NCBI GenBank assembly: GCA_963978545.1
Contig: OZ021729.1
Location: 88,070,466-88,134,465, forward strand
Direction of reading: 5' to 3'
DNA from: Linyphia triangularis
Lineage: Eukaryota > Arthropoda > Arachnida > Araneae > Linyphiidae
DNA: 64,000 nucleotides
Below the pieces are notes generated by a model, which was not told the origin of the DNA, ran no database searches, and saw only the letters and a list, made by a program, of their open reading frames with translations. Made by a program: the position numbers and the translations under genes. This document shows, in pieces, positions 1 to 64,000 of this stretch; the stretch's first letter is position 1; the number at the start of each line of letters is the position of its first letter.

Positions 1-640
1 TGTAAGAGAAACAGAGGAGAGAAGAAAAATGGCTTTTGATGCGCGATGCTCAAGGGAAGAGAAGTCTGTGTTGACGACATGCGTTTTTCAACTTTTTATG
101 CCTTTATAGCATTTTTAAAGGAATTTCGGTTGTGGAGATGTTTAGAACATTCGAAGAGGCATTACCACAGCGATTTTGATTAAAATCTTTAGGTAATTAC
201 TGAAAGCAGCTCTAAACACATTTTTTCCAATAGTGCATGCCCAATTTTGAGAGTTCTTTTAGTTTCGCCATTTCACGAGTTATGCTAAACCACGTACACA
301 CAGACATACATTTTTCTAGATCGTTTTCAAGAAGTCAGATTGTTCCCAAACGTGGAGGTCGACCAAACGGTATATAGTGGTTAGCGTGCTAGCTTCTAGG
401 CCGCGAGGTTGCGGGTTCCGAGTCCCGTGTTGGCATGGGTGTTTGTAAATGTATGTTGGCTTGTCTAATGACGAATGTTTCGGCGCATTATAGCCCTCGT
501 GTTGCTGACGGCGCCAGATAATCTGAAAACAACCAACCAACCCAAACGTGGAGAAATGGGGGAAAAAAAATTGATAGAAAACAATACTTTCCGTTGTATG
601 TAAATGTATGAGTTCGTATCTATGTAAATGTATGAGTAAT
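1..640 (+). repeat. Family Y dispersed repeat, copy 1 (left end outside window)
   Basis: This is one of about six copies of an uncharacterised repeat; others lie at 8680-9270, 13775-14070 (minus), 25035-25345 (minus, partial), 57675-58345 and 63580-64000 (minus). Shared landmarks include TTTTTCAACTTTTTA near 85, a GGAATTTCGG block near 120, GATGTTTAGAACA near 140 and AAACGTGGAGAAA near 545. A SINE at 358-540 splits this copy. No reading frame is preserved, so it is non-coding or non-autonomous. Its class is unknown, and the left boundary cannot be seen here. Confidence 0.7.
358..540 (+). mobile_element. tRNA-derived SINE, family 1, copy 1
   Basis: A 183-bp SINE with a tRNA-like 5' half (A-box-like TATAGTGGTTAGC, B-box-like GGTTCCGAGTCC), a tRNA-unrelated body ending in GGCGCCAGATAATCTG, and an AACAACCAACC-type tail instead of poly(A). 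It is flanked by an exact 13-bp target duplication, CCCAAACGTGGAG, at 345-357 and 541-553. This is typical of LINE-mediated insertion. The element lies inside family Y copy 1. Six more copies occur in the window. Confidence 0.93.
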
Positions 641-1056
641 TGAAAATTAAAAATTAGTTTAAAATTACATGATTTTATTTATTTGCATATAAAATAAATA
701 ATTCCCATTTTTAAATTTAGATTCAGGCTGTGTCAAACAGAATCGAAGGATAGTGGAGTTGCAATTTTAGAAAATAGCTGTCCATCAAAAAAAAAAGAAA
801 AATCAATCTCTTGCTTCAGTAAAATCACGCACACCGATCTTAACAATCAGATACAATCATACGACCTCTTTAAACGTGATGTAATGACCCTATTTCATAT
901 CGATTCTAAAACTGAGATGTTTATAAATTAATAAACATCTTGTTTCACATAGTAGAGTAGGCAGTTTGGTCAAATTAAAAAGCAGCTAGAAAATTGCAAG
1001 GTGCCTAAGGTGTCCGTTGAAGAATGACGAATATAACAAGCACTTTAATTTAATAT
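641..1056. other. A+T-rich intergenic DNA, no gene seen
   Basis: I see no coding signal, tRNA or inverted ends here. The stretch contains short A/T runs and unique-looking sequence between family Y and a solo LTR. Confidence 0.6.
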
Positions 1057-1409
1057 TGTTGTGAATTTTCCACTGAGGCAATGACGGCACAGTTTTTATC
1101 TAATAAAAACTGTGCTGTCTCAGGCATATTCAACGCGTTCAGCTTTCATCGAGTTAACAAGTCAAACTGTCCGTCGATTTTAGCTGCGGCCTAATTTATA
1201 CAGGCGCGTGAGAACCTTCTCGAAATATCCAGCTAACTCGTCAAATAAAAGAAACATCTCGAAATTTCCCGATTGCTTTAGGTGTTGCCACCTTTTTTTC
1301 TAACCTGTATTATCGCTGTTAATAAATAAAATAAGATAAAATAAATTGCAATAGAATTTTAAATTAATGCGTCACTATTTACAGTTATATACAGAAAAGT
1401 TGTGTAACA
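1057..1409 (-). mobile_element. Solo LTR-like element, copy 1 (heat-shock-element family)
   Basis: On the minus strand it starts TGTTACACAA and ends with a CACAACA terminus, so it has TG...CA ends. It is flanked by ATAT at 1053-1056 and 1410-1413. It contains a TATA-box-like TATAAATT and a perfect heat-shock element (1212-1224). Near its 3' end two ~20-nt blocks (AGCACAGTTTTTAT and ATAAAAACTGTGC) form a palindrome. Length is 353 bp against 436 bp for the 35314 copy, so it has lost internal sequence. No gag/pol, primer-binding site or second LTR is visible, so 'solo LTR' is inferred from shape and the other copies. Confidence 0.75.
1212..1224 (-). promoter_or_regulatory. Perfect heat-shock element in the LTR
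   Basis: The plus strand reads GAACCTTCTCGAA, which is TTCnnGAAnnTTC on the LTR strand. That is three alternating inverted nGAAn units, the consensus binding site of the HSF trimer. It lies about 11 bp upstream of the LTR TATA box (1195-1200). A second imperfect unit around GAAATTTCGAGAT lies further upstream. The same arrangement is kept in the LTR at 35314. Confidence 0.65.
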
Positions 1410-2146
1410 ATATGTATGAATTTTAGTTTTTTGCTTTGCTAGTAAATTGATATTGAAGTTTCACTTAGTGTTTTTTTAAAAATCATAAAAATAATTTTCC
1501 AAAAAAATCTAAAAAGTTCAAAATATATTTGAAATGATCTAAGCAAACAAGGAATAGGATAAAAAGTAATCGTTTTGAACTATTTCAAAATCTTATTTAA
1601 TTGGTTAATGATCAACTCTGCGTGCAAAACCCTAAAACCTATATTTCGCTGTTATTTCCTAAAAGCACCAAATACTTCTGCCCGAAAAACAACGAATAAA
1701 AAAAAACCACAACACAACTTCTAATCTCAGCTTTCGTCGGTATTTTTTTTATTCACAAAGTTCTTATTCAAAAAGATATGAGGCGTGTCTTGTTCAATAC
1801 TAACATAAATATGTTACACTGAGCATAAATAAGTTTCTTACTCTCACTGATATAGGTAAAGAAGAAGAAAGAAGAAAAGAAAGAAAAACGAGACCCATGA
1901 CAGCCAGACGCAGGAATCCTCTTAAAAGCCCTCGATATCGCAACGGAAAATAGGAGAGTGAAGAAAAGCAAGACCGAAAAATAAACGCAAGCGTGATGCA
2001 GTTGGAAATGTGGCATATTGTTAGATTTCGTGCCTACTCCCCTCTTCATATTTCATAATTCTACAGTATTTTGAGCAGTTTATCTTCATCACTGCTGTAT
2101 AGCGAGAAGCTTATACAAGGGCTCGATTCATCAATTCACACCATTT

Positions 2147-2533
2147 ACAATGCACAATTCCCGCAATTTTTACATTTTTATTCATTTCTAAATGTTTCGA
2201 AAGGGCCATAAACACAACAATTTCTGCTCACTGCACTTTTTCTTTTTTTAATTTGCAACCTAAGTTTGCTTGTTAGTTGTGTCTTTTTAAAAGCGATTCT
2301 TTCGGCTCAAATTGAATGTGACGTCACTTGATCTGAAACAACTTGGCTTGAAACGCAGCAGCAAAAACCAGTTTTGCAAGTTTCTCGCAAATCGCGCCAA
2401 TCTGTACGGGATATGGTAACTGTCTACCAAATCAATGTCAACTATTTGGCATAAACCTCACGATAACCATAGAAACGGAAGGGTGCTTTGAATTCACAGT
2501 TATAGCTGATCGAATTACAATCGGACGGGGTTT
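2147..2533 (+). repeat. Dispersed repeat, opposite-strand partner of 21416-21811
   Basis: About 385 bp is homologous, reverse-complemented, to 21416-21811. Shared landmarks are GCTGCTGCGTTTCAAGCC, GCGAGAAACTTGCAAAACTGG, TTCCGTTTCTATG and CCCCGTCCGAT (all as read on the minus strand here). This copy also contains GTGACGTCAC, a CRE-like palindrome at about 2319. No open frame is shared by the two copies. The class is unknown. Confidence 0.75.
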
Positions 2534-2596
2534 CGACGCAATAAATAATTTTTTTTAAAGAACTTTTGTTTGAATATTTAGAATCATGAAGACCAA

Positions 2597-3925
2597 TCTA
2601 TATATATAAAACTAAGTTGTCTGTACGTCTGAACCTTATATAAATCCCCAATTTTATACCTAGAGGTACGAAATTCGGTATATTAAAGCTTTAGTACATG
2701 GAGATTGTAGAGAACAACTTTTAAATTCGATTAAAAGTTACTTTCATTAAAATTCAATGACACGAAAAAAAAATCTTGGAATGGCAACGATATTTTTTTT
2801 TATTACATCAGAATAAAACCAAAAGTTATTTTAATGTACCACCCTCATTTTTCTGATTATTTTTATGTATTACAATCGTCTGTCTATAAACAGTTCCAAT
2901 GTTATTGTAATATTTCAATATATTTACTGTCAGTTGATAGCTTTAACAACTTCTGCGCAAGTGCAGTTTTAAAGCATTATTTTTTTATGCATCGTTTTGT
3001 TTATCTAGGTATTCAAATTCATCCTGCTTTTGTTTACATTTTGAACTGTCGTCAAAGATGTATTGTGCTCAGCGGGTATTGACATTTTGATTTTATTTAA
3101 TGTGTATTACATGTTAATAACATTAAAACAAAATAAATTTTTTCAAATTCCTTTGCATTTTATTTGGAAATATCTTCAGCTTTACAGTTATCATATATAT
3201 CTAACATCTAAAAGTTCGTTTACAATACCACTGTACGTTTGTGCCGTTATGGGATGTTTTCTGTCGGATTTTGGTCAACTTAATAAATCTATTATGTCGT
3301 TTTATCAGGATGTGTCCGTTACAAGATCAAATGTAAGAAGGCCGTCTAATGTGAAACACCTACGTATATCATTAGGTGCGTTGTGTGGCACCGCGTCGAC
3401 CAATACTATATCCATGTCACTTGGCGATAATTTTTCGTTTGGCTAACATTTTCGTAGATAACGCTATCGTTTCACTGCCTGCTAATTTTTCTCTTAGTAC
3501 AAATTTTGTTTTATTTTAAAACTAAAATTAAGAACTTGATACAATATATGTTCTTTGTTATTTTTAAAATAGAGAACTTCATCACTTGCAGCCTCTCAAT
3601 CGTAGATTTAGCTAAGATTATTGAAACTCACTGAAAACTTTCAAATCATTTCGACATTTGTTGATATGCCGCCAAAGAAGATAACTAATACAAATGCTAA
3701 GTATAAAGCATCTGCCGCTAAGAGAGCTATTAGGATATCCCCCTGCAAAGACAACATCGACTGGAGAATGGCCGCTATTAAAATGAACGAAACCATGCAT
3801 CTGCTAGAGTAGATTGGTGGCTAATCACCACCAACAATTATTCCAGAGAAATTCCGAGACTGTGTAACACAGAACTGACAGATGTCTTTCAGTGGGTTCC
3901 CAGCAGCGCGGGGCCACGCAGCTAG
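2597..3925 (+). mobile_element. Helitron-like element, copy 1
   Basis: The left end reads TCTATATATATAAAAC followed by TAAGTTGTCTGTACGTCTG, which is the classic animal Helitron 5' end. The right end is a GC-rich block GCGCGGGGCCACGCAGCTAG ending in CTAG. The flanking bases are A at 2596 and T at 3926, as expected for insertion between A and T without duplication. No intact Rep/helicase gene is present, so it is non-autonomous. Short frames inside (3063-3446 and 3621-3812) are not recognisable. The second begins MPPKK and is basic, which loosely recalls a Helitron N terminus, but I do not call it. Confidence 0.7.
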
Positions 3926-4261
3926 TTCTTCATAAATATAAACTAATTTCAATCGTTTTTAAAAAATGCGGGTATTGTCCATTCCGGCAACAAATTCAGT
4001 TACACTTAATTATATCAACACCAGTCAGCACACCACATAACAAACCAAAAATAAAGTTTGGATTTTTCTACAAGGTGAGGTCGAACATACAGGTGGTTAT
4101 CGAAATAATGGAAACACCCGTAAATGAAAGTGACGTTTAAGGATGCGTGCGCTTAGTAGGCATTAAAATATATTAATAGCTTCCAGATTTGCCTGGTACG
4201 TATGGATAAACATATTAGTTAAGTTGTATACGTCTTGGATTTTTTCCAAAAGCGTAAAAAA

Positions 4262-4386
4262 ATGTCAGATCTCGCAGACATTCAAAGAAACCAAATTGTA
4301 GTTGCCCAACTAGCTGAAGTAAACGAAATATCCCCGCTTTTAGGCGTTTTTAGAGGTACGGTGTCTAAAGTCATGACAGCGTACAC
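4262..4386 (+). pseudogene. Tc1 transposase N-terminal fragment
   Basis: The frame starting at ATG 4262 encodes MSDLADIQRNQIVVAQLAE and then LLGVFRGTVSKVMTAYT. This matches the paired-like helix-turn-helix of Tc1 transposases (family pattern LLGVSRxTVSKVMxAY). The hAT MITE interrupts the frame at its 8-bp duplication. When that insertion is ignored, reading continues as TSLQNKLGKAK at 5122-5160. No DDE catalytic region is left. Confidence 0.8.
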
Positions 4387-4691
4387 TAGAGGTCGGCGAT
4401 ATATCGATAAGAGGATAATTTTTTTTTAAATATCGATAAAAGTCACCGATATATCGATATTTTCCAACATTTTTAGTTTTTTTAATGATCGTTTTGTAGT
4501 TCCATGTGTTTTTTTCGATTTTCTTTATTCCTTTTTCAAAAACTTCAAAACTTAAGTTTGGACTTGGCTGAGAGGCAGTTAAAATGGCACCAATATTCCA
4601 ATATTTTGTCATACACTTCACAATCATGGGCGCCAACAGGAGGGTACAAGGGGTTGCACCTCAGTGGCTTTTGAAAATTAAAATAAAATTG

Positions 4692-4749
<58 letters not shown>

Positions 4750-5121
4750 TATATATATATATATATTTATCGCTTTGTTCATTTTTTATTTATTTTCATT
4801 GTAAAAATATAATGCTAAGTATTCAGTGTTGCCATTAAAAGCTATTGAAAATTAACTAGGTTTATCCTAAGATTACTGGACAAATTAAGCGAAAATATAA
4901 CTTTTTCTTTTATAATAAATCAATTTCAGTTGGAAAATTAGTCACCTTACAAAAAGAAATCATAAAAAGAAGAAATTTGCCTCCAAAAACTTCGTTTCTG
5001 ACAAAATTGAAAATCAAATAAAAAAAAAATAAAAAAATTATGTATCGATATTTTATCAATATTCTTTTCTATGCAACGATATAGCATCGATATTTATTTT
5101 GATCGATATTTCCGACCTCTA
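4387..5121. mobile_element. hAT-type MITE nested in the Tc1 relic
   Basis: A 735-bp non-autonomous element with ends TAGAGGTCGG...CCGACCTCTA, flanked by an exact 8-bp target duplication GCGTACAC at 4379-4386 and 5122-5129. Both TIR shape and 8-bp duplication are hAT hallmarks. Multiple ATCGATA motifs lie just inside each end in inverted orientation. They are plausible subterminal transposase-binding repeats. The middle contains an (AT)n tract and no gene. Confidence 0.88.
4694..4768. repeat. (AT)n microsatellite
   Basis: About 75 bp of alternating AT with a few TTT interruptions, inside the hAT MITE. Confidence 0.95.
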
Positions 5122-5164
5122 GCGTACACACATCGCTGCAAAACAAGCTCGGCAAAGCAAAATA

Positions 5165-5398
5165 TACTGTTAAAAATGTTGTTCCACCTTGCACCAAAAA
5201 TTGGTTTCCATTTAGCAGCAACCAACATTTGGTGCTTAGTTTCACGATTTTAATGGTGATTACGGTCTGAGGTAGAAATATTAGGTAGCACCTTAGGTGA
5301 GGTAGCACCATTAAACCGTGAAACTAAACACCAAATGTTGGTTGCAGCTGAATGGGAACCAATTTTTGGCTCAAGGTGGATCCAAATTTTTGACAGTG
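5165..5398. mobile_element. TA-flanked foldback MITE
   Basis: Two ~90-bp inverted arms (about 5165-5255 and 5308-5398) share ACTGTYAAAAATKT at the tip and CAACCAACATTTGGTG near the loop. TA flanks both sides (5163-5164 and 5399-5400). The element is inserted in the 3' half of the Tc1 relic. There is no coding capacity. The TA target suggests mobilisation by a Tc1/mariner-type enzyme (inference). Confidence 0.8.
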
Positions 5399-5607
5399 TA
5401 GTGGAAGGACTGAGTGAAGGAGACGGAAGCGGATTGTAATGTCTACAAGAAAGAAATGAAGAATATTCCTCTGAAGCAGCACTTGCGTGATTCGATTTTC
5501 AAGTGAATCCAACCTGTATTACATTCCAAAGGCGATTCTACGCCACTTCAGCAAAGGATTCCTTACATATTTATAAGGGATTTCCATTATTTTGATAACA
5601 ACCTGTA

Positions 5608-7400
5608 ACCTATTAACACTAAGGACACAGTGTTCAAATACTAAAAAGGAAATATAAATTTTCGCTCTCTTTTACACATTAAAAGCAACAGAACATTAAC
5701 CAAAATATGGAGAGAAAAAAAATACCGTCAGTCTTCACTTCAATTTCGCACTGTGGAAATATTTCTATTAGTGCAGACATTTGAAGATCACGTAATATTA
5801 GCGCTTTAAATTAATAGTTAGTTAATCAGACCATGGATAAATGTCCTTAGTACATAATTCAGTCGCAAACAATTAACTTTAATGAAAAATTTTCCCTCGT
5901 AAACAAAAACATTCAAAGAAAATGGAAACACTTTTGGAAGTTTCGGAAGTTTTCCAGACAGAATTAAGCTTTACGGTCTGCTCTCTTAATGTCTGTCTGG
6001 ACAGTTTAATTGCGGCCTTTAAAACGAGCCCACACGCATGCGTAGAAGGAGTCCATCATTTTTCCAAAAAAAGCAACTTGTCTTAAACTTTGATGTTTTT
6101 CTCATAACTTAATTATCCAATTTACTCAAGCAGATTCAAATAACAAACTTAAATTTCAGCCGATTTTTAAAGCGCTTGAAAAAAAAAACAAAAAAAAAAA
6201 AAAACACCGCTTTTAAAATAGAAATTACTGTTCTGTTGCTAGGGAAAATCCGCAGTGATTAATTTAATTAGTGGATAATCCCCTTCACATATACTTAGGC
6301 TTTGGCCACTTTTTGATCTTTTAATTAAAAAGCAAGAATTAAATACTCCCCCGAACACTGTCATTTATATATATAAAAAAATAAAGTTTGAAAACGCACA
6401 GTGTGTTTGATTCAGTGATTTGATGAAGAAACCGCGTGATTCGAGATTCACTTACAGCCTTTAGTACCTTGTAAAAGTCATGCGTATGAACTTTGAGAAA
6501 TGGCGGAAACATTAATTAGGAACTTCTCTTGTTGAAAAAAAAAAGTAAGCATCCAAGTTTTGTGTTTTAATCTCTTAATTTTAAGTTGTTGTTTTTTCCA
6601 AAAAGAAATTTGCGTGTTGAAGTGGTTTTTTTATATCTGTTTTGAGTTAAATAAAAATGCATATTATTTCTTTTATAATGAGAGTTTTTGTTTTTGTGGC
6701 CTTTCCGTGTCGGGAGTTAGCTCCGGTTGCAATGTTTCTAAGTGTAGTCGAACTTAAAATACTCCTTAGATAATGTTTAATTGCAAGATGCAAAATAAAT
6801 CATTGTTTCTTCTATATTGACATCTTATGTATATAATGTTCCTCAGATATGTTACAGGCATTATAATTGATAGAAAACACATTTGCTAATAAAATGATGA
6901 TAAAATTACGAATATAATTTTCCTAGGCTACTTTAAAAATATGCTTTACATATTTTTTTTTTAAATATTATATTTAAATGAAATTAAACTGCTTTTGGGG
7001 CTAAAGCATTGTTTTCAAATTATCAACTCAATTAACGTATTCATTCCGATGGGATTTAAATGAATCTATATATTAACTATATAAAAACATTCTACTTACA
7101 TTTTTCAAATGTACTTTACAAAAAAACCTACTTATAATCCTACTACTTACACTTTGAAATTAAAATTTTCTACTGATATTTTATTTTTGAAAGGAATGAT
7201 CCAGTGTTTCAAATGTAATCAGATACATGTTAGTAAAGAGAACGACTTTAATCCTTTCAACCCATATATAGCCATATACATCCAAGTTTATAGTGCCCCA
7301 ATTGTATTTAAGAGTGGGCCAATATATCCCATCAGCCATCCAATTATTACAAGTTTTTATATTTATTACTACATCCTAGACTATTAGGATGAATAGTCCT
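5608..7400. other. A+T-rich non-coding stretch
   Basis: I found no gene, RNA gene or paired termini in this ~1.8 kb. It contains a long A-run near 6180-6205 and short A/T tracts. Short open frames here have low-complexity composition and no recognisable domain. Confidence 0.55.
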
Positions 7401-7403
7401 AAG

Positions 7404-7840
7404 GCGTATGCAAGCTTTCAAGGGCGACGGGGCTCGATCCAGGGACCATTGTGTCTCGAGACAGATGCTTTACTGCTGTGCAAAAGAGTACTCCGTTGCA
7501 CAGAAGTTTTATCAGTTATTTGATGTCGCCACATATAGCCCGCTTGTTGCGGTGTTGCACGCGAGTTGCGTATGTGGTTGTTTGTTGCGAGTTGCGTATG
7601 TGATCGCTTGTTGCGAGTTGCGTATGTGTTGGCTTGTTGCGATGAAGTGTCTCCTTTCAGAAGCGCCGATAGATGGCAGCATGATTCGTTTTCAGTCCAG
7701 TCACCAATAAAGCGTATGCAAGCTTTCAAGGGCGACGGGGCTCGATCCAGGAAACATTGTGTCTCGAGACAGATGCTTTACCGCTGTGCAAAAGAGTACT
7801 CCGTTACACAGAAGTTTTATCTGTTATTTGATGTCGCCAC
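7404..7840 (-). repeat. Direct duplication with tRNA-like, SINE-like unit
   Basis: A ~129-bp unit occurs twice in direct orientation (7404-7532 and 7712-7840, period 308 bp). It carries AAGCTTTCAAGGGCGACGG and TGTCTCGAGACAGATGCTTT. On the minus strand it contains GGATCGAGCCCC, similar to a polymerase III B box, preceded by a weak A-box-like GCACAGCAGTAAAGC, so a tRNA-derived SINE origin is possible. The spacer holds three exact-start 26-bp units, GCGAGTTGCGTATGTG plus a variable ten bases, at 7561-7638. It is not protein coding. Confidence 0.6.
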
Positions 7841-8069
7841 AGTCCCATTCGACAACATTCCTCTTTTTTCCAGGATATTATTTTTCCAGAATTCATTTTC
7901 AACCATAAAAAAATGAACCAATCAACCACAGATCCGTCAACGCAACTCTTGAAATCCAACATTTAAATAATTTTTAAAATATGTAAATGTATGAAAGTAC
8001 AAACCCGCCAACAATCGCTTTGATTTGTGAAACAACTAAGAATTTGCGCGTTCACCTTTCAACGAAATA

Positions 8070-8500
8070 TTGGCACTTGCATCAATAACTGTTAAGTATT
8101 TTTAAATATTTTTCGAAAAAATTACATCACTGGAAAAAACCCGTCTGCTTTGTACTTCAAACTCTGTTTTCTAAAAATACTGTTTTTTTCATAAAAATGT
8201 ACCTTTTTTTTTAAGGATCTACTCAATATTTTGCTTTGAATTTTTTTTTTCCTGGTACATATTGTATTTTTGTACAAACATACATATGCTTTTAGAGAAA
8301 TGTGAATTAGATTTTTTTTTTTTTTTTAAATTCCTAATGTTTGTTTGTTTTTTGAAAAATTCAAAACAACATAAATCCTAAACATTTTTTATTTTTAATA
8401 ACATATGTAAGTGTTTTATATCTGGCTGTACAAAATTTAAATCGATTCTATTAGTAATTTCTGAGAAAAAAAGTACAAGAGGTCTTTTTAACATAGAGCC
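8070..8500 (+). repeat. Family Z dispersed repeat, copy 1
   Basis: Homologous to 56240-56665 in the same orientation. Shared landmarks include TTTTTCGAAAAAAT, GGATCTACTYAATATTTTGC, CTGTACAAAATTTAAA-like sequence and GTAAGTGTTTTA-like sequence. Both copies are followed downstream by a family Y element, so Z and Y may be parts of one larger repeat. No open frame is conserved. Confidence 0.7.
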
Positions 8501-8679
8501 TTCTCACCCTCACATAGAGACTTCTGAAGTTAAATAAATAATCGAAAGAATTTCTTGCATTAACTCTATGTATTGAGAGAATGTCAGGCTGCGTTATTAG
8601 ATATCGATAACTTAGATAAACAAAAAGTTTAACTGGTATGTTTGTAAATCCAATTCTTGTATTCTCCATAATCCATAAA

Positions 8680-9270
8680 AACTAGGGGTGTAGAGCACTT
8701 CACAACTTTCAATTACCCTATAATACTGACGTGGATTATGTTATCCTTTCTTATAAGTGAAGCTGAGGAATGAAGAAAAAACGATCGTTGATGAGGTATG
8801 CTCAAGGAAAGAGAACTCTATGTTAAAAGGATTCGTTTTTCAACTTTTTACGCCATTAAAGCATTTTTGCGGGTATTTCGGAGGTGGGGATGTTTAGAAC
8901 ACCTTAAGAGGGATTAGCAAAGCGATTTCTATCAAAATCGTTGGAGCCGTTTTTTTAACAATTACTGAAAAATATGATTTTTTCAATGGCAGCTACCTTA
9001 TGCGCAAGCGTGATTTTAACGAAAATCTTAATGGTAGGTCTCTGTGCCATCACCAACCCGCACATCAAATTTGAGCATAGGTCAATTTGTTCGGTAGTTA
9101 TGCTGATTACGTACTCACTCATTTTTTTTTATCGCTTTTTTGAATTCAGGATGTTCCAAAACGTGGAGAAATAAAAAAAAAAAAAAAAAAATAAAAAAAA
9201 AAAAAAACACGAATATTTTACCGAATACTATACTTTCATTACCCTACATATACATATAGGTAATTGAAAG
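8680..9270 (+). repeat. Family Y dispersed repeat, copy 2 (most complete)
   Basis: It begins around CTAGGGGTGTAGAG. It carries ACTTTCAATTACCCTATAAT near its left end and, inverted, ATATAGGTAATTGAAAGT near its right end. Both ends therefore share an ~18-bp inverted motif, suggesting a DNA element. The interior matches the other copies (TTTTTCAACTTTTTACGCC, GGAGGTGGGGATGTTTAGAAC, AAACGTGGAGAAA). A long A-run (9173-9207) follows the last motif. No transposase is encoded. Confidence 0.65.
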
Positions 9271-9415
9271 TAAAAATATGAAAGCAAAATAGTGATTTAT
9301 TATTATTATTATTTTCTTAGTAATTGTGAGCTAGCTTATAAAAAAAAGTTTAGGTGAAATAAATAAAAAATACATACGAGTTATTTTGCCCTCAAATTTC
9401 CCTAATGAACTTTAA

Positions 9416-12161
9416 GGTATACGTATAGGTTTCAAATCGCAAAAATTGGTGAAAATTGCCATTTTTTTTTTAATTGTCCTAAAATATGCGCCAAACCTTT
9501 AGCTAACAAGACATATCAAGATTGTAAAAAAAATCGCTATAATAAAAAAGTTTCAACACTTCTTCTAAATGTTGCTTGCAAAAAAAATTAGTTTCGTTTT
9601 AGCATATTCTTAGGCCTAATCGCTATTTTAGCAGATATTTCAATTTTTAAACCCTAATTAATAATTATTTTAAAAGCTTTTTTTTTAAGTTTTAATTCAC
9701 AACTAGCAACAGAGTTTAACTGTAACTGTATATCTGACTATAATTGTTTACAATCGTTTATTTACACGCTATCATATATCTTCACAATTCATCTTCAATT
9801 TACTCATTTTACCTGAAAACCATCCAAAATGGGCTCTAAAGTTCGAAGTAGACGCACTAAAAAAAGAGTTTTTGTTTTTAATCAATTTAAAAAAGCAAAA
9901 GAATCGGCAAATGTTCCAGTTCCTGAAAAGTCTGCTGAACCGAAATCTGCATCGCAAAATAAACTGAATAACCATATATCTAATGCACCTGCAAAGGATT
10001 CTCATTCTAAGAGTTTTATTATAGACTTAGACTGTTTCAGCATTCTTCTTTCCCAACTTTACTGTCCAGAATGCAATGCCAAGGAATTAGTAATCGAAGA
10101 AAATCCAAACAACAGAATTGGTTGTTCTGCAGAACTCAATCTGCTTTGCAGTAACTGTGGATTTATTAGTGCACCATGCTCAACGTCTAAGAAAACAGGG
10201 CACATATTTGATGTGAATCGTAGACTTGTTTACGCAATGAGACAACTTGGCTGCGGATATAACGAAGCCAGCCACTTCTTGAATGTTATGAACTTGCCTC
10301 CACCACCAAGTCCCTCAGCTTATAATAGTCATACTAAGTCACTGCTCACCGTTGTGAAAGGACTTTCTGAAGAAACTATGATCACAGCAGCATTTCGTGT
10401 CCGAAAGAAAAATAGTTCTTCAGACTGTGGCGCTTCCATCGACGGGACATGGCAGAAAAGGGGATTCTCTTCGTTGAATGGCGTAGTTACTGCTGTCTCC
10501 ATCGACACCGGCGAAGTCCTTGACGTGGAAGTAATGAGCAAAGTTTGTCATGGTTGTCGAAAGTGGAATTCTAAAGACAAGTCGAGTACCCGCTACAATT
10601 CCTGGAAAGCAAATCATGTGTGCCCAATTAACTATGAGGGATCATCTGGTGGTATGGAGCCTGTCGGTGCTGGAAGAATTTTCGAAAGGTCCAAGCTCAC
10701 AAAAGGGTTGGCCTACACACAATTTTACGGAGACGGGGACAGTAAAAGTTATTCGGCTGTCGTCGAACTCAACCCTTATCCTGGAAAGATCATTGTCAAA
10801 AAAGAATGTGTAGGTCACTACCAAAAAAGGTTGGGGACTGCTCTGCGAAAGTTGAAAAAAAGTCATCGAGGGATCGGAGGGCAAGGAAAGCTGACAGACA
10901 AGAAAATTGATAAAATGCAGAACTATTTTGGAATGGCACTGCGTAACAACACCTCATCTGTTAAAGAAATGTCAAAGGCAATATGGGCAACGTTTTACCA
11001 TCTGAGTGCAAAAGATACGCATCCTCTTCACACCAAATGCCCGACGGGAAAAGACAGTTGGTGTACTTACCAGCGTGCCAAAGCTGCGGGAAATCTTACA
11101 CTAAGTAAGTACAAACACCAGGGTGGCTTGCCATTGACACTTCTGAAAGTCATTAAGCCAGTGTACCAGCGACTAACAGATCCTACAATGCTTGAGAAGT
11201 GCTTACATGGAATGACCCAAAATGCAAACGAGAGTTTCCACAGCCTGATTTGGAAGCGATGTCCAAAAAGCAAATTTGCTGGGTCCAATGTCGTTAAGCT
11301 CGCCACCTATGATGCTGTAATGCACTTCAATGCAGGTTCCAAAACCGAACTAGAGCTTATGAAAAGATTAAACATTGCTCCTGGACATTTCATGACCACA
11401 GGACTCGAACAAAAGGACGAATTGCGTATTTCGGAGAGCATTCGCCAATCCACACCGCAGCAGAAGAAGCGACGCAAATGTTTGAGAGGTCTCAAAAAGC
11501 AAAAACAATATAAAAACAGCACCAAAGAAGGAAAGCCCTATGATGGAGGAGCATATTAAATTCTAAATATATAATAATTAATACAATATTAACAGTTTTT
11601 TTTATCAAAAATGCCATTTTAAAACTTTAAACTTGTTTTTCTCAGAACGTAGTTTTTTCTATTTGGCATTTCATTCAAACAGTAATAACTCCAGTTTAAA
11701 TAATATTTTTTTTAATTTGTTTTTTGCTGTACAATCTGCATACATTGTTGAATGTTTTGACCCTAAATACTAAGTGATTGGTAAAGAAATATATTTTTAA
11801 TAGAATTTTAAAAATAAGATTTCGTATAAAAAACATGGATTTTTCTCATGCATTCAGCTAAAGCAAGATATCACAAAATATACACACTGTATAATTATGT
11901 TTTTAGGGTCAAAACATAGAGCAGAGTATTCCACATTATTTAACACCAATATTGTATCTGTGGGTGAATTAGATTTTTTGTAATTACCGTTCAAAATTAG
12001 CCTAATTAATACAATTAATGTTAATTAATTAATAAAATTGAAGATTAAAAAAATATATATATATTGGAAAAATTTAAAAAGATAATGTACTTCACATTGT
12101 GCAAAAGTCTTATTTTTAAATTGAAAATTAAAAAAAAAATGTTGAAACCTATACGTACGCC
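9416..12161 (+). mobile_element. Complete Kolobok-type DNA transposon
   Basis: This 2,746-bp element is flanked by the target duplication TTAA (9412-9415 and 12162-12165). Its terminal inverted repeats read GGTATACGTATAGGTTTCAA at the left and, reverse-complemented, GGCGTACGTATAGGTTTCAA at the right. It encloses one uninterrupted transposase gene (9829-11559). TTAA duplications and a zinc-ribbon plus DDE enzyme are characteristic of the Kolobok superfamily. Intact frame and clear ends suggest recent activity. A deleted relative lies at 20295-20998. Confidence 0.9.
9829..11559 (+). CDS. Kolobok/Mutator-like-domain DDE transposase
   Basis: An intact intronless 576-residue protein with no stop or frameshift. 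Order of features: a basic, disordered N terminus (residues 1-60, RSRRTKKR); a zinc-ribbon with CPEC at 79-82 and CSNC at 107-110; then the RNase H-like catalytic core. Likely catalytic acids are D205 (SIDGTWQKRG), D302 or D304 (FYGDGDSKSY) and E468 (NANESFHS). A second metal-site candidate is CHGC at 240-243 with HVC at 263-265. The C terminus is Lys/Arg-rich. It resembles the family annotated as 'Mutator-like transposase domain' in many arthropods. The expected role is cut-and-paste transposition of its own element, acting on the TIRs and TTAA targets in the nucleus. The start is the first ATG of the frame, 413 bp inside the left end. Domestication is unlikely because both TIRs remain. Confidence 0.92.
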   Translation: MGSKVRSRRTKKRVFVFNQFKKAKESANVPVPEKSAEPKSASQNKLNNHISNAPAKDSHSKSFIIDLDCFSILLSQLYCPECNAKELVIEENPNNRIGCSAELNLLCSNCGFISAPCSTSKKTGHIFDVNRRLVYAMRQLGCGYNEASHFLNVMNLPPPPSPSAYNSHTKSLLTVVKGLSEETMITAAFRVRKKNSSSDCGASIDGTWQKRGFSSLNGVVTAVSIDTGEVLDVEVMSKVCHGCRKWNSKDKSSTRYNSWKANHVCPINYEGSSGGMEPVGAGRIFERSKLTKGLAYTQFYGDGDSKSYSAVVELNPYPGKIIVKKECVGHYQKRLGTALRKLKKSHRGIGGQGKLTDKKIDKMQNYFGMALRNNTSSVKEMSKAIWATFYHLSAKDTHPLHTKCPTGKDSWCTYQRAKAAGNLTLSKYKHQGGLPLTLLKVIKPVYQRLTDPTMLEKCLHGMTQNANESFHSLIWKRCPKSKFAGSNVVKLATYDAVMHFNAGSKTELELMKRLNIAPGHFMTTGLEQKDELRISESIRQSTPQQKKRRKCLRGLKKQKQYKNSTKEGKPYDGGAY

Positions 12162-12165
12162 TTAA

Positions 12166-12905
12166 TCACAGACGTTATGCTTGTTATAAAATTTCATATG
12201 CTTTAAAGCAATTTTCCGGCCGTAATTGTGGCGGAAACAATAAAGCATTAGGTCTATGGACCACTGACGGACATACAGACAATTCTCTCATAAGCTGCAA
12301 CCTCAACAAACCTATATTTTAATTATATTTGTATTTTTCCGTCCTTTTTTCGTTTGTTTTCCATCTCATTCTCTTCTGAAACAAACACATCGCTAGCCAC
12401 AACCAAAAAACGGCTTCATTAACCATAAAGAACCCCGCAAAAACAAATCCTGGTTCCGCGCGACGACCAAGACAAAGCGACCTACGAAAAACGAAATCCC
12501 AGTGAAAGCGATTCCTTTGTGTCTTATAAGCAACACTGAAATGCCTTGTTCTCGGGTAATTGAGTGCGCCAGAAAGACAGGGCCAAGCGTTGTTTTGGCA
12601 CTCCGAAACCTCACACAAAAAAAAAAGAAAAAAGGGAACTGTGAAATGGAACTTTGACGAAGTGCTGACGTCTAATGGATGATAGGGAGCAGTTGTCGAG
12701 ATTTATTCGTGGGTCATCCGATGAGGATCTTGGAATGGGTTGTGTGTTGTGTCTGGAGTGGATTTATTGGATGTGTAATGGGTGCATTGTTCGCTGGATA
12801 ATATTGAGTTGGTTTTATTATTTTGAAAACTCTTGCGAGTAATTAAGATTGTTTTTAGACGTAATATTTTACTTTCAATTACTTTTATGTTAACATAAGG
12901 TAATG
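12166..12905. other. Unique-looking non-coding DNA
   Basis: It is less A+T-rich around 12300-12760. Overlapping minus-strand frames (12319-12618) have no recognisable domain and no splice context I can defend. I see no RNA gene or inverted ends. Confidence 0.5.
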
Positions 12906-13154
12906 GTCATTTTTTTACCCTGGGCCTTAAGCCCAAGGGTATCGTTTTCAACTGGGAAAAAGTGTGGTCCGGTATCCGTCCACAATTGATGTTTGCGCAT
13001 GCGCAGGAGAGGCATTGTGTGCGCATGCGCCTGCTTGTATAAAAAGATATGCATGCTGATTTTGTTCAGTTGTATTGATATATCGATGTTTAATAAAAAA
13101 AAAAAAAATCAAATAATAATAATAAAAAACATTTTATAATAGGCTTGAACTTAA

Positions 13155-13400
13155 CCCCTTGACAAACGAATAAAAGTTTGTGCAGTGAATATTCACGGAT
13201 TAGTTCAAAGATCACTACCAGCAAAGTTTGACGATGCGATTTTTTTTTTATCGGTACTGATGAAAGGAGTATAGCATCGTTAACAGTCGAAACAAAACAG
13301 TATCGATGCACGACCGAAACAGATAATCTAATAATATACTGCCCGGTGTTTACCGAAGACAGTTATTGACGTCTCGTAGTCGTCATTGTGTGTCAAGGGG
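13155..13400. mobile_element. TTAA-flanked MITE (piggyBac-like), nested
   Basis: A 246-bp element with tips CCCCTTGACA and TGTCAAGGGG, flanked by TTAA at 13151-13154 and 13401-13404. The paralogous MITE at 20182-21105 shows the uninterrupted site (GGACTTAAAGCCC), an empty-site confirmation. C-rich tips and TTAA duplications fit piggyBac-type elements. Confidence 0.88.
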
Positions 13401-13418
13401 TTAAGGCCCAGGGTAAAT

Positions 13419-13597
13419 GGCCGACCAAACGGTACAGTGGTTAGCGTGCTAGCTTCTAGACCGCGAGGTTACGGGTTCCGAGTCCCGTGCTTGGCATGGG
13501 TGTTTGTAAATGTATGTTGGGTTGTCTAATGACGAATGTTTCGGCGCATTGTAGCCCTCTTGTTGCTGACGGCGCCAGATAATCTAAATACAACCAA
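13419..13597 (+). mobile_element. tRNA-derived SINE, family 1, copy 2
   Basis: Full length, beginning GGCCGACCAAACGG, with B-box GGTTCCGAGTCC and tail ACAACCAA. It is flanked by an exact 12-bp duplication CCCAGGGTAAAT (13407-13418 and 13598-13609). The duplicated target is the end of the older MITE, which dates this SINE as the later insertion. Confidence 0.93.
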
Positions 13598-13774
13598 CCC
13601 AGGGTAAATCCTAAGCCGATTTTATTTGTTTTCTTTAATGTTATGTTTAGAAAGTAATTTCAATTTCGAAGCAGCAAATTAGTTTTAGCGTTGAACCTTT
13701 CTGTTCGCAAAATACATTAATGTAGGATCATTTACCAGTTGTTGTTGGTGTTGTTGTTGTTGTTGTACTCCCGA

Positions 13775-14070
13775 CATCAAAAAAGTGGTTTAAAAAATAT
13801 GTATGCCTGGGTGTCCGTGGTCAGCAGCATAACTCTCCAACGAATTGACCTACGATGTTCAAATCTGAAGTATGGGTTAGCGGTGGCAATGGTACCTACC
13901 ATTAAGGTTTTCCTCGAAATCGCGCATGCGTATAAGGTAGATAACTACCTTCAAACAAAAAATTATGTTTTTCAGTAGTTGCTAAAAAACCGGTTGTAAC
14001 TATTTTGATCCAAATCACTGAGGTGATACCTGTTAAGGTGTTCTATACAATGAACGTGAATTGATACGTC
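13775..14070 (-). repeat. Family Y dispersed repeat, partial copy
   Basis: Reverse-strand homology to family Y: ATGTTTTTCAGTAGTTGCT, TATTTTGATCCAAATCACT and GTGTTCTATACAATGAACG correspond to the central block of other copies. It is truncated at both ends and has no coding frame. Confidence 0.6.
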
Positions 14071-14378
14071 TAAATATATTTTATTTATTTCGGTTTAAAC
14101 AATTTTCGCAACAGGAAAGAGTTTTAACAATAACAAGTTAACATTTGACAGCACTACAGAGTGAGTTAGACAATGAGTGAGTCAGCGATCTCTTATTGTA
14201 ATATACATACAGTAAAGGCTTCATACGACTCTAAATAGTAAATATTTACTTAAGAATTCACTGAATTTAAATATTAATTCCTAATCAATATTTGAAATCA
14301 ATTTTACCATTAATTGAGTTTTCTCGTATACATAATGCTAGTGCGAAATGCAATTAGAACAGATATGAAAGTCCATAT

Positions 14379-15032
14379 TAAGTGAGAGGCTACTGTAATT
14401 TTACATACCTCATCGAACATAATTCTGAATTTTTTTATAGAATGTAGAGAAATGTTAGTAGATCACATGAATCCACGGGTCTGCCGAAGCAAAAATGGCC
14501 GATACTATTCAAACGTCGACTTAAGCGTTGAACTAAATATGATTGCCAAATAAGTCCTAACTTGTTAAAAATGAACATGCTTTTTTTTTGTCTGGTTATC
14601 TACCCCTCTTAAATTTTCAATTAAGAAGATTACTGTCGATTTGTCTTTTCCTGACGCCAAGTTCTTCCATCTTTTAAAAGTGAGCCAAGTTGGCAACAAA
14701 TATTACGTTTTCAGTGACGTAATATTTATCGCCAACTTGGCTGACTTTTTTAAAAGCTGGAAGTTATTTTTCGCCAGAGAATAAATATCGTCTGCACTCT
14801 TCCTAATTGTAAATTATGGAACAGTGGGTCGCCAAATCAGAAGAATTCTCATTATTTGGTAAGTTATGACATATATTTGACATTAGGATCTAGTTCAACT
14901 AATTCAAAGTTTCGGCCAATTCTGCCCCAGAAGACCAATGGATTCATGATCAACTAACATTTATCTGCATTCAAAAAAAAAAGAAAAATGGTCGATGAGG
15001 AGCCTAAACTTGCAAGTCGCCTATCGGACTAA
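14379..15032. mobile_element. Large foldback element, copy A
   Basis: About 650 bp forming two inverted arms around AGCCAAGTTGGC... / ...GCCAACTTGGCT near 14685-14745. Outer tips are GTGAGAGGCTACTG and, inverted, AAGTCGCCTATCGGAC. The arms share CATCGA, ATTCTGAAT, GATCACATGAATCCA and GAACTAAAT-type blocks. It is homologous to 19242-19903 and, as a half, to 31662-31885. No protein is encoded. Foldback form suggests a Tc1/mariner-type MITE or dimer (inference). Confidence 0.75.
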
Positions 15033-15876
15033 TAAGTATTTCATCATTTTAATTTAATTTCAGTTAACAAAACCGAATCTCTGGCACTTCCAGACCTTAT
15101 TTACTCATTCACACCACGTGTTTCAACCATGAGAAAGCATTCCGAGCACCCACATGTCGGAACCCAACAAAAGGTACATCATCCTCCCCCGCCTGGAAAT
15201 TATTTTTTCGAAATATCCCCGTATCTGGCAGAACGTGCGAGGACTCGACGAATTCTCTGGCTGACCATCCATCGGCTCAACAAATTCGATTCGAACGCGC
15301 TTCAGAAGCCGGATTTTTTTTTTTTTTTTTTTTTTTAAGAGGGTCGAGCGAGGCAAGAAAAATGTATTTGTTATTCCTTCCGTGTTATTGGTTAGGTAAG
15401 AAAATAATGTGATTGTAAATTGATTCTCTGGATTTGGCGTAAAGTCACGTAACACTGGGCGGAGTGGGAGTTTTTTTTTTTTTTGGGGGGGGGGTGAAGG
15501 ATGATGAAACTATGAACTGCTCGGATGATGTGTGATGAGAATATATATTTCATTGGACTTTTATTTGGGCGGTTGGTGGTGAATCCGTGAGATTTCGACC
15601 GGAAATGTAGACTTATTTATCTAGGGGGAGGTGAGAAGAGGGGGGGGGGGGGTCACGGTATGGGAAGAGTTTGATATTCATCATTGCGGTTTTTTGAAAA
15701 ACTGGGTGTTTTTTTTTGTTGGAATGTAAGTTTGGGAGCAGAAAAAATAGTTCGATGTTCGTACAGATTTAAAAAGAGATAGGCATCAATCATTAAGCGT
15801 TTTTTTTTGTGTGTGTTTCAATGTCAAAAATAGCAAGAAATTTAATAAACGTTATGGGTCATTGGATGTCAAGTGG
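15033..15876. other. Non-coding stretch with T- and G-runs
   Basis: It contains unique sequence at 15060-15310, then poly(T) at 15315-15336, poly(T)/poly(G) at 15471-15493 and poly(G) at 15640-15651. The frames over 15123-15455 are opposing-strand shadows with no domain. Confidence 0.5.
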
Positions 15877-16135
15877 GAGGCACTATACTAAACTTCAACT
15901 TAACTTGACATCACTAGACGGTAGATCGTCACAGTGCTCATAGGCATTTAATCCATTTTGGCGGGGTGAAAGCATAACGTTCGCCAAACCACAAGCCTGT
16001 AGAGAACAAAAGGCTATAAGGTTTGGCGAGAATTATGTCTTCACTCCGCTAAAATGGATTAATTGCCTATGAGCACGGTGACGATCTACCGTCTAGTGAT
16101 GTCAAGTTAAGTTGGAGTTTAGTATAGCATGCCTC
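15877..16135. mobile_element. Foldback MITE with ~115-bp arms
   Basis: Left arm 15877-15990 and right arm 16020-16135 are near-perfect inverted copies around a ~29-bp loop. Shared blocks include ACTTAACTTGACATCACTAG, ACGGTAGATCGTCAC, TGCTCATAGGCA and ATCCATTTT, and both arms end at CGCCAAACC next to the loop. Tips are GAGGCA. The transcript would form a long hairpin. There is no gene. Confidence 0.85.
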
Positions 16136-16349
16136 TTTTTTAATATAAGCTCTGGAGAAAGTGATAAAAGATGCTGACATTAATAGAAGGGGTTCGATAT
16201 TCAATAAATCAGTACAAATTCTGGCGTATGCCGATACTATTGACATAATTTCAAGATTCTCAACTGATCTGGGTGCAACCTTTATGGCATTGGGAAAAAA
16301 AACACACACACCTAGAGTAAACAAAATATCGCCATAATACTCAACTGAG

Positions 16350-16430
16350 ATTATACAAAAAGAAAATTCGAAGTAAAAAATAAATAGTTTATATTCCTAC
16401 CGTTAGATGGAAATGGAGCACTGTAAGGAA
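16350..16430 (+). repeat. Short dispersed repeat shared with 32583-32645
   Basis: AAAAAATAAATAGTTTATAT, then AGATGGAAATG and GCACTGTAAG, recurs at 32583-32645 in the same orientation. It is a remnant of an unidentified element. Confidence 0.6.
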
Positions 16431-16439
16431 TTGTGTGGA

Positions 16440-18428
16440 AGTATTTTTTCGAAATAATATGGTTAGGAGATACTCCATATTTATAAATTGATTTTTTTTT
16501 TTTAAATTTATTTATTTAAATTTTATTTTTACTGTGCATTTTATGTATAATATTTACTTAAATTTAATTCTTACTAAGTAATGCATTTATATTATAACCC
16601 TTCATCATAATCGAAGTAATATGAGTACAAAAAGTGTTTCAAAGGCACTCCATACATTTGGGAATTTAAAAAAAAAAAAATCTATACTAAACTTTAATTT
16701 ATGTAAATTATTTTTTATCTAAATTTAATTTTGACTTGTTATTTTATATGGATAACTCTACTCGATGTAAAAAAAAAAAAAAAAAAAAAAAATTAGGTAT
16801 ATTTTTCAAAATATTGACGAAAAATTTTAAAATAGTTATTCAGATACACTTAGGATAAAATACTTTTTTTGTGTGCTAATTTTAGGAATTTTATCGTTGG
16901 AAAGATTTTTTTAAAATTATTTGCTTTTGTCTAGCAAGTTTTTTTTTTTTTTTTTTGACTAGCACTATAACGAATAATAATGTCTCAGATTTCATACAAT
17001 GAAACCCTTTGCCCAGAAAATTAATCGCAAATTCTATCAAATATATCACCCTAAAAGCATTTTTCACGTCTATAATTTCTCACAAAATTACTTTTTTACA
17101 CCAACAGCAGAACTGCAGGTGTCGCACTGCTCAAAAAAAAAAAAAATTCAAACTGTTCAGGTCAACCAATTTTCACTTATGCCATTTTTATTTTCAACAT
17201 ATAACACATGACACTCCATTTTTTTCCCCCTATAATTTTTCTTACTATTCCATAAAGTGCTTCTTTATAAATAACAACATCTAAAACCGAACAAAAGCCA
17301 GCTGCTTAAAGAATTTTAGAAAGCCTTTTACTAAATAAAACAAATTAAACCCCCCCTTTTTAAGAAGAATTATCCACGCTCTGTGGCAAATTGGCCTTTG
17401 GGCCGTGCATAACGCCATTGTACGGCGCAACACAGCTGAAACTAGTCGTCCGTTAAGGCGTTTTTAAAGCGGAAACTTTTTCAGTAAGTGAATACATTTT
17501 TTTTTTTTTTTATCTCCGTAAAGACTTCATAAAGCCCTTATTTCAGGGGTTTCACTCTCTAAAATGAGAGTTTATGAAGTTCTTTTCCAAGAGTTGGAAG
17601 TCTAAGTTCATTATACTCAACATGCGAAGTGTAAGGAGTAGTTGGGTTAAGCTTCAAGTGATACAGATTAATAATTCAATTACAGTTACGGTCGTTAATT
17701 AAAGTCTTATTCGGCGGTTTTATTAGATTTATCATGGCGAAATTGTGAGCTTGGCATCTTCTCCGTTTCGCATTCTTAGCATGGAGCTTTTAATTCTATT
17801 AATTCAACAGAGATATTTGACATAAATAATTTTAGTATATGGTTAGCTTAATTTATATACTTGGAAAGTTAAATGAATTATAACTGCTGTATGCGGTCCG
17901 ACAAACCGAGAGTCATTTCTTGTGGAATGCTTCTACCACCTAAAATATTGCATCTATGGCTTTTATTTTAATTTTTCTGATAATATGTTTCTTAAATTTT
18001 AAATTTATTTTCATCTATTAGTTTTGCACATCGATATAAATAAACAACTGGATAGACTGCTTAACCCTGGGAAAATGAAGACGTTGTCAGATGCCGTTGG
18101 TGGGATAAAAAATACGGATTGCCGAGGATTGAAAATAAAATTTTAGGTTGTACACAGCAGAAATGTCAATAGTAGACCTTAATTAATAATAATGTGCAAA
18201 AAAATATATACTGTAGCATTTTACAAGGTGTTTCACATTCCCATCCAACTATAAAAGTGAACTGTGATTGGTTAATCTTCCCACCAGCTTCGCAATCCCC
18301 GGCGCGTTTTTCTCTTTTCACTGACAATGGAGCAGTCTATCCAGTTGTTTATCTATATCGATGGTTTTGCACAGTATGAATCAAATGTTGCCCTTGTGCC
18401 AAAATTATCAAACCGCCCAATCGCAGCA
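16440..18428. other. A+T-rich non-coding stretch
   Basis: It holds several homopolymer runs (for example poly(A) at 16769-16790 and poly(T) at 16940-16956). No gene, tRNA or terminal inverted repeat pair was seen. A block around 17380-17470 is more GC-rich and looks unique. Confidence 0.5.
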
Positions 18429-18432
18429 TTAA

Positions 18433-18658
18433 CAACTTAGCTGCAGGTCTCGTGCCGGCGCGAGACGCGGGGTGTACGATGAGGGACCGATCTCGCGCCG
18501 GTGCGTGATATTTTTGATTTCTTATTTTTTTATTTTAATTTCCTTATACATGCAAATGGTACTTAATAACATTTGAATCCTTTTTAAACAAATAAACAAC
18601 AAAAAAGAAAGTTGGCTTCTGACTGACTCCCATGTTCAAGACACTGGCAGTGAAGTTG
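18433..18658. mobile_element. TTAA-flanked MITE with GC-rich palindrome
   Basis: A 226-bp element flanked by TTAA (18429-18432 and 18659-18662). Ends read CAACTTAGCTGCAGGTCTCG at the left and, reverse-complemented, CAACTTCACTGCCAGTGTC at the right. The left subterminal region contains the near-palindrome GTCTCGTGCCGGCGCGAGAC (18448-18467), and CTCGCGCCGGTGCGTGA follows at 18492. It is strikingly CpG-rich for this DNA. Probably piggyBac-like; no gene. Confidence 0.78.
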
Positions 18659-19241
18659 TTAAAGGTTAACAACTCCCCTCTGGTTTTTCAATTAAAAAAA
18701 CCCATTATGTTTTTGTCATGAAATACTAAATTTTTTGTTCTGTTTAAAAATACTTCGAGTCATTTGTCGAGTCGTGTAGTTAAAAGAGAAAACTGGATAT
18801 TTAAAAGAGGGGAGAGTTAACGGCCATTGTTCAGCTGTGCCAACCTTGATAGACATCGTGCCTGTAGTTGGTCGTCTTCTTTTTTAATTGTGTATTTATA
18901 ATTTGGCATCATTTAATGACTGAAATATTCCTAGAAACTTGAAACATTAGATGACCTTGGGACAAAAATACTACCGACATGGATAATTTATGAACAAAAA
19001 AATTCACCATTATGGTAAGTACAACTACAAAAATTTGAGAGAAAATTTACCACCGACCATTCAAATTTGTAAAAATTATTTCAGCAAAAAATTCCGATTC
19101 CCACAAAACAGTCTTTTTTAAATTAGGAAGCACTCGGGGGGGGGGGGGGGGATAATTTTTGATCGAATTCATGTAACTCGACTAATCTTAACAAGAACCT
19201 TCGACTAATGCATGACAAATGTCTGCAGCATTTAATACTTA

Positions 19242-19903
19242 TAGACTGAGAGGCGACTGCAATTTTTGGACCCCATCGAACATCATTCTGAATTTTTTTA
19301 TAGAAATTAGAGAAAAGTGAGTAGATTACGAATCCACTGGTCTGCCGTGGCAAAAATGACCGAAACTGGTCAAAATTCGACTTTTAATAAGTTGAACTAA
19401 ATCCAATTGCCAAATGCGCCATAACTTGCCAAATAATGAGCATTTTTTTTATTTGGTAACCCTCACTCTTTAATTTTCAATTAAGAAGGCTGCAGACGAT
19501 TTGAATGTGTGGCTATGGCTTACTTGCATCTTTCACAAATGAGCCAAATTGGTGATAAACATTACGTACCTGATGACGTACCTGATGTCACCAATTTGGC
19601 TTACTTTTAAAAGATACAAGTTTTCCGAGACATAGATCAGAAATCGTTTGCGCTTTTTCTCATTGAAAATCAAAATGAAGTGGGTTGCCAGAGAAATAAG
19701 TTTGTTCTATTTTTGGCAAGTTATAACACATTTGGCAATCGGATTATAGTTCAACTCGTTCCAAGTCGATTATTGTTCAGTTTCGGCCATTTTTGCCACG
19801 GCAGACCAGTGGATTCCTAATCTACTCACTTTTCTCCAATTTCTATAAAAAATTCAGAATGATGTTCGATGGGGGCCAAAAATTGCAGTCGCCTCTCGGA
19901 CTA
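19242..19903. mobile_element. Large foldback element, copy B
   Basis: Arms of ~310 bp face each other around 19545-19610. The tips are GACTGAGAGGCGACTGCAAT and, reverse-complemented, GTCCGAGAGGCGACTGCAAT, each next to a TA. Inner blocks AGCCAAATTGGTGA and TCACCAATTTGGCT are exact inverted copies. It is homologous to 14379-15032 but better preserved. No coding frame. Confidence 0.82.
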
Positions 19904-20181
19904 TTAGGCTTAACGAATTGAAAATCGACTTTGGGTCATTAATCCTGCTACTTCAGGTGTTACAGTTTGATATGGATAATCATCTCTACGGGACCTTTCA
20001 CATCTTTCTGCGAGATTTGTAGTTTAGCGTAGGATTGTAAACAGCAGGCAGATATTGTAGAAGTTTCTCGCTGCATTTAGCGCAGAGTGAATGATGGCTA
20101 TAAGTACTGTAACAGTTATGCAAGAAACTTTAACTGTTTAATGGAAAGGCGTCATTTTAGGTTTGTCCCTATAAGTTGATA

Positions 20182-21105
20182 TTACCTTGGGCCTTGCTCC
20201 CAAAGGTATTGTTTTTAATTGTTCAAAAGTGCGGTCCAGTGTCAGTCTCCACTTAATGTTTGGCTATGCATTTTGTGGACCTGCACCTGATTGAGGTATA
20301 CGTATAGGCTTCAAATCGCAAAAATCGGAGAAGATTTGTAAGGTCGTAAAAAACAAAAGCAAAATAAAAACAACACAAAAGAAGGAAACCCTATGATGGA
20401 GGAGCATACTAAAAAGGAAATATATAATAATTAGTATAATAATAACAGTTTTTTTATATAAAAAATACTTTTTTAAAAGTTATTCTCAGATTGTAGTTTT
20501 TTATATTTTGCATTTCATTGAAACAGTAATAACTCCAGTTTAAATAGTATTTTTTGAAATTTGTGTTTTTGTTGTATAATCTGCATACATTGTTGAATGT
20601 TTCGACCCTAAATACTAAGTGATTTGTAAATAAATATTTTTTTATTTGAATTTTAAAGATAAAGTTCTGTATAAAAAAAAATTGGATTTTTCTAATAGAT
20701 TCAGTTAAAGCAAGATATCACAAAATTTACACACTGTAAAATTCTGTTAATAGGATCAAAACATAGAGCAGGGTATTATTGAAGACCAAAACTGTATCTG
20801 TGGGTGAATTAGAATTTTTGTCATTACCGTTCGAAATTAAACTAATTAGTTGATTAAATGTTAATTATTAAAATAGAAGAAATTAAAAAAAAAAAAATAT
20901 TGGAAACAGTTTAACAAATAATGTATTTTTCAAGGTGCAAAGGTCTAATTTTTAAATTGAAAATTAAAAAAAAAAATGGTGAAACCTATACGTATACCTT
21001 AAATAAAAAGATATGTATGCTGATGTAGTTCAGCTGTATTGATATTTTATAAAACTCAAATAAAATACTACTTCGCAATAAGCTTGGACTTAAAGCCCAG
21101 GATAA
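20182..21105. mobile_element. Second copy of the 12.9-kb MITE, interrupted by a deleted Kolobok
   Basis: The left end TTACCTTGGGCCTTG and the right end TTAAAGCCCAGGATAAA are degenerate versions of the 17-bp TIR at 12914. The interior matches (GTGCGGTCCAGTGTC; AAAAAGATATGTATGCTGAT). A 704-bp Kolobok derivative splits it at 20295-20998. The 12914 copy has no Kolobok at this position and serves as the empty site. Confidence 0.8.
20295..20998 (+). mobile_element. Internally deleted Kolobok derivative
   Basis: The left end GGTATACGTATAGGCTTCAA and right end, reverse-complemented, GGTATACGTATAGGTTTCAC match the full element at 9416. Flanks are TTGA (20291-20294, one change) and TTAA (20999-21002). 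Only ~50 bp of the left end remains before a junction into the last ~20 codons of the transposase and the 3' untranslated region. It is non-autonomous but could be mobilised by the 9829 enzyme, since both TIRs survive (inference). Confidence 0.9.
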
Positions 21106-21415
21106 ACTGTATATCAGCCCTAATCCAATTTTTCCAAGTTTGTGACAAAATGATAGTGAAGAAGTTACTTCATGAAACAGATTTTTAACAATTATTTCAG
21201 AATATGAAACAACGGTGGGCCGTATCTCCTTTTTTTTCTTCTCATATAGTTCACGCAAAGCATTTAAAGCCCAACGGACAATTCCCTCATTTTTTAAAAA
21301 AATGCTGACATTTGTTTATATTTATGAAGAATTTCTTTTCGATTTTAAATATTCAAACAAAAGTTCTTTAAAAAAAATTACTTATTTAAATATTAAGAAA
21401 AGAAATTGCTCCGAA

Positions 21416-21811
21416 TCCCCCGTCCGATCGCAATCCGATCAAAACGATCCGCTATAGGTGGTACGTCACGACATCCTTCCGTTTCTATGACTATCGTGAG
21501 GTTTCTGCCAAATAGTTGGTGTATGGTAGACAATTGCCATATCCCGTGCCGGTTGGCGCACTTTGCGAGAAACTTGCAAAACTGGTTTTCCGCTGCTGCG
21601 TTTCAAGCCAAATTGTTTCAGATGAAGTAAAGTCACATTCTTTTCGGGACGAATGTGTAGTTTTTCCCGCCAAAATAAACAAGCGAACTTTGGCTGCAAA
21701 TTAAAAAAAAAAAAAAAGGGCAGTGAGCAGAATTTTTTTTTTATGTCCTTTTTGAAACATTTAGAATTGAATAATAATAATAATAAAATTAAAACGCGGG
21801 AATTTTCCATT
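21416..21811 (-). repeat. Dispersed repeat, partner of 2147-2533
   Basis: It is homologous to 2147-2533 on the opposite strand, from CCCCGTCCGATCGCAATC to GCGGGAATTTTCCATTGG. The several overlapping short frames across 21406-21877 are not shared with the other copy and are not called. Confidence 0.75.
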
Positions 21812-21851
21812 GGTAACGTAGTCCATAAAACCTTCGCTCCATCAGCAGCAT

Positions 21852-22031
21852 TGCCGACCAAACGGTATAGTGGTTAGCATGCTAGCTTCTAGGCCACGAA
21901 GTTGCGGGTTCCGAGTCACGTGTTAGGCATGGGTGTTTGTAAATGTATGTTGGCTTGTCTAATGACGAATGTATTCGGCGCATTATAGCCCTCGTGTTGC
22001 TGACGGCGCCAGATAATCTGAAAACAACCAA
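21852..22031 (+). mobile_element. tRNA-derived SINE, family 1, copy 3
   Basis: Full length, with target duplication CCATCAGCAGCAT (21839-21851 and 22032-22044). B-box region reads GGTTCCGAGTCACG. Tail AACAACCAA. Confidence 0.92.
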
Positions 22032-22362
22032 CCATCAGCAGCATCATTCATTTCCTTTTTAGAAGTCATTTAAATTTAAATCACTTGTTAGCATGATTCT
22101 CTGTAAAACTCAGCGAGTGCTTAGTTCAGTAGAGAGGATGCAGAAAGTTGAGGTAAAGCAAGGAATGAACTTTAGATTACGATGGATAGTTATAGTAATT
22201 TCAAAATGCGTAGACGACTACTCAAGTAGTTATTATTGAACACATTTAATTTGGTATAGACAAATAGAAAGCATAACTGGAAACAAAACGGAACAGGTTT
22301 TTATAGTTTTTGAATAATTTCGTAGTTAAAGCATGCTTTTCCAAAGTGCAATGTTTCAATGC

Positions 22363-22540
22363 CCACCTGATGGCTGAGTGGTTAACGCTCTTGTCTCGCA
22401 TGCAAAAGGTGCCGAGTTTGAAAAATAGGTCAAGCCTGGATGTTCGTTGGGGTTCGAAATCCACGTTAAGCTGCCAAACAAGCCGTTATTGTGCATAGAA
22501 ATAGGTCGTTGAGCGTCAAAAAACCAACCAAAACCAGGAT
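22363..22540 (+). mobile_element. tRNA-derived SINE, family 2, copy 1
   Basis: The tRNA-like head has A-box-like TGGCTGAGTGGTTAACGC and anticodon-arm-like CTTGTCTCGCATGCAAAAGG, as in tRNA-Ser/Leu type heads, followed by a diverged B box (GAGTTTGAAAAATAGG). The body matches the minus-strand copy at 48866-49026 (ATCCACGTTAAGCTG, GCCGTTATTGTGCA, AGGTCGTTGAGCG). The tail AAAAAACCAACCAAAACC is related to that of SINE family 1. The target duplication is ATGTTTCAATGC/ATGTTTTAATGC (22351-22362, 22541-22552). Confidence 0.87.
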
Positions 22541-22559
22541 ATGTTTTAATGCATAGGTA

Positions 22560-24294
22560 CTTCAACCATTGAAAATGGAAAAGAAAAAAAAAAAAAAAAA
22601 AAACTGAAGCTGCATATCGATCAAAATAAATTACTAAATGCAATACTGCAGAAGAATAAAACAACTAGTTGCAAAACTCGATTATTTTAAACGTCAATTT
22701 TATTTATTTACACCCCATCCATCCATCTCCAAATCAATGGGATGAATCTCATCAATTGATGTACAATTCTCATTATCCAATATATCAAGGCATCCATCCC
22801 CTCCTATCAATCCCAATCGATCCACAAGTCGTGTAATTAAAACCCAATTTCTCTTTTGAGGACTCTACTCCTTCGACAGCGAGTCAAAACAATCAATGAC
22901 ACTACAATAATTTATTTTCTTTTTTACCATCGCGAAACACAGCCAAAAGGCAGTCAGAAACTTTTCTGGAAACTTTTTGTTTTGTTTTTAGCTTTTCTGA
23001 AAAATCAATCAAAGCCAATCCATCTAGTATTTCCGACGTAACTTTTTGTTTTCCTTAAGGTAGGACGTATTTATAAACGGCGAGACTTATGATTCGACTG
23101 TCTCGTTTTTTTGTTATTTTTTTGTTTTGGAAGAACTGGAATTAAAGAAGATTCTTGAAATACAAGTCGAAAAATGATTATGAAGATAGGTCCTCTTACG
23201 TTAGATGGGTATCAGTTGGGGCAATTGTTGCCAAACCTAAATGTTTACACTTTTAAATGACGCGTACATATATCATCAAGTCTAAATATTTACAGTTTGT
23301 TATAGGAATTATAAATGACTTGACGTGTGTTAGTTATGATAAGTTATAGCTATTTGGCTGATTTTATCCTGTGTACTTTTCCGTTAAAAGGGTAACAAAA
23401 ACCGCCAGGTCTGAATGCAAGTTATGTTATAGCCAAGCTGAAATGTTTCCACGAAATAATATTTTAACCTCGTGAACTTTTATTAGATACATTTGCACAC
23501 ATTTGGGCAATTCTATCCTATAACCACGAGACATTTTAGCTCTTTCTTTCTGCTCGTAAAAAAAATTAGAATTCTAAAATTATTATGAATCTAGCAATTA
23601 TGCTTTTGTTTTATATAACTCTACTTGGTGACAAAATTATATGAAAAAATAAATATTTTAACTAGATCAAATATGCATTTGCTTTTTAGATCAAATATGC
23701 TGATACACTTGACACGTCCGTGTCACGTGCACCAGACGATACAAATGCATATTTGACAAAGTTAAAATAATTATTTTTCCATATAACTATGTATTTACGT
23801 AACTTTGTATTAGCGTAAAAGTAAGCATTCGAACGTTTGTACTCTTCCGTTGGACGGGTACTAGATAAAAAAAAATCATCAAATAGCGGCAATATCTTAT
23901 TCAAATTAATAACCGTCAGTTCATTTATATGTCCCCCCTCTCCCCAGTTTTTATTTGTGTGCATTTCAGAGGGTAAGACAGAAATTGAATCCATGCTGCC
24001 TTTATTATTATTAACGTTCCATAGTGTTGATTCAACGCCTGTTCAACACTCATTCCGACAAGATTAACGAAATCGAATCGCGAACAGATAATCAGCTTAA
24101 TTTCGTTTTCTTAGAAAGCCAGCACTGGACGTCCGCGCACTAGTAAACCGCTTCATCATCTTAATCCGAACACAAGTGAAACTTGGAGAAAAACTGCATC
24201 TAAACAGCACTGAAAACAACTTCCATAAACCTAAGGCCAAAGCGAGAAAGGGGGAAGTATATTCACCCCACTGCACCAAAGACACCATAAAACT
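22560..24294. other. Non-coding stretch
   Basis: A-run at 22582-22602, then unique A+T-rich DNA. No frame carries a recognisable domain. No paired termini seen. Confidence 0.5.
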
Positions 24295-24520
24295 CGTAAA
24301 AGCTAACCCTATTAGTACGTGCGTTAATGAGCGAGAGTAAGCTAAAAACGTAAGAATTATTCTGAGCGGGAAAAAAAATGGATCCCGGCAGCAATTATTT
24401 ATGATTTGTTTTAATGGAATATGTTATGAATTATTCATTTTGGGCTCTCACCATGGGGTCGCTCTTATTAAGTGGAGATGATGAAAATGCCGTTACCGGG
24501 GAGCAAAGAAGCTTAAAGAA
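24295..24520. other. Candidate conserved non-coding block
   Basis: Unique, non-repetitive sequence with normal base complexity. It includes homeodomain-type cores (GTTAATGAG, GCAATTATTTATG, GAATTATTCATTT) and a GAGCGGGAAAA block. It shows no match elsewhere in the window. A regulatory role is only a guess from composition; an exon of an unseen gene is an alternative. Confidence 0.25.
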
Positions 24521-25034
24521 TGGGTACGGAGTTATGATTTTAATATTTTGGGAAGTAAATAGAATTTTTTTTCTGTGCAACGCCCGGCTATTGTTTTATG
24601 AGATATTAAGAGGAGAGAGCATCAATTATATTAATATGCTTTTTTTGTTTTTGTTTTTTTGGAAATTTAGTTTTGCCTCGTCGGAGATTTCTCATGTCCA
24701 TTGCATGACTTACCATATCTATTTCCACTGGGATGCGTTTTTTAGTTTTCAATTTGATAACTCGAAGATACATTCTACAACCAATAATTAAAAACTATAT
24801 CCTTGATAAAGCATTTGTAATAGAAATTATATTTTATTGTGGTGGAAGAAAGATAACAGAACGAAAAAAGCAACGACTGATGATATTTAATTGATAGTTT
24901 CAAATTCAGCTTAAAAACTTAATACGCATTACATGTAAAACAGAACATTTAAATTTAGAATATCTAGCATATAATTCAAGCACAAAATTATTTCATTTCT
25001 GGAGGTCTTCTAATCATTTTTACATTCAGTTACA

Positions 25035-25345
25035 CCATATGTGGACATAGGGTAATGAAAGTATTGCTTTCGCTTAAAGAAGTTTTTACAAAGGTATAAA
25101 AATTGGAAACCAACGATGGTTTCTCTCCTACAAGAAAGAGTAATCTAAGAATTATCATTAAAGTATTTAGTCCTATGGCGGTGTTTTGGGCCAATGCAAG
25201 AATTATTGCAAAAAATATTGCCAAATTGTTTCTAATAAATGAAAATATGAAAATGATAATGACATTTTTCCACGTCAAAGTTAAATGAAAGTGACCAGTA
25301 TTATAGTGTAATTAAAAGTTGTGAGATGTTCCACACACCCAATTT
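25035..25345 (-). repeat. Family Y-related repeat, partial
   Basis: On the minus strand it reads GGGTGTGTGGAACATCTCAC then CTATAATACTGGTCA, matching the left end of family Y copies at 8680 and 57675. The opposite end has GGGTAATGAAAGTA, similar to family Y right ends. The interior (25070-25270) differs from the other copies, so it may be a distinct subfamily. Confidence 0.5.
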
Positions 25346-25349
25346 TTAT

Positions 25350-25790
25350 AATTGAGTAATAATATTTCTTTTAAAAAACATATAAGGAACGAATGTAATA
25401 ATGACGTCTGAGTTGTTAGAGAAATTTTCATTTCTTATATATTAAATTTTAAAGATGCTTGTATACAGGCCTAGACTGTCTCTATGAGGTGTGTTTAAAA
25501 CATTATAAAACTGTTTGTTGAAATTACATGTTTGTGTTAGGTAGGGGAGATAATAAACTTACTAAAACCTAACCCTACATTTATAAGATATTACAGTAAA
25601 GCATCGTTTATACCAAAACAAATTTGGATCCGAGAGTTTTCGGAAAACCAGGATTATAAGAGGAGTATGAAAGAAAGAAACTGTGATATTAAACACAATA
25701 TTGTGTGCATTTTGTCGTCTTACAAGTAACCTTACATTAAATAATACTACATTAAAATAGGCCTAAAGTTTAGAAAAGAAGCCCACGTTT
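25350..25790 (-). repeat. Dispersed segment, inverted partner of 27505-27920
   Basis: About 430 bp is present in opposite orientation at 27505-27920, inside the 27320-30387 element. Shared blocks: CAGGCCTAGACTGTCTCTAT, ACTCCTCTTATAATCCTGG-type sequence, CAGTAAAGCATCG and TGTCGTCTTACAAGTAACC. It may be a fragment of another copy of that element. It has no gene. Confidence 0.75.
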
Positions 25791-27311
25791 TTTTTTTTTT
25801 TAATTTACAGACATGAACGGTTGATTGGTATTCGGATAATAGATGTTTTACTATATTTCAACGCATTTGCAATGTTTAAATTTAATTCAAAAATATTTAT
25901 CAAAGAAATGCTTTCCTTAAAGAAACCTTATGTCAATGTTCGACAAGAGTTTTGTGCAACAAAGATGAATTTGAGTAATCCAATTACAAAGCCAGTTATG
26001 TACAATACACTTGAACTGTGTTTGATGGAGAAACGAAACCTCTTTTATTTCCCAAACGGTTTTTCACAATCTTTTTTTTTTTTTTTTAATTCTTCACAAC
26101 ATTAAGCAGAAGGATTTGTATCGAAAGCTCTTCGGAATAAAATTTATTAAGGCGAGAGAATATTAGATAATTTTGTGTTGATTGGATTTTGTGTTGATTT
26201 TGTGATTAGATTTTGTGTTGAATTTTCACAAGAAAATTCAACACAAAGTTAATCTTTGTTTATTTCGAACATTTTCCACTTACTGCTTAACGTTAAAAGT
26301 GGTCAACTCAGATAAAGCAAGAAACATTCGACGCATGCGCACTTACAAAATAATCTCCGACACTAATAACGAAAGAAAAAAAAAGTGAAGCCTTCAATTT
26401 TTACTTGGATCGAGTTTATATCAACCTCTTCCCCATTGCTCCTTACACGGGGTAACTCACAACCTTTCATAAAAAGTATAGCTTAATAATTCAGCTTACA
26501 TCTCTTCTTTTTTTGAAGAAAAACACCGAAAAAACACATCAGCACAAGATATAAAGTTCTGCTTGTTTTATTTATTGCCATCTGGAAGAAACTATAATTT
26601 TTTTTTTTTTCTTTCTTGAGCTTCCATACCCAATCCATCACTGAAGACAGCTGACAATCTGGATTTCCTCTCATTCCAGTATCGGCCCCGGATTGATTTT
26701 AATCTATACAACTATCCAGAAACTTGGAGTTTCCCCGGAGAAGAAGGAAAAAAAAAAAGGATAGCTAGAGAAGAAAAAAAAATGTGGCTCCTGAGAAAAG
26801 GCTAGGCGCGGATTTAGTCCTGGAGTGATCGAGTTCCTTTGGTAAAAAAGTTGAAATTGTGTGTGGCAGTGTATAAAAATAGTTTTATTACCTCTATAAA
26901 GAACGTTTGGAGCGCAATGCGATCGCAGAGGAGATGTATTTAGGTGCGTTATTCATATTTCGGCTTTTCTTAGGAACTAAATTATAATTCACTTTTGAAA
27001 AATTGATTTCTCGCATGTTTAAGGTTAAAAAGTAAGCTGAAATAAAAGGGCTAGTTGAAAAGGTAAAATCAAAACGCAGAATTTCAAGCAACTAAAATAC
27101 ATTCCTTGATGGCTAAGTTACTTTAATTAATCGCAAGATGAAATTTAGAGAGTAACATGATATATTTGCAACATTACCTATTTACAAAAGAAGCGCCTAC
27201 ATAACTGACTCCTTACATGAGGAAAAAACTAACCATATCAAAATGGCGTCATTTTCTGAACATTATCTAATACTCTCTCGCCCAGGGGCTTTTATTTAAT
27301 AACGATAAATG
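25791..27311. other. A+T-rich non-coding stretch
   Basis: Homopolymer runs at 26071-26086 and 26597-26610. A small inverted repeat with ATTTTGTGTTGA / TCAACACAAAG occurs near 26170-26250. No gene or element ends recognised. Confidence 0.5.
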
Positions 27312-27319
27312 TTGTTTAG

Positions 27320-30188
27320 TAGGGCGTGTTGAAAAAACTTTTTTTTTGGAAATTCAAAATTACAAGTTGATAAAAAGTTGTCACTTTGGACACATATTTA
27401 CCAAAAAATGTGAGTTTAGGCCTCCCGGAATGGATCTGAAATTTCATTTTTTTCTTAAAAACGAAGATTTTTAATTAAAAAAAAATTACGCAAAAATTTG
27501 TTTTCAAGTATTATTTTATGTAAGGTTACCTGTAAGACGACAAAATACATACAATACTGTGTTCAATATCGCAGTTTCTTTCTTTCATACTCCTCTTTAT
27601 AATCCTGGTTTTCAGAAAATTCTCGAATTCAAATTTATTTTGGATAACCGATGCTTTACTAATATCTTGGACATGTAGGGTTATGTCTTGATAAGTTTAT
27701 TATCTCACTTACCCAACAAACATATAATGCAACAAACAGTTTTATAAATGTTTTAAACACACCTCATAGAGACAGTCTAGGCCTGTATACAAGCACCTTT
27801 AAAATTTATTATATAAGAAATGGAAAATTCTCTAACAACTTAGACGTCAGTATTACATTCGTTTCATTTTCTTTTATCTTTTTTCGTTTCATTTTCATTT
27901 TCTTTTATTATTACTCAAGTATAAAGTTCAAAATATTAATTAAAAGTAATAAAAAAAATATTAAAAAAAAAAAAAAATATCTGTCATGTAATATTTAGGT
28001 CTCCTGGAATCCACATGAAAACTCGAATTTTTTACCAAATACGAATATATTTTAATTTTCAACCCACCCATTAAGTTAATTTAAATTATTTTATATATAG
28101 TCTAGATATACTAATACTGCATTTTGAAATATTGGAAATATTTTTTTTAATTGGGAATAACTGTAGGGTTACGTGACCCTGAAGACACTTCATGGAAATC
28201 ACGTGATCCTTCGAACGACTCCACTTCCTTCGCCAGTAGTCTCTTAGATCATTATAATAAAAGTATATGTCATTTGTTGATATCTAACGATTTTTTTTTT
28301 ATTTATAACTGGATAGTTAAGTCAAGTGTCATTTTATTATCATGAGTAAAAAAACGTATTATACAAGAAAAACTACTGATGCCCCGATAATCGGTCAACC
28401 TGTTGATGCTTTGCCTTCTAAAGTTGATTTGCTATGTTATTTTGAATGCGTGAGAAATCAACTGAAATCTGAGCAATGTCATCAAACAGAAAAGAAGTGA
28501 ATTGCAAAAGAAGTGTGGCTCGAAAGCTAGAAGAAATTTGGAAGAAGGCTTCCATTCCGGTTTCAAGCATGAAAAATATTATTTTTATGATTTCAAAACT
28601 ACACGAGCGATGTGAAAAGATTTAAAAAATATCAGTGTGTAACTCAAAAAATGCCATGAGTTTCAAAACGGAAAGTTGATTTTAAGGAGTTGTTGAGCAC
28701 CGATCAGAAATATATGTGGCAAATATGCTAGGCTGTAACTAAGAGGCGAATGCCCCCAAGGATTAGCAAGCAGAAACCCTGAAAACATTTCCCATGCAAA
28801 ATGGCTGACAATGGCAAATCGAATTTTACGTTTGTACATCGCATCAATTGATCAAATCCCTCAGTTGAAAAAATTAGTCGAGTTTGTCGTGAAAGTTTAT
28901 GCTTTCCCGTGATTTACTATACAATGCCAACCAAAAATTATTTATGCATATCAACACTATTTTAAGATAGTCCAAAGGATCAAGTACTTGGAAGATTTTA
29001 AAGCTGTTGTTCAATCACTTCTATAGAGAAATGCTTGTATGGTACACACAAATCATTGGGAATGTTAATTTGGGAATGTTGTTTGATTCACGTAAACATA
29101 TTAGATGTCTGGTAAGCAAAAGAATATAAAAATGCTCGACGAAGTTAAAAGCAAAGAGGGTTTTCAAACCACCACAAGCTAATTTTGAGGCAAAGGACTA
29201 TAGAGATATTATTGATTGGCAATCTACAACAGTTACGGAACCACCTCTCTTAAGTGACTTAAGCCAACACGAGCTACAGTTGAAACAGGAACTAGCGATA
29301 GAAAAGAGTTTAAAATTCATTCTCACACACAAGCAGTGGAAAGATTTGTAAATGAGATTACGGAAGATTCTAAGAGCGTTTGAACGAGATGGGTTCATTC
29401 GATCAAGATTGCTGGACAGAAAATACCTTCCAAAGTTTGAAACGAAATGTCACTTCACATCTGCAACTCTAACAGTCCAGGAGTAAATATCAAGCAAGAT
29501 CTCATTTTCTATAATGATGAAATATAAAACATTTTAGAAACAATAATGAACCTCATCTAACCTTTTTTATATTAAGCTTATTGTAAATTACTTACTATAA
29601 AATTTCCTCTATAACCAGTCTAATAAAAAAATGTAGTTGCAGGCTAAGAGAGGAACTCGTAACTGTGATGCTACATACATGTGAAATAATCCTATTCCGA
29701 GAAGAGAGGAGGAGGGGAGAGAAGTGAAATGAAAGCAACATAACATTCTAAAATGTTCATTCAATTATTAAGATCAAGTAGATATTGTAACCAAAATACA
29801 TTTTCAAAGTTGATGTTTTCATAATTGCTATCTTTATTTCTTTGGAAAATAAAATTCTTTTTAATTTTCAATTTGATTTCGTTTTATTTCTCTTACTTCA
29901 TAAATAGGCTTAATTTCATAAAATAAAAAAAATAAGTTGGGCTTAGTAAACAGGCAAACTTGTTTCTTTTTAAATACTTTGTATTTGTATAGTTACAATT
30001 AAATAGTTCATGGACAAAAGTAGATTGGATGTTAATGAAACCGTCAACAAAAAAAAAAGCCCTTACTTTTGCGAAAAATTTATAATTTTACTGCTAATCC
30101 GAAATACGACTTGACATATATAGGTTTTTTTTTTTGTTTTTTTTAAACTTTACATTTTTGTACAAACAAAATTTTACTTTAGTTTTAC

Positions 30189-30220
<32 letters not shown>

Positions 30221-30387
30221 AAATCTTCGTTTTTAAAAAAAAAAATGAAATTTTAGATCCATTCCGGGAGACTTAAATATTTTTAAATTTAACTAAAAAA
30301 TTTTTGGTGAATATGCGATACCATAGTGACAACTTTTTATCAACTTGAAATTTTGAATTTCTAAAAAAAGTTTTTTCTTACGCCCTA
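27320..30387 (+). mobile_element. 3.07-kb hAT-like transposon with ~170-bp TIRs and 8-bp TSD
   Basis: Long inverted ends (about 27320-27485 and 30220-30387) start TAGGGCGT. They share TTCAAAATTWCAAGTTGATA, AAAAGTTGTCACT, TCCCGGAATGGATCT and AAAACGAAGATTTTTAATT. The flanking target duplication is TTGTTTAG, exact, at 27312-27319 and 30388-30395. Between the ends is one decayed intronless gene on the plus strand (28342-29486). Tips beginning TAGGG and 8-bp duplications are hAT-type traits; TIRs this long are unusual for hAT. An extra inverted-end-like block (TTTAGGTCTCCTGGAAT, ~27997) suggests subterminal repeats. Confidence 0.85.
28342..29486 (+). pseudogene. Decayed divergent hAT-like transposase (WLTxANRILRLY / HTQAVER family)
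   Basis: Frames must be switched and stops ignored, so it is dead. N-terminal part from ATG 28342: MSKKTYYTRKTTDAPIIGQP, then KVDLLCYFECVRNQLKSEQ and, in another frame, IWKKASIPVSSMKNIIFMIS. After ~28690 the middle reads LLSTDQKYMWQIC, HAKWLTMANRILRLYIASI, LVEFVVKVYAF, IKYLEDFKAVV. The C-terminal part has YRDIIDWQ, VTEPPLLSDLS, HTQAVERFVNEITEDS and RDGFIRSRLLDRKYLPKFE. I recognise this as an uncharacterised multicopy arthropod protein family whose full members carry a GDN motif and an H-x-NELPLRHL-like motif between these parts. That segment appears deleted here between ~28650 and 28690. The order D ... C/H ... RW-like ... recalls hAT transposases. Family identity is from memory; the transposase role is inferred from the flanking TIRs. 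Confidence 0.7.
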
Positions 30388-30699
30388 TTGTTTAGTCCTA
30401 CAATTTACTGCCTTAACAAATATCATTTGTTATTATATTTTTATTTTAGAGGAATTATTAGATAAATATATAGATCTAATGCTTAACTTACTAGCCATAA
30501 TATGTGGTTTAAAACATACAAATTTGCATACTCAGTATATCAACATTAATAAAAAAAATCATTAAAAGAATTAAAAAAACTAGTTTTTTTTATTATAATT
30601 TAAGAAGAAATTTAATAGAAAACAAACTGGCGTTTCAGCTATAAAGAAACGTGGTGTAAAAAAGCATATTGTTTCTACTTTTCACACCCTTTTCAACGT

Positions 30700-31122
30700 A
30701 CCCTGCTCAAATTCCTTTAAGATGATACAGTTTTTACAAAATTTATCTACAATATATTCGTTTTAAAATTCTCACAAAATTTCTCAGAACAACACTAAAC
30801 ACGCTATCCAGCTTCAACTGAAGCTTCGCTGCATACAACTTCGGTTACAGAGTAAATTCAGGCACAACGAAAGCAAACAAGAGCTCAGATATGTTCAAAG
30901 CAACTTTCAACTGAACACCGATTTCACGCCTCAGTCGCATTTATAGCAGCGCGAAAACTTTCTCGAAAAATCCAGTCAACCGACCATGTAAGGGAAACGT
31001 CTCGAAATTTCCTGATTGATGCAGGCGTTGCCAACTTTTTCTGGTCTGTAGTATCGCTATTAACAAATAAATTTAATAAAATAGAACTTAAAATGAAATA
31101 CGTACAAAAAGTTTGCGTAGCA
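30700..31122 (-). mobile_element. Solo LTR-like element, copy 2 (diverged)
   Basis: Minus-strand homology to the LTR family: TTGCTACGCAA start, TTAATAGCGATACTACAG, GTTGGCAACGCCTG, GGAAATTTCGAGACG, a near-perfect heat-shock element TTCGAGAAAGTTT (~30956-30968) and TATAAAT downstream. It continues through CTTTCGTTGTGCCTGAAT and AAAAACTGTATCATC. The right terminus does not show CATAACA, so the end is diverged or truncated. Confidence 0.65.
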
Positions 31123-31219
31123 ATACGTACATTCATATCATGCACTATTTGGCAAACAGCCTCTGTTAATTAAAACAATTACAATAACCAAAATTTTAAT
31201 AATTAAACCTTACGACTAG

Positions 31220-31600
31220 CTTATCAGACTGCGCCCGATTTTTTGCCTCCCCCATCCCATCTGTTGTAAATGGAAAAGCTTGGCTCAAATCAAGGCACGT
31301 CGAAAACGGTCAATTTGCATCTGGGACATTAGCAGACGAATTCAGAGGACAATCCTACTAATGATCATTCGGACAAAGGGCAGTGGATTGTGACGGTCTA
31401 ATGTCGAGGCTCATAACGTAATCGCCCTATTAGCCTGTCAAGCAAGTAATTCATGATTCCCGTATAATACTGAATCCCATTCGAGGCTTCATTTAAAGCT
31501 TCTTCCTCGACAGTTTCGTGTTTAGGCATCAGAGTTTGAGTGCTTATACCGGACATGTCTAATCGATGGATCCTAAGGCAAGGGAGTTATGGAGTGTGTG
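31220..31600. other. Candidate conserved non-coding block
   Basis: Unique sequence, less A+T-rich than its surroundings, containing the POU octamer ATTTGCAT (in GTCAATTTGCATCTGGG) and CTAATGATCATTC. No repeat partner in the window and no frame with a domain. A regulatory role is a composition-based guess. Confidence 0.25.
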
Positions 31601-31661
31601 TGTGTTAAAGTCCCTTTTCTGATGATTATTTATAAAATTATATTTTTATGGTTGATAGGAT

Positions 31662-31885
31662 ATAGACTGAGAGGCAACTGATAGTTTAGGTATTTTATCG
31701 AACGTCATTCTGAATGTTTCATAAAATGTAGAGACATGTTAGTAGATCACGTGAATCCACTGATCTGTCTGGGCGAAAAGTGGCCGAAACTATATAAAAT
31801 CGACTTTGAAGAGTTGAACTAAACTGCTTTTCAAAATTTATTCATTAAAAATAAATGTAATTTTATGCTCTCCCATCCAAATAGC
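31662..31885 (+). mobile_element. Half copy of the large foldback element
   Basis: It matches one arm of 14379-15032 and 19242-19903 (GACTGAGAGGCAACTG tip, GATCACGTGAATCCACTG, GAGTTGAACTAAA). The opposite arm is missing. Confidence 0.75.
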
Positions 31886-31909
31886 TTTTATTTATTCGGA
31901 TTAAAAAAA

Positions 31910-32155
31910 AAAAGTTCCTATTAAAACAGTTTTGGCAACCGGAAAGAGTTTCTTCAATGATCGTTTAAATGCTATTTCAGTACGACTGGATGACGGCAAG
32001 TTGGTTTATTAGTATTCCGTAAAAGTGACCAGTTAGTGACAGTGACAGCCTCCAAAATTTGATAGAATAGATTGTCATCGACGTCAAATTTATCTGCCAA
32101 GTTTCAGCTCGTTTGGATGAAGGCAATGGGTTAATTAGAACTCCGCAGATTTGCC
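31910..32155 (-). repeat. Family X dispersed repeat, minus-strand copy
   Basis: On the minus strand it carries TAATTAACCCATTGCCTTCA, GATGTCGATG-like sequence, CTATCAAATTTTGG and AACTCTTTCCGG-like blocks. These match 34975-35860 and 39540-40075. Class unknown; non-coding. Confidence 0.7.
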
Positions 32156-32205
32156 AGCCATCAAAAAACACCCAACCAACCACATACTCACCCATACACA
32201 AAAGG

Positions 32206-32382
32206 TTGGTTGTATTCAGATTATCTTGCGCCGTCAGCAACACGAGGGCTATAATGCGCCGAAACATTCGTCATTTGACAAGTCAACATACATTTACAAA
32301 CATCCATTCCTAACACGGGACTCGGAACCCGCAACCTCGCGGTCTAGAAGCTAGCACGCTAACCACTATACCGTTTGGTCGG
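32206..32382 (-). mobile_element. tRNA-derived SINE, family 1, copy 4
   Basis: Full-length minus-strand copy. Target duplication CCCATACACAAAAGG at 32191-32205 and 32383-32397. B box carries the extra C (GGTTCCGAGTCC). Confidence 0.93.
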
Positions 32383-32399
32383 CCCATACACAAAAGGAT

Positions 32400-33175
32400 T
32401 TAAAAATAGCCCATTGAAATACTTGTTTGAAAATGCGAGTTTGCTAAATACATTTTATCGATACACAAAGAGTTCGTGCATTCAGAGTTTCTCGATAAAA
32501 ATATTCTTTTTAGAGACCTCTGGAACCTGAAATAAGATATCTTCATAATGTTCTACTGATATCATACGAAAAGGATATACGAAGAAAAAATAAATAGTTT
32601 ATATTTTTACCACCAGATGGAAATGTGGCACTGTAAGAACCTATATCGGAGTTAACTTAACAGTCAGGAATCGGTAGGGAAAGTTGTAAATGAAGGTTTA
32701 GAACAGGAAAACAAATTCAATAAAATTGAGTATTCGTCCTGTAATTCTTATCTCTGAAGAGGCCTTGGTGAATATGTAATCTTAAATTTTGATGTTTTTT
32801 TTTTCATTTAAATTTATTGTTATATTTAATAGATTATATTCTATTGAATTTAGTCGTAAATATACACATTTTTCATAGATATGTTGATTACTACAGTTTC
32901 TAGAAGCCAAGAGACCATGTAAAGACTTGTATCAGCAATTTATTGAATGAAGTATTTTTACAAGTTGTTTCTTTATTCTAGTCCATTTAATTCAGATTAT
33001 TACATGTTTACTTACATCATTCATTTTGCATAAAATGCTCTGATTTAAAAGAAGCGAAAGTTCTCGAATTTTACGCGGTCTTACAGTAAGTCATTAGGTT
33101 CCAATGTACTTCTCAGCTGTCATAATGAAGGAACGCAATGTGATTCGTCTGTTAGAAATTAAAACTCATATTGCT
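32400..33175. other. A+T-rich non-coding stretch
   Basis: Only the short repeat at 32583-32645 (shared with 16350-16430) is recognisable; nothing else is seen. Confidence 0.5.
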
Positions 33176-33315
33176 TTTGTAGTTTGGCTTGTAACTTTTA
33201 TAGTTTGACATGTATGTAGCTTTCATAGTTTGGTAGACAGCATTTATAGTTTGACATGTAGCTTTTAAAGTTCAACATATAATTTTAAAAGCTATATATC
33301 AAGCTACGATAGTTT
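33176..33315. repeat. Degenerate minisatellite around TTTATAGTTTGACATGTAGC
   Basis: Four to five imperfect copies of a ~25-30 bp unit (CTTTTATAGTTTGACATGTA) in direct orientation, the last ones diverged. No coding potential. Confidence 0.7.
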
Positions 33316-33604
33316 AACAAATAGTATTTAGTTTGATTCAATATATTTAATTGCTCACAAAATAGTCATCATTAGTTTGCAGGGAAAACAACTACATAAT
33401 TAAAATTTTTGAAAGAAATGAATAATTCTGTAAATTGTGTTTAAACCTAAAAATTTGAACATAACAATGTGTAGATTCTTCTAAGTTTATCACTCGACTT
33501 GATGAAAAAAAAAAAAAATGTTGTATAGTTTGTATAAATTTTTTTATACAACAAACATTGTTTGACTCATTATTACTTGATAAGTTTTCATGTAAACTTA
33601 CAAA

Positions 33605-33725
33605 TTTATGAACAGTGGAATTATCGTATTGTTGCTTGGATGGGTTCGAAAGATTTGAAACCAAAGCAGATTAACACTTGCAGAAATTTATTCCGATATA
33701 CTCTTCACAGATTCTTTTACAAAAC
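33605..33725 (+). repeat. Dispersed repeat shared with 61870-61965
   Basis: Blocks TGGATGGGTTCGAAAGATTT, CCAAAGCAGAT and ACTTGCAGAAATTTATT recur at 61870-61965 with few changes. The frame 33562-33753 encodes NYRIVAWMGSKDLKPKQINT, and the second copy also stays open as NGIVAWMGSKDLKPKQIET. It may be a coding or terminal fragment of a retroelement; I cannot place it. Confidence 0.55.
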
Positions 33726-33729
33726 CTTA

Positions 33730-34835
33730 ACTTCTCGTTCTAAAAGACCTTAATACAGATCTTTACACAACAATAGAGCTTAAACAGCAGTTAAAAAACT
33801 TCGCAACTGCTACAAATCGCCGCAAAAGACAATGCAATACAGTTCGCTTTAGAACTACTCTGAATGCTCACTAAGAGATAGCTAACTCAGTAATTTTCCT
33901 AACTCAACTCATGGTCGGGCTAACATAGGAAAGTCAATCCTTCGTGAATCTTCTAGAAATAGAAATTTGAAGGACTTTCCAGATCGTAGTCGAAAAGTCC
34001 TATACATGTACATGGGGACCGAAAATGTCGCCAGGTTTGGCGACCATTGGAGATTTCTCGCCAAATTTGGCGACACAAATTAGTCTCCAAAACCGTCACC
34101 AACTTGGCTCAATCTCGCCAAATTGGCGAGATTGCCATTACCATAATGTTAAATGACCTGTCCCGTGTAAAACTCGCTTCCCAGCGTTATCTCTGTAAAA
34201 CTCGTTTTCAAGCATTATGAGACACATTAAAGGAAAGCAAACCCTTGCACTGCCTTATGCGAAATGTACATAAATTGTCCTATTTACATAATCAATACTA
34301 CGGAATATTTACAAATATACAGAAATTCGTAACAGTATAGCTGTTTACGTATCCCACTACATTAAATAGTTTTATAGATCAGACTCGATTCGTACAACGC
34401 CTTTAAAACACACCCAGTGCATTATTCTTTGATAAAACGTACCGCCTACAAAATGCTACAATTCTCAAAAATTTTTATTCCCTGACCGCGAAGAGACTTC
34501 ATTGAATCAAAAAGACACTTTATTGTCCAATGAAGCAAACACGGAAAACTTTCAAGACTCGGGGGAGACCGATTCTTACATTTCAGCAGATATTTTTTGT
34601 TGTTTCTTCTGTTTTGTGAAAGCTGGTAATATGGGCAAAACTGAATGAAAAAAAAAAGGAAACATTTGGAAATATTGAAAGTTTTGCGTTAACTTAAAAT
34701 TAGTTCATTTTAAGGAATCGCGGTTTAAATTGAAAACTTTATTCTTTCGTAATTGTAAATTAGATTCTTTCAAATTTAGAGTTTTTATACAGAGGGTACC
34801 AAAAGAGTTATAGGGATTTATTTATTTTGTTTCTT
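33730..34835. other. Non-coding stretch with hairpins
   Basis: It contains several TTTGGCGA / TCGCCAAA motifs at 34020-34135, including the palindrome annotated at 34110. The remainder is unique A+T-rich DNA. Confidence 0.5.
34110..34134. repeat. Perfect 12-bp-arm palindrome
   Basis: CAATCTCGCCAA, one A, then the exact reverse complement. It ends a cluster of TCGCCAA/TTGGCGA motifs, so it may be an element tip or subterminal repeat. Confidence 0.85.
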
Positions 34836-35313
34836 GTAAGTGACCCTTCGTTATATCGCGCATTCGGATATATATCGCGCTTTTTCGATGTCTCCAATTT
34901 TTTATTTAATCCTTTATATTTAGTTCGATTGTGTGTGGGGGTCTGGGTATTTCGATGGCGGGCTAATCTGCGGTTGTCTAATTAGACCCCTTTCCGTCTT
35001 CCAATCAGGCTGAAATTCGGCAGAAGATTTGATGTCGATGACAATGCATTCTATCAAATTTTGGCGGTTGTCACCGTCACTAAAAGGTCGTTTTAGCGGA
35101 ATGCTAATAAACGGAGCATAGCATTTAACCGATCCTTGAAGAAACTATTTTCTTTTGCCTAAATTGTTTTAATAAATATTTTTTTTTTTTTTATTCAGAA
35201 TAAAAAAATATATATATTAGGATTCCGAGTGCATAAATTCCCAGTCATTTTTAATTAACACATTTTGAAAAGTAATTTACGGCATATTTTGCTGATATAG
35301 ATGTTTTCAATAT

Positions 35314-35749
35314 TGTTGCACAAATTGTCTGTATATAGTGTAAATAGTGACGTTTTATTTTAAAATTCTATTGTAATTTATTTTATCTTATTTTGTTTAT
35401 TAACAGCGATTATACAGGTTAGAAAAAGGTGGCAACACCTAAAACAATCGAGAAATTTCGAGATGCTTTTTTTTCGACAAATTGGCTGGAAATTTCGGGA
35501 ATGTTCTCACACGCCTGGTATATAAAGACCGGAGATCGGGAAAGTTTTCAGATCGACTTCGGACTTCGATGAAAGCTGATCACTTTGTTTACCTACTAAA
35601 GTTAACTTGTATAATCGCTGTTTTCGAAGTTGTTCTTACTGAAGCTTGTGAGTGATTACATTGTTGTCTGTGAATAAATTTTGTGAGTTTTCTGAAGTGA
35701 ATAAATAGTAGTTTTTATCTTAAAAACCTCAGCGTAAAAATTCATAACA
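35314..35749 (+). mobile_element. Solo LTR-like element, copy 3 (best preserved)
   Basis: A 436-bp unit from TGTTGCACAA to TTCATAACA, flanked by ATAT at 35310-35313 and 35750-35753. It contains a perfect heat-shock element, a TATA box (TATAAAG, 35521-35527) and AATAAA signals (35675, 35701). The family X copy at 39540 provides an empty site: TTTTGAATATTTAAAATTAA. TG...CA ends and a 4-bp duplication fit an LTR retrotransposon; no internal region remains. Confidence 0.85.
35494..35506 (+). promoter_or_regulatory. Perfect heat-shock element upstream of LTR TATA box
   Basis: TTCGGGAATGTTC fits TTCnnGAAnnTTC exactly. The TATA box TATAAA begins at 35521, 14 bp further on. A near-perfect second site, GAAATTTCGAGAT, is at 35452-35464. 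The spacing and TATA position suit an HSF-responsive promoter. Confidence 0.65.
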
Positions 35750-36309
35750 ATATTTACAATTAGATGCTACGTACATTCTGGTAACAGAAACGGCGCAATG
35801 TTAATGAAGATAAAAAGTGGACATGCATATAAGGGACTTATATTATAAACTGTTTGCACGGGTGAGATTATCATTCCTTTTATTTCTCAAAACTGTTGAG
35901 CTAGGCGGACCACTGACGAGGGTGATTACATCAACGATAGGTGATGTTTTTTATTGCTATTTAGGCAGAATTTTGGCCAAGAAATTTGATGAGTTAATGT
36001 TTTAATTTACATTTAAATTAAAAAAACGTATCTTTACTTTATTAATACAAAAGTATGAGTATGTAGTAAAAGGTACATACAATAAATTAACATGTATGTT
36101 CTTTGGATATAAAATTAAACGGGAAATGGAACATCTCTGTCTTTATTATTTAAATTATTCTATTCTAGTGTTGTGCATACTTTTGCTCTGAAGTTACTTT
36201 ATAAAGTGTTGCATATATTCATGCTTTTTTTACATTTTATCATATCAATCGATATATCGCGCATTTTGATTGTCCTCGACAAGCGCGATATATTGAGGAA
36301 CTACTGCAA

Positions 36310-38620
36310 TAATTTAAGTTGCAGAATTTTACAATTCTAAGTTTTGAGGTATTCGAATATCTCAAAATTTAGTACGAAACACAACATAAATCTATTACTC
36401 TTTTTTTCATATAATCATATATTAACTGTAAAGAATCAGAAATAAACATCGAATTTCAGTGAAAATACTCATTTTTGTTTTTTTATTCTAAAATGTTCTC
36501 CAAATCAGTGGCTTGGAAATTACACCACTTTATTCAAGAAATTCAAAATTCAAAAGTTACGGTCATTTTAGTAAAGGTACACAGCGAAAAAATTTGATCT
36601 CGTTTTTCACTTACGTTAGGTTTAGCGAAAGTATTTATAATGAGCTAAATGTAAATATTAATAATAGTTATTTATTTATATTTTAAAAATAGTTTAACAG
36701 TTTAAAGTGTAATTGAATTCAACAAGGTATAACTGTAGCTTTAACTGAAATATACCAACTGCTACAAAATGTGTTTTGTCTGAACAAAATCTGGATTGAA
36801 AACTTTAAACTCAATTTCTGAAGAACTTGTTTTCGTCACTACAAGACTTCGTTCCACCGGAGTTAGCTTCGGTTTAAAGTAACCGATTCTAACAATTTTT
36901 ATGGCATTTTAAAATGCATATTTCAGAGCAGATCAGAGTGTTAGAGATCCTACTTCATCTGAAATAATTCATTTTTAATTTAATTTTTAATCTTGCGCGT
37001 TTTGAAAAAGTTTAGCTTTTTTTACCCTAATTAGTTAATGAAATTTTAATTATTTAATTACACATGATTGTTTAATTTTTTTTTTATGCAAATATCTTAG
37101 TTTTAGAATACTTATGAAGTGTACAAAATGTTATTATAGTGGATTCAAAGTTTAAAAAACAAAAACAAAAAAAATCCGAGTTGTACTGGTACCTTAGTGG
37201 AATTCCTAGTAAGTATAATTCCTTTCACTAGGTATGTCACAATTTTCTAGCCCAGTGCATTTAGAAACTACTTTGTACAAAACCTTCAAATTTGGTACGT
37301 AGTTACGAAAAAGATCACTTAATGAAATGACATAAATTATTTTCATTTAATGTCTATCGATTATAAATTAAAAGTTAAAGTAGCAAAAAACAAAACCAGG
37401 TGGAGCCACTCCCCTATGCATTGACCTAAGGATTTTAAATACAAACATAAAATATACTAGACGCTATTTTCGAGTTTTTAATTTGCCTCATTTTATCAAG
37501 CGATCATTTTCTCACCAAATGTCAAGGTTTTATACCAAGTAGTTTCTTAATGCTCCGGGCTAGAAGATTGTAACATATAGGGAATGATCCTTTACTAGCA
37601 CTTGCTCTTAAGTTCCCCTCGATACGAGCGAAATCAATAGTTGTTTCTCTAAAAGAGTCATTCGAACTCGAATTGCAGGAACACTGGACATTATTTGCTC
37701 ATTACTGTCCGTCTGCCAAAGAAGTACCGCGATCTTTGATGTGTCGAGGAAACAACATTCCACTTTAAAAGGGAACACAGCCGAAGGGTTGTCAAATAAA
37801 GTGGTACTTGATTAAATATCCGTTCACTATTAATATTCCATAGCACTTTATCAGTACTTGCTGAAACTATCGGAGAAATTGAGTATACGTAGTCTCTAAT
37901 TGCTGATGTATTGCAACTAACCTAATAATGTAACGTACCGGATAATGGCTTTTCAAACAAAATATATTCTAACTAGCATAAGAAATGTATCTATGTGAAT
38001 ACTCTAACCTATGAAGATTGAATGGCAAAGCTTTAGCAAGTAGAGATATCAAATGAATAATTCTTGGATGTTTTCTGAACTATGATTTTTGTGTTGATTC
38101 CTCTATCAATTTATATAAAGCCAAATTTGATAAATGACGGATAGTTTGTTTAACTGGGGAGACGGGGGGGGGGGGGGATGCATTCTGTTATTTATTTACT
38201 GATCGAAGTTTTAAAAAATTTGAAATAGTGCGCACATATTGGGATTTTTATAGTATACAGTAGGAATAGAACTTCACAAAAGAGAAAATCGCAATTTAAA
38301 CTCTTTAATGAAACCTAATGAATGTTATATTTCTCTGTCTTCATACAAATTCAGGTGAGCTTTCAAAAAGTAATTCTTCTAAACTGTCTTCTGTACGCGC
38401 TCAAGTTTAATATAGCAATGTGAATAGAACGTAACACGTTAATGCGAAAATGTATCAAATGTGTTCATTTTCCCAACATTGAATAAACATTTGGAAAAAA
38501 AATAATTTCACACGTTTCTTAAAGCGTAATGTCAAAACAAATGTTCCGAAAAAGGAATCAATGCTGAGGTACTTTGTTTATGGTTCATTAAGTTTGAAAA
38601 TAAAACTTACCCACTTAAAC
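36310..38620. other. A+T-rich non-coding stretch
   Basis: No gene, RNA gene or element ends recognised. Poly(G) run at 38165-38176. Sequence at 37540-37800 is unique and more complex than its surroundings. Confidence 0.5.
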
Positions 38621-38745
38621 ACCAAATATCTAACATCTCCAAATACCTAATGCCTCCAAATACCTAATATCTTCAAATACCTATTATCTAATATTTCCAA
38701 ATACCTATCTCCTAATATCTTCAAATACCTAATATCCAAATAACC
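38621..38745. repeat. Minisatellite, unit ~TCCAAATACCTAATATC
   Basis: Six to seven imperfect tandem copies of a ~17-25 bp unit containing CAAATACCTA. Confidence 0.85.
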
Positions 38746-39539
38746 TGAAGATTAAACATTTATTTAATCACAAATCTCATTATATTATTTACCCATTAGA
38801 GACGGTCGGTAAGAAAATTTACTAATCCACATTTTAGTTTTTTTTTTTTTCCCCTTTGTTAATAAATTGCGATTGGGGTTAAACTTAGTGTTTTTCAACT
38901 ATCATAAATAATAAATATATATTAAATCTCAAAAATTTAAAGTATACTTTAAAGGATCTAAATAAAAAAAATAAAACTTAAAAAGAATAAATTTTTAGTC
39001 ATTTCAATGTCGTCTTTAATGTGTTTAAACAAATGACCTAAATTGAAATAATAATTTTTATCTCAATTAAATAAGCAGCATATTTCAGAGAGCTTTAAAA
39101 TTTTACTTACTGGAAATATTTTCACTTGGTTTTACTTAACCCTAGCATTGCATAAATAACCCTAAACAATGCGATAAGAAAATATATTTAAAAACAAGTA
39201 TGTTAACGTATAGGAAAACAACATATTGACACTTTGGAAGTTAATATGGAGAAGTTATCTCTGGGAAGAAGACTAAGCATGTTAGATCCAATAACCAAAG
39301 TCGCCAGGAACATAAAAGATATCGCATTATATTCGGGCATTAACGATGATGGATCACTGTAACTTACGTTGGAGAGGTTTCTGTTTTGCTGCAGCGGAAT
39401 TAACGTCATTCTCCAAGTTGATACAAAATGGCTAGTTATGTTACGTTTAATACAAAAAGAAACTATGGGAAGAAATGCAGAGAGTTAGAAAGGCAAGAAA
39501 ATTTTAATGGAAAATCATTTTTAAATCCTTTATATTAAC
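38746..39539. other. A+T-rich non-coding stretch
   Basis: No recognisable gene or element. The short minus-strand frame at 39203-39409 has no domain. Confidence 0.5.
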
Positions 39540-40075
39540 TTCGATTTCAGTTTGTCGACGGTGGGCAATCCGTGGACTCCTAATTAACCCCTTTGCCGTC
39601 ATCCAAACGGTCTGAAACTTGGCGGATAGATTCGATGTCGATGCATTCTATCAAATTTTGGGGGACTGTCACTAAAAGGTTGCTTTTAAGGAATACTAGT
39701 AAACCAACTTTCTGTCATCCAATCGAGCTAAAATAGTATTTAATGAACTATTGAAGAAACTCTTTCCTGTTGCCAAAATTGTTTTAATAAATAAATAATA
39801 AAATGGTGTAAATCAGAATAAATAAAAGATATTATGATGCGAGTGATAAATTCACACTCATTTTAATAAATAGATTTTGAAACGTAGTTTGCCTCACATT
39901 TCGCTGACGTTCACATTTCGCAAAGTTTTGAATATTTAAAATTAAATGCAAACACCAAGCCCACGCAGTTTACAGAATCGGCGCAGTGTTAATGAATACA
40001 GAATCGGCGCAGTGTTAATGAATACAAAAATTGCCGATGCATATAAAGAATTTATATTAAAAACTTTGTTTTTAT
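39540..40075 (+). repeat. Family X dispersed repeat, uninterrupted copy
   Basis: It matches 34975-35860 without the LTR. It contains ACCCCTTTGCCGTCATCCAA, GATTCGATGTCGATGCATTC and TTCACTCAT-type blocks, and ends near GCATATAAAGAATTTATA. It has an exact 26-bp tandem duplication at 39971-40022 (unit starts TACAGAATCGGCGCAG). Confidence 0.75.
39971..40022. repeat. Exact 26-bp tandem duplication
   Basis: Two identical units beginning TACAGAATCGGCGCAGTGTT in family X. Identity indicates a recent slippage event. Confidence 0.95.
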
Positions 40076-41030
40076 GGTTTATATTAATAATCGAATGTGT
40101 TCTTAAATGCTTGATTCACATAACTGAGAAAAAAATCCTTTTTGAAAGTCAAATGAACTTTTGTAAGTCAGTAAAATCAGTTTCTTACTTAGCAAGATCT
40201 ATTTTAATAAAATATTTCACGAAACAAAAATGAAATTTCTCAAAATTAATTAACTTTATGGATATAAATTTTATATATATATATTTTTTTATAACAAGTT
40301 TTCCTATGAATTTTTATTAGAGACAAATAATAATTTTCAATAAAAATGGAATAACTTCAGAATGTTTTGCTAACTCTAAATATATAAACATCAAGTGTCT
40401 GGATAAATTACATGAGAATACTTAAAAAATAATAGCACTCTCACTAATAAATAGTTTTTAATGTTTTTAAATGTACACAATCTATTTTATAGCATCTCTA
40501 TTACGTAAGCCTATGATATTACCTTCGATAAATAGAAACAGTTATTCTATTATGTTTATACAGTGCAATCTATGTAATTTATCAATACTTTATATGATTT
40601 TACATCGAAATAGATGTGCTAGAAAAAAGTCACACATTTTTAACGATCCCAAATAAATTGAGTAAAAAATGCTTCGAGTCCATTATAAAAAAGAATGAAA
40701 AATGAGATGGTTTATCGCTTGATAGAGTAAGGAAGTACTGATACATTTTAGTAAAAAATACAATATAGTAAACTAAATAATAAACGGTACTTTTCAAAAC
40801 GTATTATGTTATCTAAATTTTTCCCAAAGCCTAATAGGAGGTTTCATAATTTTATTTTTATGTATCTAAACTTTAAGGTAAATAATACTAATTTATAAAA
40901 TGTGTATTGAAAGCTGTTCTACCTTGAATCGAATGTATCTTTTGATCCTATATCGCTCGAACGGTTAAAAAGTTATATCATTAATTGGTCATGAAAACCA
41001 CTATAGATCCATTCTCTTAACAACTGTGAT
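40076..41030. other. A+T-rich non-coding stretch
   Basis: Nothing recognisable beyond a short (AT) tract near 40271. Confidence 0.5.
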
Positions 41031-41215
41031 AATATAGAGCCAATGTATATCTGAGATAATGATAATATATTGTAGAATCAAGGATTTAGATCATACAGAA
41101 ACAAGGTACATCTGGGCTATACATAATATAGAACCAAAGTATATCTGAGCTGTAGATAATTTAGATCCAAGGTATATCTGGTCTATAGATATCGTATAAA
41201 TAAGGTAGATGTGGT
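41031..41215. repeat. Degenerate minisatellite, ~45-bp unit
   Basis: Four to five copies of a unit resembling ATAATATAGAACCAAGGTAT followed by ATCTGGGCTATAG. Units diverge by several substitutions. Confidence 0.75.
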
Positions 41216-41459
41216 CCAAGATCCAGCAGGTTCTCTTGTTCAATAATTAAAACATATGTATACAATGAGAAGACCTAACAAAGGCATATTTTCTTTTGGA
41301 AACTACTACAAAGTCAAACAAAGTTCAGTAAACAAATAAAATCCTAACTTAATTTTAAAAAATACCGACTAAAAATATGAAATACTTTTTCCTCCTCCGC
41401 TTTTACTGCTTTTATTATCTCATTATTATTTAAACACACTTCAGACAAAACTAAGCAAA

Positions 41460-41690
41460 AGAAGTTTTGAGCAGTCCTTAAGGTACTTCCAGTAGCAGTA
41501 TCAGCAACGCTCTTAAGGACCATAAGTCAGTTAGGGTCGGTAATGGATCACGGTAACGTCACGATTATGCCGGTCGATTTGCATAATGACGGCGCAAGGG
41601 GAGAGGGAATGACTTAGACGCGTGTCATTAAAGGGAGCGATCGCGTGATGCATTGTTAGGAATTGAAGATGCTTCTTACAACAGGTGGGA
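41460..41690. other. Candidate conserved non-coding block
   Basis: Unique sequence with balanced composition. It contains an octamer site in GGTCGATTTGCATAATGACG, GATCACGGTAACGTCACG, and an inverted pair CCTTAAGG-type at 41475-41520. No repeat partner in the window. Enhancer function is a guess. Confidence 0.25.
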
Positions 41691-42927
41691 AATAATAACC
41701 GGAATGCGAGCCTTTACGTGTTTCAATTCTTTAATCAATTGCTTTTGAAAGGAAAAGTATTTTATTTCAATTTATAGTGTGGTCCATATGAAGAGGGTGA
41801 TTCCTAATATCATTTTAAGCCCTTTAAATTTGAAACCGCGTCTTGTATAGCCTGAGAAGAAGCGAATACCTGGAATAAAGTGAGTATGCTAAGTATTTTG
41901 AGATCGATTACAGCGCCTTTAGCGGTGATTTATGGACTATTTAACGATTAATTTGTTATTAAATTATTTCTTGGACTATTTAACTCTTAATTTGAGTTCA
42001 CGAGCGACAGAACACATTGCATTATTTCCCTTTACTAAAATTAACAAGGAAATTATGATGAAAGTAGAAATTTTCTAATTGCACAAGAAAATACAAATCA
42101 CTTTAAATTCTAAGTAACTGCTGAATTTAAAGATTTTGTCCCCACGATTAGGGTGTTCTTCTAGATTATCATCATTTTTTAGTGAATTACAACAACCAAG
42201 TTGAAATGATACTCAAAGCAAAACGTCCACCATACCACACTGAAACTCTAACCATTAGCCAAAAGCGACAACACATGCCCAAGAAAAGTTTTCAAAGCAC
42301 ACACCACACAACCGTGTATAGAAGAGACTTGGAACATTGATAATAATACATTTATTTCAAAGATCAAATCAATTGGAATCTGAACTCAAAAACAAATTCA
42401 AAGTTTCCCTTTATCAGAACTAAGGCTTCCCCTTTGGCTCTTTCCCTTAAACTTCCTTAAAATCACTGTTCCCGAGAATCATTTAGAAACTTCTCAGAAG
42501 GAAGAATTAAGAAAAAAGAAAAATGTCTGCCAATAACGGCAGCAAGCATTCAGCTAACAATCATTTATTAGAACAATCCATCTTTAACGAAAAAAAGCCT
42601 TAAGAGTTCTGAAAAGGGGAGAGGAGAGAGAGAACTTGCCCTCTTCTGTATAGCTCTACGAAGTCAATATTTTCAGTGCCCACGGGCAACTGAAAAACAA
42701 AAAAGATTGGTGCCGATGTTTGTAGCTGGATCATTAAAGTAAAGGTTCCTCTGTTTATGTAAGGTTGCAAATTTGGAGCGAGTAAAGTTTTCATTGTTTC
42801 CAGACATGAAAGCAACAGAAGCAGAAACTTGATAAGATCTTTTAAATTGGCTAAAATAAATTTCTATTGAGTTTTGTGGAGTTCTCGATCGAGGGGGAAT
42901 GTGATGTGCTTTAATTTTATAAACATA
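41691..42927. other. Non-coding stretch
   Basis: No domain-bearing frame. The 154-residue minus-strand frame at 42673-43137 crosses the end of the Helitron-like element and its tandem repeats, so it is not a gene. Confidence 0.5.
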
Positions 42928-43737
42928 CCAGCTGGATACCCGTGCTGCGCTACGAAATTTTACCATGTGCCTTTTAGCAATCAAAAGACATTCATGTATT
43001 CTACACTTCAGACGTTTGCTTCCATTTCGATTCCGACTATTTGTATAGACGAAAATAGGAACTTTCCTTTGTTGAAATTTTTTCCAAAATTTATAATTGA
43101 GAATATATTGGAAATAAGACATTTGAATATCCCTCATTTAGAATGTTTAACCCCCTTTGGTTCTTTTAAACAATTTTAACTAATAACTAATTTTTTTCTA
43201 CATTTGCCCTTCTTAACATTTGCACCAAATATCAGAATTGTGACCATGTCAGAAGTGGGACATTCGAATATCCCTCATTTGGAACGTTTAACCCTTTTCC
43301 ACCCTTTAAAGTGGGTTAATCGAGATCGGAATTAGCTAACTTTTTCTATGTTTACCATTGTTGACATTTGTACCAATTTTGAGAGTTGTGACCATATGGG
43401 AAAAGGGACATTCGAATATCCTTCGCTTGAAACGTTTAACCCCTTTCCCACCACTTAAAGTGGGTTAATCGAGATTGGAATAGCTTAATTTTTCTATGTT
43501 TGTTGTACCAGTTTTCAGAATTGTAACCAAATGGTAAGTGGGACATTCGAATATTCCTCGTTTGGAACGTTTAACCCCTTTTCGACCCTTTAAAGTGGGT
43601 TAATTGAGATCGGAATAGCTTACTTTTTCTATTTTTATCATTGTTGATATTTGTGCCAATTTTCGGAGTTGTGACTATGTGGGAAGTGGGAGAATTAGTG
43701 AGTCAGTGAGGGCTTTGTTGGAAAACTATATTTTGTA
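42928..43737 (-). mobile_element. Helitron-like element with internal tandem repeats
   Basis: On the minus strand the 5' region carries AAAGCCCTCACTGACTCACTA and the 3' end reads AGCGCAGCACGGGTATCCAG followed by CTGG, fitting a Helitron CTRR terminus. Inside lie about four tandem units (43118-43690). The 5' terminus itself is degenerate. A related 3' end sits at 54612-54652. No Rep/helicase gene. Confidence 0.6.
43118..43690. repeat. Tandem repeat, ~141-bp unit x ~4
   Basis: Units begin GACATTCGAATATCC at 43118, 43259, 43407 and 43542 (spacings 141, 148, 135). Each contains GTTTAACCCC and, in most, TTTAAAGTGGGTTAATCGAG. It lies wholly within the Helitron-like element. Confidence 0.92.
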
Positions 43738-43959
43738 CTTGTTTTAAAAAGTGAGCATAAAAGTAATTTCCCACTGTCATGATTATTGGTTTAAAATCTC
43801 ACACTATGTCTTATATGATGGTTTATAAAGCACATAGGAATGATGTTTTAGGTCGAGTGTAGAGAAGAAAAAGGGATTTCCAAACTTCTATTTCATATAT
43901 TAGAATTTATTAAGGTAGTCATTCTAAACGTTCTATAGACTTGGTAAGTATTCATCTGC

Positions 43960-44260
43960 CGTTTTATTTATGTATTTGTTACTCAACACAAATACGCATT
44001 TTGATTAGAGTAAATAAACAGATTTAAACCCATTACCAAAGAAATTTGAATATAAATTCGCCCTAAAATGTAGCATTGAAAATGTATAAACCCACGTTTA
44101 ATTCTTAATAAATACATTTTGAAACTTATTTTGCCGCACATTTTGCTGTTAGAGACATTTTTATTATTTAAAAATTAGACGCAATCACCAAACACACTCT
44201 GACAACGGAGTTGACGGTTTGTTAATAAATAGGAAGATAATGGATTTGATTGTTGGTCAA
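43960..44260 (+). repeat. Family X, partial copy
   Basis: Shares AATAAATACATTTTGAAAC, GCACATTTTGCTG and a CGGAGTTGACGGTTTGTTAAT-like right part with 34975-35860 and 39540-40075. Confidence 0.55.
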
Positions 44261-44534
44261 ATCTATTACAGGGCCGATTCTGTTGTCAGTGAAAATCCAA
44301 ATGCTGCACTCCCCTTCATTAAAAACAATTATTTTTAACAAATTTGTAACTTGGAGGACACTATGTCACATTTTCGTATTGGTTCAGGTGAGTCAATGAC
44401 AATTAATAAAAAATGGTGTCCTTTAACTCCGAGACGCAGAAATATATTTTCATTATTCCATATATATATCAGAAATAATTTTCATTGGCACAATATTAAA
44501 ACAAAAATTGAATCTTTATTAAATACTTCGTGTA

Positions 44535-44997
44535 CTGTAGAACCTCGATTAACCGACTTAATTCGGACAGAAGAATGGTCGGATAAGCGAAAATGCCGGA
44601 TAATAGAGAGTTGTACAAAATAATAAAAAGTAAATTATTTTCATTTATTGAATGCAGGGCTTTTAATGTTTTTTTTTATGACATAATTGTTGGAAATGAG
44701 TTTTTGTTGTCACAATCTTGATAATCGTTGTTTCGCGGTTCTATCCCAAAATCTTTTTAAAAGCAATAGTTCAGTTTGATCGGCATATGATTATTGCTCT
44801 AACCATGTCAGTCCTTTTAAAAAACGGTCAGAAGCCTCACCATTACTTATGCAAATTTAGTGTAAAGGGAAATATTCCGGTTTTAAAAAGGGCAAATGAT
44901 TTATTACTCATTTGGGAGATTTTTGATTTCCACTAAAAGATTGTCGGTTAACAGAGAGTTCCGGATGAAAGAGGGACGGTTAATCGAGGTTCTACTG
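44535..44997. mobile_element. pogo/Tigger-like MITE
   Basis: A 463-bp element with ends CTGTAGAACCTCGATTAACC and, reverse-complemented, CAGTAGAACCTCGATTAACC, flanked by TA (44533-44534 and 44998-44999). The CAGTAGAACCTCG tip is typical of Tigger elements. Subterminal CGGATAA/TCCGGAT motifs repeat inside each end. The short frame at 44718-44936 is not recognisable as transposase. Confidence 0.88.
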
Positions 44998-45104
44998 TAT
45001 ATTAAATTAAAGTGTTTCTTAGTATTATAGTATAGTTTATAGTTTCTTAGTATAGTTTCTTATATTCAACATTTTACAACGGTACGTACAGTACACACAC
45101 ACAA

Positions 45105-45400
45105 ATATCCGAACGATGGCTATATCTTCAGTTCCAATTATAGCAGGATCTTGCGATTTGCACCAAAATCTTTTGTTTACAATTTTTTACATGTCTGGTG
45201 CAAATTTTTTTCTTAGTGGGCTGTGTACTAAGTAAATTCAACTATCTTTAAAAATGTCAATACGAACCCCCTTTTTTTATGTTTTCATTCGATTTAGAAT
45301 ACTTCGTTTACTCTAGATACCGAATTTCAGTTCATTATGTTGAGAAACACGTCACTTATGAGCGAAAACGTTTTGGCTTATCTTGAGGGTAAATTTCTTT
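45105..45400 (+). repeat. Dispersed repeat, partner of 61985-62290
   Basis: Shared blocks: GAACGATGGCTATATCTTC, TTTGCACCAAAAT, CAATACGAACCC, TTCATTCGATT, AAACACGTCACTTATGAG. About 300 bp, same orientation, no intact frame. Class unknown. Confidence 0.75.
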
Positions 45401-45873
45401 AGCGCGCCGAAAAATCCGAATGTTTGCGAGCTTCAAGACGTATTCTATTACACGATTCCTTAAAGTGAGGCTTTTTACATTCTTGCCAAAATATTGAGAA
45501 CCAAAAGTCAAAATGAAATGAAAAAAAAAATTCTGGAGGGGTTTTCAACCATGATAATTCTTATGGGAGCAAAAAAACATGTGTCTGTATAAAAAAAAAT
45601 GTAAAACTTATTTTATTAATTAATAATTAAAAAACTGTTTAATACAAAAGTTGCATGTTATTTATGTTTAGCCTTTTATAAAGTATAGTTTGAAACCAAA
45701 AAAAATTGCTAAAATATATGAACTATTTATGATTAAAAAATTAAATTTTCTTTTTAACACTAATTTGCTTTTTTTTTTTTTTTTTTGACATCATTTAAAT
45801 TACTAACCTCTCATTGGAAAACTATGAAATTTGGTATTTAGGCGGGTTTTTTTTATTCTAAATCTAAATATGG

Positions 45874-46054
45874 TTGGTTGGTTGTATTCAGATTATCTGG
45901 CGCCGTCAGCAACACGAGGGCTATAATGCGCCGAAACTTTCGTCATTAGACAAGCCAACATACATTTACAAACACCCATGCCTAATACGGGACTCGAACC
46001 CGCAACCTCACGGTCTAGAAGCCAGCATGCTAACCACTACACCGTTTGGTCGGC
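45874..46054 (-). mobile_element. tRNA-derived SINE, family 1, copy 5 (canonical B box)
   Basis: Target duplication ATCTAAATATGG at 45862-45873 and 46055-46066. Unlike the six other copies, the B box reads GGTTCGAGTCC with no extra C, so it may represent the ancestral or functional promoter form. Confidence 0.93.
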
Positions 46055-46499
46055 ATCTAAATATGGTATAATATTATGGGGTTTCTATTGAACTTTTTAA
46101 AGTTTGGTTTAGTTTTAATATGTGTAGACGACCCCTCATGATAAAAAAAATTATATACAATTAATAAAGACATTCCACAATTTACAATAGTACTTTACTT
46201 TTGTTATTTCATCCATTAAAATACAAGATATAGCCATTGTTCGGAATTTTTTTTTTTTGCCTATTGTACCTTTAAACTTTCTAGTCATTTGAAATAATGA
46301 AGAATGTGGCGTATTTCTTCCAAAGCTTTCTCTGCAACTTTCAGCCATTAAAAGTAATTTACATATTGTTTTACGAAGTTAGTTTAGCTTTCAACTTAAA
46401 AATATTATGTATCATTTGATGTAGAAGAGTCGAATTTCGGAACTCTTTATGACGGTTAATTTTTCAAAAATGGATGCTTTTAAGTCTCAATTCACCAGT

Positions 46500-46835
46500 T
46501 TCGTGCTTGCATTTAACAGTTTGTGGTCCACTCACGTATAAGTATGCATTTTTGTCACCAATATTACACGCTCGAGTATTAATACGTGTTCATCTAGTCT
46601 CCGATTTTTCACGCCACTTAGCATTTATTTCGAAGTATTACGATCCAAAAAGCATCAGATCTGTTGTTTACTTTCGCTGTGCCTGAATTATCACTCTGTT
46701 TGAAGTTGCACTTACTGTAGCTTGTTTTGAAGGTTGATAGCAATTTATCTGTTGTTTATGAGAAGTTGTGTGAACCTTCGAAGGAAGAATAAATTATAGT
46801 TTTTATTTAGTAAAAACTGCGTCATCATATTGTAT
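46500..46835 (+). mobile_element. LTR-family fragment, copy 4
   Basis: It shares TTTCGCTGTGCCTGAATTAT, AGGTTGATAGCAATTT, GAAGGAAGAATAAAT and AGTAAAAACTGCGTCA with the 58574 LTR. The 5' part is diverged and no heat-shock element is evident. Confidence 0.6.
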
Positions 46836-47061
46836 GCAATTCAAACGCTGTTTTATGAAGTGTATTACTCAATATTTTCTTTTTATTCAATAATAGTTCT
46901 ATTTTCTCATTCAGCACAATAGTGTAATGTGTTTTAATTAATTTTAAAATTATACCGTTATTTTAACGATTTTCGGCTGTGAAATAAAATTTTATGAAGT
47001 GTTGTTACGGAATTGTTCTGCAAATAGTTGCAATTTTTTTTTTCTTTTCTTCTCTCTCTTT

Positions 47062-47197
47062 GAAGTTTATTTTATTATTATTATTACTTATTATTATTAT
47101 ATTTATTAGATTAATATTAATTATTATTATTATTTATATTATATTTATTTATATTTATTATTATAATTATATTTATTATTATTATTATTATTATTGA
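47062..47197. repeat. (TTA)n/(ATT)n low-complexity tract
   Basis: About 135 bp of TTATTATTA with AT interruptions. The frame reading through it encodes only Ile/Leu/Tyr repeats. Confidence 0.9.
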
Positions 47198-47384
47198 CTT
47201 GGTTGTCAGAAATGATAATACAGGCAGGAAATGATTGGAGGCACGTGGTTTAGTCTGAAGGTTTTTCGACCTTTCTGCTTGTTCTGATTATAAAATCAAT
47301 TACTTGATTTAACTCCGCAGGCTAGTATAAAAATTTCGTTGATTCACAAAATCAATTCCGTTTCATTTTGACCGTTGTTTGGAA

Positions 47385-47580
47385 AAAAAGTTAAGGACAT
47401 GCTTATTTTTACGGTGCCTGAATTATCGTTGCATATGTGAAGTTCTATGCACTGGAGCTGTTGTTAAAGCTCCGATAACGAATTCGCTGTTTCTAAAAAA
47501 AATGTTCGTTTATCTGAAGAAAGAATAAAATTAAAGCTTTTATTTTGAAAAAAGCTTCATCTTCATTTCCCACTAGAAAC
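47385..47580 (+). mobile_element. LTR-family fragment, copy 5
   Basis: It shares CGGTGCCTGAATTATCG, GAAGAAAGAATAAAA and a following AAAAAGCTTCATC terminal block with the other LTR copies. Boundaries unclear. Confidence 0.5.
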
Positions 47581-47859
47581 TCCACGACAGTACAGATACG
47601 CTTCACCTTTCCAAAACTCAAAAGTCACTCGCAGTTGTCTAACATCTCACTCTAATAAGGCTGATGCTAGACTACCCATATCGAGATTTTAAACTCACTT
47701 CATTTACGAGTCAGAAATTAATCCAATCAGGTCCTGAACATCATATGCACCCTTGAATTCCCTGTCGCACATCCAACACCATCTCTATTCCCCCCCCCCT
47801 TCCAAGCTACTAAAATATCGTTAGCATAGAAAGCTCCATTTCTCCTGGTCAATGGATCA

Positions 47860-48040
47860 GCCCAATACGCCAATCACGCCCCTAAATACAACCCGCTATA
47901 ATCAGTTTGCCAACGCGGCTATAACATACACTCGCCCTTTAAACTCTAATAACTATTCCGATGCGGGCGAAATTCGCATCTTGGAAAACGGTTCCAGCAT
48001 AAGGCTGGCGGGTTACTAAGAGGCATTCTAGTAACTGTTT
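47860..48040. other. Candidate conserved non-coding block
   Basis: Unique and unusually GC-balanced: CAATCACGCCCCTAAATAC, GCCAACGCGGCTATAAC, GATGCGGGCGAAATTCGC. No repeat partner, no domain-bearing frame. Confidence 0.25.
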
Positions 48041-48399
48041 TTCGATTTGATGGGGGAGAATGCGTCAAAGTTATGCTTGGAAAAAAAAACTGTTTGAACT
48101 GTTGAAGTAATAATATAAAGCATGAAATAAAGTTTTTAATATAAATCTGTTACATTCATAGCCAATTTTTATATGTCAATTGCAACTTCTTGAGCTTCGA
48201 GTTTTCATAGTGACTTCGAGTTTTCACTTGACCTCTAAGAAAAAAAGACCCATCCCCGACTATTTACTAACTTTTTTTTTTTTTTTCTACCAAAAATTGA
48301 TTGAATACATTTTCATCTCCAATTTCCAAGATTCAGCTTGATTGGAAGATGGAAAGTTGGTAAGTTAGCCCTCCGAAGATCTTGCCTCGTCAACCTTAA

Positions 48400-48603
48400 C
48401 CCTTTGCCCTCCAGGCCTTTTTCGCGCGGAGGAATCAACAACTCGAGACATTTTAGGTTCGGCTGGAGTTTATGGATTTCCTTCATAGAAACTAAACACA
48501 GTCATTGGCCTTGCATCGAATTTTCGCATCACACCTAATGGTCGTCTAGTGGTTTGGCATCCAATCGTGTGGCGCCTGAGAGGCACCACTGGAGTGCAAA
48601 GGG
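48400..48603. mobile_element. TTAA-flanked MITE (piggyBac-like)
   Basis: A 204-bp element between TTAA at 48396-48399 and 48604-48607. TIRs are CCCTTTGCCCTCCAG and, reverse-complemented, CCCTTTGCACTCCAG. CCCTTTGC tips with TTAA duplication match piggyBac-type MITEs. The frame across it is spurious. Confidence 0.93.
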
Positions 48604-48744
48604 TTAACAGAGGAAGGTTTCAGTCATTATATATCGCCAAATTGAACATGTTTAAATTAAGCGTGGTAATTGGATAATGGAACGTGAGTAAAAGCTGAAA
48701 AGTCTAAAGCAAGACAATAGAAACACATATCTTTCCTTTATTTT

Positions 48745-48850
48745 GATTTTAAAAAAATTTGGCAACAGGAAAGCGTTTCCTCAAAGATAGATTAAATGCA
48801 ATTTCAGTGCAATTGAATAACGGGAAGTTGGTTTACTAAAATTCCGCAGG
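48745..48850 (-). repeat. Family X fragment
   Basis: ATTTGGCAACAGGAAAGCGT and GGAAGTTGGTTTACTA match the minus strand of 39700-39790. Confidence 0.6.
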
Positions 48851-48865
48851 TTTTCGTTTGATTTC

Positions 48866-49026
48866 TGCGCTCAACGACCTATACCTGTGCACAATAACGG
48901 CTAATCAGGTCGAGACCGACAGCTTAACGTGGATTCCGAACCACAATGAACATTCATGCCTAATCCGGGATTCGAACCCGGCACCTTTGACATGCGAGGC
49001 CAGAGCGCTAACCTCACAGCCATGAA
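48866..49026 (-). mobile_element. tRNA-derived SINE, family 2, copy 2
   Basis: On the minus strand: TGGCTGTGAGGTTAGCGC (A-box region), TGGCCTCGCATG (anticodon arm) and a perfect B box in GGGTTCGAATCCCGG, then TTAGGCATG and the family body. The tRNA similarity is stronger than in the 22363 copy. Target duplication is weak (GGTTTTCG / GATTTTCG). Confidence 0.85.
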
Positions 49027-49212
49027 GTGGGCGATTTTCGGGTAGAAATAATGAGCTGTAACGATGAAAAGGACAATCAAAGACTTCTGTTATTTAGAGA
49101 AACTATAGGCAACATTGTCCCTAATCCATAATGGGAAATTATTTATGTGAACACCGCCTATTGTAGTTGTATCTGGCCATTTTACTGCAAGTGCATTGTG
49201 TTTCAGAATGGA

Positions 49213-49395
49213 TTTGGTTGGCTGTTTTCAGATTATCTGGCGCCGTCAGCAACACGAGGGCTATAATGCGCCGAAACATTCGTCATTAGACAAGCCAACA
49301 TACATTTACAAACACCCATTACTTACACGGGACTCGGAACCCGCAACCTCGCGGTCTAGAAGCTAGCACGCTAACCACAATAACGTTTGGTCGGC
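49213..49395 (-). mobile_element. tRNA-derived SINE, family 1, copy 6
   Basis: Exact target duplication GTTTCAGAATGGA at 49200-49212 and 49396-49408. Full length. Confidence 0.93.
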
Positions 49396-49408
49396 GTTTC
49401 AGAATGGA

Positions 49409-50176
49409 ACCCTCAACTCCTTTCAATGTCAAGGAGGATTCCATTTTGGAAACACCCTGCACTTGGCAGTACGCAATGACCAGCGGAAACCTTTGAGAAG
49501 GTATTTATGAGAAAGACGACTCTCTTCCTCTCTCTAACCTTGGACATGGCTCACGTGTTGGCATGAAATTATGGGTCTGCAGTCGTGCTTGTCATTATTA
49601 GGTATTCCAATGAAGATCTAAGGTATTATAGAGAACTCACGATGTGGGGGAGAGGAAGGCTTGGGCGGGCGTAGATGCGTTTGAATATATTTGAATTGAT
49701 TTCAGCGATTGGGAATCCGGGGATTGTGGACCTGGATATGGTTTCTATTGTTCGGTAGATTGTTAGTGGTTATCTGGTAGGTGAACCCGTAATATAATAA
49801 CTACAGTCCACAATACATCTGGAGTTAGACCTTTGCCGAGCCTGATTTGCAAACAGAATGTCCAGGGCACAATTTCTTTTCCCCACAAAAAGTATACTAA
49901 TACAAATACTTTTTTAAGGTATAAAAAATCTGAGTATGAATTATAAAATTAAATCTAATTTCAAATTGCAATGACATTTATAAATTATTACTCAAATATT
50001 ACTTCCCAAGTTGTGTAACATATATGCTACACTATGCACTAGAGGGTTAACTGAATATATTTTTTAATCTACTATTTACCTTGTGAAGCTTTACTAATAA
50101 CGATTCACAACAACAACAAAAACTGAACTGGAATATTGCGCAAGATATTTTTGTAGTTTCAGTCATCTATTCGTTG
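49409..50176. other. Non-coding stretch
   Basis: Unique sequence without recognisable gene or paired ends. Confidence 0.5.
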
Positions 50177-50178
50177 TA

Positions 50179-50985
50179 CACTGAAGAGCCAGAAAAACTG
50201 GTATAGGCGTGCGTTTGCAAGTAACGGAGGTATGCCATAAATTAGCGTTATGCGATGTAATCGGAATCACCTATATAAGACAGGAGGTGTCTGACAAAGC
50301 TGTTAGATCAACCACTGCTGCTAACAATGGCAGGTTATCAAATTTAAGGGACTTTGAACGTGGCGTTATAGTCGGCGCTCAAGAGATCGGACATGGTATT
50401 TCCGAGGTGGAGAAGAAATTTTGGATTTTCGCGTACGATCATTTCACGAACTTACAGTGAATATCAATTATTCAGTAAAAACATCTTAATCTCAGACATC
50501 GGTACTCCCGGAAAAAGACATTGAAAGAACGGGACCATCGACGACTACCGAGAATCCTTAAACAAGATAGATGTGCAACACTTCCACAAATTGCCACTGA
50601 TTTAAATGCTGGGGCATCAACAAGAGTCAGCGTGCCAACAGTTCAAAGGACCATCAGTGAAACGAGCTTTCGAAGGCGAAGACCCACTCGTGTACCGTGG
50701 TTGACTACACGGCACAAGGCTTTACGACTCGCCTGAGCCCGCTAATACCGCCATTGGAATGTTGATGACTGGAAACACGTTATCTTATCTGATAAGTTTC
50801 GTTTTCAATTGTATCAGGCAGATGGACGTTGCATGGGTATGGAGACTACCTCACGAATCCATGGACCCTACATGTCTACATGGGACTGTTCAAGTTGGCG
50901 GAGCCTCTTTGACGGTATGGGACGTGTGTAATTGGCGCGATTTCAGCCAGTATGTATATAATTTTGCCAATCGTCAAGTATAATG
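50179..50985 (+). pseudogene. Tc1-type transposase pseudogene with intact 5' end
   Basis: The left TIR CACTGAAGAGCCAGAAAAAC, preceded by TA (50177-50178), is a known arthropod Tc1-group terminus. The decayed gene reads in pieces: HTH-like DFERGVIVGAQEIG (~50350), second HTH and linker KERDHRRLPRI to VSVPTVQRTI, ETSFRRRRPTRVPWLTTRHK (50521-50736). After a frameshift comes WNVDDWKHVILSDKFRFQ, where the SDK replaces the usual SDE around the first catalytic Asp. A further frame change gives VQVGGASLTVWDVCNW, matching the GGGSVMVWG motif. The last catalytic residue and right TIR are missing, so it is 3'-truncated and dead. Confidence 0.88.
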
Positions 50986-51104
50986 AACAAAAAGTTCCTC
51001 ATAATAAGGTGATGTCATTCAATGACGTACAATAACTCGGTCAGAAACAGTTATTTTAGACCGCACATTGGTTGGCTTCCACCCAGCATTATAATAAGAG
51101 TTAC

Positions 51105-51425
51105 ACTCATCACTGACTGACTGCCTGACTGACTCACTCTGTAAATCTTCAGCTTTTCATTTATTTCTGTTCACATGATATGGAAATTACATTGTTACGC
51201 ATTTTATTCTTAAACAATTTTTTTCGCAGTTATAATGACAGGGGCAACAGTAGAGTATGGGTTTCTTTTGTTATATTCTGTAGAACCACTCTAAGAGTTA
51301 TCTTGATGACTCACTCACTGCTGAATTCTGTAACGCTCTAAGATGTTGCCATATAATTGGTATTTCTTAAATGCGGGTGCATCTTTTTACTTATTTATGT
51401 TCACGTGGTATAGAGATTAGATTGT
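51105..51425. repeat. Degenerate direct repeat
   Basis: Two blocks (51105-51210 and ~51305-51425) share GACTCACTC, TTATTTMTGTTCAC and a following TAKRGATTAGATTGTT-like sequence. The CTGACTGACTGCCTGACTGA start recalls Helitron 5' regions, but no terminus is clear. Confidence 0.5.
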
Positions 51426-51884
51426 TTGAATTTTCTTCCCAGAGGAATGCTTCAATTTCAACGTATTTTGTTCCTTCATTGATATGATGAAATTGGCAAC
51501 AGAAGAGGATGGATTTGTACTTAAGAAAAAAAAATAAAAAAAATAGAAGCTTCTGAGGGATTACTATAAGAGGCTCACATGCACAAAATTACAGAAGTAA
51601 AATTTCAATTTCAACATAATTTTTTTTTTCATACTAATAATAAAAGAGGCAACCATGAAGGATGAAATAGTTTTGAGAGGAAAAAAATTGTTTTTTGGTA
51701 AGATTCTGAGACATTGGGAATAAAAAATTAAATTTTCTTTATCATTATTATCATATCATTTGTTTATCATAATTTAATATACACTTCGCATATATTAAAT
51801 TAAAGTTTTTTTTTTATTATTATTCATAGTTTTTTAACAGGCATTTTAGGCACCTTACAACTTTTTATCATGTATTCAAAAATC

Positions 51885-51886
<2 letters not shown>

Positions 51887-51937
<51 letters not shown>
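51887..51937. repeat. (AT)n microsatellite
   Basis: About 50 bp of pure alternating AT. Confidence 0.97.
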
Positions 51938-51940
<3 letters not shown>

Positions 51941-53360
51941 CATACGAGAGAAACGTATTAGGAACGGGGGGAACTTGATTCGCATTTGCCCAGAGTTGGC
52001 TAAATTGTACCTGACGCTAAGGAATTTGAGATTAATTCCTTTTCGAAATTTGATTTGGAAGGTTCGCTGTTTGAACTTTACCTTTAAAAAAAATTTGGAA
52101 TGTCCATTGCCTGTTCTGTAGAATCTAGATAGATCGAATAGAATCTTTAATTAGAACGAGTAGAATCTAGATAGATTTCACTGAAATATAAATAAGAAAG
52201 TACTTTAAAAAAAGAAGTTTTATTGAATGAATCAAGCTAGTAAAAATAACATGCTCCTTTCGAATAATTATGATACTAACCAATTATATTTAAACAAATA
52301 TAATAACATGGGGGAAATATATTCATTATATAACCCTTTGTGTATATTCCATATTTTGTAGAATTCTGTACGTTTATATTTTAATAAATTACAACTACAT
52401 CTATTCAAAAAATAAAGAAAGAAAACTAATATACTTTTCAAATTTTGCATTGTTTAAAAAAAAAAAAAAAATGTAATTTGAGTTCAAATTATTTTTTAGT
52501 ATTTATATGTACTTATTTTAGTTCCTACTTTTCTGTTTTCAAATAATATTATAATTGAATAATCGATGAACTAGGAAACGTGAATAATAAGTTTCATGGA
52601 ATTGTCATAAAAATCTCAACGCACAAATATTCAAAATCATACAGATTTCCTCTTTCTACATGACGAGACAGTGAGATTCTTTGCAGTAACACGCACTTGC
52701 ATGTAGCAAAAAAAAAAAAAAAAAAAAAAAAAAACTCCATTGAAATACGTGGTTTTTATTGTGGGTCATTGTAATATTTAATTACTCTTTTGAAGATCTT
52801 TTTAGCTTTGAAACCGGACAGCCATTTGGTTAACTTCAAAACGTAGTAATGAAAATATGTACTCCATTCCTATAAAAAGCCAGTTTCAAGTTTTCTCATA
52901 GATCTCAAGTTACTTTTTCAGAGATGGAAATAGAGGGTGTTGGGAATGTTCAAAATCACATGCAGACAATAACCTTTTTATTGTTCCGAATACCAAGTGC
53001 ACAAAACTTCATCATCGAGATCGGAATAAAAATGTAGATTTGTATTAAACATAAATATTCATAAATATTCAAATAAACATTTGCATTTGTAAAACATAAA
53101 TATTCTTCTTTAAATATGTACAGATGTGCAACTTTGTACCTGTACTGAAGTTATAGTTTATTGAATTTCTATTTGGGACTGTCAACATAATATAATAGAA
53201 ACGTAAACGCACAAAAAATTCCAGTTAAATTTACCATTACAAATAACTCATCACGTTAGATAATCTAACATGCATGTGAAAAAACCACTCGATACGATTT
53301 TAGCATAAGACCTTATAAAGTTAACACTCTAACCAGTAGCCCATTTATGAAGAAACGTAA
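51938..53360. other. A+T-rich non-coding stretch
   Basis: Poly(A) at 52710-52733. No gene or element ends found. Confidence 0.5.
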
Positions 53361-53400
53361 CTTCTAACAAACCAATTCCTCTGAATTGGTTTGTTAGAAG
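53361..53400. repeat. Perfect 18-bp-arm hairpin
   Basis: CTTCTAACAAACCAATTC, four-base loop CTCT, then the exact reverse complement. It is 51 bp before the Helitron-like element. Perfect pairing suggests recent origin or a structured RNA if transcribed. Confidence 0.9.
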
Positions 53401-53451
53401 ATGATGGGGCATTGTTAATATAATAGTGGATTGTTATACAATAGTGCATTG

Positions 53452-54610
53452 TCTAATAACAATAAAACAAGCTGTGTGTCTGACTGTTTGTGTGTGAGGA
53501 ACTATAGAAAGCTACTTAAAATTGGAGTAGAGCTCTGAACTTTTCGACCTAAGTAGTTTTTGTCTTCTAATTGTTCCTATGACAAACAGAACGTTAAAAT
53601 TTTAATTAGTTCCTTTTTAAGTAACATTTTTAATTAATTTTATTTTACAAAGTGACTTCAAATAGATGTGCAGCTCTAAAATTTTCAACATAATTAAGTT
53701 TAGCCTTTAATTGACCTTTTAAAAAATAGAAAATTAAAATGTTATTTAGTTTCTTTTTAATTCATTTTTTTAATAAATTAATATTTTACAAAATGATTTC
53801 TAATAAGGTTATGGCTCTGAAATTTTCAACATAAGTAGTCTTGGTCTTCTAATTCGAAATTTGAAAAACAGAATTTTAAAACTGTCATTAGTTTTTTATT
53901 AATTATTTTTTTTTAATTAATTAATAAATATTTCAGAAAACGATATCTAATAGGGTTAGAGCTCTGAAATTTTCACATAAGCAGTTTTGGCCTTCTAATT
54001 GAACTTTTGACAAACAAAATATGAAAATTTGGATTAGCTTTTGCTTATTAATTTTTTAATAAATTAATAAATGTATTACAAAACAATTTCTAATAGGGCT
54101 GCAGTTCTGAAATTTTCAACATAAGTAGTTTTGACCTTCTAATTGGACTTTTGACAAAAATAATGTTAACATTTTAATTTGCTTTTAATTAATTTTTTTA
54201 AATAATATTATCACAAAAAGTGACTTCTAACAGGCCTAGAGTTCTGAAAATATCAACATAAGTAATTTTAGCCCTTCTAATTTTACTTTACGCGTGTTAA
54301 AATATTCTCAAATGGATGTTGTATTATTGCATCAAAGGGGATTTTTTTTTCTCGACAGGGGAGGGGCTTCTAATATTAAAGTTTGCGCAGCAATTAGTTT
54401 TTAGTGAGAAGAGCTAGCTTATGCTTGCACAGCATCTAACCATTAAGCGAGCCCATGCTTGCATAGCAATAAACCTTTCTACGAGTGAAGTAAGCCTGGG
54501 CTTATTATGAACTTTTCAGCGAGCGAAGCGAGCTTTGTTTTCTTAGCAAGGAACCTTCATGTAAGCAAACCTATGCACCAATGCACCGCAAAGCGGAGCC
54601 ACACAGCTAG
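53452..54610 (+). mobile_element. Helitron-like element with six tandem repeats
   Basis: The left end TCTAATAACAATAAAACAAG then TGTGTCTGACTGTTTG resembles the Helitron 5' end at 2597. The right end ACCGCAAAGCGGAGCCACAC followed by AGCTAG resembles the GC-rich end at 3905-3925. Inside are six tandem units. A second Helitron-type 3' end follows directly (54612-54652), so the true end could be either. No enzyme encoded. Confidence 0.6.
53531..54300. repeat. Tandem repeat, ~141-bp unit x 6
   Basis: Units start at AGCTCTGAA-like sites 53531, 53672, 53813, 53960, 54103 and 54240 (spacings 141, 141, 147, 143, 137). Each has TTTTCAACATAAGTAGTTTT then CTTCTAATTG, TTTGACAAACA and an A/T-rich tail. Confidence 0.92.
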
Positions 54611-54934
54611 CTAAAAAATGGCACATGGTAAAATTTCGTAGTAAAGCAAGGGTATTCAGCAAGTTATATAATAGTGTAATGTTTTATAATAATGTATAGT
54701 GCACACGATTATACTAACAATAGTGTATTGTTAATATACGTAATTGTCGCGATATTGGGTATGAGTGATTTAGTCAAAGTCACGTGTCTAACATAAGGTG
54801 CGTTGTTCAATGGTATTTCTATGTAAATGGTAATGAATGAAAAGAAAAAACCAAAACTACACTACCTTTCCTTATAGGTGAGTATGAATCTGCAAACTCA
54901 CAATAAAAAACAAACTTCTATAACAACCAGGAGA

Positions 54935-55114
54935 TTGGTTGTATTCAGATTATCTGGCGCCGTCAGCAACACGAGGGCTATAATGTGCCGAAACATTCGT
55001 CATTAGACAAGCCAACATACATTTACAAACACCCATGCCTAACACGGGACTCGGAACCCGCAACCTCGCGGTCTAGAAGTTAGCACGCTAACCACTTTAC
55101 CATTTGGTCGGCTG
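54935..55114 (-). mobile_element. tRNA-derived SINE, family 1, copy 7
   Basis: Target duplication ACAACCAGGAGA at 54923-54934 and 55115-55126. Full-length minus-strand copy. Confidence 0.93.
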
Positions 55115-55126
55115 ACAACCAGGAGA

Positions 55127-55859
55127 CAAATTTATTTAGAAGGGGAAAAGCAGAATTACTCAATCACAGGCACTAAACTTCCGCCTGACCTGGTGCACCA
55201 AATATACATATTGATAAAAGACACACACAGACGAGCACTATCTAAAAGACTTCCTAGGAAACACAGATGATCAACATCAAAGATTTTACACTCCAACTAA
55301 CTTATCGGCCACACTTTTGAGTTTCAACACCGTCATCAAAGGGGCGAGACAGTATTGCTAAGAATTCATTCTAAAACGTAAATAGATTAAAGGCTGATTT
55401 AAAAAAGAAAGACAATTTAAAGTACTCTTACTTTCGGCAAATCTTCAGTGCATCCCCATTGAGTTCCCGAAACTGAAGTATATAAAAGACAAATCACCAA
55501 TTATCCAGATGGTTAGCGACTGCAGCATATGCACACATTTTACGTAAAACAGTCAGCAAACCAAACGAACCAGCCGAGGACTGGAATCGCTAGTGCCTGT
55601 GGAAGTATAGAGTACCTCTAATTCCATAGTGCCATCATATCCCAATAATTGTGTATTGTTAATGTAAGGGCATATGGTTAATTATATAGGCATTAACCAT
55701 ATGTGTTGTTATTCTATTATAGTTCTATTATAGTGCATTGTCATCGTATTCCCATTGACATATTCCGCAGATCGTCATCTTAAACCGACAATGATTCTAT
55801 GCGAAAGGTATTTTTTGGCAGGGTGAAAGAAAAAAAACTTCTAATCACTACAGGATTAA
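55127..55859. other. Non-coding stretch
   Basis: Scattered TAGTGYATTGTTAATRT-like motifs (also at 53410 and 54717) but no gene. Confidence 0.5.
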
Positions 55860-56119
55860 CCTTCTGAGGGTCACGGGCGTCACGTCATTTGATCCCCAGT
55901 TTTTCCAGCAATACACAACCTTTTTAAATTTATAAATAAAATGTAAAATAAAATATTTTTTAAATCTTTTTATTAGGATGATAGTTTAAAACCTACTTAA
56001 AACAAAATAAATAAAAAATAATTTTAAAAATTTATATATTTGGATCAGAAATAAAATTTAAAAATTATTGCAGGGAAAACAACTGTATAATTTCGCCCAT
56101 TCCCTTGACGCTCAGAGGG
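55860..56119. mobile_element. TTAA-flanked MITE (piggyBac-like)
   Basis: A 260-bp element between TTAA at 55856-55859 and 56120-56123. Ends CCTTCTGAGGGTCACGGG and, reverse-complemented, CCCTCTGAGCGTCAAGGG (three mismatches in 18). The A+T-rich core has no gene. Confidence 0.9.
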
Positions 56120-56239
56120 TTAAGGGGGATGGGGGGGGGGGGGGAAGGCAAATTTTTTTCTCGGAATCCATTTAGAGGTTTTTTTCGAATCACAATGTTT
56201 GATATGTTATCTACAAAATGATTTAACTTGGTGGGCAAT

Positions 56240-56665
56240 TTTCTCATCCGAATTATTTTTTGAATATTTTCGAAAAAATAACATTACTGAAATAGACCGT
56301 CGGCCTTGTATTTTAAACGCTGTTTTCTCAAAATGCTGTTTTTTCTTACAAATGTATCTTTTTCTCAGGATCTACTTAATATTTTGCTTTGAAAGTACTT
56401 TTCCTGATATAATTACACAAGTTGTATTTTTACACAAACAGGCATAAGCTCTTACAGAAATGTTGATTAGATTAAAAAAAAAAAAAAAAGAAAAAAAAAA
56501 TCATGTTTTTTTTTTTTTTGCAAAATTTTATAAAAAAATTTCAAAACATCATAGATCCTAAACAAAATTTTATTTTTACAAAAGTATATGTCAGTGTATG
56601 TAAAAGTGTTTTAATATTGGCCGTACAAAATTTTAAACCAATGCTATCAGTAGTTGTTGAGAAAA
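56240..56665 (+). repeat. Family Z dispersed repeat, copy 2
   Basis: Matches 8070-8500 (TTTTCGAAAAAATAACATTA, AGGATCTACTTAATATTTTG, AAAGTGTTTTAATATTGG). Poly(A)/poly(T) at 56475-56520 interrupts it. Confidence 0.7.
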
Positions 56666-56977
56666 GGGTACATAAAAAAGGTATTTTTGAACAGGGACTA
56701 GATAGAGCTTTCCGACCCCCTTAAATTCATTCATATAATAACCAATAAGTAACCACACAACTCAGCTATACTGAAAATATCCAGGAAGCTACATTTCTAC
56801 GAACATGAATTTCTGTTTAATAAAGCGCTTATTTTAAAGGCAACATAATTTATTCGGGCTCAGTATTTAGACAAATTTCAGTACAAAGTAACAACTAAAA
56901 ATACTTTACTTTAATATCAAGCAAATCGATCGGCAATCTTATCTACAATTTACAACGAATGAATTCAAATCTCTCTT

Positions 56978-57448
56978 CAGATCCCTAGCATACAATTACA
57001 ACCCATCTCATAACAAAATACCGTCAACTAGTCTCAAAACCCAAGTTCTACCCAGAAAAAAACTTTTTTTTTTCAGTGGAATTTCTTTACATCTTCTAGT
57101 TGGCAGAAAAAAAAATCCTAAATAGGTTTAAACCATCCAAAATTAGTCCTGTCCTAAATATCTCCCTGCCATATACGCCACATTTCAATACAAATTAAAT
57201 AATACAGAATACCTACGGTCACAGGAATATGTCAGTAATCACATCTAAAGTTTACATAAATCACTCAATCCAAAATCCCTTCTCAGATCGACCAAACAAT
57301 TACAAACCCAAGATATTTTCTCCCTAGAAGAATCCACCCTTTTCCCAGAAGCCCTCCTTACATTTTCTAGCTAGCAATTCCAAACCAAATAGGTTTGAGC
57401 CATTCCAAAACTATTCTTCTCCTAAATATTCCCCCTTCCATATTCGCC
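56978..57448. repeat. Diverged direct duplication
   Basis: 56978-57182 and 57286-57448 share, in order, AGATC, CAATTACAA, ACATYTTCTAG, AAATAGGTTTRARCCATYC, TCCTAAATAT and CCATATWCGCC. The second copy lies in a 112-codon minus-strand frame (57367-57705), but the first copy has stops in the matching frame. An old duplication is more likely than paired exons. Confidence 0.6.
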
Positions 57449-57674
57449 AATATACACGCGAAGATAGCGTAAAAATTACTCGAGGATTTGTCAGACACAA
57501 ATGCCCTCCTTTGTGTGCGACGAGGAGTTAACAAATCCTTTACTATAAATAGGCCCTTTCGAGTTACTGTATCCCTTTTAGCATTGTTGAGGGGCAGGTG
57601 AGTTGATGCAAGAGTCTTCATACCTTTTCCAGTGGAAAAGATGTTTCCTGAAACTGGTTGTTGATGTAGAAAAG

Positions 57675-58345
57675 CTAGGGGTGTGGAATATCGCACAACT
57701 TTCAATTACACTATAATGTTGGTCATTTCATTAAAATTTGATATGGTGTAGTTTACAGTTTTCACGTGATCACTTATCTAAATAAAAATGGCCAATTCGG
57801 CGATATTTTTGTGAATAATTTTAACACGAGCAAAAATACCCCAAAACCGCCAAGATGGCAAAACTAGAGATGTTATTCGATAGACACTGCATTGTACTCT
57901 CTATTGCGTGAAAAAAAAACAAAAAAAAACATCAATCGTTGATGGCCGATGATCAAGGTCAGGCAGCTGTGTGGTAAAGTTTTCAACTTTTTACGCTTTC
58001 ATAGCATTTTTAAGGGAATTTCGGAGGTGGGGACGATTAGAACTCCTTAAGAGGCATTAGCACAGAAGTTTTATACAAAATCGTTGAAGCTTTTTGTCAG
58101 CAATTGCTGAAAAACATGATTTTTTCATGTTTTTCAAGATTTCAACCTTATGCGCAGGCACGATTTTAACGAAAACCTCAATGCTGACCACAAACAGACA
58201 TTTTTTCTAGACCACTATTTTGAAATCCGAATGTTCTTAAACGTGGAGAAAAGCAGAAAAAAAAAATCGAAATTTCTTTTTGACAGAATGCTATACATTC
58301 ATTAAGCTATATAAACATACTGACAATTGAAAATAATAAAGATAT
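57675..58345 (+). repeat. Family Y dispersed repeat, copy
   Basis: Starts CTAGGGGTGTGGAA, then CACAACTTTCAATTACACTA. It contains TTTTCAACTTTTTACGC, GGAATTTCGGAGGTGGGGA and TTAAACGTGGAGAAA, and ends near CAATTGAAAATAATAAAG. Confidence 0.7.
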
Positions 58346-58573
58346 TGCACTATAAACTTATCAACTTACAACTGACGCAATATTGTTATAGTAAGTGTTA
58401 CAGTTTCGCCCAACACTCTCGTTATATCAAATCAAAGTTTGAAATTTCTTTCTGAAATACCCTGTATTTTCCGAACACGTCAAGACACGAGTATGTATTG
58501 AATAGGATCCGAGGAAAATTACTTGTTAGACGTGTAAAACTGCTTCTGAACCCAAAGTCATCACATAAAATAC

Positions 58574-58989
58574 TGTTGCACAATCTTTCTGGTATATAAT
58601 TGTAAATAATGACGTATTACTTTTAAAATTTTATTTCTCAACACCAATAATAGGTTAGGAAAAAGGTGACAAGATCTAAATCAGTTGGGAAATTTAGAGG
58701 CGTTTCCATCACGTGATTGGTTAAATGGATTTTTCGAGAAAGTTCCACGTGGAATCGTGAATCAGTTGAGATTCTGACGCTGCTTTGAAAGGATCTGAGT
58801 ATATTTTTTACCTTCGTTGTGCCTGCATTATCGCCGTATCCGACGCTGTTTGTACCGAAGCTTTTGTTGAAGCTTGATAGCGATTTTACTGTTGTTCGTA
58901 GAAGTTTTGTGAACTTCGAAGGAAGAATAAATGATAGCTTTTAATCAGTAAAAACTGCGTCAGCGTCTCCTCTGCGAAAATTCATAACA
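58574..58989 (+). mobile_element. Solo LTR-like element, copy 6
   Basis: 416 bp from TGTTGCACAA to TTCATAACA, flanked by ATAC (58570-58573) and ATAT (58990-58993), a one-base-different duplication. It has a perfect heat-shock element and an AATAAA (58925). Confidence 0.82.
58733..58745 (+). promoter_or_regulatory. Perfect heat-shock element in the LTR
   Basis: TTCGAGAAAGTTC fits TTCnnGAAnnTTC exactly. It is followed at once by CCACGTGG, an E-box palindrome. The TATA box equivalent is weak in this copy (TATATTTTTT, ~58799). Confidence 0.65.
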
Positions 58990-59089
58990 ATATCCTCTTG
59001 AAACTTTACAAGATACCATTCACAATCCAGCAGCCTTAGGAACAGAAGAGACATACTAATCAAAATGCTAATTTCAGCAGGGCGTTTAT

Positions 59090-59300
59090 TTTAGAATCCC
59101 CCCCCCCCCCCTATGTGTACGGGATTACGGGTGGGGAGAAAAGGGTGTCGAGGGGGGGGGGGGACTAGGAAAGAGGCGACGAAACGTTTCTGATCTTTTG
59201 GGATGCGGATGAGGGGTGTTTCGAGCGAAGGCATCTCGGCAGACGTTTATTTGCTTTTCAGTTGGGGTGGGGGGGGGGGGGTGAAGAGGGAGTGAGAGAG
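59090..59300. repeat. C/G homopolymer-rich block
   Basis: Poly(C) at 59098-59111 and poly(G) at 59152-59162 and 59270-59281, separated by G-rich sequence. This is unusual in such A+T-rich DNA. The frame reading through it is not supported. Confidence 0.8.
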
Positions 59301-59748
59301 AGTTCTGTACTTTTGGAAAACAAGGGGAGCTTGAGAGAGATGGTGATTGGGGAATGCGGGACCCTCTGCGATTCGGAATGCGTTGTGCGAAAGTATAGGA
59401 TTACGCCAAGTTGTTGCCTGAGAGTTGAGGGAAGAACTTTCGTGTGGAAGGGAACATATCCCTGGGTACTGAGAACTTGGTAGAAAATGAAGTGGAAATA
59501 CGGAGGGAGTCGTAAATTATTTAATTCGTACCATATATCTTTCCAGTTGATTTATAAGGAATACTCGCTGTTTGGCAACAATTTTCTAGTGAAAGAGCCG
59601 CTTGAGAGCGTTGTATTGAAGCTGTATTTTTAAAATGTTCTTATGCAATAATGCAAGAAATATTAAAAATTTTTTTTTTAAAAACTCAGTTGTAATTCTC
59701 ATTTTTCGATAAAAACTTAATTCTGATATTATAATGTTTGATTATTAA

Positions 59749-60299
59749 CACATTGTTGACTGGCAATTTTACTGAGAATTTATCTCATGTCACCTTCTAT
59801 TATTTCGTAACTGGCCTGGCTTGGGGTCCCGAAATTTTGGGGTCCCAGAAATTTTCAAAGTTGTTGTAGTTAAATTGGACACTGGGTTCTTTTTTTTTTT
59901 TTAATTTTTAATTACGTTTTGAACACAAATAAACAGTAAACTTAGACTGATTTTAAGTAGCAGTCGTTAATAAACTCTTTCGGAAAAAAAAGAGTAAAAT
60001 TAAGGTAAATTACATTTTTGTTGATTTTTTGTTGTGTGACTTTGGACTTAAGAAAATGGTTATCAGTAAACTTGCAGACTAAAGACAAAAATACTTTCGG
60101 CAAACATTGTCAATATAACTATTGGGCGCCCTCGTCTAATATTTTGTATAGGGCTCCGAAAACATGATATCCTTTGGACCCCTAGCGAAGTAAGTCAGGT
60201 CTTGAACAGCGCACTGGTCGCATCACGAGTTTACTCGTGGGCGGTCGGCAACGTTTGACCATGAAAACACGAGTTAACTCGTGACCGTTCAACAATGTG
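59749..60299. mobile_element. TTAA-flanked element, 551 bp
   Basis: Flanked by TTAA at 59745-59748 and 60300-60303. Tips CACATTGTTGACTGGCAA and, reverse-complemented, CACATTGTTGAACGGTCA. Inside the right end is ACGAGTTAACTCGTG (perfect palindrome) and an earlier ACGAGTTTACTCGTG. It contains GGGGTCCC repeats. No transposase. Confidence 0.88.
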
Positions 60300-60303
60300 T
60301 TAA

Positions 60304-61490
60304 TAGCGCAATTCTCCGCTGTATGCACGGGATAGTAAGGCTCTTTTCTCTACTCCTAAATAAATTAATAATTTAAAATTATGATGAAACTTGTAGTTAA
60401 GTTTTTGTTTTATATAATAATTTGTTTGTGGCGATGTTGCATGGAAAGATAATTATCTTAACTAGGACAAATAAACATTTTACCACACATACGTGCATCG
60501 GTGACTTATAAATATGTATTTGATATAGTTAGATGAATTATTGTTTTATGTAACTTTGCCACAAACTAATTTTACATTTAAAAAATATAGCTACTAAATT
60601 AATCATAATTTTACAATTCTAATTCATTTACAAGAAGAAAGAAAAGCGAAAATGTCCCGTGCTTCATCCAGAGAGTTGCCCAAAGTCTATATCCCAATAT
60701 TTTGTCACTTTCCTTCTTGAAAAGGTTCGAATTTCTTGCTAGCAGTTGTAAGATATGGTACTGGATAAACATAGAAACAAGCAGTGAACTTGCACATTCA
60801 TTGCGGAGTAAATTATTATAAAAATATTCGTACAAAGATTTTGCAATTATTTCCAACTACTTTTGACAATTTCTTGATTTATGAAAACATTAACCCTCTG
60901 AAACACACAATCGCAATTTTCGAATAATCTCTGCATATTTGCTGAAGCCTGATTCAATATTGCAAATCAAAAGAGTCCCCTGTTTGTTTTTTGGGGCTTT
61001 TTTTTTCATTTAAAATTATTAAATCAATCATTGACAACTATAACAACTGTGACAACGGAACAGTTAATAAACTGAGGTTCATAAGTTTGCTAAAAACAAA
61101 CGCTCGTCAAATCTAATATTTAGTGTCCAAAACGTGGCAATGGTTTGGTTATCCAATACTTGACTGTGAAATACTCCTGCGTTACTTTTAGCTGCTAAGA
61201 ATCCCGAAGCGTCCCTCTCAATAAACATGGAATTCTAATATATCCTCCGTAGCTCTTTCGCAACAAAGCACTTGAGAAAGTTCCTTCCACGTGGCGCAGA
61301 TACCGATCTTCGATCCTCCACACCAAGAAAGTTCCGATACCACATCGATTTCCGTCCAAAAGCCGGTATCCACAAAAATCCATCCACACACACACACACA
61401 CACCTCACCTGGAAAATCAAATTATCCGGCACCATACAAAGGAACAGTTCCAGAGAGAGAAGGGGAAGGATAAAGCGCCAACCACTCACC
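60304..61490. other. Non-coding stretch
   Basis: No supported gene. Several overlapping frames near 61195-61514 are mutual shadows around a (CA)n tract at 61386-61402. Confidence 0.5.
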
Positions 61491-61494
61491 CAAT

Positions 61495-61740
61495 CGAACT
61501 CAAGAAAACGATAATTAAGGTCCCGGACAGTGGCATTAATTCAAACCCCCTTTTCGTTAAAGTATGGTCCGGAAGCCGACTATCCGGTATGTTGTATATT
61601 ATAATAAGTCCTGTCGAGTTTTGTCTAATTAAAAGATGCATTCCTGTGATGGCGGGAATTGATGGAGTCTAATTGGAGGAGACTGCTCGTACGGTCCCGA
61701 AGGTATGAATGGATAAATATATTCTTCTTGAGTTTATAGT
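61495..61740. other. Candidate conserved non-coding block
   Basis: Unique sequence rich in homeodomain cores (GATAATTAAGG, GCATTAATTC, TCTAATTAAAAG, TCTAATTGG), with balanced composition and no repeat partner. Confidence 0.28.
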
Positions 61741-61869
61741 CGGATGGGAGTTTAGCAAGCTTATCAAGACTAATTTGAGGCATGGTTGATTAGGAAAATT
61801 TGGCTGTATACCAAAAGCAGATATGCTTCACGCTGCTGTCTTAACTTGAAATGCAAAATCTACAATTAT

Positions 61870-62290
61870 TATTTTTGGAATAATGGTATTGTTGCGTGGA
61901 TGGGTTCGAAAGATTTGAAGCCAAAGCAGATCGAAACTTGCAGAAATTTATTTCAATATAACCTATACATGTACAGTACCCCACCAAAAAAAACAGAACG
62001 ATGGCTATATCTTCGGTTCTAATTATCGTAGAATCTTACGGTTTGCACCAAAATGTTTTGCTTACGATTTTCTATATATCTGATTCAACTTTTTTTCTTG
62101 AGGGACCGTTTACTAAGTAAAAGTAACGTTATCTTCGGAAATTTCAATACGAACCCTTATTTTTTATCATTTCATTCGATTCAGAATACATCATTTACCC
62201 TATATACCAAATTTCAATGCATTATGTTGAAAAACACGTCACTTATGAGGGAAAATATTTCGACCATTTTTTGACCGATCTTCAGGGAGA
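61870..62290 (+). repeat. Two adjoining dispersed repeats
   Basis: 61870-61965 matches 33605-33725. Directly after it, 61985-62290 matches 45105-45400. The junction has CCTATACATGTACA, which also occurs at 33999 downstream of the first repeat's other copy, so the two may belong to one larger element family. Confidence 0.65.
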
Positions 62291-62836
62291 ATTTCCATAA
62301 AACGAAAGGTATTTTTAAGGTTCTTCTTCACAGCGGGAGAAATCGAACGGTTAATGTGGCGCATTTCACGAAGATTAAAAAATACAAGTATTAGTCTAAA
62401 ATTGCATAGAAAGTACTTGGATTTATAGTGTCACGTTTAAGATTAATACAAAAATAGCAAGTAACGCAAAAGTAACATAATTTATTTACAACATTAAAGA
62501 TGTGCATTCTTCACACGAAATAAATAAAATATCGAAAACTGTAATTGCAGAAATATAACGAATACTACTGATAATTAGAAAATTAATAAATATTAAATGT
62601 AGGCATTAGTAAACAGTATTTAGCAAAGCATGAATATTTTACAGAAATATTTCACTATAAACACAAATGTAACTAGATCGTTGAAATTATTTATAAAATG
62701 AAAAAGTCACATGATTCAGTAAAATTTTTAAAGGACAACTTATTGAAATTGCTTAAAAAATGTTTTAAATAAATGGAATTTAAGAAAGGAAATTAAAAAA
62801 AAAAAATTATAGTTTACAGAAAAAATAATTAATAAT

Positions 62837-62960
62837 TTAAAAAACTAAAAAACACGCTTTAATAGAAAATCAAACTAAAAAGTAGAAAATAATCAATAGA
62901 TTAAAAAACTAAGAAACACGCTTTAATAGAAAAGTGAACTAAAAAGTAGAAGATAATTTT
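62837..62960. repeat. Tandem duplication, 64-bp unit x 2
   Basis: TTAAAAAACTAARAAACACG starts units at 62837 and 62901, with CTTTAATAGAAAA following in each. It lies immediately before the perfect inverted repeat. Confidence 0.9.
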
Positions 62961-62971
62961 AAATAAGTTTG

Positions 62972-63165
62972 AAATAAGAATAGAGTGATTAACAAGAAAT
63001 ATTTATTTTATCGTAAAAAAGCGTGGGGTGCTTTTTAAGATATTTTCATAATGGCTCTACTTTTACCAATATCTGTCATTAAATATTTACAAAAATTGAC
63101 ATCAAGCACCCCACGCTTTTTTACGATAAAATAAATATTTCTTGTTAATCACTCTATTCTTATTT
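62972..63165. repeat. Perfect 62-bp inverted repeat
   Basis: Arms 62972-63033 and 63104-63165 are exact reverse complements around a 70-bp loop. Arm ends are AAATAAGAATAGAG (outer) and GCGTGGGGTGCTT (inner). It encodes no protein. A transcript would form a 62-bp perfect duplex. Origin unknown: young foldback element, inverted duplication or hairpin RNA locus. Confidence 0.95.
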
Positions 63166-63579
63166 AAAAGGAAATAGTTTCCGTGATTAATTTGCAAATG
63201 TGTGTTTGTTGTTATTTCTTAAGTTAATGTTAAAACTTATATGTGAAACATTTTGAAATATGGAGCCCCGTTATAAGTTGTTGTTTTTTCTAGTTTTTTT
63301 TCCTCGCAGCATCATTTTGTAAACATTAAAAAGAAACTTTGAGTTTGAGTAATTAAGATTAAAGAATTTCCATTCATAAATTAATGATTGAAGGAAGGGG
63401 AGGGGGTCACTATTCAGACTACACTACCATTTCTGACCACGGGTCACAACTGTTCCTAGTAAATAATACAGAATAATGAAAATATGGCATTCGATCAAAA
63501 AAAAAAAAATTCTGTTTCACATTTTTCTCGTTTTGGAACGTCCCGTGTCCGAAATAGTAATCCAAAAAAAAAAATTGTG

Positions 63580-64000
63580 TCTGTATGTGGTCAGCATAAA
63601 TTCACAAACTAACTGGCTTTCGATGCGATGTTTAAAGTTTGAGTACTGGTCAATAGTAGCCATGGGCGCAATCATTCAACTTTCGTCAAAATAACGCATG
63701 CGCATAAGGCAGCCGCGAGTGGAAAATTTACGTTTTTCAAAAATTGCCAAAGCACGGCTCTAAGGGTTTTGATCAAAACCACTAAGGTAATGCCTTTGAG
63801 CTGTTCTAAACACTTCCATCCCACGAAATTTCCGTAAAACGTTTGAAGGTGTGATAAATTGGAAAACGAACGTCTTTAACATTAAGTTTTTCTTCTCTTG
63901 AGCATCGCCCATCAACAACAGTTTTTTTTCCGTTTCACTTACACGAAAAGATTATGTAACGATTATCGCCAGCTGCATCGTTTTTTTTTCATAGATTTGG
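63580..64000 (-). repeat. Family Y copy continuing past window end
   Basis: Minus-strand match to family Y: AATTGCCAAAGCACGGC, TTTTGATCAAAACC, CTGTTCTAAACACTTCC, GAAATTTCCGT, TTGAGCATCGCCCATCAAC. The element's start lies beyond base 64000. Confidence 0.65.

Follow-up and report, generated by a model that had tools for sequence, protein, structure and literature searches.

Hermes, a hAT element of Musca domestica, belongs to the Ac group, and flanking-DNA hairpins are a general hAT feature. P elements make 8-bp duplications, and the tip of the terminal inverted repeats (TIRs) in the P superfamily is CA. ISCth4, with an RNase H transposase fold, is presumably a bacterial insertion sequence. Hairpin formation (PMC2533014) and the target rule nTnnnnAn (PMC10368747) are described for Hermes, and the hAT tip rule is given as YARNG, or [T/C]A[A/G]NG (PMC6027215). 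BuT2 possesses 12-bp TIRs and a gene of five exons (PMC3942097), and Galileo is a P-superfamily element with unusually long TIRs (PMC3688188).

The window, a stretch of 64,000 nucleotides from the genome of Linyphia triangularis, harbours an element with the following features.

27312..27319, no strand: left target site duplication (TSD) TTGTTTAG, identical to 30388-30395
27320..27486, + strand: left TIR with tip TAGGGCGT (BLAST; other copies have similar ends)
27507..27863, + strand: nested interspersed repeat, outside the transposon proper, 89% identical to 25748-25388 on the other strand
28342..28667, + strand: N-terminal coding remnant (P0058 residues 1-114), frame-shifted (tblastn with P0058, 57.8% and 72.5%)
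28670..28673, + strand: internal deletion junction, ~1.1 kb of coding core gone (against L042 1511/2617 and L043 1498/2599)
28675..29047, + strand: coding remnant with STDQ and (K)WLTMANRILRLY, the RW motif with R->K here (tblastn and motif)
29061..29483, + strand: C-terminal coding remnant with HTQAVER and RDGFIRSRLLDRKYLPKFE (tblastn and motif)
30206..30387, - strand: right TIR with tip ACGCCCTA (BLAST and alignment score)
30388..30395, no strand: right TSD TTGTTTAG, identical to the left copy

The earlier note on this DNA had reported an exact 8-bp duplication outside inverted ends of ~170 bp. Both were recovered: TTGTTTAG is identical on the two sides of 27320-30387, and the arms share 79.5% identity over 185 columns (BLAST), with an alignment score of 223, whereas 400 random pairs drawn from the window averaged 21 (sd 10) and never exceeded 62. 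Its description of the copy missed the ~360-bp nested repeat behind the left arm, a second copy of which lies inverted at 25388-25748 (89% identical). This repeat, 27507-27863, was not found in any other locus among L013-L061. The search for the empty site of the insertion gave 41 genome matches, none of which spans the junction and two of which are the insertion's own flanks; the left flank is a repeat that ends short of the junction. The dispersed repeat at 27170-27295 in that flank is present in at least 39 other places of the genome, 75-81% identical.

The tblastn comparison of 62 family relatives with the window gave 136 matches, all on the + strand and within 28342-29483, the sole window stretch resembling these proteins. 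The three motifs named in the earlier note were all found, split over two reading frames, with WLTMANRILRLY at 28802-28837, HTQAVER at 29324-29344 and RDGFIRSRLLDRKYLPKFE at 29385-29441; the Glu of HTQAVER is equated with Hermes E572. The gene had rightly been called decayed, but the ~1.1 kb core deletion and the R->K change in the RW motif had gone unnoticed. Two fuller copies of the same genome, L042 (C12:52.05 Mb) and L043 (C3:54.37 Mb), served as reference. In L042, the stretch missing from the window contains the Cys cluster, GCDGT and CxxH, and therefore the window copy cannot encode a working enzyme. Given how the motifs follow one another in the aligned family members, the first Asp motif probably also falls in this stretch, though neither L042 nor L043 contains the exact string FDGRKD. 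Besides the deletion and the nested repeat, frame breaks are present. The window copy is a dead, decayed, internally deleted, non-autonomous copy of a cut-and-paste DNA transposon.

Further copies were searched in the window's own genome (1.35 Gb, 369 contigs), the one genome from which all TIR and TSD tests derive. The search with the element DNA revealed at least 152 matches (40 of 1,416 candidates scored), and the loci scored in the protein search include eleven copies of 730-782 aa without any stop. In the window subfamily, ten out of seventeen end pairs, window included, possess an exact 8-bp duplication, six at the extrapolated ends and four after one end was shifted. The remaining pairs correspond to one with 7/8, two with 6/8 and four without duplication; one of the 6/8 pairs, 8.5 kb long, may join two copies.

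The earlier note had proposed to look for TAGGG TIRs and 8-bp TSDs around homologues. In this genome, eleven out of fourteen near-full-length copies, some with one or two stops in the gene, carry an exact 8-bp TSD directly outside TIR tips of the TAGGG type, or TAGAG/TAAGG. The other three correspond to one copy with 6/8, one without TIR within 1 kb, and one unreadable in an AT repeat. Part of these tips were picked jointly by TIR tip and flank match within 25 bp, and both tips of copy A were shifted by 9 bp. In total, the duplication is exact in 21 of 31 copies or end pairs (10/31 not exact) and in 21 of the 24 with resolved tips. The rows left out of the 24 are C14:43.94M, C10:21.59M, C14:40.32M, C3:42.88M, the C2:30.17M/30.18M end pair, and near-full copies G and H; among the window-subfamily rows kept, five were brought to their best match by shifting one end (1, 2, 2, 4 or 20 bp) and six are exact unshifted. 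In these 24 rows, the 21 exact duplications occur at length 8 and none at other lengths from 4 to 13, and swapped pairs gave 0/552 at length 8. With open frames and exact duplications in these copies, the family is therefore testable.

TIRs of the family in this genome measure between ~170 and ~430 bp; those of the five D copies, whose proteins are 774 or 770 aa long, span 417-422 columns with 89-94% identity. Four stop-free 774-aa copies belong to one subgroup (C1:34.56M, C10:26.15M, C1:79.27M and C4:1.40M), and in three of them the non-gene parts are 94-97% identical pairwise. In the upstream flank of copy I (L086, C3:20768300-20769300), this copy, with TAGAGTGG tips, lies near a ACGCCCTA end resembling that of another subfamily; thus, subfamilies can adjoin.

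The search with the broken window protein revealed 62 proteins, and a profile search at least 690 clusters (90% identity, E <= 0.01), a lower bound because scoring covered just 7,995 candidates, of which 120 were listed. Together with 10,293 first-look candidates (61 scored) in one 1.35-Gb genome, this gives the scale of the family. Named sources among the matches listed are all arthropods, Diabrotica, Phaedon, Spodoptera, Aphis, Araneus, Daktulosphaira, Amyelois, Diatraea and Colias, under the names 'uncharacterized', 'unnamed' or 'hypothetical', with two Aphis records also 'DUF4371 domain-containing'. The earlier note likewise spoke of an arthropod family annotated as uncharacterized. Databases thus leave unnamed a family to which a function is assigned here, and gene counts may take its members as host genes.

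Scans of viral contigs with the window fragment, A2 and P0011, and of genome contigs with A2, revealed no relative; the TIR-tip pattern occurs at eleven loci in viral contigs, none similar (E <= 1e-3) to the element or the 62 proteins. The motif strings RDGFIRS, HTQAVER, WLTTANRILRLY and WLTTASRILRLY, and the name Cc8L18.2, were absent from open PubMed Central papers. By title or abstract start, no paper describing the family was found among open PubMed Central listings; Repbase or Dfam may hold an earlier entry.

Full-length relatives have ~725 aa, compared with 612 in Hermes. The motif order in the family is D, D, CxxH, RW, E, which parallels Hermes D180, D248, C265xxH268, R318-W319 and E572. 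The parallel to the hAT order D/CxxH/RW drawn in the earlier note therefore holds, but not its 'GDN', as this motif is GCDGT in 17 aligned members (GSDGT in one). CxxH and the five key residues (D, D, R, W, E) are near-invariant, the five being present in 138 of 140 members and the remaining two gapped at E; their equivalence to Hermes was drawn from motif order, secondary structure and the fold match instead of a sequence alignment. The catalytic domain is predicted to adopt a Hermes-like RNase H fold with a helical insertion, similar to the inserted helical domain of Hermes. In the structure comparison that the earlier note had suggested, run against 997 and 998 chains, the predicted family fold matched Hermes above all others. 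ISCth4 gave the best Foldseek E, yet its Z of 11.4 and 11.3 is lower than that of Hermes.

The TIRs and TSDs in 11/14 copies, the predicted fold and the motif order support the inference, already made in the earlier note, that this family works as a divergent hAT-type DDE transposase of a cut-and-paste transposon, with a probability of about 0.9.

An unlikely alternative, which differs in membership alone, is a separate superfamily beside hAT, with a common RNase H ancestor and a like mechanism. It draws on the long TIRs, as against 17 bp in Hermes, and on the sequence level, where no link to hAT was seen. Profile-profile comparison (hhalign) of the family with Hermes-like hATs was not significant, also after cutting to the core (140 family and 12 hAT members); its local match lies on the catalytic Glu region, and elsewhere in the core-cut run. 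No transposase was among the matches listed when PDB sequences were searched with profiles. No protein among the matches listed has a precomputed Pfam domain, a domain scan of 17 members gave no BED or hATC match, and in a scan of 54 members neither BED nor hATC (PF05699) was among the 25 of 37 families listed, whereas 13/13 Hermes-like proteins compared bear hATC. PF14372 (hAT-like_RNase-H) reached E 0.028 at best in 2/54 members; a COR-A match (best E 0.00055, 6/54 members) was taken as chance. The N-terminal CxC...CxC cluster, a possible metal site, also sets the family apart, with no counterpart identified; it is near-invariant at P0003 residues 129, 131, 137 and 139 (129/129, 129/130, 129/130 and 130/130 of the members with a residue there).

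Against a separate superfamily, the five residues and CxxH are the same as in hAT, and so is the predicted fold, for which both models align to Hermes up to residue 609 of 612. Similar to Hermes, the family also shows the 8-bp target pattern nTnnnnAn, with T at position 2 in 20/21, A at position 7 in 17/21 and both in 16/21, and 44 out of 48 tips obey YARNG. Compared by description, Tip group hATs (BuT2, Tip100) are likewise hAT-type elements with 8-bp TSDs, with BuT2 differing in its short TIRs and five exons. Of the features that characterise hAT, the 8-bp TSD (in one genome), the YARNG tip, nTnnnnAn, D/D/R-W/E and a predicted Hermes-like fold were found, and the TIRs of ~170 to ~430 bp depart from the short ones that are usual, not strictly defining. 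The family thus likely lies inside hAT, because target, tip, residues and fold agree, the sole exceptions being profile recognisability and TIR length.

A P-superfamily or Galileo-like transposase is far less probable. P elements also duplicate 8 bp, Galileo shares the long TIRs, and Foldseek matched the P-element transposase with E 8.1e-5. However, the structural match of P is weaker than that of Hermes, the P element is absent from the best 50 chains listed for model 1, and P tips and target pattern differ, the readable tips here being TAGGG, TAGAG, TAAGG or decayed forms thereof and not CA. On the structural comparison (Foldseek and chain comparison), the P superfamily was rejected as first choice.

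That an unrelated TIR element captured the gene, or the gene was inserted into it, is compatible with the window taken alone, where another repeat is nested in the element, but was rejected as extremely improbable, since the subfamilies with tips TAGGGCGT, TAGGGTGGTTCG, TAGGGTGGAACG and TAGAGTGGGCCG each enclose the same gene between their own matching TIRs, with tips within 1 kb, and 11/14 near-full copies have TIRs and exact TSDs.

Under the hAT-type reading, and by analogy with Hermes, the transposase would pair both TIRs, D314, D388 and E691 (numbered as in P0003) would act together with metal ions to cut the ends and leave the flanking DNA as hairpins, and the 3' ends would be joined across the 8-bp stagger. 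The N-terminal CxC...CxC domain might replace the BED finger for binding the long TIRs. A hAT-type element with long TIRs, in which no BED finger was seen, is useful for understanding how hAT transposases bind ends. Somewhat short of even odds, and thus tentatively, the family may be a deep lineage ranking with the Ac, Buster and Tip groups or higher, present in beetles, moths, aphids and spiders. The Cys cluster at the N-terminus would then be a DNA-binding domain peculiar to the family, the long TIRs would be foldback-like, and the family would have been mobile recently in this host, where one subgroup has four stop-free 774-aa copies.

The window also possesses a second transposase gene, at 9817-11559 on the + strand, where an open frame of 580 aa matches the Pfam family Mutator (PF20700, E 1.3e-73).
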